A DNA stretch of 64,000 nt from the NCBI GenBank assembly GCA_009885105.1, contig VFLI01000016.1:62001-126000 (forward strand), given 5' to 3'. Origin of the DNA: Spirochaetia bacterium (lineage in GTDB: Bacteria; Spirochaetota; Leptospiria; Leptospirales; Leptonemataceae). The notes under the pieces were generated by a model. The model had not been told where the DNA came from. It ran no database searches and saw nothing but the letters and a program-made list of their open reading frames with translations. The first letter of the stretch is position 1. Each line of letters opens with the position of its first letter. The position numbers and the translations under genes were made by a program. Below, one piece after another: positions 1 to 64,000 of this stretch.

Positions 1-128
1 CCATTCCTCGCCTTCCCCGTTTCCCCGTGGTTTGATCTTCTCGTAATAAAGATTGACAATCGGCGTCTTTTTTTTCTCAAATCCGAAAAACCATGTCGAT
101 TTTCCTGTGGCTATGATAAATTTGCGGT

Positions 129-1793
129 ATGGGATTTTTTTCATTTCTGAAAAGACGAAAAGAAGGGGCCAGAAAGAGCGATTTTTCAGGAGGTCTGCGT
201 CAACTGGATCAGTTCAAAAAATCCCTGATTCAGCTTCGGCCCACTGCAGAACTCTGTGAAATTGTTATAGCGTTTGTGGCAGAATTCCTGGAATCGGAAG
301 AGATAGGAATCTATCTCTGGAATGAAAAAGAAGGAGCTTTCAAGCTGTGGCCTCCGCACCTGAAAGCGGCTGAAAAGTTCATGATATTTGATCCGTTTCT
401 CCTGATTTTAACGGACAATGATCGAATTTACAGCCGCAGCGAGTTTATCAATCCGGACGGAAGCTCCCGACCGTCGCAGACGGAAGGATATCGTTTCTGC
501 GAGCTGACAGGCGCCCGGCTCATTGTGCCGCTCGTGCTCAACCAATCGCTTGTTGGTGTGCTGTTTGTCGGAGCGATGAAAGAAACAAGAAGTCAGATGG
601 AAATCCTGCACACGCTCGACGAGGTCCGATCTCTGGCCGTGATGGCAATCTCAAACTCTATTCTGTATGCCCGGCTCGAAGGAATACTGGCCACCCTGGA
701 AGAAAAAGTCCAGGAGAGAACACGAGAACTGGAAAACGCTCAGAGCCAGCTTGTACAGTCCGAAAAAATGGCGATGCTGGGTGTCATGGTCGCCGGCATC
801 GCTCATGAAATCAACACGCCCGCCGGAGTGATGCAGGGCGGAGTTGAGAATATTGAGAAAAACCTGTCTTTCATACTTTCCAATCTGGATATCGCGCGTC
901 AGTTCGCAGAAGCCGCGGATATGGAAATCTTTTACAGAATTCTGGAAAGCATAAGCCGCGAAAACGGAAGAATCCGCGAAATCAAAGACGCATTCAGGCG
1001 CAAAAAAGAGCTGACAACCGGACTGGAAAAAGCCGGCACCAGCAGCGCCAGAGAACTGGCCACTTTTCTTGTGGAAAACGGTCTGTACGATCCCGCCGGC
1101 GGAGACGAAAAAACATATCTGGAAGATTTTTTATCCGATGAATTGATTTTCAATCTCCGGCTCATTTTGTCCAGAACTCAGAAAGGCGGCGCCGTATCGT
1201 TACTGAGATTCCTGAACGAAGTAGCGAACAGCAACCGCAATCTCCAGAACATGCGAACTTCGATTCGTTCGATCGTGCGGATCATTCGAGCCCTTAAGTA
1301 CTATTCGCATCTGGATCAGGGGAAAATGGTTCACGCCGACCTGCACGAAGGCATTGAAAATACTCTGGTGATTCTGAGCAGCCTGATGAAACATCACGTT
1401 GAAGTCGTAAAAAAGTTCGGCGAGCTGCCTTCTGTGGAATGCAATCCGGACGAGCTCAACCAGGTCTGGACAAACCTTTTTACGAACGCGTATCAGGCCC
1501 TGAAATCCAGTCCAGGCGCCAGGATAGAAATCAGTACACAAAAAGACGAAAATCGTGGTACCGTCACGGTGGTGATTCGGGACAATGGACCCGGTATTCC
1601 AGCCGAAATTCTCGGTAAGATCTGGGATCCGTTTTTCACAACGAAGGATCAGGGCGAAGGCAGCGGACTGGGTCTGGGCATCGTAAAAGGAATTGTGGAA
1701 AAACACAGGGGAATCATTGAAGTAGAGTCCCGACCGGGATTGGGAAGCGCGTTTAGGGTTACTCTGCCGATTCTCCAGACTCGTGAAGAGTAG
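129..1793 (+). CDS. GAF-domain sensor histidine kinase
   Basis: A 554-residue cytoplasmic histidine kinase with no membrane segment. Residues about 30-180 resemble a GAF sensor domain, residues 185-215 are a charged coiled coil, and the phosphoacceptor helix carries AHEINTPAG with His226. A long insert of about 130 residues follows before a second helical segment. The ATPase domain is complete, with an N box (NQVWTNLFTNAYQAL), a G1 box (DNGPGIP), an F box (WDPFFTTK) and a G2 box (GSGLGLGI). The start at 129 is chosen because it is the first ATG of the frame. The enlarged space between the His box and the ATPase domain is unusual. No receiver gene is adjacent, so its partner is unknown. Confidence 0.9.
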   Translation: MGFFSFLKRRKEGARKSDFSGGLRQLDQFKKSLIQLRPTAELCEIVIAFVAEFLESEEIGIYLWNEKEGAFKLWPPHLKAAEKFMIFDPFLLILTDNDRIYSRSEFINPDGSSRPSQTEGYRFCELTGARLIVPLVLNQSLVGVLFVGAMKETRSQMEILHTLDEVRSLAVMAISNSILYARLEGILATLEEKVQERTRELENAQSQLVQSEKMAMLGVMVAGIAHEINTPAGVMQGGVENIEKNLSFILSNLDIARQFAEAADMEIFYRILESISRENGRIREIKDAFRRKKELTTGLEKAGTSSARELATFLVENGLYDPAGGDEKTYLEDFLSDELIFNLRLILSRTQKGGAVSLLRFLNEVANSNRNLQNMRTSIRSIVRIIRALKYYSHLDQGKMVHADLHEGIENTLVILSSLMKHHVEVVKKFGELPSVECNPDELNQVWTNLFTNAYQALKSSPGARIEISTQKDENRGTVTVVIRDNGPGIPAEILGKIWDPFFTTKDQGEGSGLGLGIVKGIVEKHRGIIEVESRPGLGSAFRVTLPILQTREE

Positions 1794-1900
1794 TAAAATC
1801 GGAAATGGCGGAAATTCGATTTTTTTAAACAACAACTCAATCTAAAAAAAATATTGCCGATTCGAAGCAACTGCTGTTTCTTTTAACATCTGGAGGATTT

Positions 1901-2230
1901 ATGAAGAAAAAACTTTTATTTGTGACAGTAGCGCTTTTCTCTATAGTTTTAGGAACAGCAATCTACGCTGGCGCTCAGGATTTTACAGCGGTTAATAAAA
2001 CCAGCAAGGTAATCACGCACATCTACGTATCCCAGGCAAGCAAAACTTCATGGGATGAAGATGTACTGGGAGCCGGAACTGTACTGGAGCCAGGCGCATC
2101 AGTTGAGATTAATTTTGACGGCCATGAAGATTGTCAGTGGGATTTCAAAGCAGTTGACGCAAATGGCGGGGCACATTACCTGTACAATGCCAATCTCTGC
2201 CAGCTTCACACAATAAATATTACTAACTAA
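1901..2230 (+). CDS. Small exported protein
   Basis: A 109-residue protein with a clear signal peptide (Lys start, hydrophobic stretch, predicted cleavage after AGA near residue 25). A good ribosome site (GGAGG) lies 6 bases before the ATG. The mature part has the pattern FTAVNKTSKVITHIYVS, a DDVLG-like turn (EDVLGAG) and a CQWDFKAVD segment. I recall this layout from small periplasmic proteins that databases often misname as argininosuccinate lyase. Two cysteines (in DCQWD and NLCQL) could form a disulfide. It stands alone and ends at a strong terminator, so it is probably a single-gene transcript. Function is unknown. Confidence 0.75.
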   Translation: MKKKLLFVTVALFSIVLGTAIYAGAQDFTAVNKTSKVITHIYVSQASKTSWDEDVLGAGTVLEPGASVEINFDGHEDCQWDFKAVDANGGAHYLYNANLCQLHTINITN

Positions 2231-2277
2231 CTAAAGATCGTTGATTTTTAAGTAATATCAGTGCAAAAAGGATGATT

Positions 2278-2321
2278 GAATGATCTTCTTAATTGAGGAA
2301 CATTCATCATTCTTTTTTTTT
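2278..2321 (+). terminator. Rho-independent terminator
   Basis: The arm GAATGAT at 2278-2284 pairs with ATCATTC at 2306-2312. An inner CTTC/GAGG helix is possible, and a run of nine T follows directly. It lies 48 bases after the stop of the small exported protein. Confidence 0.75.
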
Positions 2322-2382
2322 GAATCGATTGACCCAGCGCAGTTGACGTAAGCGCTGGCAATCGAAGAACCTGGAGAGAATT

Positions 2383-2844
2383 CTAAAATAAATATCTCTG
2401 CATGATCCCAGGTTCACGGATAAAATAGAAATAATTTACCGCACTCTGTGGGAATTGAACAATCCAGAAAATTCGAATCGTGCCGAAAATGACCAGGATC
2501 ACACCCGCGCTTACAAGCAGCACGGTTATTGATTTGCTGTGTCTGATATAGAAATCAGCGGTCTGACGGTGCAAACCGCTGATCGCAAAGAACAGTACTG
2601 CGACACAGGCTGCTATTCCCAGAGGATGAAAGCGCATTGCTTCCCAGAAATGCAGATGCAGCACGGCTGCGACAGACCGTGTGAGGCCGCATCCCGGGCA
2701 GGGCAGGCCCGTGATATTGTGGAAGAAGCAGATGGAAATTCCAAAACCGTTCTGGGGCATTAACAGAGACAACAAAAGAACTGCAAAGGACCCGATCTGA
2801 AATACCCTCAAATCTCCCGGGGTTGTGCGTGAAAAGACTGGCAT
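2383..2844 (-). CDS. DUF2752 membrane protein
   Basis: A 153-residue membrane protein with the DUF2752 hallmark LPCPGCGLTRS after the first membrane segment, and about three hydrophobic helices. The biochemical role of the family is not known. The ATG at 2844 has a weak AGAG ribosome site. An alternative TTG start at 2883 overlaps the stop of the upstream hexapeptide-repeat gene as TTGA, which would give translational coupling and 13 more residues. The frame stays open further upstream, but that part is antisense-like and out of phase with the family. Confidence 0.75.
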   Translation of the reverse strand: MPVFSRTTPGDLRVFQIGSFAVLLLSLLMPQNGFGISICFFHNITGLPCPGCGLTRSVAAVLHLHFWEAMRFHPLGIAACVAVLFFAISGLHRQTADFYIRHSKSITVLLVSAGVILVIFGTIRIFWIVQFPQSAVNYFYFIREPGIMQRYLF

Positions 2845-2879
2845 CTCTGATTGCAGTAAAGAGAAAATATTCCTTATGG

Positions 2880-3416
2880 TCAAGTCGATTTTATCGGGAC
2901 GAAATTTTCTGGATTTCTGTATTCTTCTCTCCTCAGTCTGTATTTCTCCGCTGTGGATCGGATAAGTTCTTCCTCCTGCGGGGTGATTTCCCGGATCACT
3001 TTTACGGGGGAACCCATGGCCATCATTCGCGGAGGGATTGATTTGCCGGGAGGGAGCAGACTGCCGGCGGCCAGAAAAGCAAATTCGCCTATCTCGCATC
3101 CATCGAGGACAGTGGACCCGATGCCGATGAAAGCAAAATCTTTGAGAGTGCAGCCGTGGAGCGTCACACGATGCCCGAGGGTGCAGTTGTTTCCCATTGT
3201 CAGCGGATACTTCCCGCCGGTAACATGAAGCAGGCTCATGTCCTGAATGTTGCAGTTCTCTCCAATCGTAATGGAATGCACATCGCCGCGAAGGACGCAG
3301 CCGAACCAGACGCCGCTGCCCGCCCCGATGCTCACATTGCCGATGACCTGCGCGTCGGGCGCGATAAAGACATCCATTGCGATCTGAGGGGTGAGATTGC
3401 CAAGTCTGTAAATCAT
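2880..3416 (-). CDS. Gamma-carbonic anhydrase family hexapeptide protein
   Basis: A 178-residue left-handed beta-helix protein of the gamma-carbonic anhydrase / YrdA-PaaY family. Hexapeptide repeats run from about residue 10 to 140 (for example VIGNVSIGAGSGVWFGCVLR). The three expected metal histidines are present as His64 (LLHVTG), His82 (LGHRV) and His87 (LHGC), so zinc binding is likely. Length matches the family. Whether it hydrates CO2 cannot be told, since many members show no activity. It lies 12 bases after ychF on the same strand, and its stop overlaps a possible TTG start of the DUF2752 gene, so the three may form one transcript. Confidence 0.88.
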   Translation of the reverse strand: MIYRLGNLTPQIAMDVFIAPDAQVIGNVSIGAGSGVWFGCVLRGDVHSITIGENCNIQDMSLLHVTGGKYPLTMGNNCTLGHRVTLHGCTLKDFAFIGIGSTVLDGCEIGEFAFLAAGSLLPPGKSIPPRMMAMGSPVKVIREITPQEEELIRSTAEKYRLRREEYRNPENFVPIKST

Positions 3417-3428
3417 AACTTCTGCCGC

Positions 3429-4523
3429 TTACACGTTGAAACGAAAATAAACGATGTCGCCGTCGGCGATGATGTATTCCTTTCCTTCCAGCCTCATTTT
3501 TCCCGCTTCTTTGGCTGCGTTCATGGATCCAGCAGAAAGGAAGTCTTCGTAGGCCGTCACTTCCGCGCGTATGAAGCCGCGCTCGATGTCGGAATGGATT
3601 GCGCCGGCGGCCTGGGGCGCGAAGCTGCCCTTGTGGACTGTCCAGGCTCGAACCTCTTCTTCACCGGCTGTGAAAAATGTGATCAGGTTCAGCAGATAGA
3701 AGGCGACGTGTATCATCCGGTTCAGACCCGGCTCATCAAGGCCGATGCTTTTTAAGTATTCGCTCTGCTCATCCAAAGACAGCGCCGCGATTTCTTCCTC
3801 GATCCGGCCGCATACGGTCACGGTGCTTGCATGCTCGGCTTTTGCGATTTCTTCAACTTCTTTGGTCATGCGATTCCCGGCTTTCGCCGAAGCTTCGTCC
3901 ACGTTCATAACGTAAAGAACCGGTTTCTGGGTCAGCATCTGGAATTCGCGCGAAATAGAAAATTCATCAGAAGTGAGCTTTAATGTCCGCAGAGGTTTTT
4001 CCTCTTCCAGGTGTTTCATCAGTCTTTCGCCAATTTCGAACAATTGTTTCGATACTTTGTCGTTTGATTTAGCTTTTTTTTCCAGACGGGACAGCTGTTT
4101 GGACAGGGAGTCCATATCGGCCAGTATCAATTCCAGATTGATGATGCGGATGTCATCGGCCGGTGAAACTTTGCCGCGGACATGAATGATATTTTCATCC
4201 TCGAAGCATCGGACCACATGAGCGATCGCGTTTGTTTCTCTGATATGCGAAAGAAACTGGTTGCCGAGACCTTCTCCCTTGCTTGCCCCCTCCACGAGTC
4301 CCGCAATATCGAGAAACTCCATCGAGGCCGGCATGATCCTCCTGGGCTTTACAATGTCCGCTATTTTCTGCAGCCTTGCATCCGGCACATCGACCCTTCC
4401 GACATTCGGCTCAATCGTACAGAATGGATAATTGGCCGACTGTGCGCCGGCTTTTGTGATCGCATTGAAGATAGTCGATTTGCCGACATTCGGCAGTCCC
4501 ACGATTCCGCAGTTCAGCGCCAT
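3429..4523 (-). CDS. ychF: Redox-regulated ATPase YchF
   Basis: A 364-residue member of the Obg-related YchF/OLA1 family, which binds the ribosome and hydrolyses ATP rather than GTP. The P-loop is GLPNVGKST (residues 9-17), the switch II region is DIAGLVEGASKGEG, and the usual NKxD base-recognition motif is replaced by NVDE, as expected for ATP preference. A coiled-coil insert follows near residues 130-170. The C-terminal TGS domain ends with EYIIADGDIVYFRFNV. Length matches the family. It is the first gene of a likely three-gene transcript. Confidence 0.96.
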   Translation of the reverse strand: MALNCGIVGLPNVGKSTIFNAITKAGAQSANYPFCTIEPNVGRVDVPDARLQKIADIVKPRRIMPASMEFLDIAGLVEGASKGEGLGNQFLSHIRETNAIAHVVRCFEDENIIHVRGKVSPADDIRIINLELILADMDSLSKQLSRLEKKAKSNDKVSKQLFEIGERLMKHLEEEKPLRTLKLTSDEFSISREFQMLTQKPVLYVMNVDEASAKAGNRMTKEVEEIAKAEHASTVTVCGRIEEEIAALSLDEQSEYLKSIGLDEPGLNRMIHVAFYLLNLITFFTAGEEEVRAWTVHKGSFAPQAAGAIHSDIERGFIRAEVTAYEDFLSAGSMNAAKEAGKMRLEGKEYIIADGDIVYFRFNV

Positions 4524-4687
4524 AGTTTTTTACGTCCGAAATCGGCTGCGGCTGAAAATTTGAATCGCCGGTCAGCGCCGAAATTTATTTTCCTGTTAAT
4601 GTGCGGCATAAGACAGTATGTTTCCCTGCAGCGCATGTTGATTGGAGCATTTTTTTAGGTGGAGTCCTCAGGACAAATAGAATATTT

Positions 4688-5083
4688 ATGAAAGAATTGG
4701 AGCAAAAGAGAAAACGAGTTCTGGATGTCGGCCAGTGCGGTCCGGATCACAGGGCCATTGCATCCCTGCTCGCGGCCCTGGGCGCTGAAGTGGAAAGAGC
4801 GGCCCTGCCAGGGGAGGCGATGGCAGCGCTGGAAAAAGAGCGCTTTGATCTGGTTCTGGTGAACCGAAAAATTGACCAGGACTATTCGGAAGGCATGGAA
4901 CTTGTAAGGATGATGCAGGCAAATCCCAAAACTAAAGGGATCCCTGTCATGCTTGTGTCCAATTATCCGGAGGCGCAGTCCGAGGCTGAGAAAGCCGGCG
5001 CGCTGCCCGGCTTTGGCAAGATGTCATTGATGCAGCCGGAAACCAAAAGAAAGCTGAAAACGGTATTGAAGCTGGATACATAA
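4688..5083 (+). CDS. Pseudo-receiver (degenerate response regulator)
   Basis: A 131-residue protein with the alternating alpha/beta pattern of a receiver domain and no output domain. The acidic pair at the end of strand 1 is missing (RVLDVGQCGPDH). The phosphoacceptor position at the end of strand 3 reads LVLVNRK, so Asn replaces Asp. A Lys after PGFGK may correspond to the conserved strand-5 Lys. It is therefore unlikely to be phosphorylated. The ATG at 4688 is preferred because the sequence before it does not fit a receiver fold. No kinase is adjacent on this strand. Confidence 0.6.
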   Translation: MKELEQKRKRVLDVGQCGPDHRAIASLLAALGAEVERAALPGEAMAALEKERFDLVLVNRKIDQDYSEGMELVRMMQANPKTKGIPVMLVSNYPEAQSEAEKAGALPGFGKMSLMQPETKRKLKTVLKLDT

Positions 5084-5134
5084 AGTTCCTTTTTTTTCTC
5101 GACGGCAGAGAAGCGCAATTTATCACAATCCTGC

Positions 5135-6094
5135 ATGAAAGTTAAATTCTGGGGCGTTCGCGGCTCGATCGGCTCTCCCATTAAAGGTCACGGGGTCAAG
5201 GAAAAAGTCCGGAAGATTCTGACATATGCCTCGCCGGCGGATGTTCTGGATGAGGAGACGATTGACCGTTTTCTCAAGTCCCTCCCGTTTTCGCTTCTGC
5301 ATACCTACGGTGGAAACACTACATGTCTCGAAGTCAGAAGTAAGAAAGACGACCTGATCATTGTGGATGCCGGCACCGGCATACGCGAACTCGGCAACAG
5401 ACTGCTGCATGAAGATTTTATGCAGGGGAAGGGCGAATGCCACATGGTGTTCACGCACACTCACTGGGATCATATCCAGGGTCTGCCGTTTTTCGGGCCG
5501 TTCTATGTGCCGGGGAACAAATTCCATATCCACGCTATTTCGGAAAATATTGAGGACCGGCTTCGTTACCAGCACAGTGAGCGGCACTTTCCCGTGCCGT
5601 TTGAAGGTTTCAGCGCAAACAAGGATTACATACAGCATAAAGAGTCGGATGTCTGGTCCGTGTATGGAATCAATATCAGTCATAAGGGAATGCGGCATCC
5701 CGGAAATTCCTATTCCTACAGATTTGAAGAGGAAGGGAAAATCCTGATTTTCGGCAGCGACGCGGAATTCAAACTGGAGGATATGGACAACATCGACACA
5801 TATGTTGAATATTTCCGTAACGCAGATGTGCTGATATTTGACACACAGTACACATTTGAAGAACAGCTGCAGAAAATTGACTGGGGTCACAGCTCAGCGT
5901 CGATAGCGACTGATATCGCCATGAAAGCGCATGTGAAAAAACTGGTTCTGTTTCATCACGATCCGTCCTACGATGACGAAAAGCTGGACGAAGTATTCAT
6001 GAGAGCGATCCGCTACAAGGAAATGATGGACTTCGACAAAACCAGCAAGCTGGAAATCATCATGGCATACGAAGGATTGGAAATTAATATATAA
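5135..6094 (+). CDS. Metallo-beta-lactamase-fold hydrolase
   Basis: A 319-residue cytoplasmic protein. The metal motif HTHWDH covers residues 108-113, further ligands are likely in GSDAEF and LVLFHHDPS, and the first strand reads KVKFWGVRGS. This start is typical of the phosphodiesterase / RNase Z-like branch that acts on phosphodiester bonds, often cyclic nucleotides. An insert of about 40 residues sits between strand 1 and the YGGNTTCLEV strand. No signal peptide is present. With adenylate cyclase and GGDEF genes elsewhere in the window, a cyclic-nucleotide phosphodiesterase role is possible but only inferred. Confidence 0.8.
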   Translation: MKVKFWGVRGSIGSPIKGHGVKEKVRKILTYASPADVLDEETIDRFLKSLPFSLLHTYGGNTTCLEVRSKKDDLIIVDAGTGIRELGNRLLHEDFMQGKGECHMVFTHTHWDHIQGLPFFGPFYVPGNKFHIHAISENIEDRLRYQHSERHFPVPFEGFSANKDYIQHKESDVWSVYGINISHKGMRHPGNSYSYRFEEEGKILIFGSDAEFKLEDMDNIDTYVEYFRNADVLIFDTQYTFEEQLQKIDWGHSSASIATDIAMKAHVKKLVLFHHDPSYDDEKLDEVFMRAIRYKEMMDFDKTSKLEIIMAYEGLEINI

Positions 6095-6117
6095 AAAACC
6101 CTGGGAGCGGTAAGATT

Positions 6118-7611
6118 ATGGCTGAGAAATTCATTGTATCCATCGATCAGGGCACGACAGGGTCCCGTGTTTTCTGTTATGATACATCGGGCCGAGTGAT
6201 GGTGACAACATACAGGGAATTCACCCAGCATTTCCCAAAACCATCCTGGGTTGAGCACGACGCAGAGGAAATCTGGGAAGGCGTGAAATCGCTTTTGAAA
6301 GAGACGCTGGAGAAAGGCGGTCTGGACGCGAAAAATGCTCTGGGGATCGGCATAACAAATCAGAGGGAAACAACCGTTCTCTGGGAAAGAAAAACAGGAC
6401 GGCCCGTGCATCACGCCATCGTCTGGCAGTGCCGCCGAACTACGGAAATCTGCGAACAGCTGAAAAAAGACGGTCATTCGGATGCGATACGAAAAAAAAC
6501 AGGCCTCGTCGTTGACGCGTACTTTTCCGGCACAAAAATGAAATGGATTCTGGATGCTGTGAACGGCCTGCGCGACAGGGCCGCGAAAGGCGAAATCGCA
6601 GCCGGCACAATTGACAGCTTTCTTCTTTTCAAGCTCACCGGAGAACACGCCACCGATTACACAAACGCCAGCCGGACTATGCTTTTTAATATTGAAAAAA
6701 AGAAATGGGACGATGATTTACTAAAAATATTGAATGTTCCTGGTAACATACTGCCGGAAGTGAAATCAAGCCGGGGACTGTTTGGAAAAACAAAGGGCCT
6801 CGGCATCATTCCAGACGGAATACCGGTTCTGTCGATGGCGGGAGACCAGCAGGCTGCGCTGTTCGGGCAGCTCTGCGTGAAACCGGGCCAGGTAAAAAAC
6901 ACATACGGCACCGGATGCTTCCTGCTCTTCAACACCGGGGACAAGTATTTGATAAGCAAATCGGGTCTTCTGACCACGCTGGCCTGCGACGCTTCCGGGA
7001 AAGTCTGCTACGCTCTGGAAGGCTCTGTATTCATCGGCGGAGCTGTGATTCAGTGGCTGCGGGATTTTATGAGATTTTTCGCCAATGCGAAAGAGACGGA
7101 AGAAATCATTTCGGATATCAAAGACGAGGAAGACGACGTCGTGTTTGTCCCCGCCTTCGCGGGGCTGGGCGCGCCGCACTGGGATATGAACGCGCGTGGA
7201 GCGATATTCGGGCTTTCGCGGGACACGACTCCAGCGAGAATCACCCGAGCGGCTCTGAAATCCATCGCTCTGCAGAGTATGGATCTGGTGCGCGCCATGG
7301 AAAAGGACACAGGCGAAAAAATGCCTCTCCTGCGAGTTGACGGGGGAGCGACCTCCAACAACTATCTGATGCAGTATCAGGCGGATATCCTCGGTAGTTC
7401 CGTAGAGCGTCCGTCGAATGTAGACACAACCGCGCTCGGTGTCGCATATCTGGCCGGTATGGAAGCCGGTGTATGGAAAGACGCTTCCGATCTTCTGAAA
7501 CTTCAAGCGGACAGAAAAATATTTTCCCCGCATATGGACGACGGCAGACGAAACAGGGAAATCACATACTGGAATAAAGCCGTCGACCGCGTCAAAGCCT
7601 GGAAAGAATAG
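6118..7611 (+). CDS. glpK: Glycerol kinase
   Basis: A 497-residue FGGY-family kinase that converts glycerol and ATP to glycerol 3-phosphate. The phosphate-binding start SIDQGTTGSRVF is typical of glycerol kinase, as are SWVEHDAEEIW, GITNQRETT, VWQCRRT and the C-terminal DGGATSNNYLMQYQADILG. Length matches the usual 500 residues. A ribosome site (GGGAGCGG) precedes the ATG. No glpF or glpD is beside it. Its TAG stop directly abuts the remains of a thiamine-diphosphate enzyme gene. Confidence 0.97.
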   Translation: MAEKFIVSIDQGTTGSRVFCYDTSGRVMVTTYREFTQHFPKPSWVEHDAEEIWEGVKSLLKETLEKGGLDAKNALGIGITNQRETTVLWERKTGRPVHHAIVWQCRRTTEICEQLKKDGHSDAIRKKTGLVVDAYFSGTKMKWILDAVNGLRDRAAKGEIAAGTIDSFLLFKLTGEHATDYTNASRTMLFNIEKKKWDDDLLKILNVPGNILPEVKSSRGLFGKTKGLGIIPDGIPVLSMAGDQQAALFGQLCVKPGQVKNTYGTGCFLLFNTGDKYLISKSGLLTTLACDASGKVCYALEGSVFIGGAVIQWLRDFMRFFANAKETEEIISDIKDEEDDVVFVPAFAGLGAPHWDMNARGAIFGLSRDTTPARITRAALKSIALQSMDLVRAMEKDTGEKMPLLRVDGGATSNNYLMQYQADILGSSVERPSNVDTTALGVAYLAGMEAGVWKDASDLLKLQADRKIFSPHMDDGRRNREITYWNKAVDRVKAWKE

Positions 7612-8634
7612 AGCAATTCCCAGGTTTTTCGATCGACGGAATTTGCAGACATCTCTTAAACCGGGACCATGAAAAAGTCAGGCGCCTGGCCGTCAGCCGG
7701 TCCAGCGACAGCATCGGGACGCTGATGATTGTTCCGGCGGCCGGCACAACCAATGCCATGAGCGGAATAGGGGAAGCCTATCTCGACGGAATAGCCATGC
7801 TGATCATCAGCGGCGGAGTGCGACGCGACACCGGCAAATTCTATCAGATTCATCAGATCGATCAGGGACGGATGCCGGGCGGGATAGTAAAAAAATATTA
7901 CTATATTGACTCCAGGGAAAAAATCATCCCGGCGATCTATGAAGCTTACAGAACCGCCGTTTCGGGCGAACCGGGTCCAGTGTTTGTGGAAATTCCCCAG
8001 GAGATTCAGCTCTTTCAGTCGGAGATTTCTGAACTGCCTGCTGGCGGTCGGGCTTCGCTTCGCTCACTGATAAAAAAAAGAAAAGGCTGACTACCCAGGA
8101 TCGTGGCGTGGAAAAAGGAATGAAAAATTGGTGAGCCCGGGGCATTTCTTCCAGGCGCTGCGGAGCAGAATGAAACAGGATTCGTTCCTTGTCGCGGATG
8201 ACGGCAATCATACATTTCTGTGCGCGGAGCAGTTTCCCGGTTACGAACCGAACCGCCTCATGTCTCCGACAGATTTCATCTGCATGGGCTATGCAATCCC
8301 GGCGTCAATCGGCGTTAAGATCGCCAATCCGGACAAACAGGTTGCCGCCATTGTCGGCGCCGCATTTTTTGCCATGAATAATGATAATGAAATTGAGTCC
8401 GTGCTCGACGGGGCTTTCGCGGAAAGCGAAAAAGGCCGGCCGGTTCTCGTGGATGTCAGGATCGATTATTCAGAGCGAACCATGGTCACAAAAGGCGGCG
8501 CGAAAGTTTTCTTGAGCAGACTGGAGCTGGGAGACAAAATTCGTTTTATCGGCCGAGCGGCAAACGGCACCTTCTGGGCTGAACGATCAGCAGCTCAAGT
8601 ATCCAGCTCTTTTTCCAGAGTGCATTTAGGATAG
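7611..8634 (+). pseudogene. Decayed thiamine-diphosphate enzyme (acetolactate synthase-like)
   Basis: Two pieces of one enzyme remain. From 7611 to 8090 the frame reads FPGFSIDG, then RHLLNRDHE, then GTTNAMSGIGEAYLDGIAML and GPVFVEIPQEIQ, which is the PYR domain without its first 25 or so residues. From about 8128 to 8634 the frame reads VADDGNHTF, MGYAIPASIGVKIANP and an intact-looking C-terminus, which is the PP domain. The central domain of about 170 residues is missing. The cofactor motif GDG-(about 26)-NN is broken (VGAAFFAMNND). Neither piece has a good start. The 5' edge abuts the glpK stop, so a deletion probably fused the two. The 3' end overlaps the convergent gene. Confidence 0.75.
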
Positions 8635-9863
8635 CTGCCGATGTCCAGCGGCGTGCCGATCCAGCCAAAAGATTCCTGCGGCGACACAATATTTATATCC
8701 CAGCCGAACACAAGGTTGGGACAGTCAAAAATGCGGTCCTTGCAGAGTACCTGCGTGGCACGCGGTTTCGGATAGGCCCAGGCGGAAGGAGGATGCACGC
8801 ATTTTTTTTCTATACCGGCAATTTTGATCATGCGGCGGGCAATTTCTTCATAGGCGCGGAACTGTTTCAGCAGCGGTTCAACAAGATCATTGTGGAAATA
8901 TCCTCTCGCGGCGTTATACGCCACCATGTACACAAGCTGTTCGGCAAAGTGTTCCGGTTCGATTATTTTTTTTGTCGTCTCATCGACGTATTTTGCGATT
9001 CGCAGTGTTTCTGTGACGATGAGCTCCATCATTTCGTCATTCTTCTGCTCTTTCGCCGCCTCATCGGAAATTTCGACGTCATCAATCTCTTCTGTTTTAT
9101 TCTCTTCGAACATATCATCGAATATTGATTTTGCGCCGGCGTTGTTCACGGCTTCATCGATGGATACTGTCTCTCCGGCCGGGTTCGCAAATGATATTGT
9201 ATGATTTCTGATGGCTGCCGCAAGTTCCGGGGTAACGCCAAATCTGCTTATGAATGATGAACATTTTTGAGCCAGAGCTCTCCGGTCTGATTCCTGCAAA
9301 GGAGGATGTCTCCATTCATCGCCGTCGGCCAGGGCAAAGTCGCAAAGAAAACCCGCGAGAAACGAATTGCGGTGGATGAACCGAATTTTGAGAGATTTTT
9401 GAAGCACGATTCCCAGAGACAGCAGACCAAGATCGGCGCAGTGATAGAAAAAATTCGTCCGCTCGCGGGCGACTTTGAAAACGGCCAGTGTCAGACGTTT
9501 CTGGCTGAACGAATGGAGGATAAAATTCTTAACAGGGCGGCCCTCGTCATAGAGGTATCGTATGAATATATTTTCCGCCGATTTCAGACGGGTATAAATG
9601 AGCATTGTGATGTGCCGCTTGATTTTATTTAACAGATCTTTGGTGACAAGGACCCGGAATTCCGGTTTGTAATGCCCGTCCATCGTTTCGAGCTTTTTCA
9701 GGGCGGATTCTTTTACGTTGATTTTCTCTTTTATAAGTATATTGTCCGAATTGTCCTTGATCGGTTCCACAAACTGGACGATGCCGAACAGTTCCAGCTC
9801 GTTGCAGAAGCTTTCAATCTCAATCAGACTGGAAAAAGATATTTCCTCGGCGGATATTTTCAT
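8595..9863 (-). CDS. Hypothetical protein with a degenerate HD-like segment
   Basis: A 422-residue cytoplasmic protein I do not recognise. The middle (about residues 155-235) has the helical look of an HD/HDOD phosphohydrolase, with FLAGFLCDFALADGDEW where HD would be expected and AAIRNHTISF further on, but the HD pair itself reads CD. An acidic linker (EENKTEEIDDVEISDEAAKEQ) follows, then a helical segment. The C-terminus ends with VFGWDINIVSPQESFGWIG, which looks structured. No signal peptide or membrane helix is seen. The 3' end overlaps the remnant enzyme gene. A regulatory, non-catalytic role is only a guess. Confidence 0.6.
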   Translation of the reverse strand: MKISAEEISFSSLIEIESFCNELELFGIVQFVEPIKDNSDNILIKEKINVKESALKKLETMDGHYKPEFRVLVTKDLLNKIKRHITMLIYTRLKSAENIFIRYLYDEGRPVKNFILHSFSQKRLTLAVFKVARERTNFFYHCADLGLLSLGIVLQKSLKIRFIHRNSFLAGFLCDFALADGDEWRHPPLQESDRRALAQKCSSFISRFGVTPELAAAIRNHTISFANPAGETVSIDEAVNNAGAKSIFDDMFEENKTEEIDDVEISDEAAKEQKNDEMMELIVTETLRIAKYVDETTKKIIEPEHFAEQLVYMVAYNAARGYFHNDLVEPLLKQFRAYEEIARRMIKIAGIEKKCVHPPSAWAYPKPRATQVLCKDRIFDCPNLVFGWDINIVSPQESFGWIGTPLDIGSYPKCTLEKELDT

Positions 9864-9971
9864 AATAATGACACATGGCGCCGGACAGACCAGCCCGCTC
9901 TGACATACAATCCTTAAAAATCACAGCTGAATCTCATTGACTTGCAGGAATACAATTTTTTTCGAGTTAGT

Positions 9972-10388
9972 ATGGAAAAAACATTGATCATCCTCAAGCC
10001 CGATGCCGTGAAAAACAAGCATATCGGGCATATTGTCTCAAGAATCGAACAGGAGAATTTCACCATTCTGGGTATTAAATATCTTTGGATGAAGCGGTCG
10101 GAAGCTAAGAAATTTTATGCAGTTCATAAAGAACGACCCTTTTACAAAGATCTCTGCAAATACATGTCCAGCGGGCCGGTCGTTGTGGCAGCCCTGAAAG
10201 CGCCCGGAGCGGTCGCAAAATGGCGTGAGCTGATCGGGGCCACGGATCCTGCACAGGCGGCTGAGGGAACTATCCGCAAATTGTATGCTGAAAGCAAGGA
10301 GGCCAATGCGGTCCACGGATCGGATTCCGCCGAAAATGCCGAAACTGAAATCCATTTTTTCTTCAAGAAAAAAGAATTAATTGATTAA
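9972..10388 (+). CDS. ndk: Nucleoside diphosphate kinase
   Basis: A 138-residue enzyme that moves the terminal phosphate of ATP to other nucleoside diphosphates through a phosphohistidine. It begins [14 protein letters not shown], keeps the ERPFYKDL and SGPVVVAAL segments, and has the active-site His115 in NAVHGSDS. The start at 9972 fits the family exactly; an earlier in-frame GTG/TTG-type start would add a tail that homologues lack. Its last 8 bases overlap the TTG start of the prenyl synthase gene, so the two are probably translated together. Confidence 0.96.
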
Positions 10389-11343
10389 TTTTAACAATCC
10401 TGATGCTGTTCTTTCCGCCCTGGCGGAGAGGGCAGAGGATTTTTTGCAGAAAACTATCGCCGGGTTGATCCGGGCGCGGGCGGTGGAACAGCTTGCGGAG
10501 CCGGTGCTCTATTCTCTTCTGGCGGGAGGCAAACGGCTTCGGCCGTCTCTCTGCCTGATGTGCGCCGGTGTGGATTTTGAAGATTCAAAGTTTTCACAGA
10601 GCGCGCTCTATGCGGCCTGCGCTCTGGAGTGCATGCACACCTACTCGCTCATCCACGATGATCTGCCCTGTATGGACAACGACGACTATCGCAGAGGAAA
10701 ACTCTCCTGTCATAAAGCATTTTCAGAATGGGAGGCGGTGCTGGCCGGGGATGCTCTGAATACTTTTGCCTTTGAGCTTCTGGTCAGATCCGAATCGGAC
10801 AGTTCAGCAATGTCTTCCGGGAAGAATCTCGCCCGGAAAATTACAGCGCTTGCCCAGGCGTCCGGACCCGGCGGTATGGTCTGCGGACAGGCGCTTGATC
10901 TCTTCGCGGAAAAAAAAGGCGAAACACGGCCGGTGGATATACGCGAAAGAGAAAAGCTTCTTCTGGAAATTCACGCAAAAAAAACAGCGGCGATGATGCG
11001 CGCATCCTGCGAAATCGGAGCGATACATGCGGGGGTTGAAGATGTGTCCGCATACAGACTGTACGGCGAATCTCTCGGCCTGGTGTTTCAGATATCAGAC
11101 GACATTCTTGACGAAACCGGCGATGCGTCTTCTCTCGGCAAATCCACAGGCAAAGACAGAGATTCCGGCAAGTTGACCTATCCGGCTGTTTTCGGGATTG
11201 ATGAGAGCCGCCGTCTGTGCGAGGAACTCTGCGAAAGAACAGAACAGCTGGCGGAGAATCTTATTCCGGGCGAAAAAGCGGGCAGGGATTACAGAAAGAC
11301 GCTTGCGTCGATTCCGGGCTCCGTGCTGCGCCGGCAAAAATGA
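10381..11343 (+). CDS. ispA: Polyprenyl (farnesyl/geranylgeranyl) diphosphate synthase
   Basis: A 320-residue short-chain trans-prenyltransferase that extends allylic diphosphates with isopentenyl diphosphate for quinone and undecaprenyl precursors. It has GGKRLRPSL, the first Asp-rich motif [10 protein letters not shown], the region [21 protein letters not shown], and the second motif DDILDETGD. The start is TTG and overlaps ndk. The stop overlaps the tlyA start as ATGA. The last 20 residues (after GRDYRKT) diverge from the usual end of the family but the fold is complete. Chain length cannot be fixed by eye. Confidence 0.92.
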
Positions 11344-12089
11344 CCGGAAAAATTCGACTGGATCAGCTTCTGGCCGGCCGCGGAATCGAAATTCGCCGTG
11401 CCGCCGCTTTGATACTCTCCGGCCGTGTTATCGTAAATGGAAAAAAAGAAACCAGATCCGGAATTTCTGTTCCATCGGACGCGAAAATTGAAATCACCGG
11501 GGGCGGTGAATATGTGAGTCGGTCAGCGCTGAAGCTGAAAAATGCTCTTCTGGATTTTCAAATTGATGTCAGAGACAGAATCTGCGTCGATCTGGGATGT
11601 TCGAATGGAGGCTTCACACAGGTTCTTCTAGAAAACGGAGCAAGAAAAGTCTACGCTGTTGATGTGGGACACGGCATTCTGGATTATTCTCTGCGAAACG
11701 ATCCTCGCGTCGTTGTGCTCGAAAAACGAAATGTCCGCGCCATTCAGCGGGACTGGTTTGAAAGCGAACATCTGGAAAATCCTGACGGTTTTTTCTATAC
11801 CTGTGACATCTCATTTATGTCATTGAGAACGGTTCTAAATGCCCTTATCGAGTTTTCTGAATCGCAGTCCGGTTTGATCGAGGGTGTTTTTCTGCTGAAA
11901 CCGCAGTTTGAGGCTTCCAGTCTTACGGAAAAAGGAATTATACGCGATGACAGTGTCCGGATGTCCATCGTCGAGGATTTTCGGGCCTTCTGTCTGAACC
12001 GGGAATTTCAAATAGTAAAGATCGAAAAAGCAAATCCCTCCGGCAGGAAGGGAAACCAGGAATTTGCAGTGTATTTGAAAAAAAGCTAA
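11340..12089 (+). CDS. tlyA: TlyA-family rRNA 2'-O-methyltransferase
   Basis: A 249-residue protein with an N-terminal S4 RNA-binding domain (residues 4-60: RLDQLLAGRGIEIRRAAA) and an FtsJ-like methyltransferase domain. The SAM-binding loop is DLGCSNGGFTQVLL, followed by VYAVDVGHG, DISFMSL and KPQFEA. TlyA proteins methylate ribosomal RNA cytidines at the 2'-O position; older names call them hemolysins. The ATG overlaps the ispA stop (ATGA), which argues for coupled translation of ndk-ispA-tlyA. Confidence 0.95.
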   Translation: MTGKIRLDQLLAGRGIEIRRAAALILSGRVIVNGKKETRSGISVPSDAKIEITGGGEYVSRSALKLKNALLDFQIDVRDRICVDLGCSNGGFTQVLLENGARKVYAVDVGHGILDYSLRNDPRVVVLEKRNVRAIQRDWFESEHLENPDGFFYTCDISFMSLRTVLNALIEFSESQSGLIEGVFLLKPQFEASSLTEKGIIRDDSVRMSIVEDFRAFCLNREFQIVKIEKANPSGRKGNQEFAVYLKKS

Positions 12090-12294
12090 AAAAAGACTTG
12101 ATTGGCTGTCCCGTTCTAAAAGATTTTCCCTGTTCAGGCTCGATTCTAAAAAACAGAGACTATTATTGGGTTTCACTGCATTTTTCCGGTGAACAAATTC
12201 CCTAAATTTCTGTCTTATACCTTGAGACGGCAACGCCTCATTGAAGCAGTCTGTCGTGGACGCAAAGTTTAATTATTGCCTCGAAGGAGGGCAT

Positions 12295-13398
12295 ATGTAT
12301 CGAAGAATGATTCATGGTTTTTTACGATTTTCCATCAGTTTGATTGCAGGTCTGATACTGGTTTCATCAGTTATGCCGCAGGCATCCAGCCAATCGGGCA
12401 GACTGGAAACAGGAGATCAGCGGCTGCCAAAAAGCGGTGAACTGTACGATACAGTTCCCTTTAAGACTCGCGCAGGTCAGAGAATTCAGGTGGATTTGAG
12501 CTCTACCGATTTTGACGCGTACCTCATCATCGTTTCACCATCCGGTGATCAAACCAGCAATGACGATATCAACGGCTCCAACAGAAATTCTATGGTGAGC
12601 GTCATCGCAAGCGAAACCGGCGAATGGAAAGCCCTGGTGACTTCGACAGGCAATGTTCAAACCGGCGCCTATGAAATTAAGATAACCATGGAAGACGTGG
12701 GAGCGCTTACGCCCTATACCGGCAAACTGGAAAGAACAGACACACAGAGTATCAAAGGGGAGTTTTATGATATATATAAATTTCAGGCCAGGGACGGTCA
12801 GAGAGTCCTTCTCGATCTTATTTCAAATGATGCGAAATTTGACACCTTCATGATTATTGTTGCGCCTTCCGGAGCGCGTCAGTTTAATGATGATTACATC
12901 ACAGCGAATCATTCCTACATGGACACCGTTGTGGAAGAAACCGGGGAGTATAAATTGTATGTAACCTCAGCCAAGCCGGAAGAAATCGGCGATTACAAAC
13001 TGATGGTTGTGATCGGAAATACCGGGCAGGTACAGAGATTCAACGGAAAGTTGGAATCTACGGATCAGAAAAACGAGAATGGAAAACAGTACGATCCTTA
13101 TTCTATAAATGTGACTGCGGGGCAGCATGTGATTGTAGAAATGACTTCGACTGAATTCGACACTTTTCTGATTGTTCGCTCTCCAGGCGGCAAAGCAATG
13201 GAAAATGATGATATCGACTCATCGAATAAAAATTCAAGAGTTGATTTCACCGCGGAAGAAACCGGGGAATATAAAATCCAGGCTGCTGCCTATGAGGCCG
13301 ATTCGTTTGGAAACTACAAAGTTAAGGTAGTGACAATGGGCGCGCCGCAGGCTCCCATTTCAACTCCGGCCAATCCGGTAACTCCAAGAAGAAGATAG
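12295..13398 (+). CDS. Exported protein with three pre-peptidase-like repeats
   Basis: A 367-residue secreted protein. A signal peptide occupies about residues 1-35 (hydrophobic stretch ISLIAGLILVSSVMP). The mature part holds three repeats of about 105 residues, each starting with a G-x-L-(E)-x-T/GDQ strand. Each has a core such as GQRIQVDLSSTDFDAYLIIV, then NDDI-N, and ends with ETGEWKALVTS or a variant. This matches the jelly-roll layout of bacterial pre-peptidase C-terminal domains, here without any peptidase. A strong ribosome site (AAGGAGGG) fixes the ATG at 12295. A Pro-rich tail ends the protein. It is followed by a terminator and stands alone, so a surface or periplasmic binding role is likely. 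Confidence 0.8.
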   Translation: MYRRMIHGFLRFSISLIAGLILVSSVMPQASSQSGRLETGDQRLPKSGELYDTVPFKTRAGQRIQVDLSSTDFDAYLIIVSPSGDQTSNDDINGSNRNSMVSVIASETGEWKALVTSTGNVQTGAYEIKITMEDVGALTPYTGKLERTDTQSIKGEFYDIYKFQARDGQRVLLDLISNDAKFDTFMIIVAPSGARQFNDDYITANHSYMDTVVEETGEYKLYVTSAKPEEIGDYKLMVVIGNTGQVQRFNGKLESTDQKNENGKQYDPYSINVTAGQHVIVEMTSTEFDTFLIVRSPGGKAMENDDIDSSNKNSRVDFTAEETGEYKIQAAAYEADSFGNYKVKVVTMGAPQAPISTPANPVTPRRR

Positions 13399-13420
13399 GA
13401 TAAAGGCTCAATATAATGAA

Positions 13421-13449
13421 AAACGGCGCCCTGTGGCGCCGTTTTTTTT
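13421..13449 (+). terminator. Rho-independent terminator
   Basis: A perfect 9-bp stem AACGGCGCC / GGCGCCGTT with a CTGT loop and a T run of nine. It lies 23 bases after the stop of the triple-repeat protein. Confidence 0.95.
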
Positions 13450-13597
13450 GTCCGCATCACAGACTGCGCAAAAGTTATTGAGCGCAAAGAAACAGATTTA
13501 AATGACTTGAGAATTTTTTAGATTATTGACAATCTGTAAAATTCAGCAATTACTGTGGATTGCCAGGACGGGCCAATTCGGCGTATAACTGTCACTC

Positions 13598-16500
13598 ATG
13601 GAAAATTTCTATTTCACAATATTCAGCGTGGAATCGCTGATCCCCGTCGGCGCCCTGCTGGTGAATTCCTTCTTTTTTCTTCGAATTAAAGGCCGTTCCT
13701 CTGCCACAACACACCTGGGATTGATGATGCTGCTCTACAGCTCCATCCCCATCTGCTATTTTATCACTTCCATCTACTACCACCCTCTTTCCGCCTACGT
13801 GCGCTGGGTGGGCGCGTACACTTCGCTTCCTACCATCCTGCACGTTATACTCTTTTTTCTTAACTATCCAGAGGAAGTAAACAGAAAGCTGAACAGGTCA
13901 ATACTGATCGGCGGCTATGCGGCGATTCTTATTGGATGGATCGTCTTTATCTTTGCGACACGTGACGCGCTGCCTGTGTATCAGTTTTCCGGACATTACT
14001 GGGATATGGATGCGGATACGGCCCAGCGGCGCATTGCAGCGGTCATCCTGCTCGCCGTAATCGTGTTTATCGGCGTGGCTGTTTGGAGGGTTGTCACAAC
14101 GCCGGGCCGCGAACGCTGGATAATTCTAGCTCTGCTGGGCGCGTTCCTGGTTGTCAGTGTGGGTCCCGCCATCGCCAATTTGAAAAGCCGCCAGGGTGTG
14201 ATCGGCCGCGGCGTTTTCATGACGATTCTGGATCTGACGCTTGTGCTTGGAATTTTTCTTCTCGTCACGATTTATATCAACAATACAAGAGACAGAACAT
14301 CTTTCATGGCAAAGATTCTGGGCATCACGCTTGTGACATTTTTCCTGGTTCTGGAGTTCCTTTCGGCGATTTCTCTTTCCGACAGGGATGAGAGTTTTGA
14401 CCGCGAAATGGTTCGAGATGCGAATCTGATCCTCAGCAATGTTTCAGTAAATGATAATCTGAAGTATGTTCAGGTTTACAATGCGAAGAAGGACATTCTG
14501 CTGAATTATGACGGCGAAAAAATATCCGGCATAGATTTCAACTCTCTGCGCGGTGAAATGCTGAATACCTTCATCCTGACAGATATTCTTTCAAGAAATA
14601 TCGGCAGCCGCGCGGAACGTCGATCGGCAGTGCAGGGCAGCTCCCAAAAATACGGAGGAAAATATTTCCGGCCTTATTCAGAGCTGATCACAGCCTTCAC
14701 AGACAGCCTGCCGGAAAATTCCGGCGATATCGGTCCCTTGTTTGTTGATTTCTTAAACAATCTGGATAAGTCGCTTGTGCCTCTGCGTATCCGAATATTA
14801 AAAATTGCCGCGCCTGATTTTTTGAAAGATCTGCGAAAAGAGACAGAGAGCTGGCCGGAGAATCTGCGTCCTTTCGCCGCTGCAATACAGGAAGACTTGA
14901 ATAACTTCCCCGCCGATTATCAGGACGCCCGGGCCGAGGCGCTGACATACCTGGCTCCTATGAAACTCCAGGGATCGCGTTTTTTCAGAGCCGACCGCAC
15001 CGGTCACAGGCATTACATATCGTATATGTTCGTAGATTTAAAGCAGGGACTGGTTTCAGAAACCGGTTTTGATTATCTCGTTTACAGACAATACATGCAT
15101 CCGCCCGCCTTGAAATTCGTGATTATGTTCCTGACAGTTCTTCTTTTTATTGTAATCGGATTTCCTGTTTTCTTCCTGGGCGCCCTGATGAAGCCGTTGA
15201 ATGCGCTCCTCGGAGGTCTGCGTCAGGTCGGCCAGGGAAGCATAGATATCAATCTGCGTGTGTTCGTGGAGGATGAAATTGGTTTTATTACCAGGTCTTT
15301 CAACAGCATGGTCCGCGCGATCAAGACAGCTGAGCTGAAGCTGCAGAGATATGCGGCCGGTCTCGAAAAGAAAGTCAAGGCCCGAACTGCGGAACTCTCT
15401 AAGACTCTGGAAGCGGTGCAGCTCTTAAAAAACCAGCAGGACGGCGATTATTTTCTCACATCCTTGATCCTCAAACCGCTCGGATCGAACCGGGCTAAAA
15501 GCGAAACAGTGAAGATCGAATTTCTGCTCGACCAGAAAAAGAAGTTCAAATTTCGAAGGTGGGAAAGCGACCTGGGCGGAGACATCTGCATCACAGACAA
15601 TATTAAACTCGGCGGCGATAGTTTTACAGCATTTATCAACGGCGATGCGATGGGGAAGTCGATCCAGGGGGCCACCGGCGCGATGGTGCTGGGAGCAGCC
15701 ATCCAGTCGATTCTGGAGAGAAACAAAACTCCGCTCGACCAGAAACAGACGCCGGAACGCTGGCTCAAAAATGCCTTCAGCGAAATGCACGCGATATTCC
15801 AGACGTTTGACGGATCGATGCTGATGAGCGCGGTATTCGGTTTAATTGAGGAGAAGACGGGTTTTATGTATTTTATTAACGCAGAACATCCCTGGACAGT
15901 GATGTTTCGTGACGGGGAGGCATCATTCATTGAAAAAGACGGACTTTTCCGCAAACTGGGCAGCGCTCTTCTGGCCGGTCGTGTCACGGTGCAGACCCGG
16001 CAGCTGATGCCCGGCGATGTCATCCTGGTCGGCAGTGACGGACGCGACGACCTTCTTATCGGCATGGATGAAAAAGGCTCGCGAATCATTAATGAAGACG
16101 AAACTCTTTTTCTACGAGCGGTGGAGGAGGGACGCGGCAGCCTGAAAGGAATCTTTGACAGTATTGTTCGCCGGGGAGAGCTGACGGATGATTTTTCGTT
16201 GATGCGGATTGAGTATTTGAATCCAGAGAAATCGGGCGCGCCGGATCCGCTGCTTGCCGAATACCTCAGCCAGGCAAGAGCCGCACGCAAAAACAAGAAA
16301 CTCGATGAGGCCGTCACGATTCTGGAAAAGGCTCGCGTGGAAAAAAAGGAGCATCCTCTTCTGTCGCGTGAGCTGTTCAACAATCTTCTTCTTCAAAAAG
16401 ATTACATAGCTGCCGTCGCTCACGGGCAGGTATACAGCCGTGTAAACCCTTCCGACACGGCCACTATGTTTGCGCTTTCCTATTCATTGAAGAAAATTGG

Positions 16501-16705
16501 GGAGTATGAAAAGGGGGCAGAGCTGGGCGAAAGAGTCCGGCTGAGAGATGAAAAGAATATCAACAATCTGATCAATCTGGCGGAATGCTGCTATCTCAGC
16601 GGAGATTTTTCGCGATCAAAGAAAATTGCCGGTGAAATTCTAGAGCTGGATTCCTCCAACAACCGGGCCAAAACTATTATCAAAAAGATTCAGGCTCGGA
16701 GCTGA
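13598..16705 (+). CDS. Membrane SpoIIE-family serine phosphatase with HAMP and TPR domains
   Basis: A 1035-residue inner-membrane signalling protein. Residues 1-255 hold about seven to eight hydrophobic helices of 7TM-receptor style. Residues 265-505 form an extracytoplasmic sensor region, followed by a membrane helix near 507-530 and a HAMP linker to about 590. A coiled coil leads to a SpoIIE/PP2C phosphatase at about 655-880, with metal residues in GGDI, DAMGKS, GSDGRDD and DDFSLM. TPR-like helices fill 885-1035. Such proteins dephosphorylate anti-sigma factor antagonists with STAS domains; one STAS protein lies at 23.3 kb. The downstream MFS gene is 3 bases away, so they are co-transcribed. 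Confidence 0.88.
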   Translation: MENFYFTIFSVESLIPVGALLVNSFFFLRIKGRSSATTHLGLMMLLYSSIPICYFITSIYYHPLSAYVRWVGAYTSLPTILHVILFFLNYPEEVNRKLNRSILIGGYAAILIGWIVFIFATRDALPVYQFSGHYWDMDADTAQRRIAAVILLAVIVFIGVAVWRVVTTPGRERWIILALLGAFLVVSVGPAIANLKSRQGVIGRGVFMTILDLTLVLGIFLLVTIYINNTRDRTSFMAKILGITLVTFFLVLEFLSAISLSDRDESFDREMVRDANLILSNVSVNDNLKYVQVYNAKKDILLNYDGEKISGIDFNSLRGEMLNTFILTDILSRNIGSRAERRSAVQGSSQKYGGKYFRPYSELITAFTDSLPENSGDIGPLFVDFLNNLDKSLVPLRIRILKIAAPDFLKDLRKETESWPENLRPFAAAIQEDLNNFPADYQDARAEALTYLAPMKLQGSRFFRADRTGHRHYISYMFVDLKQGLVSETGFDYLVYRQYMHPPALKFVIMFLTVLLFIVIGFPVFFLGALMKPLNALLGGLRQVGQGSIDINLRVFVEDEIGFITRSFNSMVRAIKTAELKLQRYAAGLEKKVKARTAELSKTLEAVQLLKNQQDGDYFLTSLILKPLGSNRAKSETVKIEFLLDQKKKFKFRRWESDLGGDICITDNIKLGGDSFTAFINGDAMGKSIQGATGAMVLGAAIQSILERNKTPLDQKQTPERWLKNAFSEMHAIFQTFDGSMLMSAVFGLIEEKTGFMYFINAEHPWTVMFRDGEASFIEKDGLFRKLGSALLAGRVTVQTRQLMPGDVILVGSDGRDDLLIGMDEKGSRIINEDETLFLRAVEEGRGSLKGIFDSIVRRGELTDDFSLMRIEYLNPEKSGAPDPLLAEYLSQARAARKNKKLDEAVTILEKARVEKKEHPLLSRELFNNLLLQKDYIAAVAHGQVYSRVNPSDTATMFALSYSLKKIGEYEKGAELGERVRLRDEKNINNLINLAECCYLSGDFSRSKKIAGEILELDSSNNRAKTIIKKIQARS

Positions 16706-16708
16706 TAT

Positions 16709-18079
16709 ATGGGCAGCAGAATTCTCCGCGCAATCGGTCTCGGCGATCTTTCCGGTAAAGGCTGGAAAAACCATTTCTCGTTCTGGTCTCTGATCGCTTT
16801 TACTTTTTTTCTCTTTGCGGATCAGCAGCTTGTTTCTCCCAACATGTCCCGGATCGGCGAAGAGTTCGGTTTTGTTAAAAAGGAAGACTATCTCTGGTAT
16901 ATTGGATCACTTGTATCACTGTTCTTTTTCCCTGTGGCCGGTCTGATTGCCCTTGGAATCGGCATCAGCGCGGATCAGTTTGACCGAAAAAAACTTCTCA
17001 TAGGAACCGTCATCCTGGGAGAGATTCCCTGCATTCTGACGGCATTCGCGCCGGACTACAAATGGTTTTTATTTTTCCGTACTCTGACCGGAATTGGAGT
17101 GGGAGGCATTTTCCCCATCGTATTTTCCATGCTCGGAGACTATTTTCGCACGGAGAACCGGCCGACAGCTTCAGGATTCGTTGAACTGGCAATGGGTCTC
17201 GGCATGATGACCGGGCAGGTTCTGGGAGGCGAACTGGCGCATACCAGTCTGCTGGGTCTTTCAGGCTGGCGTGTAACTTTTTTAATAGTCGCCAGTCCGG
17301 CGATTCCACTGGCTGTTCTGTATTTTTTTATCGGAGATGCGCCGCGCAGAGGCGAATCGGAAAGCGCCGTTCTGTCTCTGGACAGAGACAAAGCCGATGA
17401 GCTTCTGGCGATTGAATCGGCCCACAAAATCACGCTGCGGGATTTTCGCGCAATTTTTACAAACAGAACAAATATATTTTCTCTTCTTCAAGGAATTCCG
17501 GGAATGGTTGCCTGGGGATTCCTCTTCGTCTATGTGGTCGATTTTTATGAAAAGACAAAAGGTTTTGATATCGAGCAGGCAAATCTGCTTGTGATATCTT
17601 TCGGACTGGCGAGCGTTTTCGGGGGATTTCTGGCCGGGATGGCCGGACGCGCGATATACCGGCGCAGCAGGGCCATGCTCCCGATTTTTTGCAGCGCCGC
17701 TATGGTTCTCGGAGCGATTCCCGTTCTTGTGATTGTAAACTACGAAGGCAGGGACATATTTCCCATGCTTATCGCCGCGGCAATCGCCGGTATACTTGTT
17801 CAGCCGCCCGGAGTGAACGTAAGGGCCGTAATAATGAATACGAATGTTCCTGAAAACAGGGGCTCCATGTTTTCAATCTTTGGACTGACGGATAAGATCG
17901 GAGCCGGATTCGGTCCTTTTATGGTGGGTCTGCTCGTTCGCGTGTTCGGCCAGCTCACCGCTTACAATATTGCCGTTTCTTTCTGGTTTCTTGCCGCTCT
18001 TCTCTGGCTTCCAATGATTCGGACGATGGTCCGCGATGAGGACAATGTTGCGCTCACCCTGAAGAACCGTGTGAAGTGA
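16709..18079 (+). CDS. MFS transporter
   Basis: A 456-residue major facilitator superfamily permease with about 12 hydrophobic helices. The loop between helices 2 and 3 carries GISADQFDRKKLL, the classic MFS motif A region, and helix 4 has RTLTGIGVGGIFPIVFSM. The central loop (about residues 220-250) is charged. The look is close to spinster-type or sugar-phosphate-type MFS members; substrate unknown. The gene starts 3 bases after the SpoIIE phosphatase stop. The last residues are cytoplasmic (LTLKNRVK). Confidence 0.85.
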   Translation: MGSRILRAIGLGDLSGKGWKNHFSFWSLIAFTFFLFADQQLVSPNMSRIGEEFGFVKKEDYLWYIGSLVSLFFFPVAGLIALGIGISADQFDRKKLLIGTVILGEIPCILTAFAPDYKWFLFFRTLTGIGVGGIFPIVFSMLGDYFRTENRPTASGFVELAMGLGMMTGQVLGGELAHTSLLGLSGWRVTFLIVASPAIPLAVLYFFIGDAPRRGESESAVLSLDRDKADELLAIESAHKITLRDFRAIFTNRTNIFSLLQGIPGMVAWGFLFVYVVDFYEKTKGFDIEQANLLVISFGLASVFGGFLAGMAGRAIYRRSRAMLPIFCSAAMVLGAIPVLVIVNYEGRDIFPMLIAAAIAGILVQPPGVNVRAVIMNTNVPENRGSMFSIFGLTDKIGAGFGPFMVGLLVRVFGQLTAYNIAVSFWFLAALLWLPMIRTMVRDEDNVALTLKNRVK

Positions 18080-18101
18080 TTATCGCTGCCGGTCCGAATA
18101 T

Positions 18102-19043
18102 TTACAACCAGCCTTTTTTCTTGAAAAAATAGACCATGAGACCGCCGATGCCCGACATAATGAACATGGCTATATAGAATCCGAAATCCGATTTCAATCC
18201 TGGAATTCTTTCAAAGTTCATTCCAAATATACCGGCCACAAGACTGATCGGAAGCATGATCGCGGTCAGGATTGTAAGAGCTTTGATAATTTCGTTTGTC
18301 CGTTTTGTCGAAACAGTCACGTAAGCTTCGTGAACGGAGCTGATGGAGTCAATAATTCCGTCTACCTGATCACTCATGCGAATCGAGTGATCGTTTACAT
18401 CGCGAAAAAAGGCCAGAGCGTCGTCTGAAAATTGATCCAGACGCATTAAATGATCGAAAAGTTCGCGATGCGAATGAATGATTCTCTTTATATGCTGCAG
18501 CATGCCTTTGATTACAAAAATTTTTGTCATGTCGATTTCCAGATCGCTCTGAAAAACCTTTTCTTCAAATTCGTCCACGATTCTCTCAACGTTGTGCACG
18601 ATTTCCAGCGTGTGGTCTGTCTCCACGTCCAGAATTCGATGAACAAGAAATGCCGGCCCCCGTCCCAGCGAGGAATGCCATCTGTCCCAGTTGTTGATGA
18701 TATCCTGAATGTTATACCGCGGATCCGAAGTCAGCGTGATTAGATTGTAACCGAGCAGAATGAAGCAGAAATTGCGCGAGGAAATGCTCAGATCGTTCAG
18801 CTCCAGACCTCGAAAGAGAAAGAAAATATAGTGATTGAAGCGTTCGAATTTGATTCGGGTGATTGGATTGAGGATATCCTCGATTGTGAGGGTATGAATT
18901 TCAAAAGGCGTCAGAGCTTTTTCAATCTCAGCCTGATCATTTGACGAGATGTGCAGCCACCAGGGCTGCTCCGAGGAAATGACCAGATCCTCCGGCCTGT
19001 CGATTTTCCTGGCGGTATTCCCTGTAGTAAGAAAAATTTCCAT
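18102..19043 (-). CDS. corA: CorA-family magnesium/cobalt transporter
   Basis: A 313-residue protein with the CorA plan: a large soluble domain, a long helix (about residues 190-250) and two C-terminal membrane helices. The ion-selectivity motif GMN is present in GIFGMNFERIPG near residue 274. The first helix (LTILTAIMLPISLVAGIFGMN) and the short charged tail KKKGWL fit the family. It probably imports Mg2+ as a pentamer. It converges with the MFS gene, with 22 bases between the stops. Confidence 0.93.
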   Translation of the reverse strand: MEIFLTTGNTARKIDRPEDLVISSEQPWWLHISSNDQAEIEKALTPFEIHTLTIEDILNPITRIKFERFNHYIFFLFRGLELNDLSISSRNFCFILLGYNLITLTSDPRYNIQDIINNWDRWHSSLGRGPAFLVHRILDVETDHTLEIVHNVERIVDEFEEKVFQSDLEIDMTKIFVIKGMLQHIKRIIHSHRELFDHLMRLDQFSDDALAFFRDVNDHSIRMSDQVDGIIDSISSVHEAYVTVSTKRTNEIIKALTILTAIMLPISLVAGIFGMNFERIPGLKSDFGFYIAMFIMSGIGGLMVYFFKKKGWL

Positions 19044-19165
19044 ATATTAGATATTAGCTATTATTTCAAAAATGGCAGTAAATAAGTTTTTGATGCAATC
19101 CAGTCAATGGCAGGCATAAACACAGAATCAGTCAACTCAAATACTCCGGCAATTCTCCGGCGCGG

Positions 19166-19921
19166 CTATCTTAAAAAAAATATTTTATACTTTAAATCAA
19201 TTAGATAAAATATATAGATTGTAAAAAGAATCGCAAGAAATATTAGCAGGGTAAAGACAAGGGCGTATGCGTTTCTCACAATCAGTTTCCGGCTCTTTTT
19301 TTTCAGGCCCCTGCGCCGCAGATAAAGAAAGTAAAGCCCGAACGAGAGAAGGATTCCTCCCGCAACGTCGAGCAGCACATGAGCCTGCACGAAAACAACG
19401 GAACAGGCGACAAGAATCGCCGTAATAAAAAGCACAATGCCGTCGAGCCGGGACACCCGGCCTAAGGCCAGCGCCACGCCAAAAGCGATCCCCACATGCA
19501 GACTTGGAAAACAGTTCACAGGTTTGTCAATGAAATGGTTCAGATGGATTCCCCAGCTGAAAAAACCTGAAATCTCCGGAACGGTCCGCCTCACTTTTAC
19601 CGGAAACACAATAAAACAGATATACGCGATTGTTATCATCATGAAAACATATATGGCGGCATGCAGATAGTACCGGCGGTCTTTGATCAGGATGGCCGGC
19701 ATGAAAGGAAGAATGAGTGTGAGAAGATAAATGGAAAGCCATTCCGGACGAAATGGAATCCAGTCGTCCAGAAAAATGTGAATATCATGAAATTGATTCA
19801 GCGCAGTGACATAAATGCTGAGTGGAAAGAAAACTAAAATCCAGTAAAGCCAGAGAAATACAGAACCAATAAGAATAAAATGCTTTAATATGAAAGATTT
19901 GATTTTAGAAGAGCGGACCAA
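19166..19921 (-). CDS. PAP2-superfamily membrane phosphatase
   Basis: A 251-residue protein with about six membrane helices. The phosphatase motifs are CFPSLHVGIAFG (PSLH) and QAHVLLDVAGG (HxxxD), matching the catalytic core of PAP2/inositolphosphotransferase-type enzymes; the first motif (KxxxxxxRP) is weak, with KVRRTVPE nearby. It probably acts on a lipid phosphate at the outer face of the inner membrane. The start at 19921 lies 21 bases downstream of the purA stop on the same strand, so they may share a transcript. Confidence 0.8.
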   Translation of the reverse strand: MVRSSKIKSFILKHFILIGSVFLWLYWILVFFPLSIYVTALNQFHDIHIFLDDWIPFRPEWLSIYLLTLILPFMPAILIKDRRYYLHAAIYVFMMITIAYICFIVFPVKVRRTVPEISGFFSWGIHLNHFIDKPVNCFPSLHVGIAFGVALALGRVSRLDGIVLFITAILVACSVVFVQAHVLLDVAGGILLSFGLYFLYLRRRGLKKKSRKLIVRNAYALVFTLLIFLAILFTIYIFYLIDLKYKIFFLR

Positions 19922-19942
19922 TCATTCTCTCCTGATTGGATT

Positions 19943-21208
19943 TCAGAGAACTATTGTTTCTTCTCTTCCCGCGCCGACTGAAATCAATTTGATGGGCACT
20001 TCCGTGAGTTCAACCAGTCGGTCCACATAGGTCCTGCAGGCCGGGGGCAGGTCGCTCAACTTTCGCGCTTTGCTTATATCAGTTTTCCAGCCCGGCATTG
20101 TTTCATAGATTACTTCAACATCTTCCAGGCCGGTCGACGGAAACGCGTCAATTTTTTCCCCTTTCAATTTGTAACCGGCGCCGATTTTTATCTGATCATA
20201 ACTGGACAGCACGTCAATCTTGGTCAGAGCAATCCCGGTAAGTCCGTTCACGCGCGAAGCATGACGAATCAGTTCAACATCGAACCAGCCGACACGTCGC
20301 GGTCTTCCCGTAGTCGCTCCAAATTCACTGCCAAGTTTCCGCAGACGTTCTTCTTCCTCTCCATGAAGTTCGGTCGGGAAAGGGCCTTCTCCAACGCGCG
20401 TTGTGTAGGCCTTGCTTATGCCGATAACTTCTTTTAGATATTGAAATGAGATCCCGCTGCCTGCGATGGCGCCGCCCGTTGTCGTGTTGCTGGATGTGAC
20501 ATAGGGGTAAGTCCCGTAATCGATATCCAGACCTGTGCCCTGCGCTCCCTCGAGCAGAACCGTTTTTCCCCGCGCCAGTTCTCCGTTCAGATACAACGAG
20601 GTGTTTTTCACAATGCCTTTTATTTTCTGAGCGAACTTTGACAGGTCCTCGAAAAGAGGATCGATTTTTACTTCAGGAAGATTGTAAAGATTTTTGAGTT
20701 CCCTGTTCTTTGCCTCGACGATATGCTCCAGCCTCTCTCTGAGCCTGTGGCTCAGAAGGTCACCCACGCGAAGACCCACACGCATCATTTTATCCGCGTA
20801 GCAGATTCCTATTCCCCGTTTGGTGGTCCCGATTTTTTTCCCGCCCGCTGCCGTTTCTCTGTGGGCATCGATCATTTGATGCATGGGGAGAATCAGGTGG
20901 CAGGCATCTGACAGAACCAGTCTTTCCATCGCGTCGATGTTCCTGGACATGAGATCGTCGACTTCTGTGATAAAGGCCACAGGATCGAGGACCACGCCGT
21001 TGCCGATGACGCATATTGTTTTAGGGTAAAGGATGCCGCTTGGAATGAGATGAAATATGTATTTCTGATCCCCGACAAGGACTGTGTGGCCCGCATTCGC
21101 TCCGCCCTGGTAACGCACAATAAGGTTGATTTCCCCGCTCAGGAAATCAATTACCTTTGCCTTACCTTCATCGCCCCACTGGGCACCTACAACTAGTTTC
21201 GCGCTCAT
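19943..21208 (-). CDS. purA: Adenylosuccinate synthetase
   Basis: A 421-residue enzyme of AMP synthesis that joins IMP and aspartate using GTP. The catalytic loop reads QWGDEGKAKVIDFL, where most bacteria have GDEGKGK. Other motifs are YQGGANAGHTV, GNGVVLDP, GTTKRGIG, LLEGAQGTGLDIDYGTYPYVTSS and the C-terminal LTKIDVLSS. The Gly-to-Ala change and GTTKRG instead of GTTGRG may be spirochaete features, as the rest is well conserved. It follows hisZ by 9 bases in the same direction. Confidence 0.96.
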   Translation of the reverse strand: MSAKLVVGAQWGDEGKAKVIDFLSGEINLIVRYQGGANAGHTVLVGDQKYIFHLIPSGILYPKTICVIGNGVVLDPVAFITEVDDLMSRNIDAMERLVLSDACHLILPMHQMIDAHRETAAGGKKIGTTKRGIGICYADKMMRVGLRVGDLLSHRLRERLEHIVEAKNRELKNLYNLPEVKIDPLFEDLSKFAQKIKGIVKNTSLYLNGELARGKTVLLEGAQGTGLDIDYGTYPYVTSSNTTTGGAIAGSGISFQYLKEVIGISKAYTTRVGEGPFPTELHGEEEERLRKLGSEFGATTGRPRRVGWFDVELIRHASRVNGLTGIALTKIDVLSSYDQIKIGAGYKLKGEKIDAFPSTGLEDVEVIYETMPGWKTDISKARKLSDLPPACRTYVDRLVELTEVPIKLISVGAGREETIVL

Positions 21209-21217
21209 ACTGATTAA

Positions 21218-22186
21218 TTATCGGCCTTTCTCATCGTAGAGATCTGAAAGAATGGTTAAATTTGCGGCAAAACCGCAGGCAGTTCTTGTTTTACCGGAGA
21301 ACATTTTAAATAGATCATCATAAATGCCTCCGGACAGCACTTTTTCCCGGCTTTGCGGTATGTATGCCTCAAAAACGGGACCCGTATAGTAGGAAAGATG
21401 TCTCACGAGCGAGAAATCGTAGAGCACATTTTTTACAGTGGCTGCCTCATCGATCAGTGCGGTCAATTCCGGCCGGTTCCTGCATAGACTGCGCAGTTTC
21501 TCGAGCGCGGATGCAGAACCAAAAACAAGCGGTATTTCAGACAGAAGCGTGCATGTTGCCGCATCAAGCTCGTAAGCCTGACACAGTCGAACTATTTTGG
21601 CCGTGTCTTTATTGTGGAAGGATTCCGAAAGCGATTCTCGCAAATCCGCTGGCAGATCCTTGAATAGATAGTCCAGAAATCGAACATCTCCGTAGATGAT
21701 GGAGGGAACAAAACCGGCTCTTTCCAGACAGACTCTGGCCAGGTCCAGAATCTCGGAAAAACGTGTATTTGAATCATCGCCGATCAGTTCCACACCCGCC
21801 TGAAGAATTTCTCTTTTGTGCCCCGAACCCCAGGGTTGATCGTGAAATACCGGCTGAATATAAGAAAATCGGCCCGGTGAGTTCTCTCCCAATCGTCCGC
21901 TGGCGGCGGCCTTGACTACCTGAACGGTCAGATCGGAGCGAAACGCCAGCGCCTCGCCATCGCTGTCTCTGGTTTCAAAGAATCCGCTGTGATTGGCCCG
22001 GCTTGCCGTTAACTGAAAAGTGGGGAGATAGTCCAGAGCAGGCGGGATGATTTCCTGATAGCTCTTCAGACCGAACATTTCACGGAAAAGCCCCTGAAGC
22101 AGCAGGCAGCGCCTGGCCTCCGGGGCATTGTAAAACCGGAAACCGCGCGGGATCCAGCTTTTATATTTTTCATTACCTTCTATCAT
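21218..22186 (-). CDS. hisZ: ATP phosphoribosyltransferase regulatory subunit (HisZ)
   Basis: A 322-residue class II tRNA-synthetase-like protein related to histidyl-tRNA synthetase but without an anticodon domain, which fits HisZ, the regulatory partner of short-form HisG. It begins with WIPRGFRFYNAPEARR, has AFRSDLTVQVVKA (motif 2 region), a SYIQPVFHDQPWGSGHKREILQAGVE segment split across loops, and YYTGPVFEAYIP near the end with GGIYDDL. hisG itself is not in the window. It leads the transcript hisZ-purA-PAP2. Confidence 0.85.
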   Translation of the reverse strand: MIEGNEKYKSWIPRGFRFYNAPEARRCLLLQGLFREMFGLKSYQEIIPPALDYLPTFQLTASRANHSGFFETRDSDGEALAFRSDLTVQVVKAAASGRLGENSPGRFSYIQPVFHDQPWGSGHKREILQAGVELIGDDSNTRFSEILDLARVCLERAGFVPSIIYGDVRFLDYLFKDLPADLRESLSESFHNKDTAKIVRLCQAYELDAATCTLLSEIPLVFGSASALEKLRSLCRNRPELTALIDEAATVKNVLYDFSLVRHLSYYTGPVFEAYIPQSREKVLSGGIYDDLFKMFSGKTRTACGFAANLTILSDLYDEKGR

Positions 22187-22359
22187 GGACTGGTTATATT
22201 GGAAGAGATTTGCAGTCCTGGCGAGCTGGCAATTACTTTACAGGACATGGATTGTCAGAATTATTGCTTTGCTTCCTGGATTGGGCTGAAGGCGCCGAGT
22301 CGACAAGGATTTCCTGCTACTGTAAATGTGCAAAGTAGACGATTTTTATATATGGTACT

Positions 22360-23313
22360 ATGAAAATGAAAAGCGGATCAAAACTATTTCTCTCGGCACT
22401 GATATCCTTTACACTGTCCTTCATCAGCCTCTTTGCAGTCACTGGATTTGTGCTGTACTCCTCCTGGAAGACCACGCTGGATGAAGTGCAGAAAGTAATG
22501 AGGAACCGGACTGTGGAAACCGGCATCGCAATGGCATCCATCGCATCCACACAATTCACGGACGCCGGCTATGTAAATCTGTCAGCTCTGATGTTCGATG
22601 TTGAAAGAAACGCGCGCAGCAGAGGTTATCGCATTGAAAAAGCTTTTTTGCTGGACAGAAACGGGGTGGTCCGCGCGCACAATGACGCAACTCAGATTGC
22701 AAAAGAAAATCAGCAGAACTATAAAACAGACGAGTACCTGAGTTTCGGCCGTCTGCCCAAAGCATCGCCCTGGAAAGTTACAGTTGCAAACACTCCGGCG
22801 GCGCCTTCTGAACCTTTCTCTTTCAATCAGTCCCTGACCAGACTGGGGGCTTTTTTCAATTCATCGGATGCCCGGATCAACGATTTCAAAGGGATGATAC
22901 AGAGTATATTCAAGGACCGGACAGCGGTGAAATACCACTACGGCTTTGCAATATATCCACTGGACAGCGAAAATGCCCTGGGGGCCGTCCATCTGATGGT
23001 GAATGCGGATCTGCTCAATGAGGTGATTGAATCTTTTTATTACATGACACTCTGGGCTCTGCCATTTTCTCTTGCCGGGACGCTCATCCTGACGCTTGTA
23101 TCCACAATTCTTGTTTCGTTAATGGGATCAAAAAAGACAGCGGATGTGAATCTGGCGTCAGCCGGTCCGCAAATGAAGACGATACCAATGACCGGAAACG
23201 AGGTCGAGGCTGATGTTGTTGAAATTCTGGAAGATATTCCGGAGCTTCAAATGGGCAGACCTGGATCGCCCGGACAAATTCTTGATGCGATTCCACTGAA
23301 TCGTCAGCGGTGA
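22360..23313 (+). CDS. Two-helix membrane sensor protein without output domain
   Basis: A 317-residue protein with an N-terminal membrane helix (about residues 10-32), an extracytoplasmic domain of about 190 residues, and a second helix (about 225-250, WALPFSLAGTLILTLVSTILVSLM). The outer domain has DVERNARSRGYRIEKAFLLDRNGVVRAHND, which resembles a Cache/PAS-like sensor strand order. The cytoplasmic tail of about 65 residues is acidic and Pro-rich and has no kinase, HAMP or phosphatase domain. The STAS/zinc-ribbon gene starts 15 bases after its stop, so the two may form a sensor-effector pair. Confidence 0.75.
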   Translation: MKMKSGSKLFLSALISFTLSFISLFAVTGFVLYSSWKTTLDEVQKVMRNRTVETGIAMASIASTQFTDAGYVNLSALMFDVERNARSRGYRIEKAFLLDRNGVVRAHNDATQIAKENQQNYKTDEYLSFGRLPKASPWKVTVANTPAAPSEPFSFNQSLTRLGAFFNSSDARINDFKGMIQSIFKDRTAVKYHYGFAIYPLDSENALGAVHLMVNADLLNEVIESFYYMTLWALPFSLAGTLILTLVSTILVSLMGSKKTADVNLASAGPQMKTIPMTGNEVEADVVEILEDIPELQMGRPGSPGQILDAIPLNRQR

Positions 23314-23327
23314 ATTCTGAGTAATCT

Positions 23328-24443
23328 ATGCTGGAAATTTCCTCGGACAGAGATAAACAATCTGCAAAAACGGCGCTCAGGCTGCGGGGCCGCATCGATT
23401 CCGCCACGGCCGGCGATTTTGAAAAACTCTTTGACGGATTGATCCGATCGGGTAAAAAATTTTTTGCAATCAATGCGGACGGACTGGAATTTATTTCCAG
23501 CGCCGGCATCGCCTCTCTTGTGAAGCTGCAGAGAAAATTAAAGAACATCTCCGGCGGACTTGCTTTTATCAATCTGAATTCAGAAATTCGGATGCTTTTG
23601 AGTTTCTTTTCGCTTTCAGACGATCTGCCGGCTTTTGATAACGTGGCAGCTGCGGAGGAATTTCTGCATCAGAAAATGGGAGATCGTTCACAGGGTCTTA
23701 TTGTCGAACAGGATGATTCCGCATCTCCGATTCTTTCACAGTACGAACCTGCGGCAATACCGAGTCCCCGAACTCAGTCCGCACAGACAAAACCGGCACC
23801 AAAACCCATTTTTCCGGAGGATCAGATTCATTCCGGTCTTCTGCCGCTGCGCGCCTCAGAGACTGAAAAATATTCGGAGCAGGCGATGCCGTCTGTCGCC
23901 AGGCTCGATTCTTCCCCCAGGCCAAAGCCGGAACCTCTAGTGGAAATTCAGGCGATGCCGCATGCGGACACTCAGCTGCTGGCCGGACAGGGCAATGTAG
24001 GTTATTTTCCACAAATTATTCGATGCAGAAATTGCGGAGCGACTCTGCGCGTGCAGAATCCCGGACTGCATGCCTGTGCTGCCTGCAGAATTGAATTCAA
24101 TGCCGATGCAAGCGGACTTTTTACTTTTTTCCAGAAAGGCAGCCTGAATTCCTTGAAATCCAGAACAGTATCTGAACCGGCTTCCCCTCCCGTATTCTCG
24201 GTTCCGTCGAATAGTGAAAATCTATCTTCAGCATCTTCATTACCGCCATCAAGCGCAACAAAAAAGGCGGAAACGCTCCAGTCGTCTGTAAATACAAGAT
24301 TTACAGAGCCGGAAATCGTTCGCTGCGAACAGTGTGAAGCTCCCACGAGAGTTTACGGACCGGGCAGTTATTTATGTCCTGAGTGCAAAATTGAATTTCG
24401 TGTTCGAGCGGAAGGCACCGCTTCTTTTTACGAAAAACTGTAA
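23328..24443 (+). CDS. STAS-domain protein with two zinc ribbons
   Basis: A 371-residue cytoplasmic protein. Residues 1-110 form a STAS (anti-sigma factor antagonist) domain: LRGRIDSATAGDFEKLFD, then INADGLEFISSAGIASLVKL, where the Ser of the SSAG segment is the usual phosphorylation site. A Pro/Ser/Ala-rich linker follows. Two four-Cys zinc ribbons come next, near residues 230-265 (CRNCG ... CAACR) and 332-371 (CEQCE ... CPECK), each followed by a similar tail (GLFTFFQK and GTASFYEKL). This combination is uncommon. A partner-switching role with the SpoIIE phosphatase at 13.6 kb is inferred; the ribbons may bind a protein or nucleic acid. Confidence 0.78.
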   Translation: MLEISSDRDKQSAKTALRLRGRIDSATAGDFEKLFDGLIRSGKKFFAINADGLEFISSAGIASLVKLQRKLKNISGGLAFINLNSEIRMLLSFFSLSDDLPAFDNVAAAEEFLHQKMGDRSQGLIVEQDDSASPILSQYEPAAIPSPRTQSAQTKPAPKPIFPEDQIHSGLLPLRASETEKYSEQAMPSVARLDSSPRPKPEPLVEIQAMPHADTQLLAGQGNVGYFPQIIRCRNCGATLRVQNPGLHACAACRIEFNADASGLFTFFQKGSLNSLKSRTVSEPASPPVFSVPSNSENLSSASSLPPSSATKKAETLQSSVNTRFTEPEIVRCEQCEAPTRVYGPGSYLCPECKIEFRVRAEGTASFYEKL

Positions 24444-24450
24444 AATTGCT

Positions 24451-26064
24451 GTGAGTAAGACAGCCAGAAATTCGATAAAGCTTTCTTCCTTCACAATCGT
24501 GTCTCGATTTCTGGGTCTGTTGCGCGATCACTATCAGGCTGTTTTTTTTGGCACAGGGGTTGTCGCCACCGCCTGGGAAATCGCGTTCATGCTGCCCAAC
24601 ATGCTGCGAAATCTTCTGGCGGAAGGTGTGCTGTCACAGGCTTTCATACCCATCTATTCAGAGGCCTGGAAGAAGTCGGAGGACGAGGCCCGCCGCGTCG
24701 CCGGCGTGATTCTTGGTTTTCTTTTTTTTGTTCTCCTGGGCATTGTTTTTCTGGGCATCATTTTATTCCCCTATCTGCTGCCGCTGTACACCGGTCAGTC
24801 GGGCGACAGGGCCGAACTTCTGATCTATTTGAGCCGGGTCATGTTTGTTTTTATTTTGACCGTGAGCCTGACTGCGATTCTCACCGGTATGGCGAACACG
24901 CACCAGCACTTTTCCTTTCCGGCGATTTCTCCAATCATCCTGAATCTTGTTTTTATCATCAGCTTCTGGGTTCTGATACCTTTCGATTTTACTTCCGAGA
25001 CCAACGCGCGGTATCTTGCCTGGGGAGTTGTTATCGGAGGTTTTGCGCAGCTGGGAACTCAGATTTACTATGTGCGAAAAAAGGGCTGGTGGCCGGCGCT
25101 TACCGTCACCTGGAATGATCCCGCTTTGAAAAAAATTTTTTCCAGAATGGCTCCCGCGATACTGGGCGCCAGTCTTTTTCAGCTCAATCAGCTGATGGAT
25201 ATAGCGATTGCCAGTTATATGATTCCGGCTGAAGCAGGCGCTGTGCCGGCGCTGCGATACGCTCACCGGCTGATTCAACTGCCAACGGGCATAATCGGTG
25301 TGGCGCTTTCAACTGCAATCCTTCCAACACTTGTCCATTCGATTCGTTCCGATAAAGGGGAGGAGAATGCCGGTGAACTGATGAACGCCATTAGTTTTTC
25401 TCTTTTTCTGACAGTGCCCGCCGGAATAGGGCTTTATCTGATGGGTCCTGAAATTATCAATCTGCTCTTTTACGGCGGCGCCTGGGATCTGAAATCTTCG
25501 GCAGCGACCTGGGCTGCTCTGCAGTTTTACTGTATCGGCATTCCATTTTACAGCGCCAACAAGATCATCACCTCGACCTATTATGCGTATCAGGATACAC
25601 GGACTCCCATGAACATCATGATAAAAGTCGTGATTCTGAATTTTGCCTTGAACCTGGCCCTGGTCCCGATTTTCATGCAGGGCGGTCTTGCGCTTGCCAC
25701 TTCAATCACATCGATTGTCAACGGAGGCTGGCTTATGTTTTCACTGAGAAAGAAGACCGGAAATTTTCCTTACGGCCGTTTTTTTGATTCACTGAAAAAG
25801 CAATTCCCGGTGTGGATCTGTCTTATTCTATTTCTTCTTGCATTGAATTCTTTTTTCGCTTCAGCATCGGAGCGCGCAGGAATTACAGTGAGCGGATGGC
25901 TTGACGGAAAAAACATCCCCAGATACACGGCTCTGGTTCGTGTCTCTGCGGGCATCGCCGGAGCGGCCGTGATCGTAATATCTATGAGCATTCTTCTCAG
26001 GCTGCGCGAAATCAATGTTTTCAAGGATATCATTAATTCACGCCGTGCCGGTCCGAAAAGTTGA
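24451..26064 (+). CDS. murJ: Lipid II flippase MurJ
   Basis: A 537-residue polytopic protein with about 14 membrane helices. It begins SIKLSSFTIVSRFLGLLRD, the signature start of MurJ/MviN, and has FMLPNMLRNLLAEGVLSQAF and PIYSEAW. MurJ moves lipid-linked peptidoglycan precursors across the inner membrane. The start chosen is GTG at 24451, 7 bases after the STAS gene stop. An upstream ATG at 24334 lies inside that gene and would add a tail of about 39 residues with no family match. Confidence 0.93.
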   Translation: MSKTARNSIKLSSFTIVSRFLGLLRDHYQAVFFGTGVVATAWEIAFMLPNMLRNLLAEGVLSQAFIPIYSEAWKKSEDEARRVAGVILGFLFFVLLGIVFLGIILFPYLLPLYTGQSGDRAELLIYLSRVMFVFILTVSLTAILTGMANTHQHFSFPAISPIILNLVFIISFWVLIPFDFTSETNARYLAWGVVIGGFAQLGTQIYYVRKKGWWPALTVTWNDPALKKIFSRMAPAILGASLFQLNQLMDIAIASYMIPAEAGAVPALRYAHRLIQLPTGIIGVALSTAILPTLVHSIRSDKGEENAGELMNAISFSLFLTVPAGIGLYLMGPEIINLLFYGGAWDLKSSAATWAALQFYCIGIPFYSANKIITSTYYAYQDTRTPMNIMIKVVILNFALNLALVPIFMQGGLALATSITSIVNGGWLMFSLRKKTGNFPYGRFFDSLKKQFPVWICLILFLLALNSFFASASERAGITVSGWLDGKNIPRYTALVRVSAGIAGAAVIVISMSILLRLREINVFKDIINSRRAGPKS

Positions 26065-26095
26065 CGAACTCAAGATAGCGCCGTCTTTAAGTCTG

Positions 26096-26719
26096 ATGAC
26101 AGCAGAGAATTCCTATTTAGAATCTGATTTCCTCTCGCGAAAAATTCTCCCGGAAGAGTTTTATCTTCAGAACACGCTGGATGTGGCCAGGGCTCTTCTT
26201 GGAAAGATATTTGTGAAACTTGCCGGGGATGCTGTTCTTGCCGGCCGCATTGTTGAAACAGAGGCTTATATGCAGCACGGCGATCCATCCTGTCATTCCT
26301 TTCGCGGTAAAAATAAGAGGAATGAAATTATGTTCGGTCCGTCCGGACGCCTCTATGTGTATTTTATTTATGGAATGCATTACTGTATGAATGTTGTGAC
26401 ACAGGAGCAGGGCATCGCCGATGCAGTTCTCATACGCGCCGTTGAGCCCGTCGCCGGTATTGAAGATATGAAAAAGAACAGGGGCACGGATGATTTCAAA
26501 GTACTTGCGAAAGGCCCGGCCAGGCTCTGCCAGGCATTTGCGGTCGGGCGGGGGGAGAACGGACTTTCACTTCAGGGTCCGAAGATTCGCATCATTGACT
26601 CGCCGGATATGAAAGAAACGCAGGTCGGCCGTTCGCCCCGAATCGGCATTTCCAGCGCTCAGGATTTTCCCTGGCGTTTCTATGAAATAGACAGTCCTTT
26701 TGTTTCGAGAAATACTTGA
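26096..26719 (+). CDS. 3-methyladenine DNA glycosylase (MPG/AAG family)
   Basis: A 207-residue base-excision repair enzyme of the eukaryote-like AAG family that removes alkylated purines. The core is present: ALLGKIFVK, then GRIVETEAYMQHGDPSCHSF with the catalytic Glu, then RNEIMFGPSGRLYVYFIYG and YCMNVVT. It ends with GISSAQDFPWRFY, typical of the family. The start at ATG 26096 gives the usual length; earlier starts overlap murJ. It runs in the same direction 31 bases after murJ. Confidence 0.92.
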   Translation: MTAENSYLESDFLSRKILPEEFYLQNTLDVARALLGKIFVKLAGDAVLAGRIVETEAYMQHGDPSCHSFRGKNKRNEIMFGPSGRLYVYFIYGMHYCMNVVTQEQGIADAVLIRAVEPVAGIEDMKKNRGTDDFKVLAKGPARLCQAFAVGRGENGLSLQGPKIRIIDSPDMKETQVGRSPRIGISSAQDFPWRFYEIDSPFVSRNT

Positions 26720-26767
26720 CAGATAATTCATTTTTATAAACAGTGTTAAGTCGATCAGGAGAATGTC

Positions 26768-28348
26768 ATGCCAGTCAGCGCCAAAAAACGTGCTTCAAAA
26801 CAGCACACCAGGGGAAAGAAAACCTCAAAAGGAGGATCCACAAGGATCGCTTCCGCGAAAAAATCGCCGCGATATATTGATAATATGAATCCGGCAACGA
26901 TGAAACTGATCAATCGTCTGCCGGTCTGCACGGAAGCAGATGTTGAGAATGCCGTCGCCGCGGCCCGGAGCGCCTATTCGTCCTGGAGCTCGCTTCCGCC
27001 TGAGGATCGGGCAGATGCGCTTGACCGTCTTCGCGAACAGCTCGTGAAGGATATGCAGGAAATGATCGACACGATATGCGAAGAGACGGGCAAAACGGAA
27101 ATGGACGGTCTGGTTGAAATTTTTACCGTCTGCGAGCATCTAAAATACGTTGCATCGCGCGGACCGCAGCTTCTTGCGGACGAGAAAAGATCAACCGGTA
27201 TTTTTATTCATAAGAAAGCTTACATCACCTACCAGAGCCGCGGCGTGATCGGTGTGATTTCACCGTGGAACTATCCGCTGATACTCACGCTTTCGCCGAT
27301 CATGCAGGGACTGATGGCCGGCAACACCGTTGTCGTAAAGCCTTCTGAAATCACGCCGAATACCAGTCTAAAGCTGCGCGAAATCGCCACACGTTCCGGA
27401 CTGCCGGAAAATGTTTTGAAAGTGGTCACCGGTTTCGGCGAAACGGGCGCGGCTCTGGTCGCATCGAAGGGCACGGATATGATCTGCTTCACCGGCTCTA
27501 CGGCCACGGGCAGGAGAATCGGAGAAATCTGCGGGCGGATGCTGAAGCCTGTCATTCTGGAACTGGGAGGAAAGGATCCCATGATCATATGCGCGGACGC
27601 CAATCTCGATCGCGCCGTCAACGGAGCGATCTGGGGCAGTTTTTCAAACTCGGGACAGACGTGCATTTCGGTGGAACGTATTTTTGTCGAAGAAAGCGTG
27701 TATGAAGAGTTCATGCAGAAGATAAGAGAAAAAGCGAGAGGCATCAAGCAGGGGCTTCGTGAGAATCATCCGAGCGTGGGTTCCATGACTTTTGAGAAGC
27801 AGGTTGGAATTGTCAAGACGCACCTGGCTGACGCTGAAAAGAAGGGAGCCCGTATTGAACTGTGCGGGGACCGTCCGCCGGGTCTCGCCGGACTTTTTCT
27901 GAACCCCCTGATTGTAACAAATGTTCAATCCGACATGCAGATCATGCAGGAAGAGTCTTTCGGACCGCTTGTTGCAATAATGAAATTCCGGGATGAGGAT
28001 CACGCCGTAGAACTGGCCAACAATACGGTATACGGCCTGAATGCTTCTGTCTGGAGCTGCGATCTGGATAAGGCGAAACGAATTGCGCGTCGCATACATT
28101 CGGGATCAATATGTATCAACGACGTCGATGTGAACTACATCGTGTCGGATCTGCCGTTCGGCGGGACAAAAGAGAGCGGCATCGGTCGCGTCTACGGTCC
28201 GGAAGGGCTTCGAGCATTTACCAATCCTCAGTCCGTTACTGTGGATCGCGCCGGTATTTTTGGAATCACGAAAGAAATTCACTGGTTTCCGTATACAGAA
28301 AGGAAACTAAATATTCTTAAGAAAACGGTGCGCTGGCTTTTTGGATAA
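26768..28348 (+). CDS. Aldehyde dehydrogenase with extended ends
   Basis: A 526-residue NAD(P)-dependent aldehyde dehydrogenase. The catalytic Cys299 is in NSGQTCISVERIFV, the general base Glu in LELGGKDPM, and the cofactor region in FTGSTATGRRIG. The substrate channel region GVIGVISPWNYPLIL is intact. The N-terminus carries about 35 Lys/Ser-rich residues (KKRASKQHTRGKKTSKGGS) that homologues lack. The C-terminus adds about 30 residues ending KKTVRWLFG, which might dock on a membrane. A good ribosome site (AGGAG) precedes the ATG, and a TTGACA box overlaps the stop of the glycosylase gene. Confidence 0.92.
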   Translation: MPVSAKKRASKQHTRGKKTSKGGSTRIASAKKSPRYIDNMNPATMKLINRLPVCTEADVENAVAAARSAYSSWSSLPPEDRADALDRLREQLVKDMQEMIDTICEETGKTEMDGLVEIFTVCEHLKYVASRGPQLLADEKRSTGIFIHKKAYITYQSRGVIGVISPWNYPLILTLSPIMQGLMAGNTVVVKPSEITPNTSLKLREIATRSGLPENVLKVVTGFGETGAALVASKGTDMICFTGSTATGRRIGEICGRMLKPVILELGGKDPMIICADANLDRAVNGAIWGSFSNSGQTCISVERIFVEESVYEEFMQKIREKARGIKQGLRENHPSVGSMTFEKQVGIVKTHLADAEKKGARIELCGDRPPGLAGLFLNPLIVTNVQSDMQIMQEESFGPLVAIMKFRDEDHAVELANNTVYGLNASVWSCDLDKAKRIARRIHSGSICINDVDVNYIVSDLPFGGTKESGIGRVYGPEGLRAFTNPQSVTVDRAGIFGITKEIHWFPYTERKLNILKKTVRWLFG

Positions 28349-28421
28349 TCCAATCGAAGAAAGCTGGAGATCTCGTCACATTCAGGAAAAGAGTATTGTC
28401 TGAACAAGAACCAATTCCAGA

Positions 28422-30023
28422 ATGAAGTTCGTCGAAATCACCATTGAAGATACAGGTATTGGTATCCCGCCCGAGAAATATTTGGATATATTTAAATCCT
28501 TCGAACAAGTTGATGCCACAATTGCGCGGGAATACGGAGGGTCTGGTCTTGGGCTTTCGATTACCAAACAACTCATCGAACTTCATGGAGGTGATATCCG
28601 GGTCGAATCAGTGCCTGGAAAGGGTTCCAAGTTTATCTTTACGCTTCCGGCATCGTCTGACAAACCGGAGCCGGCGGTCAGCAATCGAATATCTTCGGTT
28701 CACAGTTCAGAGTCGGCGACAACTGACTTACCTGTGGCAGCAAAGTTCTCGGGGGCGGATACGCTCAAAGTATGGAGCGATACTTTCTCAATCCTCGCTG
28801 TGGATGATGAACCAGTTAACCTCCAGGTCATTGCAAATATACTTTCGTTAGAAAATTACACCCTGACGCGAGCTCGCAGCGGCCAGGAAGCGCTTGAGAT
28901 GATCGAGCAGGGACTGAAACCGGATCTTATCTTGCTTGATGTGATGATGCCGCGTATGTCCGGCTACGAAGTATGCGCAAAGTTAAGAGAAAAAACGGGC
29001 GGAAATGAACTTCCGATCGTTCTTGTGACTGCCAAGAATCAAGTTCAGGATTTGGTAGAGGGCTTTGATTCTGGCGCCAATGATTATCTGGCCAAACCTT
29101 TCGCCAAAGCCGAACTTCTTACCCGGATCAAAACACATATACGATTATCACGAACTGCGACAGCATATGGACGTTTTGTGCCGCATGAATTTCTTAAATT
29201 TCTAAACAAGGAAAGTTTAGTTGAGGTTAGACTGGGCGACCAGGTGCAGCGTGAAATGACCATCTTATTCAGTGATATCCGGTCCTTCACCGGACTCTCG
29301 GAAACCATGACACCGGAAGAAAACTTTAACTTCTTGAATGCGTTCTTTCGCCGAGTCGGTCCTGTGATCCGTCAACATAAAGGATTTATCGATAAGTTTA
29401 TTGGTGATGCGATCATGGCACTTTTTCCAGAGAGTCCGGGTAATGCCGTAGACGCTGCCATCGCAATGAGAAAGATGCTTTTTGAGTATAATAGAAGACG
29501 CATATCAGAAGGCTTTTTGCCCATCGATTCCGGCACCGGAATACATACTGGAACTCTTATGCTCGGAACGATCGGCGAAGAAATGCGGATGGACTCAACT
29601 GTTATTTCAGACGCTGTCAATCTGACCGCGCGCCTGGAGGGTCTTTCTAAGACTTATGGAGCCTCGATTGTAATCAGTGAAAATGCGCTGACTGCTCTTG
29701 CCGATAGGTCGATCTATCGTTTTCGTTTCCTTGACAAGGTCAAAGTCAAAGGGAAAAAAGTGCCAGTTTCGGTCTTTGAGATATTAGACGGGGAGCCTGA
29801 AGAAATTATAATCTTAAAAATGGAAACCATAGGTGATTTTGAACATGGGACGCAATTGTATCATGGGCGTGAATTCACGCAAGCCTGCGTATTTTTCAGG
29901 AGCGTGTTGCAAGTGAACCATGCCGATCGCGCGTCCCAACTATATCTCAAAAAATGCGAGCATTTTATGGTTCATGAGCCGCCGGCCGAATGGGAAAGCC
30001 CGAACGAGATGACGGAGAAGTAA
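28422..30023 (+). CDS. C-terminal half of a sensor kinase: partial HATPase, receiver, adenylate cyclase
   Basis: A 533-residue reading frame that starts in the middle of a histidine-kinase ATPase domain. It lacks the phosphoacceptor His and N box. It begins KFVEITIEDTGIGIPPEKY (G1 box) and continues with the G2 box GGSGLGLSI. A complete receiver follows at about residues 125-245, with phosphoacceptor Asp173 in LILLDVMMP. A class III adenylate/guanylate cyclase fills about 285-450 with metal Asp residues in LFSDIRSFTG and FIGDAIMALF and NLTARLEG. The missing front half is encoded immediately downstream at 30035. Codon use looks more AT-rich than in neighbouring genes. The start ATG is the first Met after an in-frame TGA at 28401. 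Confidence 0.85.
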   Translation: MKFVEITIEDTGIGIPPEKYLDIFKSFEQVDATIAREYGGSGLGLSITKQLIELHGGDIRVESVPGKGSKFIFTLPASSDKPEPAVSNRISSVHSSESATTDLPVAAKFSGADTLKVWSDTFSILAVDDEPVNLQVIANILSLENYTLTRARSGQEALEMIEQGLKPDLILLDVMMPRMSGYEVCAKLREKTGGNELPIVLVTAKNQVQDLVEGFDSGANDYLAKPFAKAELLTRIKTHIRLSRTATAYGRFVPHEFLKFLNKESLVEVRLGDQVQREMTILFSDIRSFTGLSETMTPEENFNFLNAFFRRVGPVIRQHKGFIDKFIGDAIMALFPESPGNAVDAAIAMRKMLFEYNRRRISEGFLPIDSGTGIHTGTLMLGTIGEEMRMDSTVISDAVNLTARLEGLSKTYGASIVISENALTALADRSIYRFRFLDKVKVKGKKVPVSVFEILDGEPEEIIILKMETIGDFEHGTQLYHGREFTQACVFFRSVLQVNHADRASQLYLKKCEHFMVHEPPAEWESPNEMTEK

Positions 30024-30034
30024 GGCGATAATCA

Positions 30035-31723
30035 GTGATATCCCGCTTACTTTTCTCATTCGTCTTACTGTTCTTCCTGTCACGGCCAACCTTCGCACTG
30101 GATCCCGTTGTTCTCACGAACGCGTCCGCCAGAGTTTCCCTGGGACTTCATCTGGAATACCTCGAAGACCGCGAAAACAAATTGACGATAAATGATGTGA
30201 GCTCCCCGACGTTCGAATTACGATGGACACGAAGCGAGCAAGAAACGCCAAATTTTGGTTACAGCACATATACATATTGGCTCCGCTTCAGTCTGCTTAA
30301 TAACGCTGCATCCACCGAGCCGTTGTATCTGGAACTGTCCGATCCTTTCATCGATCGGTATGAATGTTACGAAATGGACAGAGGAATATCCCGGTTAATT
30401 TCTAAAGGAGGAGATTCGTATCCCTTCGGTCAACGGGCAATCAGTTATCGAAATTTTTTAATACAGTTGCCTCACGAGCTTGCCAGGAGAACCCAAACAA
30501 TATACTTTAGAATTGATACATCAGTGCCCGTCACTGTACCTTTAATAATTTGGCGAAATCAGGCGCTCACGAGTAAAATACAGGAGGAATACATCTTCTT
30601 TTTTATCATCTTTGGCGGGTTGGCTGCCATCGGACTGTTTAATCTGTTGCTTTTTTTTACAATTCGGGATTCTATATACGGATTATATTTCATCTACGTA
30701 GTTTCAATGAACCTTTGGTTATTGGTTAATTACGGATTCGCTTTCCAGTATATCTGGCCGCAAAGCACGTCCTGGGCAAATATTGCTTCTCAATTTTTCG
30801 CCAGTTTGGTGTTGGCCTTCTATATCGTTTTCGCGCGCAGATTTCTAAACCTCAAAAAAACAAGCCCGATCATGAATCACATTTTCAATCTTTTTCTAGT
30901 CCTTTCTCTTTTTACCGGTTTCTCCTGCTTTTTACTGCCCTATTCAATGAGCGACCAGGTCTCCAATATCCTTACGATCTCTTCGTTTCCATTCGCCCTC
31001 ATTGCACCCATTCTAGTTTTACGAAAAGGATATCGATCCGCCTTATGGTTTTTAGTGGCCTGGTTGTCATTGATGTTCAGTATGGGAGTATTTATCCTGT
31101 CACTTTATGGAGTGATTTCACTGAATTTTTTCACACAGAATGCGCCTCTTTTCGGCGCTCTTCTCGAAGCCATCCTGCTTTCCCTCGGGCTTGCTGATAG
31201 AATCAACATTCTTAAGGCAGAGACAGCCTCAGCACAGGTTCTTGCGATTGATAATCTAAAAAGAGCAGACCAACTGAAGGATGAATTCCTCGCAAACACA
31301 TCCCACGAACTTCGAACCCCGCTTAACGGAATCATTGGTCTGGCCGCATCCCTTGTGGACGGTGCACGCGGTGACCTTTCAGACGGAGCAAAATCGGATC
31401 TCGGAATGATTGCATTGAGTGGAAAGAGACTCGCGCATCTGGTGAATGATATTCTGGATTTCTCCCGACTCAAAAACAAAGATATCGAACTCCAGAAGAA
31501 AGCAGTTGATGTTCGTGTAGCAAGCGATGTGGTTCTGGCTCTTTTGAAACCCCTGACCAAGGGAAAGAACATAACACTGAAAAATGAAATTTCGGCAGAT
31601 CTGCCTGCTCTGGACGCGGATGAAAATCGAGTGCAGCAGATTTTGCATAATTTGATCGGGAATGCGATTAAGTTCACTGAGAAAGGCGAAGTTAAGATAA
31701 CAGCAAGAATGGTTAATAAGTGA
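30035..31723 (+). CDS. N-terminal half of a sensor kinase: 7TMR-DISM, HisKA, HATPase N box
   Basis: A 562-residue membrane protein with a GTG start and a signal peptide (about residues 1-21, cleaved after TFA). Residues 35-175 form an extracytoplasmic 7TMR-DISMED2-like domain. Seven membrane helices follow to about 390. The phosphoacceptor helix carries TSHELRTPLNG with His424. The ATPase domain starts and reaches the N box (HNLIGNAIKFTE), then the frame stops at TGA 31721 after KITARMVNK, before the G1 box. The remainder is encoded upstream at 28422. Alone it could not bind ATP in the normal way. Confidence 0.85.
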   Translation: MISRLLFSFVLLFFLSRPTFALDPVVLTNASARVSLGLHLEYLEDRENKLTINDVSSPTFELRWTRSEQETPNFGYSTYTYWLRFSLLNNAASTEPLYLELSDPFIDRYECYEMDRGISRLISKGGDSYPFGQRAISYRNFLIQLPHELARRTQTIYFRIDTSVPVTVPLIIWRNQALTSKIQEEYIFFFIIFGGLAAIGLFNLLLFFTIRDSIYGLYFIYVVSMNLWLLVNYGFAFQYIWPQSTSWANIASQFFASLVLAFYIVFARRFLNLKKTSPIMNHIFNLFLVLSLFTGFSCFLLPYSMSDQVSNILTISSFPFALIAPILVLRKGYRSALWFLVAWLSLMFSMGVFILSLYGVISLNFFTQNAPLFGALLEAILLSLGLADRINILKAETASAQVLAIDNLKRADQLKDEFLANTSHELRTPLNGIIGLAASLVDGARGDLSDGAKSDLGMIALSGKRLAHLVNDILDFSRLKNKDIELQKKAVDVRVASDVVLALLKPLTKGKNITLKNEISADLPALDADENRVQQILHNLIGNAIKFTEKGEVKITARMVNK

Positions 31724-31777
31724 TGAAAAAATATTAGAAAATTATAGCAAAAGGATTTTAATTTTTTTTAAGAACCT

Positions 31778-31807
31778 GCTGCTATCGCAGCGATGTTTAT
31801 AACATCG
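31778..31807. repeat. Two adjoining perfect inverted repeats
   Basis: GCTGC-TATC-GCAGC at 31778-31791 is followed at once by CGATGTT-TAT-AACATCG at 31791-31807. The T run lies before, not after, the repeats on the plus strand, so these are not an obvious terminator. They sit just past the edge of the rearranged kinase locus. Confidence 0.5.
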
Positions 31808-31820
31808 ATCAAGCTGAAAA

Positions 31821-31958
31821 ATGCTTGAAGGCAAATTTATTAATAGGACCTCAGCACCTCCGGTCTACACCGATTTCAACGGAGACGGCTTCGGCGACAG
31901 GATCGTCTATTATTTTTGCTCTATTTCTTTCCCGGTAAACTGTTCATCATCGATTTGA
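31821..31958 (+). pseudogene. Scrap of an FG-GAP-type repeat protein
   Basis: A 45-codon frame holds VYTDFNGDGFGDRIVYY, which matches the calcium-binding DxNGDGxxD loop of FG-GAP or VCBS repeats. Nothing before or after it continues such a domain, and the frame runs into the end of the patatin gene on the other strand. It is most likely leftover sequence from a larger surface protein gene. Confidence 0.4.
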
Positions 31959-32808
31959 AAAATTCAGGAAGGTCAGGCATCTGCGGCATATGATACGCGC
32001 CGGATGTGATATTTCTTATTTCATCGATGCGGTTGTTTGTTGCCTTGAGTCCGCCCGCGATGGCCTCAGATGTTCGATGATAATCCATGAATCCGATATC
32101 GGAAAGACCGGGTTCAATTGTTATGTCGGCCGGATGAAAAATTCTATTGTCCAGCCGGATCCGGTTCATCATTGTATTGATGGTGCCCTTCATGACGCCC
32201 ATGAGGGAAGCGTTCATCTCTCTTCCCGCATGACCGTCAAGATCCACGGCTATGACGATGTCGGCGCCCATTTTGCGCGCAAGACTGACCGGCACGGGAT
32301 TCAGAACTCCTCCGTCCACGAGCAGCATTTCTCCGTGCTCCTGCGGCGAAAGAAACCCTGGAATGGCGACGGAAGCGCGTATTGCGGGGAGAAGCGAACC
32401 CTCAAAAATATGAGCCTCCTGCATGTCGTTGAGATTCGTCGCGCATATTCCCAGCGGTTTCTGAAGCTCTTCAAACGAGCGCACCGGAAGATGTTCCTGT
32501 AAAAACTTCACAAATCGTTTGCCGCCCAGAAGACCGTTGTCCGTCAGCGTGAAATCCATCATGGAAAAAGTGACGCGAAGAGATCGGTAGTTGTTGGCAA
32601 AATCCTCCAGAGCAGTCAGAGCGCCCGCGGCATAGAAAGCGCCGATCACGGCGCCGGCAGACGTGCCGGCCACCATGTCGATTCGTATGCCGGCTTTCTC
32701 CAGCGCGCGGATCACTCCGATATGAGCCCAGCCGCGGGCCGCTCCCGATCCCAGCGCAAGCCCGATTTTCGGCCGGCGAAAGGGAGCGAATTTGCTCAGA
32801 GTGCTCAA
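31921..32808 (-). CDS. Patatin-like phospholipase (RssA type)
   Basis: A 295-residue patatin-fold serine hydrolase. The oxyanion loop is GSGAARGWAHIG, the nucleophile Ser50 is in GTSAG, and the catalytic Asp is in LLVDGGVLNPVP. Size and layout match the small RssA-type patatins that hydrolyse membrane lipids or fatty acyl esters. No signal peptide is present. Its ATG overlaps the stop of the acyl-CoA dehydrogenase by 4 bases, so fatty acids it releases could feed that enzyme; this link is inferred. Confidence 0.92.
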   Translation of the reverse strand: MSTLSKFAPFRRPKIGLALGSGAARGWAHIGVIRALEKAGIRIDMVAGTSAGAVIGAFYAAGALTALEDFANNYRSLRVTFSMMDFTLTDNGLLGGKRFVKFLQEHLPVRSFEELQKPLGICATNLNDMQEAHIFEGSLLPAIRASVAIPGFLSPQEHGEMLLVDGGVLNPVPVSLARKMGADIVIAVDLDGHAGREMNASLMGVMKGTINTMMNRIRLDNRIFHPADITIEPGLSDIGFMDYHRTSEAIAGGLKATNNRIDEIRNITSGAYHMPQMPDLPEFFKSMMNSLPGKK

Positions 32809-34565
32809 GCGGGAACGGCTGTTTTTGCGTCGCTCAGTTTGAGTTTCAGAATATTTCCGCTCAGAATTGCCTGGCTGTCAATGTGATAGGCCTGGCAGAG
32901 ATTCATGCGCTTCTGCTTTGCCTCGCCTGAAAGTTTCGCCGTCGATCTTTCCATCAGCATTCCCACCAGATATCGGGCCGCCGATTCCACAACTTCAAAG
33001 GCCAGAGTGTCTTTCAAACCGGCGTTCTTGAGGTCTTTGTAGACAGTGACTATCTCTTCAAATCCGGCAAAGACCTTTTTCAATTCAGCTGACTGTGAGA
33101 ATTTCTGCGTTTCATCATTGATGTACGTGCGAAGATGGCCGTTTGCCGCCATTCCGGCCGTGACCGTTCCAATGGCGCCGACGATCTGCAGCTGCGTGGT
33201 TCCTTCGTAGATATTCGTGATGCGCGCATCGCGGAATATTCGCGCGACATCGTAATCCTCTGTGTACCCGGCGCCGCCGTAAATCTGCACAGCGTCACTG
33301 GCCAGCACATTGCACATTTCAGATGTATAGTACTTGGAAACCGGGGTGAAGAGACTCGCCAGCTTTTCCCATTTGCGGACGTGCTCATCTTTTCGCACTT
33401 CTTTTTCACCCAGACCGCTGTGTTCGAGCCTCTCCGTTCTCCAGACATACATATCGACCGTGCGCGCGGCTTCCAGCGTCAGGCAGCGCATACCGGTTAC
33501 CTCTCGTTCCATTCTGTCGAGCATCCTTCGCACAGCAGGAATCTGATCAATCGGCTTTCCAAACTGGATGCGTTCAGAGGCGTATTTTTTTGCTTCAAAA
33601 TACGCGGCGGTGGCAATCCCCATGGACTGCGCGGCAATGGAAAGCCGGGCGGAATTCATCATACCCATGGCGTATTTGATCAAACCCTGTCCTTCCTGTC
33701 CGATCAGCAGGGCAGGTGTATTTTCATAAACGACTTCGCACGTAGGCGAGCAGTGCAGGCCGAGTTTTTTTTCAATTCCGGCAATCTGCACATCATCGCC
33801 ATGGACCAGGAAAAAGGACAACCCGCGCGCCCCGCTTGTGGGATTGCCGGTGCGGGCCAGAGTAAGAATGACTGCCGGAGCTCCGTTAAATCCGCAGGCC
33901 AGAGTAATGAATCGCTTGGTCCCGTTGAGTTTCCATTTACCATCCGGCGTCTGTTCTGCCTTGGTCTGAACACCCGGCAGATCCGATCCATAATTCGGCT
34001 CAGTCAGCGCCATGGCTCCGACAAGTTCGCCCGATGCCATTTTTGGAACCCAGGTCTGTTTCATTTCCGCCGAGCCGAATCTTTCAATGGTATCTGCCAG
34101 ATTCACAGAGCCGATGGCAATAGCAAAAGCAGCATCGCCGCGCGCCAGAATCTCCATGGCCACAGCCTGTGTCACGGCCGGCAGGCCGAGACCGCCGTAT
34201 TTCCTGCTGATGCTGTACGGCTGCAGTCCTGCATCCCGGAAGACGTTGTAGCATTCTACCATGGAAGGCGGGAAGGTTACCTTGCCCTTGTCAAATTTCA
34301 GTCCCACTGCCTCCATTTCTTTGGCCTTCGGGGCAACTGTTTTTCCCATAATCTCGCCAATAGATTCAAAAATGATTTTGTAGCTGTCTACCGCTTCTTG
34401 AAGAGAAGAAGGAGCATTTGCGAGCTTTTCATCCCCGGATTCTTTATATTTTTTAGCGTCTTCAAAGTCATTTTCATAGATTCCAACGGTCTCCTGCCAG
34501 TCGATCATCTGATCGATTTGTAAATTCAGGTCATCATTATCAGAAAAATAGTTGCTCGAAATCAT
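32805..34565 (-). CDS. Acyl-CoA dehydrogenase (long form)
   Basis: A 586-residue FAD enzyme that makes trans-2-enoyl-CoA in fatty-acid beta-oxidation. It has ALTEPNYGSDLPGV for FAD binding, RFITLACG, LVERS-like helix regions and the C-terminal motif YGGAGYTEDYDVARIFRDAR with NIYEGTTQLQ. The Glu in YEGTT fits the catalytic base position. About 200 residues beyond the usual 380 are split between both ends, as in longer bacterial acyl-CoA dehydrogenases. A strong ribosome site (AAAGGAG) precedes the ATG. Two perfect palindromes upstream suggest repressor control. Confidence 0.93.
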   Translation of the reverse strand: MISSNYFSDNDDLNLQIDQMIDWQETVGIYENDFEDAKKYKESGDEKLANAPSSLQEAVDSYKIIFESIGEIMGKTVAPKAKEMEAVGLKFDKGKVTFPPSMVECYNVFRDAGLQPYSISRKYGGLGLPAVTQAVAMEILARGDAAFAIAIGSVNLADTIERFGSAEMKQTWVPKMASGELVGAMALTEPNYGSDLPGVQTKAEQTPDGKWKLNGTKRFITLACGFNGAPAVILTLARTGNPTSGARGLSFFLVHGDDVQIAGIEKKLGLHCSPTCEVVYENTPALLIGQEGQGLIKYAMGMMNSARLSIAAQSMGIATAAYFEAKKYASERIQFGKPIDQIPAVRRMLDRMEREVTGMRCLTLEAARTVDMYVWRTERLEHSGLGEKEVRKDEHVRKWEKLASLFTPVSKYYTSEMCNVLASDAVQIYGGAGYTEDYDVARIFRDARITNIYEGTTQLQIVGAIGTVTAGMAANGHLRTYINDETQKFSQSAELKKVFAGFEEIVTVYKDLKNAGLKDTLAFEVVESAARYLVGMLMERSTAKLSGEAKQKRMNLCQAYHIDSQAILSGNILKLKLSDAKTAVPA

Positions 34566-34577
34566 TTGGGACTCCTT

Positions 34578-34599
34578 TTATTGACTTTTGAGTCAATAA
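34578..34599. promoter_or_regulatory. Perfect palindrome before the acyl-CoA dehydrogenase
   Basis: Arms TTATTGACT and AGTCAATAA flank a TTTG centre. The site lies about 13 bases upstream of the acyl-CoA dehydrogenase ATG, between the ribosome site and the probable promoter. Its half-site GTCAATAAA recurs at 34626-34634. Confidence 0.6.
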
Positions 34600-34632
34600 A
34601 CCATTCTTTTTCAATGCTTTTCAGGGTCAATA

Positions 34633-34652
34633 AAAAGAACGATCGTTCTTTT
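34633..34652. promoter_or_regulatory. TetR-type operator-like palindrome
   Basis: AAAAGAACGATCGTTCTTTT is a perfect 20-base palindrome 68 bases upstream of the acyl-CoA dehydrogenase start. The core GAACGATCGTTC resembles operators of TetR-family regulators of fatty-acid breakdown. A TTGACC box for minus-strand transcription overlaps its downstream side at about 34627-34632. No TetR gene is in the window. Confidence 0.65.
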
Positions 34653-34703
34653 CGGTGGTTGCCAGGATTTTTATCATCACCCGGCTCGGCGGAAATTTAT
34701 CAA

Positions 34704-35357
34704 TCACACAGCTGCAGGAGCTCGATCCTTCGTCCTGAACACAGTCCAGACCAGCAGCGCGATTCCCGTGGTCAGCATGGCATCGGCCAGATTGAATATA
34801 GCAAAGGAATGCCAGGAAAGAATATTGAGAACGGGAATCCTGGCCAGACTGTCAAAACCAAACCAGATGCACTCAATAAAATCAACGACTCCAGTGATGT
34901 GGCCCGGCAGCGGAGTTAGAGAGAAGATCCATTCGCGCGTCGATAGAGATTTTACAAAAAGCTTGTCGATGAAATTTCCGGCCGCGCCCGCGCTGATGAA
35001 CAGCCATATCCAGACACTTCCCAGGGCTGGATTCTTAAATCTGTAGAAAGCCGCCAGACAGAACGCCAGCAGGTGGACCAGCAATCCCAGAGAAGGCAGC
35101 GAAGGTCCCAGGCTGAAAGCAAAGCGATCGTTAAAAAAGAGACGAAATTTTATAATACTGCCGTTATCGCCGACAATGCCCAGCTCATCTTTTCCATTGT
35201 AAAGCGCCGCGCCCGGAGACTCAGAGAATGAAATCTGGCCGGCAGTCGGATGATAGTTTAAGACGCCTGTTATATATTTTTTTGACGCAATATCGCAGGC
35301 TGTGAGGCTCAAAAAACAGGCTATCCAGAGAATTGTTTTTTTATTCATCCTTCTCAT
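34704..35357 (-). CDS. lspA: Lipoprotein signal peptidase II
   Basis: A 217-residue inner-membrane aspartic protease that cleaves prolipoprotein signal peptides. Catalytic segments are present: GAAGNFIDKLF with the first Asp and FNLADAMLT with the second, plus GVVDFI between them. Four hydrophobic helices match LspA. The protein is about 50 residues longer than E. coli LspA because of an extended loop (about residues 25-75) after helix 1. The start could be the Met at 35357 or the one three codons later, which has GAAGG directly before it. It follows the DUF5683-like gene by 13 bases. Many lipoproteins in this window are its likely substrates. Confidence 0.88.
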   Translation of the reverse strand: MRRMNKKTILWIACFLSLTACDIASKKYITGVLNYHPTAGQISFSESPGAALYNGKDELGIVGDNGSIIKFRLFFNDRFAFSLGPSLPSLGLLVHLLAFCLAAFYRFKNPALGSVWIWLFISAGAAGNFIDKLFVKSLSTREWIFSLTPLPGHITGVVDFIECIWFGFDSLARIPVLNILSWHSFAIFNLADAMLTTGIALLVWTVFRTKDRAPAAV

Positions 35358-35370
35358 GTATCGGCCCGCT

Positions 35371-36894
35371 TCAGAATTGCGCCGTCATCCGGATATCCCA
35401 GCGGCCGGGAGTTGAGAAGAAGGATACAGCGGTTGTCGCGGAGGGTTCGAACAGGATAATATCAATCAGATTCCAGACATACAATCCTGCCAGCGCGCTT
35501 ACAGTAAAATTCAATTTGTTTTTTGTCGAGACCATATGCTCCCGCGAAAGTGACAGCGCTCCCGAATTTAAGACCAGCATTGTTCCCATCGTTTCATCGG
35601 AAACAGCCTGGCCGGATTCGATGAAAAAAGGCGAAGTGAACATGGATGTATTGACCGCTGTTGAATATGCTTCACGTTGATGGAAATATTGATTCTGGAG
35701 CGATGCGGTGCTCCCTGAAAGAGCGAGAAACCCAACTGAGTAGGTCCAGCCGGCCCTCGATCTGCCCTGATAGAATTGTCCCCAGCCGGGGAGGATGGCG
35801 CTTCGCATCAGGGCGCTGCTCAAATATTTTTTTGACGACTGCGGCGGAGTGACAGGCGGCGTTTCCGGATCGGGAGGAAAATCATCGCGTGGATGAAAGA
35901 CCATCACATCGATAAGATTCCAGGCATACAGAGCCGCGAGGCCGGCTCGAACATTCGCGAAATTCTGTTTCGCCGCCAGCATCCGGGATCTCTGTTCGTT
36001 GATATTATTGAAATGCATTCCGGAAAGCGCCGTATATTCATCATCCGTCAGCGTCAGCCCCAGATTGGGAGCAACAGCGGAAGAAGTGAACAGAGACAAT
36101 CCGACGGCGCCTGAATAATCTGTTCTGGCCCTCTGGTATGCTGCGCCCAGCGCTGCGTCCGCTCCCGCAAGAGCCAGGAAAGACAGAGCGTAGGTTGTTC
36201 CTGCGCGGCTGCGTCCCTGATACATCTGGCCCCAGCCGGGAAGTATCAGGCTTCGGCCGATGGCCTCCATGCGGTATTTTCTATTGGCGCGCCGGTCCTG
36301 CTCGACGACTTTGTTCTCTGCTTCCTGCGCCGCAGCTTTTATTCGGGCCTCTTCCGCCCTCTTTTCGGTTTCCTGTTTTTCCTGCTCTTCTTTTTCGCGG
36401 ACGAGAGCGGCGAGTCGGTCCTGCTCAATGATTTTTTGCGCGGCCTCTGTCGCCTCCAGCTCTCGTCTTTCGTCTTCCTGTTTCTGCTCTTCTTCCTGTT
36501 TTCTTTTTTCTTCTGCGATCTGAATTTCCTGCTGTCTCTGTTCTTCCGCCAGACGGGCCTTTTCCAGTTCTGCCGTCCGGGCCGCTTCTACCTGGCGCCT
36601 CTCTTCCTCTACGGACTGCTCCACACGTTTTTGTTCTTCCTGCACAGCGTCTCTGGCGCGGGCTTCTTCCTGCATGTCGGCATAGATCACTCTTTTGATC
36701 GCGCCCTTGCGGATGGTGCGGATGCCGTAGGGCAGTCTCAGCTGGATTTCCTCCGGATTCTGATCCACAACCTCTCCGTCCAGCCGCTCGCCGCTGCGCA
36801 GCAGTATCACATCCGGCCTCAGGCTCAGGGCAGGCCAGAGCAGGCAGGCCAGAAGCCCGGCCCATACTTTCCATCTGTTGCGATTATAATACAT
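35371..36894 (-). CDS. Secreted coiled-coil protein with two DUF5683-like domains
   Basis: A 507-residue exported protein. A signal peptide (residues 1-25) leads to a small strand domain (VILLRSGERLDGEVVDQN). Residues 80-210 are a long Glu/Gln/Arg coiled coil. Two similar domains follow, at about 215-330 and 365-490. Each starts with SLILPGWGQMYQGRSRAG or SAILPGWGQFYQGRSRAG and contains several hydrophobic helices, as in DUF5683. The internal duplication is clear. A related single-domain protein is at 53724. The front domain (VVLKNG / VILLRSGE pattern) is shared too. Function unknown; envelope location likely. Confidence 0.78.
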   Translation of the reverse strand: MYYNRNRWKVWAGLLACLLWPALSLRPDVILLRSGERLDGEVVDQNPEEIQLRLPYGIRTIRKGAIKRVIYADMQEEARARDAVQEEQKRVEQSVEEERRQVEAARTAELEKARLAEEQRQQEIQIAEEKRKQEEEQKQEDERRELEATEAAQKIIEQDRLAALVREKEEQEKQETEKRAEEARIKAAAQEAENKVVEQDRRANRKYRMEAIGRSLILPGWGQMYQGRSRAGTTYALSFLALAGADAALGAAYQRARTDYSGAVGLSLFTSSAVAPNLGLTLTDDEYTALSGMHFNNINEQRSRMLAAKQNFANVRAGLAALYAWNLIDVMVFHPRDDFPPDPETPPVTPPQSSKKYLSSALMRSAILPGWGQFYQGRSRAGWTYSVGFLALSGSTASLQNQYFHQREAYSTAVNTSMFTSPFFIESGQAVSDETMGTMLVLNSGALSLSREHMVSTKNKLNFTVSALAGLYVWNLIDIILFEPSATTAVSFFSTPGRWDIRMTAQF

Positions 36895-36964
36895 TTCTCT
36901 GTATTATTAGACGGCATATTGATTCCTTAGATTGAACATGCGCGAAATATTTTCAGGCTGTTCG

Positions 36965-39814
36965 TTACTTTTTCAGGATTCTTTTCAGGAACAATCCTGT
37001 GAAACTGGCCGGATTTGCTTTGATTTCCTCCGGTGTTCCTGCAACCAGAACATAGCCTCCGGCTTCCCCGCCTTCGGGTCCCAGATCGATGATATGATCC
37101 GCTGTTTTGATCACATCCAGATTGTGTTCGATCACGACCATTGAATTCCCGCGGTCCACCAGGGAATGAAGCACGTTGAGCAGCCGCGAAATATCCTCGA
37201 AATGTAGTCCGGTAGTCGGCTCATCAAGAATGTACATGGTTCGACCCGTGCTTCTTTTTGAAAGCTCGGTGGATAGTTTGATTCTCTGCGCTTCTCCGCC
37301 GGAAAGCGTTGTGGCGCTCTGCCCGAGTTTGATATAGTGAAGTCCGACTTCGGCGAGGGTGTCCAGTTTTCTTGCGATCTGTGGAATGCTGTCAAAGAAT
37401 TTAACACCGTCCTCAACCGTCATTTCGAGAATATCATGGATACTTTTACCCTTGTATTTTACTTCCAGAGTTTCGCGGTTGAAGCGCCGGCCTTTGCAGG
37501 CCTCGCACGTCACATAAACATCGGGGAGAAAATGCATTTCGATTTTGATGATGCCGGCTCCTTCGCAGCTTTCACACCGGCCGCCGGAAACATTGAAACT
37601 GAAACGGCCGGGCAGGTAGCCTCTGACCTTGGCCTCGGGTAGGCTGGCGAAAAGTTCCCGCACGGGCGTGAAAAGCCCCGTATAAGTGGCCGGGTTCGAA
37701 CGCGGAGTTCTTCCAATCGGCTCCTGATCGATGGCGATGACGCGGTCGAGTTCTTTTGTGCCGAGAATTTTATCGTGCCGGCCCGGCTGACTGCGCGCTC
37801 CATTCAGGCTGACTGCCAGGGATTTGTGAAGAATGTCGTTGATCAGCGTTGATTTGCCGGAACCGGAAACGCCTGTTACAAGCACAAACTGTCCCAGAGG
37901 AATATCGACGTCGATATTTTTCAGATTGTTTTCGCGGGCATTTTTAATTGTGATCAGCTTTCCGCTTCCACTGCGGCGCGATGACGGCACGGGGATTGAT
38001 TTTTTTCCGGACAGATACTGTCCTGTCAGGCTGTGTTTGACGGCGGCAACCTGATCTGGAGTTCCCGCAGCCACGACCTCGCCGCCGTGTATGCCCGCTC
38101 CCGGACCGAGATCCAGCAGGTAATCAGCATTTCGCATCGTTTCTTCATCGTGTTCGACGACGATGACAGTGTTTCCCATGTCACGCAGATTTTTCAGGGT
38201 CCCCAGCAGTCTGTCGTTGTCTCGCTGGTGCAGTCCGATGGAAGGCTCGTCGAGAACATAGAGAACTCCCATCAGGGAGCTTCCGATCTGCGTCGCCAGC
38301 CGGATTCTCTGGCCTTCGCCGCCGGAAAGGCTTCCAGCCGTGCGCGACAATGTAAGATATCCGACTCCCACGTCGTTCAGAAACCGCAGCCTTGAATGAA
38401 TTTCTTTAAGCACCCGGCCGACAATTTTTTCCTGCATATCCGTAAGTTTTAAATTATCTATATATTCTAAAATGTTTTTAATATTTTTATCCGTTATCGC
38501 GTCGATTGTTGTGTTATGGAAACGCACGGCCAGGGATTCAGGCCGAAGTCTCTTGCCCATGCACGAAGGGCAGGGGTGTTCCGACATGAATCGTTCCATC
38601 CACAGTCGCATGTCGTCGGATTTCGTCTCTCTGTAACGCCGCTTCAGATTCGGCAGAACGCCTTCGTAGCCGCCGTCTCCGCGCTCCCCGTATCCGCTGA
38701 GTATGAGTTTTCTTGTTTTTGCCGGCAGCTTTTCCCAGGCCGTCGATGGAGAAAAATCGAGGTTCCGGGCCAGATCGTGGATCGTCTCCAGATGCCAGTA
38801 ACTTTTGGGATTGCCCCAGGATGCAACGGCTCCGTCGAGCAGGGAAAGAGAACGGTCCGGTATGACGAGGTCTTCGTCAAATTCCAGAAGTATTCCCAGG
38901 CCGTCGCATTTCTGGCAGGCGCCCAGGGGGGAATTGAATGAGAAACTGCGCGGTGTGATTTCAGGGAGGGAGAGATCGCAGTGCGTGCAGGTGAGCAGAC
39001 GGGAAAATACATGATCTGTTTTGCCGTCATTGATCAGAACGACAGTCTCTGACTGGGTCAGAGCCGTTTCCACTGAATCCGTGAGGCGGGATTGAATTCC
39101 CTCTTTAACGATGAGACGGTCCACCACAACTTCAATGGTGTGCTGCTTTTTCTTATCCAGAACAATCTCTTCCGAGAGTTCATGCACATCGCCGTTGACG
39201 CGCACGCGGACAAATCCGGCTTTGCGCGCGTTTTCCAGAATGTCTTTGTGCTCTCCCTTTTTCTTCTCCACCAAAGGCGCCATGATCATAATTCGCGCGC
39301 CGTTCGGAAATGTTTTTACCCGGTCCACGATCTGATCCACAGAAACTGCAGAAACTGGCCGTCCGCAGTTGTGGCAGTGCGGCTCGCCGACGCGGGCGAA
39401 AAGCAGCCTGAGGTAGTCGTAAATTTCCGTGACGGTTCCCACGGTCGATCTGGGATTTCTGTGAGTGGTTTTCTGCTCGATTGAGATGGCGGGGCTGAGT
39501 CCCTCGATCAGATCCACATCCGGTTTTTCCATCAGTCCCAGAAACTGGCGAGCGTAGGAGGAAAGCGATTCAACATACCGGCGCTGGCCTTCCGCATAAA
39601 TCGTGTCAAATGCCAGTGACGATTTTCCAGAACCGGAGACTCCTGTAATCACACACAGACTGTTTCGTGGAATTTCGACCGTTATGTTTTTCAGATTGTG
39701 TTCGCGGGCGCCCTGAACACGAATAAAATCCCGTCCGCGGTGTGCGGCTGCCAGAGAGGAGAGGCCGGACACTACTTTAGATTTTTTTGTTTTTTTTGGA
39801 GAGAGTCCGGGCAT
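36965..39814 (-). CDS. uvrA: Excinuclease ABC subunit A
   Basis: A 949-residue DNA damage-recognition ATPase of nucleotide excision repair. Both ABC modules are complete: Walker [13 protein letters not shown] and [12 protein letters not shown], signature SGGEGQRI and SGGEAQRI, Walker [12 protein letters not shown] and [11 protein letters not shown]. Zinc-finger cysteines occur in CTHCDLS ... CQKCDG and CESCEGAG ... CEACKG. The start at Met 39814 is chosen because any earlier start would lie inside the tRNA-Pro gene. No ribosome site is evident before it. An N-terminal Lys/Ser-rich tail of about 30 residues precedes the usual start. Confidence 0.96.
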
Positions 39815-39823
39815 TTGAAAAAT

Positions 39824-39895
39824 TCGGGATGATTGGATTTGAACCAACGACCGCTCGCCCCCCAGACGAGTGCGCTACCCCTGCGCCACATCCCG
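39824..39895 (-). tRNA. tRNA-Pro (GGG anticodon)
   Basis: Read on the minus strand, a full cloverleaf forms: acceptor CGGGATG/CATCCCG, D stem GCGC/GCGC with loop AGGGGTA, anticodon stem CTCGT/GCGAG with loop CTGGGGG, five-base variable loop, T arm GTTGG-TTCAAAT-CCAAT, and discriminator A. The anticodon GGG reads proline codons. The 3' CCA is not encoded. The gene ends 9 bases before the uvrA start codon, so uvrA mRNA may be released by tRNA 3' processing. Confidence 0.93.
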
Positions 39896-40038
39896 GAAAG
39901 GAGGTTCTGTTCCGCCTCCTGTCCAAAGCAACGTTTGAGAGAGGAGTGTTTGTGTCAAGAAAAAGGAGCCACGAATTTTCTCATTCCGCCTCTAAGGGGC
40001 CTTTGACCTGCCTGCGACCTGACGGGTTGCAAGCATCC

Positions 40039-40578
40039 TTACGGCTCCCAGTTCTGAAATGAATTCCCCACCAGTGGAGGCGCATCGCTGGCCGGGACAT
40101 GGCAGGCAGTGCAGTTGTAGCGGGCTGCCGCAGCAGTGGCCGTTCGCACGCCCGTTCTGTGATTGATGTAGTGGCTGGGTGGCAGCGGTACCGGATCATC
40201 GTCTCTCTTTTTTTTGGGAATCTGGTGGCAGTCGATGCAGTCGTTGATCGCATTTGTGATCGGAATGAAATCGCCGATTTCATGCGGGATAGTCGGAGGC
40301 GAATACCGGTTGAACTGCACTGATTTAGAATCCTGATACGTAAACTGCAGAGGTTCCGCTGTATCCTCCAGAGCTGTTTTCGAAAGTCCGAGGCTCGAGA
40401 CAGGTATGCCGGCCGCGTTCGTTGTGCTGCCTGCCGTCGATCCGCCTCCCGTTGTACTGCCGCTTGTCTGCGCCAGAATTTCTGACGACCGGTCCATACT
40501 GACGGAAATACAGCCTGCCGAAAGACCAAGCGCTGCGATTGATGAAATAGAGATTAGTAGAAGAATTTTATTTATCAT
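40039..40578 (-). CDS. napB: Periplasmic nitrate reductase cytochrome subunit NapB
   Basis: A 179-residue diheme c-type cytochrome that passes electrons to NapA. Heme sites are CIDCH (residues 114-118) and CTACH (156-160), with distal His candidates in IPHE and SHYINH. The N-terminus has a lipobox-like LSAGC at 19-23, so it may be a lipoprotein rather than free in the periplasm, which is unusual for NapB. A Gly/Ser/Thr-rich linker (about 38-58) would act as a tether. It follows napA by 10 bases. Confidence 0.88.
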   Translation of the reverse strand: MINKILLLISISSIAALGLSAGCISVSMDRSSEILAQTSGSTTGGGSTAGSTTNAAGIPVSSLGLSKTALEDTAEPLQFTYQDSKSVQFNRYSPPTIPHEIGDFIPITNAINDCIDCHQIPKKKRDDDPVPLPPSHYINHRTGVRTATAAAARYNCTACHVPASDAPPLVGNSFQNWEP

Positions 40579-40588
40579 TTTTATACTC

Positions 40589-43345
40589 TTATTGAAACTT
40601 TGTCACCTTCACGGCGCATTTCTTGAAATCCGTCTGTTTTGAAATCGGACAGGTTGAATCCAGCGTCACCTTGTTGATAAAAACTCCCTCATCGAACCAG
40701 GGCACGTAAATCATTCCGCGCGGAACCGGGTTTCTTCCTTCAAATACGACGCGTATTTTTACGCGGCCCCGGCGCGATTCGATCCAGACCAGATCGCCCG
40801 CATTCATGCCGCGCGCCTTCGCGTCCTCCGGATGCATCCACATCTGCGCGGCGGGCACCGCGGAATGAAGCTCCGGCACTCTTCGTGTCATGGTTCCGGA
40901 ATGCCAGTGCTCGAGAACCCGCCCCGTGCACAGCCACAAATCGTACTCTGCATTCGGCGATTCTGCCGGCGCGGCATACGGCCGGAAAAAGATCTTGGCC
41001 TTTCCCGCCAGAGATGTTTTTGTCGGCTGCGTTATTGCATCCAGGTTGCCGGAAGGAAGTTCCTTCATGGCCTTGCCGTAAAAATAGAAATCCTTGCCCC
41101 TTGCATACGGATCGTACCGGCCGTTGAATCGCCAGGCGGTTTCGCGGCCGTTGACGACAGGCCAGCGAAGTCCGCGCACATTATCGCGGTAATAAACATC
41201 ATATGGCGCCAGATCGTGTCCGTGTCCGCGTCCGAATCCCGCGTACTCTTCAAACAGAGCTTTTTCCGGGAACCAGTCAATGCCCAGAAGTTCCACAATG
41301 GAATTGGCCGCTCCGCCGGCGCTGGGATCGCGCGCCCATTTCACTGATTTGTTTGTCTGACTGGCGAAAAGGACAGTGTAAAGACTGTCATCGGGCGAAT
41401 AGCCCATCGCCTTCGCGCCGGGCAAAACATCCGGAAGAAAACCGTCTTCGAAACCTTCCTCTTTCAGTCCGCGAATCGGCTGCCGGCCCCAGACATCGCT
41501 CAGTTTGATGCGTTTGCTGAATTCCATGATCTGCCAGAGATCCGCGCGAGCCTCTCCTGGAGCTCTCACCATCTGTCTCCAGCCCTGTGTGCGCCGTTCC
41601 GAATTCCCGTACATTCCCCATTTTTCAAAGATCATCGCCGCAGGCAGAATGAGATCCGCTGCTTTGCAGGAAACAGTCGGGTAAACATCGGAAACTATAA
41701 CAAATGCCTCCGGTTTTCTGGCCGCGGCGATCCAGTGATTCGCGTTCGCCGTGGACTGGAAGGGATTCGTCACCTGCACCCAGAGCCATTTTAGAGTGCC
41801 GTCTTCCAGATCGCGCATCATTTTTGTGATGTGACTTCCAATTTTGGGATTGATGGTTTTCGCCGGGATTTTCCATTTTTTTTCGCTGATATCTCTGTGT
41901 TCCGGATTGTCCACATTCATATCTGCGGGCAGTCTGTGCGAAAATGTGCCGACTTCTCTGGCTGTGCCGCAGGCAGAGGGCTGGCCCGTAAGAGAGAAAG
42001 CTCCGTTGCCGGGAGTTGCCTGTTTACCCGTCAGAAGATGAACCATGTAGGCCTGCTCGTTGACCCAGGTGCCGCGGTAGTGCTGGTTGAAACCCATCGT
42101 CCAGAAGGAAACCACCTTGCGCGATGGCGCGGCGTAGTACGATGCCAGTTCCTGAAGTTTCTTCTTAAACGCTTCAATCGGTTCGGATGCGTCGCCCCGG
42201 GCAAGTTCGGCCGTGAAGTCCAGCGTGTACGGCTCAACACCTTTTATAAATTCGTCGAAGGTAATGAGCCAGTGTTTGCCAGGAGTGGCCGTATTTTCCT
42301 GTTTTACAACATGAGTGAGAGCAGGATCTTTTCCTTGCGCGATGGCCTCTTCCCTGCTCAGTGTGACGCTGTTCTCATGAGAACGTGTGTCTTTTTCTTT
42401 CTCTGTGGCGAATCTTTCATCAGAGCGCATGCCATATCCGATGTCCGTCGCGCCAGCGGCGAAGACACAGTGCTGCTTGATGAATCTTTCATTGTAGGCG
42501 CGTTTTTTTATGATTTCCCTGGCGATGTAATTCCAGATCGCAAGATCTGTTCCGGGCTTGAATATTATTTCCGTATCCGCCATGCCGGAGGTGAGATTTC
42601 TGTATGTGCTCAAATTCACCAGTTTGACGCGCGCGCGATTCCCAAGTTTGTGAGCCGTGATACGGGACCAGAGGATCGGATGGCATTCTGCCATATTGGC
42701 TCCCCAGGTCACAATTGTATCCGTCGCCTCAATGTCGTCGTAGCATCCGGAAGGCTCGTCAATGCCGAACGTCTGCATGAAACCGGCGACCGCCGATGCC
42801 ATGCAGTGCCGCGCATTCGGATCAATGTTGTTCGATCTCAGGCCGGCTTTTACAAATTTCAGAGCCGCATACCCTTCCTGAATTGTATGCTGTCCCGATC
42901 CCATCATGCCGACTCCGGCGGGACCCAGTTCCGAATAAGCCCTCATGAACTGCCTGTGCATTTCATCGAAGGCCTGCTCCCAGCTGATTTCCTGGAAGTC
43001 GCCCGTTTTATCAAAGCGGCCATTTTTCATGCGAAGCATTGGCTTTGTGAGCCGGTCCTCGCCATACATGATTTTTGCGTTCGCATAGCCCTTGATGCAG
43101 AGAATCCCTTTATTCACCGGCGAATCCGGATCGCCCTTAACCGCCTTGATTCTGCCGTCCTTTACGGCAACCTGCGTGCCGCAGCCGACGCCGCAGAACC
43201 GGCAAACACCCTTATGCCAGCGCAGACCCGGCTCCGGATCGTTTCCGGCCTGGGCCAGCGTTTCTTTTAGCGGAAAGCCGACGGCCAGGACTGCGGCTGT
43301 TGCCAGACTGTTTCGAATAAATTCTTTGCGGCTGATTTCATCCAT
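40589..43345 (-). CDS. napA: Periplasmic nitrate reductase catalytic subunit NapA
   Basis: A 918-residue molybdenum enzyme that reduces nitrate to nitrite. The [4Fe-4S] ligands are Cys48, Cys51, Cys55 and Cys83, with Lys85 on the electron path. The likely Mo ligand is Cys181 in ARHCMASA. Molybdopterin-binding segments such as [14 protein letters not shown] and [10 protein letters not shown] are intact, and the C-terminal domain is complete. The N-terminus is a Tat-like signal, but the pair reads Arg-Lys in SRKEFIRNS rather than twin arginine. The napD chaperone gene is 15 bases upstream. No napC, napG or napH is present here, so the electron donor is elsewhere. Confidence 0.94.
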
Positions 43346-43360
43346 TAGAGATTCTCCCGT

Positions 43361-43591
43361 CTACGTTTCATCATACAGGTAAACAAGCTCCGCGCTTGCC
43401 ACATCTTTCATGGCCCGGATCTTTTCCATAGTCGACATCTGATCTTCCCGTTCGGAAGATTCCAGCGTGACGATCGCTCGGCCCGATTCTGGCTCTGTGT
43501 GGTGGATTACAATTTCTGGAATTTTGAGCAGTTCGGTTGTGACTTCTGTCAGCCGCCCCGGACCCGTAACGATGTGCATTGAAACAATCAT
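43361..43591 (-). CDS. napD: NapD chaperone
   Basis: A 76-residue ferredoxin-fold chaperone that binds the signal peptide of NapA and holds it until cofactor insertion. It has the family pattern MHIVTGPGRL, IPEIVIHHTEPESGRAIVTL and a final SAELVYLYDE strand. Its position directly before napA supports the call. It leads the transcript napD-napA-napB. I see no clear FNR-type box upstream. Confidence 0.88.
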   Translation of the reverse strand: MIVSMHIVTGPGRLTEVTTELLKIPEIVIHHTEPESGRAIVTLESSEREDQMSTMEKIRAMKDVASAELVYLYDET

Positions 43592-43696
43592 AGTATTTTT
43601 TGCCTGATTATTTTGAACAATAAACTGCGGCAGCCAGGAGATTGGTCAACCTAAAAAAGACTATCTTGTCTGAAATTGGGAAAAAAATACTAAAAG

Positions 43697-44242
43697 TTAT
43701 ATTGCCGCTTTACCCCCTATCAAAGCGCGTACCACAGAGAGCTGTCCGCAGTGATAGTTTTCATGCCAGGCACAGAAAGTCAAAGCACCGGCAATATTCT
43801 CGGCGCCGGCGAATTCCCGCCATTTATCAGGAATAGCGACATCCAGCGCTTTTTCGTCTGACTGGTCGATCCAGTTGAGAATCTCTTTGCGGTATCGACT
43901 GAGCTCTTTTTTGATTTCAGAAAATGGGGGATATTCTGTTATTGTGTCAGACAACGTGCTGCCGGTGCCGAACATTTGCTTCAGGGACGGCTCTACTTTT
44001 GGAGCATCCGCTTTTAGAATCGTCAAAAAATTTGCATCGGACCAGGCGATGTGCCCGAGAATCCAGAGAGCATGATTGGCCGTGGGTGCCGGACGCACGA
44101 GAATTTTATGTTCTGGAATCGCTTTCATTGCTCCGAGTATGTTGAGGCGGGAAATCTTGAGGAGTTGAATTAGATTTTTCTTCACCATGCTCATGGACAT
44201 AGGATGCGAAGTGCGTTTCGGGAAGTCAATGAGATTATTCAT
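43697..44242 (-). CDS. DinB-family protein
   Basis: A 181-residue four-helix-bundle protein of the DinB/YfiT superfamily. The metal-binding His pattern fits: His in PTANHALWILGHIAWSD and the pair in CAWHENYHCGQLS near the C-terminus. Members act as metal-dependent thiol or other transferases, or have unknown roles. Start at 44242 is the first Met; two more Mets within 20 residues could serve. It stands apart from the nap genes. Confidence 0.82.
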   Translation of the reverse strand: MNNLIDFPKRTSHPMSMSMVKKNLIQLLKISRLNILGAMKAIPEHKILVRPAPTANHALWILGHIAWSDANFLTILKADAPKVEPSLKQMFGTGSTLSDTITEYPPFSEIKKELSRYRKEILNWIDQSDEKALDVAIPDKWREFAGAENIAGALTFCAWHENYHCGQLSVVRALIGGKAAI

Positions 44243-44290
44243 GGTATCATCAATAAAAGTATTCTTGCACTATCATGTCAGAAAAAGTAG

Positions 44291-44500
44291 AATGTTCGCT
44301 GGCAATTTCCTTTCAAATCCTTGCGGCCGTACGTGATTTTCATTCCTGATAATGGGCTTCAGAAAGCGCCTGCCAAATTCAATACGACGGTCCGAATAAA
44401 GTCGGGGCAGAAAGCTGATATCATGGATTGCAAGATTTACCCGGCGAACGAAGATGATCCTTACAGAAAGCATACCAACACGGACGGGATACACTCTTGA
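44291..44500 (+). pseudogene. Start-less open frame, possible gene remnant
   Basis: A 69-codon frame bounded by TAG at 44288 and TGA at 44498 has no ATG, GTG or TTG suited to start it. Its product reads like real protein (YVIFIPDNGLQKAPAKFN, then TVRIKSGQKADIMDCKIYP). I do not recognise the family. The stretch 44243-44577 has no other gene. Confidence 0.3.
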
Positions 44501-44577
44501 ATTTTATCCGGCGGGACGCTGAAGCATTGAGTTTGATCCAGTGTGAGATGACCGCATAGCTTTTGAAGAAAAGATTG

Positions 44578-45849
44578 TCACGGCTTTCGCGAACCTTCAG
44601 ATCGACCTATCAATCCGACCCTGTTTCCTCCGCGCTGTTTTACTGAACTGACCGCCCTTTCCGAAGCGTTTTCAAGGGCATCCGCATCCCGGTATCCAGG
44701 ATAGGCCGACAGCCCGCATGAGAATGTCGCGTAAAATTCGCCTCCCTGCCAGCTGTGGGCAATCTGGGCGAAATCCATGCGAATTTCATTGAAAACACGC
44801 GAGGCGGTCGGCGCATCCATAGATGTGATCACGATCCCGAATTCTTCCCCGCTGAATCGCCCGATAATATCCGTACTCCAAACGCGCTGTCTGAGAATTC
44901 TTGCGAGACTTTTTATTACAATATCTCCAACAGGATGACCGTAGGCGTCGTTGATCGTTTTGAATTTGTCGATATCGACGAGCGCGAAAGTCACGGGACC
45001 GTCTTTCCCGGCCCGCTCGATTTTTTTCTGCAGCGATTCGTGAAGCGCGCTGTGATTGATTAATCCGGTGAGACTGTCCTGTAAAAGGAAGGCGCGCTGA
45101 ACTCTGGATTTTTCAAGCTGAGCTCGGACGATGGCCGACAGAGTTTCAGGTTCAACGGGTCTTTTTACATAATCATCTCCGCCACGCCTGAGCGCCGCGA
45201 TCTGTTTGAAGCTTCGCACCTCTGTCGAGTGAAATACGATGGGAATATTATGATTCTCCGGGAGCTGGCGGATCATTGTTGCAAGTTCCATACCCAGCAC
45301 ATACGGGTAGTAAATATTAGCAAGTATCAGGTCCGGATGAAAGCTTTCGATGGAGTCGAGAGTCTGAAGCGGGTCCGCTATCAGTTCCAGAGATAGTCCT
45401 GGCATGCTCAGGGCATTCTCAAGCTCAAAGGCAAGTATCGGATCGCTTTCTACTATCAGGATTCTGTGCTCAAGGCGGTCAATCGGCGCAGTCAGACTTT
45501 CTATCCGGCCGATGAGCGCGTCCATATTTACCGGCTTGGTAAAAAAGGCTTTTCCTCCTAATCGCACACAACGAAGGCGAAGCGAAAAATCTTCGCTGTC
45601 AGACAGAAAGATCACAAGCGGGTTCGGCTTTATCAGTGATTCAATTTCCGCGAGCTGCATGGCCATGTCGCCCTCCGGCTGCGTCAGGGAGATAATGATG
45701 ATTCCCGGAGCGCTCAGAAGCGCGGCTTCTCGGGCTTCCGACAGAATGGCAAACTGAGCGACTCCATAGCCATAGTGACCAATCTGGCTGCCCAGATTGG
45801 CCCGGATTTCCGGATCCTTTTCAACAAGATATACAAGACGGTTTGCCAA
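44578..45849 (-). CDS. Two-receiver GGDEF protein
   Basis: A 423-residue cytoplasmic protein with two receiver-like domains (about 1-120 and 128-245) and a C-terminal GGDEF domain (about 255-420). The GGDEF signature reads SGEEF, with metal Asp in ALVDIDKFKTINDAYGHPVGD, so diguanylate cyclase activity is possible though the first Gly is lost. Both receivers are degenerate: the phosphoacceptor positions read IIIISLTQ and LILANIYYP, with Ser and Asn instead of Asp. It is therefore probably controlled by binding, not phosphorylation. It follows the permease gene by 29 bases. Confidence 0.85.
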   Translation of the reverse strand: MANRLVYLVEKDPEIRANLGSQIGHYGYGVAQFAILSEAREAALLSAPGIIIISLTQPEGDMAMQLAEIESLIKPNPLVIFLSDSEDFSLRLRCVRLGGKAFFTKPVNMDALIGRIESLTAPIDRLEHRILIVESDPILAFELENALSMPGLSLELIADPLQTLDSIESFHPDLILANIYYPYVLGMELATMIRQLPENHNIPIVFHSTEVRSFKQIAALRRGGDDYVKRPVEPETLSAIVRAQLEKSRVQRAFLLQDSLTGLINHSALHESLQKKIERAGKDGPVTFALVDIDKFKTINDAYGHPVGDIVIKSLARILRQRVWSTDIIGRFSGEEFGIVITSMDAPTASRVFNEIRMDFAQIAHSWQGGEFYATFSCGLSAYPGYRDADALENASERAVSSVKQRGGNRVGLIGRSEGSRKP

Positions 45850-45878
45850 TCAATGCCTCAATTATCAAAAAATATCAA

Positions 45879-47417
45879 TCAACCGGCCGCGTCGACAGCA
45901 TTCTCTCTCCGCCTGAGCTCCTTCTGCAGATCGTCGATTTTTTTTCCGGTCGGCGGGCCCTGGAAATGTCGGCGAACACCGGCAAACCAGGCAACAATCA
46001 AGAGCACAATCACGCCGGCCGTCACATAGAGAGCCCTGTCATTCGGGGGCCGTGTGCCGATCATAAACAGCACAAGAACAAATACCACGGCAATGGCGCC
46101 AAGAAAACGGAATGCCATTATTCCCATACTGAAAGGGCCCATTTTATCCCATTTTTTCCCGATGGCAAAGATACCCACGGCCGTTGGCATGACATACGAC
46201 AGGTAGAGAAAAATCACACAGGCCGATGTCAGCGTTACGTAAGCCGGAGAGTACAGAGTCGCTGCGATCGCGAGTATCGCCGTGCACCAGATTGCCGGCA
46301 CAGGCGTTCTGTGGTTTGCATGCACCTGACGGAGCAGTCCGGAAGCGGGCAGCCCCCCGTCGCGCGCGAAAGCGAACATCATCCGCGAGGTTGATGTGAC
46401 ACAGGCAAGTCCGCAGAGATAATTGGCCAGACAGATCAGAACTTCAATGGTAATTTTTATACTGTAGGGCATGATCGAGTCCATAAGCCAGAAGAAAGCA
46501 TTGGAGCCCTGCGCCGCGCCCTGAGAGACGCTCGGCATGGCAAGAACGAATGAGCAGACCATTACCCCGCCGAAAATTCCCGAGTAGAGCACCGATCTGA
46601 CAATTCCTTTCGGAACATTATGTGCGGCGCTTATAGTTTCTTCCGAAGTATGCGCCGATGCATCGTAGCCTGTTATCGTATACGCCGGCAGCAGAAGACC
46701 GAGCAGAAAAAGTCCCCCGATACTGCCGGCAGCGGGCCAGACGCCCGCGCCTGCATCGCCGCTCATATTTACAAATGTTATGAGCCGGCTCAGATCAGCG
46801 CTTTTCCCGTAATAAATCATGCAGATCGTGAGCAGTGCGGATACGCCGAAGATCAGATAACCGCTGAAGTCAGTTAGACGCGAAGTGACGCGTATGCCGA
46901 AGTGGTTGAGCAGAGCCTGCGAAAATGTGATCAGTATCATTCCGATGATCTGTTCCTTCAGACCGAGCGAAGCCGGATTGAAACCAAAAACCGGTCCCAG
47001 CGTAGAAACGGTAAGCAGATATGCGCCAATGTTCACCGCGGCGACGACAAATATCAGACCGGCGAGATTGAGCCAGGCGGCAGCCCAGCCCCAGCCGCGT
47101 CCCCCCAGGATGGAAGCCCAGTGGTACAAACCCCCTGCCGTGGGATATGCTGATGCGATCTGCGCCATACAAAGCGCCACGATAAATGTGAGAATGGTTC
47201 CCACGGCCCAGCCAACTCCCACACCGCCGCCGCCCGTTGCGGATAATGCAAGATGGAAGGATGTGATGCCTCCTGCCAGTATGCATATCATGGAGAAAGA
47301 TATTGCGAAATTTGAAAAACCGCTCATTCGTCGAAGCAGTTCCTGTGCATAACCCATCTGGTGCAGTCGTTTCACATCCTCTTCAAGAATATGCGCGATT
47401 TCTTGCTTTTGGCTCAT
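45879..47417 (-). CDS. Amino-acid/polyamine permease (APC superfamily)
   Basis: A 512-residue permease with 12 membrane helices. The first helix contains SGFSNFAISFSMICILAGG, typical of the GABA permease/choline-transporter-like branch of the APC superfamily. The helix 6 region has ITGYDASAHTSEET, matching the conserved E in that branch. Other fits are ASAYPTAGGLYHWAS and TSTSRMMFAFARDGGLP. Substrate is likely an amino acid or amine. The C-terminal tail is charged. It precedes the GGDEF gene on the same strand. Confidence 0.9.
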   Translation of the reverse strand: MSQKQEIAHILEEDVKRLHQMGYAQELLRRMSGFSNFAISFSMICILAGGITSFHLALSATGGGGVGVGWAVGTILTFIVALCMAQIASAYPTAGGLYHWASILGGRGWGWAAAWLNLAGLIFVVAAVNIGAYLLTVSTLGPVFGFNPASLGLKEQIIGMILITFSQALLNHFGIRVTSRLTDFSGYLIFGVSALLTICMIYYGKSADLSRLITFVNMSGDAGAGVWPAAGSIGGLFLLGLLLPAYTITGYDASAHTSEETISAAHNVPKGIVRSVLYSGIFGGVMVCSFVLAMPSVSQGAAQGSNAFFWLMDSIMPYSIKITIEVLICLANYLCGLACVTSTSRMMFAFARDGGLPASGLLRQVHANHRTPVPAIWCTAILAIAATLYSPAYVTLTSACVIFLYLSYVMPTAVGIFAIGKKWDKMGPFSMGIMAFRFLGAIAVVFVLVLFMIGTRPPNDRALYVTAGVIVLLIVAWFAGVRRHFQGPPTGKKIDDLQKELRRRENAVDAAG

Positions 47418-47597
47418 GGGAGCAAAACATCATCAGCCTGCCAAAAAGTCACTATTTTTCTAAGGCAGACCGATCCATGCTGACAGCTATACTCACGATG
47501 AATGCCAGAAATCGAGTGGAGTTTTATCTGAGGCAGTCCAGGTTACCCGGTAATTTCTTAAATTGACACTGAAAACTGCCCAATAAAAATATGAAAC

Positions 47598-49079
47598 ATG
47601 TCTCAACTCAACGGTGTAATGATGCAGTATTTCCACTGGTACTGCCGGAGCGATGGATCTCTCTGGGAGGAGGTTGCCGCCAACGCAATGGAATTGTCAC
47701 GGGCAGGAATCTCGGGGCTTTGGCTTCCACCTGCGTATAAAGGGATCGGGGGCGGTTACGATGTCGGCTATGGCGTTTATGATATGTACGATCTCGGCGA
47801 ATTTGACCAGAAAGGATCGATACGAACAAAATATGGAACGAAGGAGCAATATCAGCATGCGATTCAGTCTCTGAAGAAGCATGGAATCAATTCTTATGTT
47901 GATGTCGTGCTGAATCACAGAATGGGCGGAGATGCGGTTGAACCCGGCAGGGCCACTCCCTACGTTCAGGACAATCGCCTGAATCCCGCCTCGTCTCTCA
48001 TAGATATCCAGGCATACACGCATTTTAAATTTTCCGCTCGGAATAAACAGTATTCCGATTTCGAGTATCACTGGCGTCATTTTGACGCGGTTGACTACAG
48101 CGCTCTGCATCCTGATGAAAAAGGGAGAGTTTTTCTTCTGGAAGGAAAGCAGTTCGATGATTATGTGGCGCTGGAGAAAGGAAATTTCGCATATCTTATG
48201 GGCTGTGATCTTGATATGCAGCATCCCGAAGTAAAAGCGGAGATCACGAACTGGGGAAAATGGATACTCGATCAGACACAGGCGGAAGGATTCCGGCTGG
48301 ATGCGATCAAGCACATGGCTGCCTGGTTTTTTCCGGAATGGCTGGATACGATGGAGCGTCATGCAGGCAAGGATCTTTTCGTCGTCGGCGAATACTGGTC
48401 GAATGATCTGCCTTCGCTGCACTGGTATCTGAATATAATCGGCGGACGTATGTCCGTATTTGATGTGCCTCTCCATTTTAAGTTTGCCTCGGCCAGCCGG
48501 GCCGGCAGCAGTTATGATATGCGCGGCATTCTGGACGGCACTTTGATGAAAGAGCGTCCCACGCATGCTGTAACGTTTGTAGACAATCATGATTCTCAGC
48601 CGCTCCAGGCACTGGAATCCCCCGTGCAGCCCTGGTTCAAACCGCTGGCGTACGCTTTGATTCTGCTTCGCGCAGAGGGGTATCCCTGCATTTTCTATCC
48701 GGACTATTACGGCGCCGAGTATGAAGATTTCGGCGGCGACCGAAACAAGCACAGGATTGTGCTGCCTTCGCACAGATTTCTAATTGACCGATTCTTAAAG
48801 GCTCGCAGGCAGTTCGCTTACGGAGATCAGTACGACTATTTTGATCATTTCAGCTGCGTTGGCTGGACAAGGCACGGAACAGCAGAGCACCCCGGAGGCG
48901 TGGCCGTTCTCATGAGCGCCGGTCCCCAGGGGCATAAGTGGATGAATATCGGCCATCCAGGAAAATCGTACGGGGATGCGACCGGACATATCAGCGGCAG
49001 AGTAACAACCAATGAATATGGCTGGGCTGAGTTTGGCTGCCCGGGCGGTTCTGTTTCCGTCTGGGTGCCGGCGGAGTAG
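47598..49079 (+). CDS. Cytoplasmic alpha-amylase (GH13)
   Basis: A 493-residue alpha-amylase without a signal peptide, close in layout to the cytoplasmic GH13 subfamily 5 enzymes. The first strand reads NGVMMQYFHWYCRSDG. The catalytic residues are Asp235 (GFRLDAIKHM), Glu265 (VVGEYW) and Asp332 (VDNHDSQ). VDVVLNHRMGGD supplies the Ca2+ region. It would cleave internal glycogen or imported maltodextrins. TTGACA lies about 30 bases before the ATG, giving a short leader. The two-TM gene follows 3 bases after its stop. Confidence 0.95.
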   Translation: MSQLNGVMMQYFHWYCRSDGSLWEEVAANAMELSRAGISGLWLPPAYKGIGGGYDVGYGVYDMYDLGEFDQKGSIRTKYGTKEQYQHAIQSLKKHGINSYVDVVLNHRMGGDAVEPGRATPYVQDNRLNPASSLIDIQAYTHFKFSARNKQYSDFEYHWRHFDAVDYSALHPDEKGRVFLLEGKQFDDYVALEKGNFAYLMGCDLDMQHPEVKAEITNWGKWILDQTQAEGFRLDAIKHMAAWFFPEWLDTMERHAGKDLFVVGEYWSNDLPSLHWYLNIIGGRMSVFDVPLHFKFASASRAGSSYDMRGILDGTLMKERPTHAVTFVDNHDSQPLQALESPVQPWFKPLAYALILLRAEGYPCIFYPDYYGAEYEDFGGDRNKHRIVLPSHRFLIDRFLKARRQFAYGDQYDYFDHFSCVGWTRHGTAEHPGGVAVLMSAGPQGHKWMNIGHPGKSYGDATGHISGRVTTNEYGWAEFGCPGGSVSVWVPAE

Positions 49080-49082
49080 GGT

Positions 49083-49511
49083 ATGCGCATGATATTCTAT
49101 TGTCTGCTGTTTCTTGCCATAATGATTTATGGAATTTTCCACTACAAGTACTTTGTGATTCAGTACAAAAACCTTGGATACGTCGAAGGGAAAGGCATTG
49201 TTGTCAGGCAGACAAATTACAGGCAGCCGGCTCTGGAAAATTCGGGGGGACGTACGATTGCTTCGTATGACAGAACAGTAAAAATCCAGCATGAAGGCAG
49301 AGAAGTGGAAATCACGTACGATGAACTGGGAACGCCGGACGAATCCAGTATTGGTACAGAAATTGATATTTTGATAAGCACAAAGGACTTTTCAAAATCG
49401 ATTTCCGGAAGTTTTTCCCGTCAAAAGACGGTGGGTTTTATCACAATCATACTTGGCGCCGCTGGCGCCCTGCTGTTTGGAATACTTGCCTGGAGAAAAT
49501 TTAGCTCATAA
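49083..49511 (+). CDS. Small two-helix membrane protein (DUF3592-like)
   Basis: A 142-residue protein with a membrane helix at each end (about residues 3-22 and 115-135) and a beta-rich middle of about 85 residues. The pattern EGKGIVV, YDRTVKIQHEGREVEITYDEL and GTEIDILIS resembles DUF3592. Its role is unknown. It starts 3 bases after the alpha-amylase stop and 14 bases before the ankyrin gene, so the three form one transcript. Confidence 0.65.
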   Translation: MRMIFYCLLFLAIMIYGIFHYKYFVIQYKNLGYVEGKGIVVRQTNYRQPALENSGGRTIASYDRTVKIQHEGREVEITYDELGTPDESSIGTEIDILISTKDFSKSISGSFSRQKTVGFITIILGAAGALLFGILAWRKFSS

Positions 49512-49525
49512 TTGCGGTCTGACCG

Positions 49526-50500
49526 ATGGCGAAGAACAACTTAAAAAAACTCCCCGCAGAACTCCTGCAGGCTCTAGATCCAGACGACGATGCAGATCCT
49601 GTCGAGATTGAGCGTCAGGTGACGGAATTCCTGGACAGCGGCGGCGATGTCAATGCCGTCGATCCGGAGAAATGGTCGCTGCTGATGTACACTGCCAATG
49701 CGGGAATACCGGGACTGATCCGGCAACTGATTCACCTGGGCGCTGATATCCATCATTGCAACAAATACGGCAACCAGGCCGTCATTGCGGCCGCCTATCA
49801 GGAAGATCCTGAATGTTTGAAATTGATGCTGGCGGCCGGTGCAGACTGCAATGCCGCGGATAAAGAGGGTCTGACACCGCTCATGAATGCGGCGCAGTCC
49901 GGGCGTCCGGAGAATATCAAAATTCTAATCCAGGCGGGCGCGAAAATCAATGCAGCGCGAAAAGACGGTTGCACCGCTCTGATGGACTCCTCCGAAAATG
50001 GAAAACTTGATTGTGTCAAAATCCTTCTTGGTATGGGAGCTGACTGGACAGCGGCCGAAAAATATTCGAAGTTCAAGTGGACGGCTCTTCATCTTGCCGT
50101 CAACAGAGATCACGGCGATGTGGTTCGCGCGCTGATCGATGCCGGCGCCGATCCAAACAGTATAGACGGCAATTACAAAGGTCCTGCAATCATACCCGGT
50201 GCGGACAGCGGCAAATCCAGCGCGGTAAAAGCCTTGATAGAAGCCGGCGCCGGTGTGAATGTCCTGGATCAACACAAATACACACCGCTGCTGCGTGCAT
50301 CCTTGAATGGATATGCTGATACTGTGGAAATACTTCTGGCCGCCGGCGCCGATCCCGGCTATTCTGTGGACGGTCAGGACGCTCTCCAGATGGCTGTGGA
50401 AGGCGAAGAAGAGAATGAAGGCGCTTACGACAGCAATCTGCGCGATTTCAAAAAGACAATCGCTCTGTTGAAAAAAGCGCTTAAGCAATCTGGAAAATGA
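49526..50500 (+). CDS. Ankyrin-repeat protein
   Basis: A 324-residue protein made of about seven to eight ankyrin repeats. Typical units are GWxPLMxAAxxGxxxxVKxLIxAGADxN-like, for example DKEGLTPLMNAAQSGRPENI, KDGCTALMDSSENGKLDCV and QHKYTPLLRASLNGYADTV. No signal peptide is seen, so it is probably cytoplasmic and works by protein binding. The acidic C-terminus ends with ALKKALKQSGK. It converges with argC, with 7 bases between the stops. Confidence 0.9.
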   Translation: MAKNNLKKLPAELLQALDPDDDADPVEIERQVTEFLDSGGDVNAVDPEKWSLLMYTANAGIPGLIRQLIHLGADIHHCNKYGNQAVIAAAYQEDPECLKLMLAAGADCNAADKEGLTPLMNAAQSGRPENIKILIQAGAKINAARKDGCTALMDSSENGKLDCVKILLGMGADWTAAEKYSKFKWTALHLAVNRDHGDVVRALIDAGADPNSIDGNYKGPAIIPGADSGKSSAVKALIEAGAGVNVLDQHKYTPLLRASLNGYADTVEILLAAGADPGYSVDGQDALQMAVEGEEENEGAYDSNLRDFKKTIALLKKALKQSGK

Positions 50501-50507
50501 AACTGAT

Positions 50508-51551
50508 TCAGCCCGTCCTTGCTCCCAGACCATCTGTTTCAGTCAGGCCCAGCATCAGATTCATATTTTGAACGGCTTGACCCGCAGCTCCTTTTATAAG
50601 ATTGTCGATGGCGCTGACAATCACGGTTGCGCTATCCACGGACCGGCATCCCATATCCAGAAAATTTGTTTTCTGCACCCGGGCCAGCTGCACTTCCTCT
50701 GGGCTGTCCAGAAATCGGACAAACGGTTCTTTTGCCGCGGTCTGACGCAGAATTTCTGAAAGATTATCCGGCGCTTTTTTCTTCCACAGAATTGTGATGG
50801 TGCTCAGTATTCCCCGAAACAACGGCAGCAGGTGCGGCGTAAAAAGAATCGTCTGCGAAAAGGAATTTTCTCCGGAAAATGAATACTCCTGTATTTCCGG
50901 CTGGTGCTGGTGCGACAGAACCTTGTAGGCGCGAAAGTTCTCATACACTGAATTGTAAGAAAAACCCGCATCCTCCGTTCTGCCGCCGGCGCCGGAGACT
51001 CCCGATTTTGCATCGATAACTATATGCGCGATATCCTTTCTGAGCTGTCCCAGAAAAAAAATCGGCAGAATCGACCCGGTGGGATAGCAGCCAGGATTTG
51101 CCACAAGCGAGGCCTGCTTTATTCGATCCCGGAAAATTTCCGGCATACCGTACACGCTTTCTTTCATCAGATCAAAACTTGTATGAATTAATTTATAATA
51201 TTTCTCAAATTCATGGCGGCTGTGCAGGCGATAGGCTCCGCTCAGATCGACAACCCTGTGCTTTTTCATCAATAGATCCGGAACGAGCTGCAGTGATGTT
51301 TCATTGGGAACAGCGAGAAATACAGGGATCTCCGCCGGCAATTCTGAATCGTGTCTCTGGAACGTCAGATCAAGTTTCCCCTGCAGCGCCGGAAACACGG
51401 CGCTTATGTGCCGGCCTGCATGCTGATCCGATGTGATATGCGTTGCATCCAGCGAGGGATGCGATGCAAGAATTTCCAGCAGCTCGCGGCCGGTGAACCC
51501 AGCCGCGCCGATGATCGCTGTGCTTATTTTTTTCCTGGGTTCTATTTTCAG
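50508..51551 (-). CDS. argC: N-acetyl-gamma-glutamyl-phosphate reductase, unusual start
   Basis: An enzyme of arginine synthesis, 347 residues if it starts at CTG 51551. The NADP-binding start is [19 protein letters not shown], the active Cys is in NPGCYPTGS, and KSGVSGAGG is intact. No ATG, GTG or TTG lies before the GAAGFTG loop. The first ordinary start (GTG at 51398) would remove the whole nucleotide-binding front. CTG at 51551-51549 overlaps the recA TGA stop as CTGA and gives a normal ArgC length; ATA codons are other options. Translation coupled to recA is therefore likely. Confidence 0.82.
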
Positions 51552-52717
51552 CCTGCGCTTACAATTTCACCGGTTTCCACATCGACTTCGATGTCTTCTT
51601 CTGGTTTCTTTCTGCCTTTTGGCGCTGGAGCGGCTGGTTCTTCCGAGACTTTGGACTTTGCGGCTTTTCTGTTCTCATCGTTTTTTTGACGCAGTTCCGT
51701 CTCCAGCTGGGAAGCGATTTCCGTATGTTCATTCAGGAACGTGCAGGCATTGTCCCGGCCCTGGCCGATCCTGTTTGTCTGATACGCGTACCAGGTGCCC
51801 GTGCGCTCCACAAGTCCCATCTGCACTCCCATGTCGAGGAGACAGCCGGTTCTGTTGATACCCGAATCGAACAGAATGTCGAATTCTGCCTGGCGAAACG
51901 GCGGCGCCACTTTGTTCTTCACGACTTTTACGCGAACTTTGTTACCCGTGGCTTCCTCGCCTTTTTTTATTGTTTCAATTCTGCGTATGTCCAGACGCAC
52001 AGAGGCGTAAAATTTAAGAGCATTTCCGCCCGTTGTGGTTTCCGGCGAGCCGAACATGACGCCGATCTTATGCCGGATCTGGTTCACAAACACCACGGTT
52101 GTGTTGGATTTAGAAATCGTTCCGGTCAGCTTGCGAAGCGCCTGGCTCATCAGCCTGGCATGGAGACCCATCTGCGCATCTCCCATATTGCCTTCCAGCT
52201 CCGATTTGGGGACGAGAGCCGCCACGGAATCGATGATGATGATGTCCACAGCATTGGACCGGACCAGGGATTCCGTGATTTCCAGCGCTTCCTCTCCGTT
52301 GTCCGGCTGCGCCACCAGAAGGTCCTCAATATTGACGCCCAGTCGTTTGGCAAACGCCGGGTCGAGAGCATGCTCCGCATCCACAAAGGCTGCGATTCCG
52401 CCGGCTTTCTGCGCATTGGCCGCGGCCGAAAGGCAGAGCGTCGTTTTTCCTGACGATTCCGGTCCAAAGATTTCCACCACACGTCCGCGGGGCAGACCGC
52501 CCAGACCCAGAGCAAAATCAAGCGTCAGCGCTCCCGTGGGTATGAATCCAATCTCCGACTGGATGCGGTCATCTCCCAGCATCATGATCGAACCTTTTCC
52601 AAACTGTTTTTCAATCTGCTGAATTGCGTTGTTCACGGCCTGTCGTTTTTCCGATTCTTCCGGGGCCTTCTGATTTCTCTCAACTGCTTCAATTATCTTT
52701 TTAGCTTTAGCTGCCAT
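51548..52717 (-). CDS. recA: Recombinase RecA
   Basis: A 389-residue recombinase. Walker A is GPESSGKTT, Walker B is [13 protein letters not shown], loop L1/L2 regions read [21 protein letters not shown] and [17 protein letters not shown] in part, and the C-terminus is a long acidic and Lys-rich tail. The first 20 residues before the usual start are an extension rich in Lys and Glu. A ribosome site (AAAGGA) lies 8 bases before the ATG. argC follows with a 4-base overlap, which is unusual for recA. A palindrome lies in the leader. Confidence 0.97.
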
Positions 52718-52741
52718 ATACCAATCCTTTCCACTTAAATT

Positions 52742-52754
52742 ACCGGATTCCGGT
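52742..52754. promoter_or_regulatory. Palindrome in the recA leader
   Basis: ACCGGA-T-TCCGGT is a perfect 6+1+6 inverted repeat 24 bases upstream of the recA ATG. It could be an operator, for instance for a LexA-like repressor. It does not match the LexA boxes I know from Gram-positive or gamma-proteobacterial species. Confidence 0.4.
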
Positions 52755-52857
52755 TAAGAATCAGTCTACCACATGGGTGTGACATAATGTTCATGAAAAA
52801 TACCCCCACAAATGTCAAGTAGTAAAAATTGTGAAAACAAAAAAAAGAAAAACGTTT

Positions 52858-52982
52858 AACCACGAATGCACGCGAATAAACGCTAATAAGTTATCGTGTT
52901 CATGATCATTTGCGTTTATTATCCCCGGTTTGCGTCCCCTTGATTCGCGTTCATTGGCGTTCATTGGCGTTCATTCGTGGTT
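52858..52982. repeat. Imperfect inverted repeat element (ACCACGAATG family)
   Basis: The left end AACCACGAATG at 52858 is the complement of the right end CATTCGTGGTT at 52972-52982. Inside the right arm a 10-base unit GGCGTTCATT is repeated in tandem, and the left arm has related ACGCGAATAAACGC. The element fills the space between recA and pgsA. Similar wording is widespread in bacterial intergenic repeats. Confidence 0.6.
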
Positions 52983-53001
52983 GCTATTCTTTTTCCGTCC
53001 T

Positions 53002-53607
53002 TCATCTCGCCGGCCGAAATACAATGTTCCAGTATTTTCTTCCATAAGATACGATTCCCCCGGTTAAGACAAAGGCCAGCAAGTAAGCCGAGTATTCCGG
53101 GTGCACGATAATGTGGTCGGCCGGAAAGGACAGCTGAACCAGAGGGGTAACGATATACCATATCACCATGATGGCCACAACTCCCACGCCCCATTTCCCC
53201 CACTGGTTGGGACTGCCCTGTATATCTCTCTTAAAATACAGATAGGTGCCGCCCCAGACACCCACTATTTCTCTTACTATATAATAGATAAAAACCCAGA
53301 GTGGAAAGGAATAGTAGAGCAGAAGGACTGTCATCGCTCCGATTGTGACGATTTTATCGCTGATGGGATCCAGATATTTGCCGAGCATGGTTATCTGATT
53401 CAGCTTCCGGGCCAGGTAACCGTCGAAAAAATCCGTCACCACGGCCAGAAAGACAATCAGGCCTATGAAAGCCAGCCACTCCCGGCCCGGGTCTTTCTGG
53501 TATCTGTAATTGGCATAAAAAAACGGAGGCAGCAGGATCACTCGAACCAGGGACAGAAAATTCGAAATATTGAAAATCTTCTCCTTGAATACGTCCCGAA
53601 ATTTCAT
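53002..53607 (-). CDS. pgsA: CDP-diacylglycerol-glycerol-3-phosphate phosphatidyltransferase
   Basis: A 201-residue inner-membrane CDP-alcohol phosphotransferase that makes phosphatidylglycerol phosphate. The catalytic pattern D-G-x2-A-R-x8-G-x3-D-x3-D is complete in DFFDGYLARK ... LGKYLDPISDK. About five to six membrane helices are visible. The ATG at 53607 is preferred; longer starts add a tail without family match. The related enzymes for other head groups share this motif, so PgsA is the most likely but not only option. Confidence 0.85.
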   Translation of the reverse strand: MKFRDVFKEKIFNISNFLSLVRVILLPPFFYANYRYQKDPGREWLAFIGLIVFLAVVTDFFDGYLARKLNQITMLGKYLDPISDKIVTIGAMTVLLLYYSFPLWVFIYYIVREIVGVWGGTYLYFKRDIQGSPNQWGKWGVGVVAIMVIWYIVTPLVQLSFPADHIIVHPEYSAYLLAFVLTGGIVSYGRKYWNIVFRPAR

Positions 53608-53723
53608 GATTGATCGTTTTCCGGAGGGCCTGATAGAGTCAAGATTTTGTTTTTGGGCGCCTAAATGCTCCAAATCTGTCGTATTTTGCTTGACCGGCTA
53701 TTTTCAGGGAGTATAATCCTGCT

Positions 53724-54548
53724 GTGGAGATTGTATCAAAAAAGAACATATGTATTCTTTTATTTCTTTTTTTTGTAAGAGCCGTATCGGCGGATAATGT
53801 GGTACTCAAAAACGGCACCCTGCACAGCGAGGTCCGGACATTTTTAGGCAGCAATTCGGTTTATATTGTATTCAAAGACGGATCGGTCCAGGTCGTCGCC
53901 AAATCAGAAGTTCAGTCCCTGATGCGAGCCGAGGTAAAGTGGAAAGAAGAAGAAAAAACTCCGGTCAAGCCAATCGCGGAGAATCCGGTTACACCCTCTG
54001 TCGGTCCGCCCTCGGCCCAGGATATGGGACTGCGCAGTCAATGGAGTCTCGTCTGGAGATCGGCTCTTCTGCCTGGCTGGGGGCAGATCCATGCGGGGCG
54101 GACGGCCACAGGGATCGCGGGCATCGGAGCTTTCGCGCTTGCCGGTATCTATGCCCTGAGCCAGAGACAGAATATGCTCGCGGCGAAGGCCGAATATCAA
54201 GACAATGTTTCCACATATTTCGCAATCGGCGCGGCGCTGCAGCCCTCGCTTTCTTTCAACTTCGCTTATGTGAATGCGGCGGTGAACGGCGCGGCGTTCG
54301 CGCAGTATGACCGGGCGTCGAAAAGTTACAGCAACGGCGCCATGCTCTTTGCTCTCGTGTATGCTATGCAGGCCGCGCATGCCTATATTGTCGGCGTCGA
54401 CTGGGTGAACGAAACTTCGCCGACTGCGATGGGGCCACGGAGACACGGAGAGCACGGAGAAGAGGATGGCGGAAAATTTAGTGTTGGGTTCAATCAGTCG
54501 CGTGTCGCGGGGAGTGAAGTGAGCGCGGTGTATGAGGTGGGGTTTTAG
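53724..54548 (+). CDS. Secreted DUF5683-like protein
   Basis: A 274-residue exported protein with a GTG start and a signal peptide (about residues 1-23). The front domain NVVLKNGTLHSEVRTF is followed by a Pro-rich linker and one domain beginning SALLPGWGQIHAGRTATG. It is a paralogue of the two-domain protein at 35371. Near the C-terminus the residues GPRRHGEHGEEDGG are encoded by a copy of a dispersed repeat, followed by about 25 residues that end VYEVGF. The last 40 residues may thus be a replaced tail. Function unknown. Confidence 0.72.
   Translation: MEIVSKKNICILLFLFFVRAVSADNVVLKNGTLHSEVRTFLGSNSVYIVFKDGSVQVVAKSEVQSLMRAEVKWKEEEKTPVKPIAENPVTPSVGPPSAQDMGLRSQWSLVWRSALLPGWGQIHAGRTATGIAGIGAFALAGIYALSQRQNMLAAKAEYQDNVSTYFAIGAALQPSLSFNFAYVNAAVNGAAFAQYDRASKSYSNGAMLFALVYAMQAAHAYIVGVDWVNETSPTAMGPRRHGEHGEEDGGKFSVGFNQSRVAGSEVSAVYEVGF
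54434..54466. repeat. 33-base direct repeat, copy 1 (inside a coding region)
   Basis: The sequence starting GCCACGGAGACACGGAGAGC and ending GAAGAGGA recurs exactly at 54560-54592. Here it lies in frame within the 3' end of the DUF5683-like gene and encodes GPRRHGEHGEED-like residues. Confidence 0.8.
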
Positions 54549-54559
54549 GGAGGGGATTT

Positions 54560-54592
54560 GCCACGGAGACACGGAGAGCACGGAGAAGAGGA
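54560..54592. repeat. 33-base direct repeat, copy 2
   Basis: Identical to the copy at 54434-54466 and placed 11 bases after the stop of that gene. The word CACGGAGACACGGAG is common in dispersed repeats of many bacteria. Related G-rich text continues to about 54700. Confidence 0.8.
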
Positions 54593-54736
54593 AGGAAATG
54601 TGGGGGATGCAGAGATGGGGCGAGATGACGAGATGGGAAGATTGACCACGGCGCGCACAGCGAAACAAGGCGGAAGCGTAAGAGGAATGCGGAAGCAGAA
54701 GAGTGTGTGTGCGTTGCGCAGAGAGGGGATGTAGTT

Positions 54737-55420
54737 ATGAAAATTTATTATCGTTTGATTGTTTCGGGGATATTGATTTTAGGTTTGGGATGCGTGCAGG
54801 CGCAGCAGGATCCGATGGATGCATCGGGGCCGGGGGGGATTGTACAGAGTGGACTGTTTCTGGCGTTGATTGGGACTGCGGTAGCTCCGACGTGCGAAGA
54901 GATCATTAATCCGAGCGGGGGGAAGTGTATTTTTGTTACTGCGCCGCATAATGGGAATTTTGATACTTCAGCAGATGGGGACTGGGTCACAGAGGCAGAT
55001 GAGTTCTGTACAGCTCAGCGCCCCGCATATTTGGTTTACAACTATAAAGCATTTTTAGTCAGTGAGAATACAAATAGAAAAGCCACGACACCGCGTATTA
55101 ATTGGGTATTGCTGTCAAACACTTCGTATTATCGGGATTCTGACAAAAAGAAAATAGGAACAACAAACAGCAGTTTTCTCCTCCCCCCCACTCTGGAAAA
55201 TTCTCTGGGAACATCAGGTACCTCTTTCTGGTCGGGTATAGACTCAGCATTCACCTATGCTGCGGATACAAACCGTTGTATATCAGGTACTAATTGGAAA
55301 ACAGCGTCAAGTGGAACACAAGGCAAGGTGGGTCATTTAACAGTTACAAACTCGACATATATCGAGAACACCACGGCTACATGCGACAGTTTACTGCCAA
55401 TCGTCTGTGTTCAGCAGTAA
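54737..55420 (+). CDS. DUF1554 lipoprotein
   Basis: A 227-residue lipoprotein. The signal peptide ends in the lipobox LGLGC at about residue 19. From about residue 60 the sequence KCIFVTAPHNGNFD, ADEFCTAQRPA and KAFLVSENTNRKA matches the DUF1554 domain, which I know mainly from Leptospira. The middle has Ser/Thr-rich strand regions, and the end CDSLLPIVCVQQ has the last paired cysteines. Base composition appears lower in GC than nearby genes. It is probably surface-exposed; the function of the domain is not known. Confidence 0.85.
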   Translation: MKIYYRLIVSGILILGLGCVQAQQDPMDASGPGGIVQSGLFLALIGTAVAPTCEEIINPSGGKCIFVTAPHNGNFDTSADGDWVTEADEFCTAQRPAYLVYNYKAFLVSENTNRKATTPRINWVLLSNTSYYRDSDKKKIGTTNSSFLLPPTLENSLGTSGTSFWSGIDSAFTYAADTNRCISGTNWKTASSGTQGKVGHLTVTNSTYIENTTATCDSLLPIVCVQQ

Positions 55421-55451
55421 ATTTGTCAAATAATAAAGACAACACGTATCT

Positions 55452-56540
55452 CTAATTCACCGGGGCCGTGCTCCAGATACCCCAGTTAGACGTATTATCA
55501 CTCAGCTTCGTTATTGTAAAATCAATAAGGGATTGAACATGTGGCCTGCCGTCTCGAAAAAAGAAAAGTTTACGACCATCCGGCGTCGGCATACTCATAA
55601 TGTCCTCTGTCGAGCCTTGAGTCAATTTTGTCATCAAACTGCCGTCCGGTCGCATACGATAGATTTTATAGACTCCCGTTCTACTGCTATGAAAGTAAAC
55701 AAGATTATCTTTACCAGAACGGGGAAAGTATTCAAAAATAGATCCGGATACAATGTCTGTAAGATTCAAGCGGTCACTGCCATCAAGTGCAATAGAATGA
55801 ATTTCACTGCGGATCCCAGTACTGAAGTGAAAAAGTACGCGGTCCCCTGATGAGAGGAAAACAGGCTTGGTTTCCTGATTTGCCAAAGATGTGAGCTGGA
55901 TTTGATTGGATCCATCATTTGCATTCATGATCCAGATATCACTATTCCCCGACCGCGCGGATGCAAATACGATACGCGCGCCGTCGGGTGACCATTGTGG
56001 AAAACTATCGTTGGTTGAAACAGTAAGGCGACGTCGATCGCTGCCATCGGCTCGACATGTGTAAATGGAATCCTGCCCGCCATCAATCGCTGAAGTATTG
56101 AAGGCAATGCGTGTGCCATCGGGCGACCAGGAGATGTCTTCATCCGAACCACCCTCGGTTGGAGTGATCTGAGTTCGCCCGGTTCCATCTGCGTTTATAA
56201 CAAATAAATACCAGAAACCCGGTGGAACAAGACTCCAATAGGCGATTTTAGTGCCGTCTGTTGAAATAGCCGGCACAACATCATCCGAATCATGGGGATC
56301 CAGCGAAACAAGTGTGCGCACTCCCGATTCAGTGACACGCCAAATTCGATACTTCCCCGAAATATCCAGCGAAGAATAAGCAATCTGATAATTCCGGCCC
56401 GGCTGATTTGCGGCCAGTATCGCCATCAGTGAAAATGCCTCCAGGTTGCCCGCTTTTTCTTCGCCCGGGAGCAGAATGCCTGTGCAGGAAAATATTAAGG
56501 TAAGGAAAATTAGCGAAATCTTATGGAGAATACCAGTCAT
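55452..56540 (-). CDS. TolB-like beta-propeller lipoprotein
   Basis: A 362-residue lipoprotein. The signal peptide ends in IFSC (Cys at about residue 19), a spirochaete-type lipobox. The mature part has about six WD40-like PD40 blades: DISWSPDGTRIAFNTS, FPQWSPDGARIVFASA, SGNSDIWIMNANDGSNQ and KPVFLSSGDRVLFHFS. This is the TolB propeller without its N-terminal domain. The ATG at 56540 has a good ribosome site (GGAGG). A strong promoter and a palindrome lie upstream. Confidence 0.85.
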   Translation of the reverse strand: MTGILHKISLIFLTLIFSCTGILLPGEEKAGNLEAFSLMAILAANQPGRNYQIAYSSLDISGKYRIWRVTESGVRTLVSLDPHDSDDVVPAISTDGTKIAYWSLVPPGFWYLFVINADGTGRTQITPTEGGSDEDISWSPDGTRIAFNTSAIDGGQDSIYTCRADGSDRRRLTVSTNDSFPQWSPDGARIVFASARSGNSDIWIMNANDGSNQIQLTSLANQETKPVFLSSGDRVLFHFSTGIRSEIHSIALDGSDRLNLTDIVSGSIFEYFPRSGKDNLVYFHSSRTGVYKIYRMRPDGSLMTKLTQGSTEDIMSMPTPDGRKLFFFRDGRPHVQSLIDFTITKLSDNTSNWGIWSTAPVN

Positions 56541-56557
56541 TGAAAACCTCCATACCA

Positions 56558-56576
56558 CTTTAGAATGACTCTAAAG
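56558..56576. promoter_or_regulatory. Palindrome in the leader of the propeller lipoprotein
   Basis: CTTTAGA-ATGAC-TCTAAAG has perfect 7-base arms and a 5-base centre. It lies 18 bases upstream of the ATG, close to the ribosome site, so it may be an operator or a small hairpin that affects translation. Confidence 0.5.
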
Positions 56577-56629
56577 TATAATAAACTTGAATATACGCAT
56601 TGTTTATATTTATTATATCCGGCCCGGCC

Positions 56630-56658
56630 AGATTAAACAGAATACTAAAATCTGTCAA
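56630..56658 (-). promoter_or_regulatory. Consensus sigma-70-type promoter for the propeller lipoprotein
   Basis: On the minus strand TTGACA (56658-56653) is followed after 17 bases by TAATCT (56635-56630). This gives an untranslated leader of about 80 bases that includes the palindrome at 56558. Confidence 0.6.
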
Positions 56659-56767
56659 CAATCATTTTTGTGCGCGGATTGTTTTTGCTCGAACCTATTT
56701 TGCCCGCGCTCTGCGAAGATGTGATACAATCAAAGAAATTCCAACAGAATGAGCAGGATGCATGAAC

Positions 56768-56794
56768 GACCCCCCGTGCCTCTGCGGTGAATCT
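56768..56794. repeat. Possible fragment of a dispersed repeat
   Basis: CCCCCCGTGCCTCTGCGGTG reads on the other strand as CACCGCAGAGGCACGGGG, related to the CACGGAG-type repeats at 54434 and 54560. The rest of 56577-56851 holds AT-rich sequence, the promoter at 56630, and no gene. Confidence 0.35.
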
Positions 56795-56851
56795 GAAAAA
56801 CTGGTAATATTTATGAATTGACAAAATGCTGGAAATTATTAAAGCCACTGT

Positions 56852-57238
56852 ATGGGCCGAATCGTTGCACAGGTTCATATCTCGAATTATCTGGACCCTG
56901 AAAAAAAACTGGAATGCGCCGCTCTCGTAGATACGGGAGCATCGCATATTGTTCTGCCGCTTGCCTGGCGTGATAAATTGGGGGTTCTGCCTGAAAAAAA
57001 TAAAGTCAGCATTGCTCTGGCCAATCAGCAAACTACGGAAGCTGAAATTTGTGGTCCTGTCAGATTGCAAATAGAGGGCTTTCGTGCGATATCAACAGAA
57101 GTCCTATTCATTGAAATGAAATCTGAAAACGGGGGGTATGAACCTCTTCTCGGATACATTCCACTGGAACAGAGCCAGGCGGCTGTGGACATGCTGGGGC
57201 ATCGGCTAGTGCACGTTAAAAGCCTCGATTTGAAATAA
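56852..57238 (+). CDS. Clan AA aspartic protease-like protein
   Basis: A 128-residue protein with the single-domain retropepsin-like fold. The active-site motif is CAALVDTGASHIVLP, and the flap/second-strand region reads PLLGYIPLEQSQAAVD. Such small proteins form dimers with one Asp from each subunit. Length matches bacterial clan AA members, whose substrates are mostly unknown. It starts a cluster with the nucleotidyltransferase-like gene 21 bases downstream. Confidence 0.8.
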   Translation: MGRIVAQVHISNYLDPEKKLECAALVDTGASHIVLPLAWRDKLGVLPEKNKVSIALANQQTTEAEICGPVRLQIEGFRAISTEVLFIEMKSENGGYEPLLGYIPLEQSQAAVDMLGHRLVHVKSLDLK

Positions 57239-57259
57239 ATCGCTTGATGACAGACGACA

Positions 57260-57796
57260 ATGAATGAAATCGGGCCCTTTGCGACAATTCTGCGCCTGCT
57301 TGATCTGGCGAAATCACAGGGATATTTTACAGACTATGTCCTGGGAGGCGGCGTGGCGACGCTCAACTATACAGAGCCGTTTTTAACGTACGATACGGGC
57401 TTTGTTGTCGACATGACGGGCAGCGCTACAATGCGGGAACTTGATGATTTCTTTGTGAAAAACGGCGCCATCCGGAACAATCGGGGCTATATTGAGATCG
57501 ATGGAATGCCATGTCAGTTTCTCTCAATCGGCGATGATCTGATTCGGGACGCTTTCACGAATCCCAATACTGTCACAGTGGGGGGCAGGCAGTTGCATAT
57601 TCTTAAAATTGAATATCTGATCGCAAATTACCTCAGGCTGATTCGGCTGCCAAAGCGCAAAAAGCGCGACACTGCCAAATTGCTGCTGCTTTTGGATCAG
57701 CCCGGGAAAATAGATTCAGTATTGCTGAGCGCTATTCTGGAAAAAAATAACCTTGGGAGTGATTACCGGAGATTCCTGGAGAGAATGGATTCATGA
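57260..57796 (+). CDS. Nucleotidyltransferase-like protein
   Basis: A 178-residue protein whose first half looks like a nucleotidyltransferase fold: YVLGGGVATLNYTEPFLTYD resembles the GG-(x)-A ... T-x-D-x-D start of AbiEii/DUF6036-type proteins. The second Asp of the metal pair is lost (TYDTGFVV), so activity is doubtful. The C-terminal half is helical (LKIEYLIANYLRLIRL). Its stop overlaps the ATG of a 59-codon gene (ATGA), so the two are translated together. A toxin-antitoxin role is possible but not shown. Confidence 0.6.
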   Translation: MNEIGPFATILRLLDLAKSQGYFTDYVLGGGVATLNYTEPFLTYDTGFVVDMTGSATMRELDDFFVKNGAIRNNRGYIEIDGMPCQFLSIGDDLIRDAFTNPNTVTVGGRQLHILKIEYLIANYLRLIRLPKRKKRDTAKLLLLLDQPGKIDSVLLSAILEKNNLGSDYRRFLERMDS

Positions 57797-57972
57797 GCCA
57801 AAATGATTTTGAAGGTATGATGGAAAAACACCGGCAGATGGCCGATCTATCATTTGAAGAAAAATTGGAAGTATTTTTAAAAATGCGCGAGGTATTTATC
57901 AACTTGAAAGAAGAGATGGGGAGAGAGTTCCGGGTTGACGCGCAAGCATCCATTGAAGTCAGGACCGATTGA
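57793..57972 (+). CDS. Small helical protein paired with the nucleotidyltransferase-like gene
   Basis: A 59-residue protein starting MSQNDFEGMMEKHRQMADLS, followed by FEEKLEVFLKMREVFINLKE. It appears all-helical and charged. The FEEKL-(x)-L-x-M pattern is like small partners found next to nucleotidyltransferase-like genes. Its ATG overlaps the upstream stop by 4 bases, which is strong evidence that it is real in spite of its size. Confidence 0.6.
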   Translation: MSQNDFEGMMEKHRQMADLSFEEKLEVFLKMREVFINLKEEMGREFRVDAQASIEVRTD

Positions 57973-58037
57973 TATCGGCCGGCCACGGCATTTCAGGCAA
58001 TCGTCCTTTCCCCCCGAATCAGTGAAAGCTCCGGCGG

Positions 58038-59462
58038 ATGTGTGCTAATTTCCTGGACATTCCCGCGTTTCCCATAAATTCTACCCCCATGGCCGCGACC
58101 AGGCAAGTCATTCCCCCGGGCTCTGTGCGAGAACTTCTCCCTCTGGCATTGCCGATTTTTCTATCGCAGACCATCGATGTGGCCATGGTTTTCTGCGACA
58201 GATTTTTTCTGGCAAAGCTGGGAAAAGAGCCGCTCGCCGCAACGCTGACGGGCGGGATTCTGACGTATCTGCTGAGCACTTTGATGATCGGCATACTCGG
58301 TCAGCTGTCGCCGCTCATTTCGCAGTATCGCGGCGCAGGCCAGAGTGAGCGCTGCGTGCATGTTGTGCACCAGGGGTGGATAATCTCGGTTCTGGCGCCT
58401 CCGTTTCTTCTGGCTGCCGCGTTTGCATTCAGCCCGCTGCTCTTTTCTTTTTTCGGGCATGAACAGACTCTGTCTCAAAACGAATCGAGCTATTTTCGGA
58501 TTCTGAGCCTGACTGTTATCACCACCTCACTGCGGCAGGTGTTTATCAGTTTTTTTGTTGCTATTGGAAAAAGCGTGATGGTTACAATCGCTTCGCTCAG
58601 CGCCGTCGTTTTGAATTTACCACTGGCATACGCCATGATTTTTGGATCCTGGGGATTCCCCCGGCTGGGAATCGAAGGGGCGGCCCTGGCAACGGTGATC
58701 GCCAGCATTCTGCCGATTGTGATTTTACTCTGCGCTTTCTTCGCACGCGGTATTCGTCTCGAATATAAGACCACGCAGCGAATCGCGCTGGATACGGATC
58801 TCTTAAAAAGGATTGTCCGCTACGGTCTGCCCGGCGGCCTGGAATTGCTTGTGAATGTGGCCGGATTTTTATTTTTCACGATGGTGATGTACTCGTATTC
58901 CAGCGATGTGGCGGCGGCGACAACGATCGTGCTCAACTGGGACATGGTATCCTTTATGCCTCTGATGGGAATCAGTCAGGCCGTGGGCGCGCTCGTTGGA
59001 AAATATCTGGGCAGCCGGCAGAAAGAATTTGCGCTGCGCTCTGCCTGGTCGAGTCTGAAGCTCGGCTGGCTGTATTCGAGTCTGATCACAGCCCTGTATT
59101 TTATTTTCACAGATTTTTTGATCCATCTTTTTGCCTCGGGCGATGTGCCGGGATATGCAGGAGTGTATCCGTACGCCTCCTTGATGCTCAAAATTTCCTG
59201 CCTGTATTTTCTTTTTGACTCAACGTACACAATACTCGGGGGTATTCTGAAAGGTTCGGGCGATACGATATGGACAATGCTGGTGTCCAACTCAGTGATG
59301 TGGAGCGGCGCGCTTTTCGTGTACTTTGCCAAAAAGCAGCTGGGCCTGACGCCCATCGCTGCCTGGATTGTTCTCACAGTGCTTGTGTTCAGCCTGGGTC
59401 TGATGTACAGCGTGCGATTCTTTCAGAAGAAATGGCTGGACAGACTGATGATATCCGACTGA
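58038..59462 (+). CDS. MATE-family efflux protein
   Basis: A 474-residue inner-membrane multidrug/toxin exporter with 12 hydrophobic helices in two similar halves. The first half opens with LPLALPIFLSQTIDVAMVFCDRFFLAKLG and has QLSPLISQYRGAG. The second half has YGLPGGLELLVNVAGFLFF and GISQAVGALVGKYLG. Such pumps use Na+ or H+ gradients. The start may instead be ATG 58089, which removes 17 residues of poor fit. It converges with the TPM-domain gene. Confidence 0.9.
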   Translation: MCANFLDIPAFPINSTPMAATRQVIPPGSVRELLPLALPIFLSQTIDVAMVFCDRFFLAKLGKEPLAATLTGGILTYLLSTLMIGILGQLSPLISQYRGAGQSERCVHVVHQGWIISVLAPPFLLAAAFAFSPLLFSFFGHEQTLSQNESSYFRILSLTVITTSLRQVFISFFVAIGKSVMVTIASLSAVVLNLPLAYAMIFGSWGFPRLGIEGAALATVIASILPIVILLCAFFARGIRLEYKTTQRIALDTDLLKRIVRYGLPGGLELLVNVAGFLFFTMVMYSYSSDVAAATTIVLNWDMVSFMPLMGISQAVGALVGKYLGSRQKEFALRSAWSSLKLGWLYSSLITALYFIFTDFLIHLFASGDVPGYAGVYPYASLMLKISCLYFLFDSTYTILGGILKGSGDTIWTMLVSNSVMWSGALFVYFAKKQLGLTPIAAWIVLTVLVFSLGLMYSVRFFQKKWLDRLMISD

Positions 59463-59507
59463 AGTCGATCCGAAATTTACGCCATCGTCGTTAAGAATCC
59501 CCGTCGA

Positions 59508-60419
59508 CTAAAAATCTCCGCCGCCAAAATCGCCCCCGCCGGAATCGCCGCCGCTGTCCCCGCCACCGTCCCAGCCGCCGGAGTCTCCGGAATAGTTTGT
59601 TCCGTCATCCCGGTTCGACCAGGAATCCGAATCATTACCGACCGATGAATCCGAATGCGATGCGGCAGAAAGTCCGCTGTCGTGTCCGGTCATTCTATCA
59701 TAAATCCAGCTTCCCGCCATCGCGCCGAACACGCCGCCCAGTATGCTTCCGAATATTCCAGATCCGCCGCCCATCATGCCTCCCTGGTTCATCATACCGC
59801 CCTGGCCCGGCTGCATTGAATTCGGATTCTGATATCCCGGCTGCGAGTTTCGATTCATTAAATTGCGAATAATTCTAAACAATATGAAACCACCAACTAC
59901 CAGGAGAACGACTGGCAGCCAGGAGGGCAGGGAACTGCCTTCGCCCAGGATGGAAGAGCCAGGACTTGCACCGGCGCCGCCGGTTTTTCCAGCCAGGAAA
60001 ACCTCTCCGGCGTAATCGACGGCCGAGATCAGACCCGAGTCGTAATTTCGTCCTTTAAATTCTCTTGAAATATTTGTTCTCAGAGCTTCGCGTTCCCGTG
60101 TTCCGAACAGCCGGCCCGTTGCGCTCCCCACTTTGATTTCAATTTTTCTTTCCTGGAGAGCTACCAGGATATAGATGCCGTTCACCGCTCTTTCTCTCGC
60201 ATTCATCAGAGCCAGATCGGAGGCATTTTTACCGCCAAGATTCTCCACTGTTTCAAAGATGAAATCCTTGCCGGTTTTCTGTTTTATTTCCGTAATTTTA
60301 GCATCAGCGGTTTGAATCGTATCCGGACTGAATATTTTTGCGCGGTCTATCACTTCTCCCTGAACGGAAGTGAATAGAAAAATCAAAATAAAAGGGAATA
60401 ACAAAAAGGATTTTCTCAT
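59508..60419 (-). CDS. TPM-domain membrane protein
   Basis: A 303-residue envelope protein. A signal peptide (residues 1-22) leads to a TPM (TLP18.3/Psb32/MOLO-1) domain at about 24-140, with GKDFIFETVENLGG, NGIYILVALQERKIEIKVG and FKGRNYDSGL. A membrane helix follows near 165-185. The tail is rich in Gly, Ser, Asp and Met and ends GGGDFGGGDF, the usual flexible end of these proteins. The start at 60419 is chosen because the signal peptide begins there (MRKSFLL). Function is unclear; some members are acid phosphatases or assembly factors. Confidence 0.87.
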   Translation of the reverse strand: MRKSFLLFPFILIFLFTSVQGEVIDRAKIFSPDTIQTADAKITEIKQKTGKDFIFETVENLGGKNASDLALMNARERAVNGIYILVALQERKIEIKVGSATGRLFGTREREALRTNISREFKGRNYDSGLISAVDYAGEVFLAGKTGGAGASPGSSILGEGSSLPSWLPVVLLVVGGFILFRIIRNLMNRNSQPGYQNPNSMQPGQGGMMNQGGMMGGGSGIFGSILGGVFGAMAGSWIYDRMTGHDSGLSAASHSDSSVGNDSDSWSNRDDGTNYSGDSGGWDGGGDSGGDSGGGDFGGGDF

Positions 60420-60580
60420 GGGTACAATATAATTCATTCTATTCCGGGAGTCGAGCATTTGCAGTGCGGAGTTGGGATGTAAAAAGACAGGAAATCCTCC
60501 CGGCCAAAAAGAAGCTTTTTACAGGCGAATCCACTTCAATTCTGGTTGACGGCCTTTGAATCGTGGCTCAGTCTGCATGA

Positions 60581-62998
60581 ATGGATTCCAGACATACACA
60601 GTCCCGTCGTTTTCATCCCTCAATTCTCGCAGTCCTGATCCTGTTGCTGTTTCGTCCCGATCTGCCTCAGGCGCAGGAAAACGATCAGGCGGACGTCCCG
60701 CCGGGATGCCTGGACGGTTCGTTCAAATGCGGGCTTGTCTTTGATTCGCCGGCGGAACTGGCCAGCATACCTCAGGATGAGGCGAACTTTGTGCGCCACC
60801 GCGGACTGCCTGCGCGGATCGATCTGAGCGCCGATTTTCCACCGGTGGGCCGCCAGGGACGGCAGGGCAGTTGTGTTGCCTGGTCGACCACGTATGAAGT
60901 GAAATCGTACCTGGAAAAAGTTACGCGCCGCTGGAATTACGACGCCGGTCCCGCCGCCGGCCGCTGCAATGGCACAGCATCTCACGTTTTTTCGCCTGCC
61001 TGGACGTACAATCAGATCAATGGAGGCCGGGATGCCGGCTCGTCGATTAACGGAGCATTCGATCTTATGATCCGCAAGGGCGCCGCTCCTTGCAGCAGCA
61101 TGCCGTACAACGATCAGGATTACCGCACGCAGCCGAATCCCAACGCGCTGATGACCGCCAGGAATTATCGCTCGGATCGTATGACCGGCATCGACTGCCG
61201 CAATCCCGATGCGGTAAAAGCAATTTTGAGCACGGGCCTGCCGCTGGTCGGCGGATTTCATGTCACAGCAGCCCTGCGCGGAGTGGGCAGCGGCGTTATC
61301 GATACTTTTGACGGCAATGTGACGGGAGGCCATGCCATGGCGATCGTGGGATACGACGATTCCATTCGGTCGCCGAGCGGGATGGTCGGCGCATTCAAAC
61401 TTATGAATTCCTGGGGCGAGGGCTGGGGAATCCGCGGATTCGGCTGGATCGCTTACGGAGCCATGCCGCAGTTCTGCAAATATTCTATGGTCATGTATCT
61501 GAGCGCTCAGCCGACACCGCCGCCGGCAGATGATACTCGAGTCAGCGCGCCCCGGCAGGTGCAGGCCTCGCAGGGAAATTTTGCGGACAGGATCACTGTC
61601 ACCTGGAGTGATGTCCCGCAGGCCACGGCGTATCAGCTTCAGCGTCAGAATCCGGGAGAATCGTCTTTCATCGATCTTGCTTTTTCTCAGCGAGCGTCCT
61701 TCGATGATTCATCGGTTCGGCCGAATGCGGCATACCGCTACCGCATCGTGACTCTGATCGACAATCGTAAATCCGATCCCGAAGATTCGCCGGTCGCAGA
61801 AGGATTTTCCAGAAGCCAGCCCGCAGCGCCGCCGAGCGCCGTAACGGGACTATCGGCAAGATTGGCCGCGGATAACAGTGTCACTCTTTCCTGGACGCCT
61901 GCTTCCGCTGCTCAGTCATACAGAGTCTACCGCAGAGCTGCCAGTCTGGAGACCTTCACATCCCAGACCGCCGGTTATGTCGATCGCCAGCCCCCTTCCG
62001 GTTCTGTGCACTACAGCGTCCGCGGCGTCAACGCCAGCGGCGAAGGCGATACCGGAGAAGTGGTTTCCGTGAATGTTCCAGGCGGCGGCGCTTCGCCGGA
62101 CCGCATTTCAGGATTTGTGGCAACGCGGGGGACATTTCGCGATAAGGTTCATCTGAACTGGCAGGCGGCTTCAGGCGCGAATTCATACTATCTGGTGCGA
62201 TACGACTATGAAACAAAAACCTGGGATCGCATAGGCGCCGTCAATGCGACTGTCTATGATGACACGGCGGAAAAAATAAAACAGGGAAAATGGTATGCCT
62301 ACAGACTGCTGGCTTCCAACTCCTCCGGTTTCGGTCCGTGGTCGGACGTGCAGTACGGCCGCGCGGAGCCGACTCTGGCCCGCGCCGGATCTCGCACACC
62401 GCCGCCGGAAAACTTCAGAGGAAATATAAATCCAGTAGCCGGCAGAATCGAGCTTTCCTGGGATGCGGTGCCTGGCGCCGTTGAATATTATATTTTCAGG
62501 AAAAAATCGGACGATGCTGATTTTGCCTTCCTGGAAAAAACAAGATCCCGGAATTTTCTGGCGGCGCTGCCGGAAAAAAATACTCTGTACTACTTTGCGG
62601 TCCGGGCCTGGTCCGATGCCGGCGTTGAGTCTGAAAATTCACGGCCTGTCGCGGGATTTATCAACGAGCTGCCTCCCGCAGTGCAGAGCCGTCTGCCGGC
62701 TGATTCCGGATTGTCGGATCTTGCAGGCGTCTGGATCGGCGAGGATCTGCAGGATTTTACACTGCGCAGAATCCGTGTGACGGTGAGCGTTACGGGAAAT
62801 ATTTTCAGCGCAGAAATTCAGAACAACGGACGCACGGTCGGAACAGCTCGCGGAACCTACGCGCAGACTGGTTCCATGCTTGTCGACGGCGGATTTCGGC
62901 TGACGCGGCTCGGCGATGGAAGACTGGTGAAAATCCGAATCAACGACAGACGATTTCTTCCGGTGGAGCTGGAGATTGTTGCGCAGCATCCGCAGTGA
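60581..62998 (+). CDS. Secreted papain-like cysteine protease with fibronectin III-like domains
   Basis: An 805-residue exported protease of family C1. A signal peptide (about residues 1-32) precedes a short propart. The catalytic residues are Gln92 (GRQGRQGSC region), Cys98 (GSCVAWSTTYE), His251 (GGHAMAIVGYDD) and Asn276 (NSWGEGWG). Residues about 310-770 contain four fibronectin III-like segments, with recurrent motifs such as ITVTWSDVPQATAYQLQR, VTLSWTPASAAQSYRVYR, VHLNWQAASGANSYYLVR and IELSWDAVPGAVEYYIFR. Such tails bind carbohydrate or protein at the surface. A lipoprotein with cystatin-like motifs follows 28 bases later. Confidence 0.9.
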   Translation: MDSRHTQSRRFHPSILAVLILLLFRPDLPQAQENDQADVPPGCLDGSFKCGLVFDSPAELASIPQDEANFVRHRGLPARIDLSADFPPVGRQGRQGSCVAWSTTYEVKSYLEKVTRRWNYDAGPAAGRCNGTASHVFSPAWTYNQINGGRDAGSSINGAFDLMIRKGAAPCSSMPYNDQDYRTQPNPNALMTARNYRSDRMTGIDCRNPDAVKAILSTGLPLVGGFHVTAALRGVGSGVIDTFDGNVTGGHAMAIVGYDDSIRSPSGMVGAFKLMNSWGEGWGIRGFGWIAYGAMPQFCKYSMVMYLSAQPTPPPADDTRVSAPRQVQASQGNFADRITVTWSDVPQATAYQLQRQNPGESSFIDLAFSQRASFDDSSVRPNAAYRYRIVTLIDNRKSDPEDSPVAEGFSRSQPAAPPSAVTGLSARLAADNSVTLSWTPASAAQSYRVYRRAASLETFTSQTAGYVDRQPPSGSVHYSVRGVNASGEGDTGEVVSVNVPGGGASPDRISGFVATRGTFRDKVHLNWQAASGANSYYLVRYDYETKTWDRIGAVNATVYDDTAEKIKQGKWYAYRLLASNSSGFGPWSDVQYGRAEPTLARAGSRTPPPENFRGNINPVAGRIELSWDAVPGAVEYYIFRKKSDDADFAFLEKTRSRNFLAALPEKNTLYYFAVRAWSDAGVESENSRPVAGFINELPPAVQSRLPADSGLSDLAGVWIGEDLQDFTLRRIRVTVSVTGNIFSAEIQNNGRTVGTARGTYAQTGSMLVDGGFRLTRLGDGRLVKIRINDRRFLPVELEIVAQHPQ

Positions 62999-63026
62999 GC
63001 ACAGTCGAGGAGAGCGGAGAATAAAT

Positions 63027-63380
63027 ATGAAAAAATATATAATAAAAATAAGTATAATAATAATTGCAATATCCGCTGTGTCGTGCAAGACACAGAAAAG
63101 TGACTGCGCGGATCCGGACTGCATTCTTGGCGGTTTTCATACTCAGAATGTCAGCGAAATTGTGATACAGAAAGCGTTCGCTTTCTTTAAGAATGAAATG
63201 GCAAAAAGACAGCCGGAAATTTCAGATCTATCGCTGGAGAGGGCCGCCACGCAGGTGATTGAAGGCACAAGAATCGCTCTGGTCTGCGCCTATCAAAAAA
63301 AAGACTCGAAGGGTCGACTGACGGGATTTGTTATCGAGGAATTGAACGGAAATCTTGTTTTTGAACGAGTTGAGTTTTAA
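63027..63380 (+). CDS. Cystatin-like lipoprotein
   Basis: A 117-residue lipoprotein. The signal peptide ends in AVSC (Cys20). The mature part has the layout of type 2 cystatins: Gly35-Gly36 near the start, a long helix (VSEIVIQKAFAFFKNEMAKR), then the loop Gln76-Val-Ile-Glu-Gly80 (the Q-x-V-x-G inhibitor loop with Ile for Val), and strands IALVCAYQKKD and GFVIEELNGNLVFERVEF. The second binding loop (Pro-Trp) is absent. It sits 28 bases downstream of the cysteine protease, which makes an inhibitor role plausible. The cystatin call is mine from sequence pattern only. Confidence 0.6.
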   Translation: MKKYIIKISIIIIAISAVSCKTQKSDCADPDCILGGFHTQNVSEIVIQKAFAFFKNEMAKRQPEISDLSLERAATQVIEGTRIALVCAYQKKDSKGRLTGFVIEELNGNLVFERVEF

Positions 63381-63415
63381 TTCGTTTGTATTTTTTAAAA
63401 TCTATGCGGTGTGGC

Positions 63416-64000
63416 TCATCGCATCGGGTCGGGAAGAAGGTCATCGTCTCCCAGAAAACATTTGAGTGTATCCGGGAAATCTCGTCCGAGACGGGCGCGG
63501 TAAACCAGCTTCAGTCCTTCCTGATTCGCCGCGCCTCCAGGCAGCCGGCATTCAATGGACAGAATTGTTCCAAAATGGCGTCTCCACCAGTTCGGGGGCT
63601 CGCGCGCAATATCGACAGTCAGCTCCAGCACAAAGTCAGGCGTCAGGGTCCAGCCTTTTAGAGGCCAGAGCGAATAAATAAAAAATCGCATGAATCGTCC
63701 CGGGCCTGAATAATCGTAGTCGTTTTCTTCCATCCCCAGTTCCTGTGTGTAGCGCACTTCGATTGTGGCCGGACCGGCGGGAAGGCGGCCGCGGAATCGT
63801 GCCTGGAACAAATCGATCCTGTCCTGTGACCAATGGTCGAACAGGCTCGCCTCTTCCTTTGAGACTGGCTGATAGGAACTGACCTGGGCCGCCGCTTCCA
63901 CTCCGGCGACGCGCACCTGAAGTGGACCGGGGCCGGGCATCAGGAACTGGAAATCAGCCGTGACAGGGCCTCTGGCGGAGACTCTGTACACGGCAAGAAC
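63416..64000 (-). CDS. 3' end of a gene cut by the window edge
   Basis: About 195 codons of an open frame that reads past the right edge of the window; the true start lies beyond it. The protein looks soluble and beta-rich, with QVRVAGVEAAAQVSSYQPVS, PAGPATIEVRYTQELG and GWTLTPDFVLELTVDIAREP. The end reads FLGDDDLLPDPMR. I do not recognise the family. It converges with the cystatin-like gene, with 35 bases between the stops. Confidence 0.6.
   Translation of the reverse strand, partial: VLAVYRVSARGPVTADFQFLMPGPGPLQVRVAGVEAAAQVSSYQPVSKEEASLFDHWSQDRIDLFQARFRGRLPAGPATIEVRYTQELGMEENDYDYSGPGRFMRFFIYSLWPLKGWTLTPDFVLELTVDIAREPPNWWRRHFGTILSIECRLPGGAANQEGLKLVYRARLGRDFPDTLKCFLGDDDLLPDPMR

Follow-up and report, generated by a model that had tools for sequence, protein, structure and literature searches.

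Complementary halves of a receptor kinase-adenylate cyclase in swapped order: a candidate circular permutation in a Spirochaetia bacterium

Introduction

Proteins can become circularly permuted by duplication, or by fission and fusion (PMC3320104). The functions of a single protein may also be spread over two genes. In the split histidine kinase CheA3/CheA4 of Rhodobacter sphaeroides whole domains are divided between two proteins, and the pair has been proven biochemically (PMC3591291). The split mitochondrial cox2 of Campsomeris is another example; in that insect the two parts are separated by a 3-kb cluster that includes a putative nuclease gene, and both products have been reported (PMC5374615).

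In this work, we describe a locus from a Spirochaetia bacterium that resembles each of these cases in part. The window, i.e. the whole stretch of DNA that was analysed, covers 64,000 nucleotides of one contig. A sequence-only reading had proposed that two neighbouring frames in it are the halves of one sensor kinase/cyclase gene, with the C-terminal half placed first. We find that the locus is best read as a genuine one-point circular permutation of one receptor kinase-cyclase gene, to which we would give a probability of roughly 0.6.

Results

Two frames share one set of domains

Both of the frames that the sequence-only reading had described are present (Table 1), and Pfam distributes the domains between them in the same way. 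The N half matches 7TMR-DISMED2, 7TMR-DISM_7TM, HisKA and positions 2-32 only of the HATPase_c model, while the C half matches positions 38-109 of the 111 in that model, followed by Response_reg and Guanylate_cyc. The two ATPase pieces are therefore complementary, as had been claimed, with zero overlap and almost no domain residues absent. Counted together the frames hold every domain (DISMED2, 7TM, HisKA, HATPase, REC and cyclase), encoded as two frames in reversed order rather than as a single polypeptide with a continuous ATPase.

Table 1. Features of the locus, in positions of the window
Feature	Position	Strand	Length	Details
Aldehyde dehydrogenase (ALDH), left flank	26768..28348	+		MviN-ALDH neighbourhood conserved in family
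Left break zone	28401..28427	+		In-frame TGA, TRTNSR, ATG, AAG common to right break
C half	28422..30023	+	533 aa	ATG 28422 to TAA 30023; ATPase G1/F/G2 boxes, receiver, class III adenylate cyclase, helical tail
C-to-N joint	30021..30037	+		C-half stop TAA, 11 bp, N-half GTG
N half	30035..31723	+	562 aa	GTG 30035 to TGA 31723; signal peptide (by eye), DISMED2, 7TMR-DISM, HisKA, ATPase N box
Right break zone	31705..31723	+		...ARMVNK then TGA; AAG at 31718-31720
Hairpin 3' of N half, possible terminator	31777..31792	+		
Patatin-like phospholipase, right flank	31921..32808	-		Convergent; ACAD-patatin pair conserved in family

At 563 codons the N half is the shortest open frame among the 7TMR-DISM matches over the Pfam cut-off in this genome, the others having 591-1216. 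This family of receptors is a large one for a genome of 3.6 Mb (~44 members), and several of them occur in tandem groups (contigs C96, C111, C114 and C65). Another 7TMR-DISM match, at G000:C20:4448-5028, is interrupted by a TGA into two overlapping pieces and is possibly a pseudogene or a frameshift.

The sequence and the alignments show a complete receiver in the C half, with the acidic pair, the phospho-Asp, the Thr and the Lys (DDE, LLDVMMP, TAK and KP). The metal and substrate residues of the cyclase are also kept (FSDIR, DKFIGDA and SDAVNLTAR), and in the alignment its transition-state residues are in place. The roles given to these cyclase residues are those usual for class III cyclases.

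The relatives are single genes

The sequence-only reading had suggested that both halves be aligned to full-length homologues. When the halves are joined in the order N+C, the product is collinear with its best match within the class, a single open frame of 1119 codons (G027:C160), at 47% identity over residues 7-1095 (~1090 residues). Both termini of the joined protein coincide with those of this homologue (...MTEK vs ...MNEK). A second full-length partner was found in another genome (G023:C8, 43%), and a paralogue on the same contig, 66 kb away, aligns over its full length at 39% (C69:23175-26483).

Where a strong match to the C half in another genome extends to the beginning of the ATPase fragment, the frame that carries it always exceeds 1000 codons. 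Homologues with both parts as separate, stable genes in this order and with independent functions had been named as evidence against the proposal; no split gene was found in the 48 genomes of the class searched with the joined protein, or in the 393 genomes of the phylum searched with the C half. Within the genomes searched the split arrangement is unique to the source genome. No further genome of the same genus was found in the genome contigs searched, a set that may omit the source genome itself. The two frames are complementary parts whose order is reversed relative to the homologues; the collinear full-length homologues and the absence of the split from the other genomes searched support their being halves of one receptor kinase-cyclase.

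Both breaks fall in one loop of the ATPase

The two breaks map to the same loop, which connects the strand that follows the N box to the one that leads into the G1 box. Among homologues this loop has 19-37 residues, 21 being the mode (20 of 41 loops). It had been proposed that the break ends meet at a shared TGA (31721 and 28401). A TGA does occur at both positions and the frame arithmetic is right, giving a loop of 30, or 29 minus the stop, which is within the family range. However, this join is not unique. Joining at the AAG common to both breaks (31718-31720 = 28425-28427) results in a loop of 21, the mode, with the sequence VKITARMVNKFVEITIEDTG. In the closest homologue the loop has 26 residues and contains NSSM, matching NSRM at the ATG of the C half, so the six codons preceding that ATG may also be part of the gene. 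Whichever join is taken, the halves are complementary to within ~9 residues.

An aligned solved kinase, 7z8n, has a 5-residue insertion at the position of the cut, and the modelled C half opens directly with a strand (residues 2-10). The cut lies at the variable tip of a hairpin and not at a domain border. The structure model used here was built with a 12-row alignment and reached a pLDDT of 72, which is usable; a model without an alignment reached 35 and was discarded.

Possible origins of the swapped order

The observed order would also arise from a tandem duplication, or from a pair of tandem paralogues, if the first copy then lost its 5' half and, separately, the second copy its 3' half. 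Permutation through duplication and loss has been described (PMC3320104), and 7TMR-DISM genes often stand in tandem in this genome (several on C96, C111 and C114); the 11-bp joint between the halves also resembles an ordinary operon joint. On the other hand, this route requires two losses that end in the same intradomain loop, where there is no functional boundary; by our own estimate two independent random truncations fall within 9 aa of one another in a protein of ~1100 in ~1.6% of cases. In addition, neither blast, profile searches nor Smith-Waterman comparison against shuffles gave a supported trace of the N half upstream of 28422 or of the C half downstream of 31723. A weak tblastn match to the cyclase tail after 31722 failed the profile and shuffle tests and was rejected. 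We regard this history as unlikely. Of the circular permutation put forward by the sequence-only reading, then, the one-point version stands as the best explanation, whereas its tandem-duplication version does not fare well.

False contig joins could likewise have produced the arrangement, the real gene being unpermuted or located elsewhere. The source assembly is one fragmented draft genome (115 contigs, 78% complete), and the arrangement was seen in no other genome searched. Nevertheless, an artefact would need 2-3 false joins between break zones that share no word of >7 bases. No repeats beyond chance-like matches were found at the break junctions. The flanks are single copy in the assembly, the contig has no gap letters here and both frames are intact up to the break. 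Because the junctions are free of repeats, and the flanks and insert recur only as diverged paralogues, a repeat-driven misassembly would have no substrate. We hold an artefact to be quite unlikely. A search of the assembly for a second or intact copy, a donor or a circle returned only paralogues, with ~64-69% DNA identity over longer stretches.

For a one-point permutation we propose the following course. The ancestor would have been one gene that encoded a membrane receptor fused to a hybrid kinase-cyclase, in the order DISMED2-7TMR-HisKA-HATPase-REC-adenylate cyclase. The permutation would have occurred at the DNA level, presumably through a circle the size of the gene or through a single unit of a tandem repeat. 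This intermediate would have been opened once, by a cut in the coding sequence at the ATPase loop that separates the N-box strand from the G1-box strand. It may then have landed in the intergenic stretch between the convergent ALDH and patatin genes, leaving the 3' half first, then 11 bp, then the 5' half, and it would presumably be transcribed together with ALDH.

The kinase pair sits at the convergent border of an MviN-ALDH and an ACAD-patatin block; both pairs of neighbours are conserved across much of the family, and in the relatives inspected the kinase halves are absent alongside them. A scan for terminator-like sites gave none in the gap from ALDH to the C half and a weak one after the N half, which makes read-through from ALDH into both halves plausible, with the hairpin as a possible end of an ALDH-C-N transcript. 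The hairpin is weak evidence, as its class has 13 matches in the region where 7.7 are expected. The sequence upstream of the C-half ATG holds no evident ribosome site, which counts against the proposed permutation; TAAGG at the C-to-N joint could serve as that of the N half. The + strand of the intergenic stretch 3' of the N half (31840-31920) reads TDFNGDGFGDRIVYYF, which resembles part of an FG-GAP/VCBS repeat protein and is probably a gene remnant.

Parentage and conservation

Did both halves come from the same gene? GC3 is 0.474 and 0.469 in the two halves, an equality that fits a common origin. Values of about 0.47 are ordinary among the other kinases of the genome (0.44-0.56), and we dropped an inference of foreign origin from GC as weak since other kinases have a similar GC3. 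The best full-length homologue is identical for the N and C halves. Domain trees for four segments are too poorly resolved to place both halves sister to the same homologue, so the halves may stem from two different paralogues.

We counted a position as conserved when at least 90% of a set of 21 other kinases share it. Changes at such positions are rare: 0 of 34 in HisKA, 0 of 9 in the N-side ATPase, 1 of 27 in the C-side ATPase (T to S) and 1 of 32 in REC. In neither half are the changes more numerous than in intact homologues. All conserved ATPase residues but one are kept, which points either to a recent event or to selection that still acts on both ATPase fragments.

Predicted functions

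The C half is most likely a working receiver-adenylate cyclase that takes its input from other kinases, in which this genome is rich, with putative synthesis of cyclic AMP under the control of receiver phosphorylation. In the model most of the receiver, cyclase and tail have a pLDDT of 67-96, with weak stretches at ~248-274 and 382-394. The N half keeps its histidine, lacks the nucleotide-binding lobe and retains ~35 residues of the ATPase domain. We infer a receptor with a phosphorylatable histidine, and without kinase activity of its own unless the halves rebuild the ATPase.

Such a rebuilding is compatible with the permutation: the two products could bind one another and restore the ATPase, so that receptor, kinase and cyclase work as a two-chain machine. 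The nearly complete conservation of both fragments, the position of the cut in a variable hairpin loop, the adjacency of the genes, which may be co-translated, and the two-protein precedent of CheA3/CheA4 (PMC3591291) all speak for it. That said, a recent event accounts equally well for the conservation, the piece of the domain left in the N half is small (~35 residues), the model of the C half is less confident in its ATPase fragment (blocks of 38-72 pLDDT), and the known split kinase is divided between domains, not within the ATPase. A functional split kinase is thus very unlikely in our estimation, and the full picture of a natural kinase that is cut in its ATPase beta-hairpin, encoded by two permuted genes and reassembled to couple a membrane receptor to cyclic AMP is highly improbable.

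Discussion

Candidates for a split or a permuted signalling protein are rare, and we present this locus as one. Permutation is usually inferred from old, finished products. This case seems to have been caught early, with the halves intact and the loop still recognisable. If the permutation is true, it illustrates that a one-point event can leave two retained frames, and the locus would then also show, as a natural experiment, whether the ATPase of a histidine kinase can still work when it is split within a hairpin. Reassembly, if true, would make this pair a split kinase of a new form.

The closest relatives are the single-chain 7TMR-DISM hybrid kinase-adenylate cyclases of the same class, including the three aligned above. 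These share the domains, the joined order, the start, the end and the motifs, but each is one unbroken gene of ~1107-1128 codons, whereas here two frames stand in swapped order. As in circularly permuted proteins (PMC3320104), the C-terminal part comes ahead of the N-terminal part; here, however, the parts are two separate, unfused proteins in different frames, and the cut is intradomain. A limited literature search returned no precedent that combines two retained frames, a swapped order and an intradomain cut.

The two split systems offer partial parallels. In Campsomeris cox2 (PMC5374615) a single gene has likewise become two complementary genes, although the halves described here have no such insert between them. 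As in CheA3/CheA4 (PMC3591291), the functions of a kinase would be carried by two proteins; in the present pair, a putative split kinase, the ATPase itself is cut.
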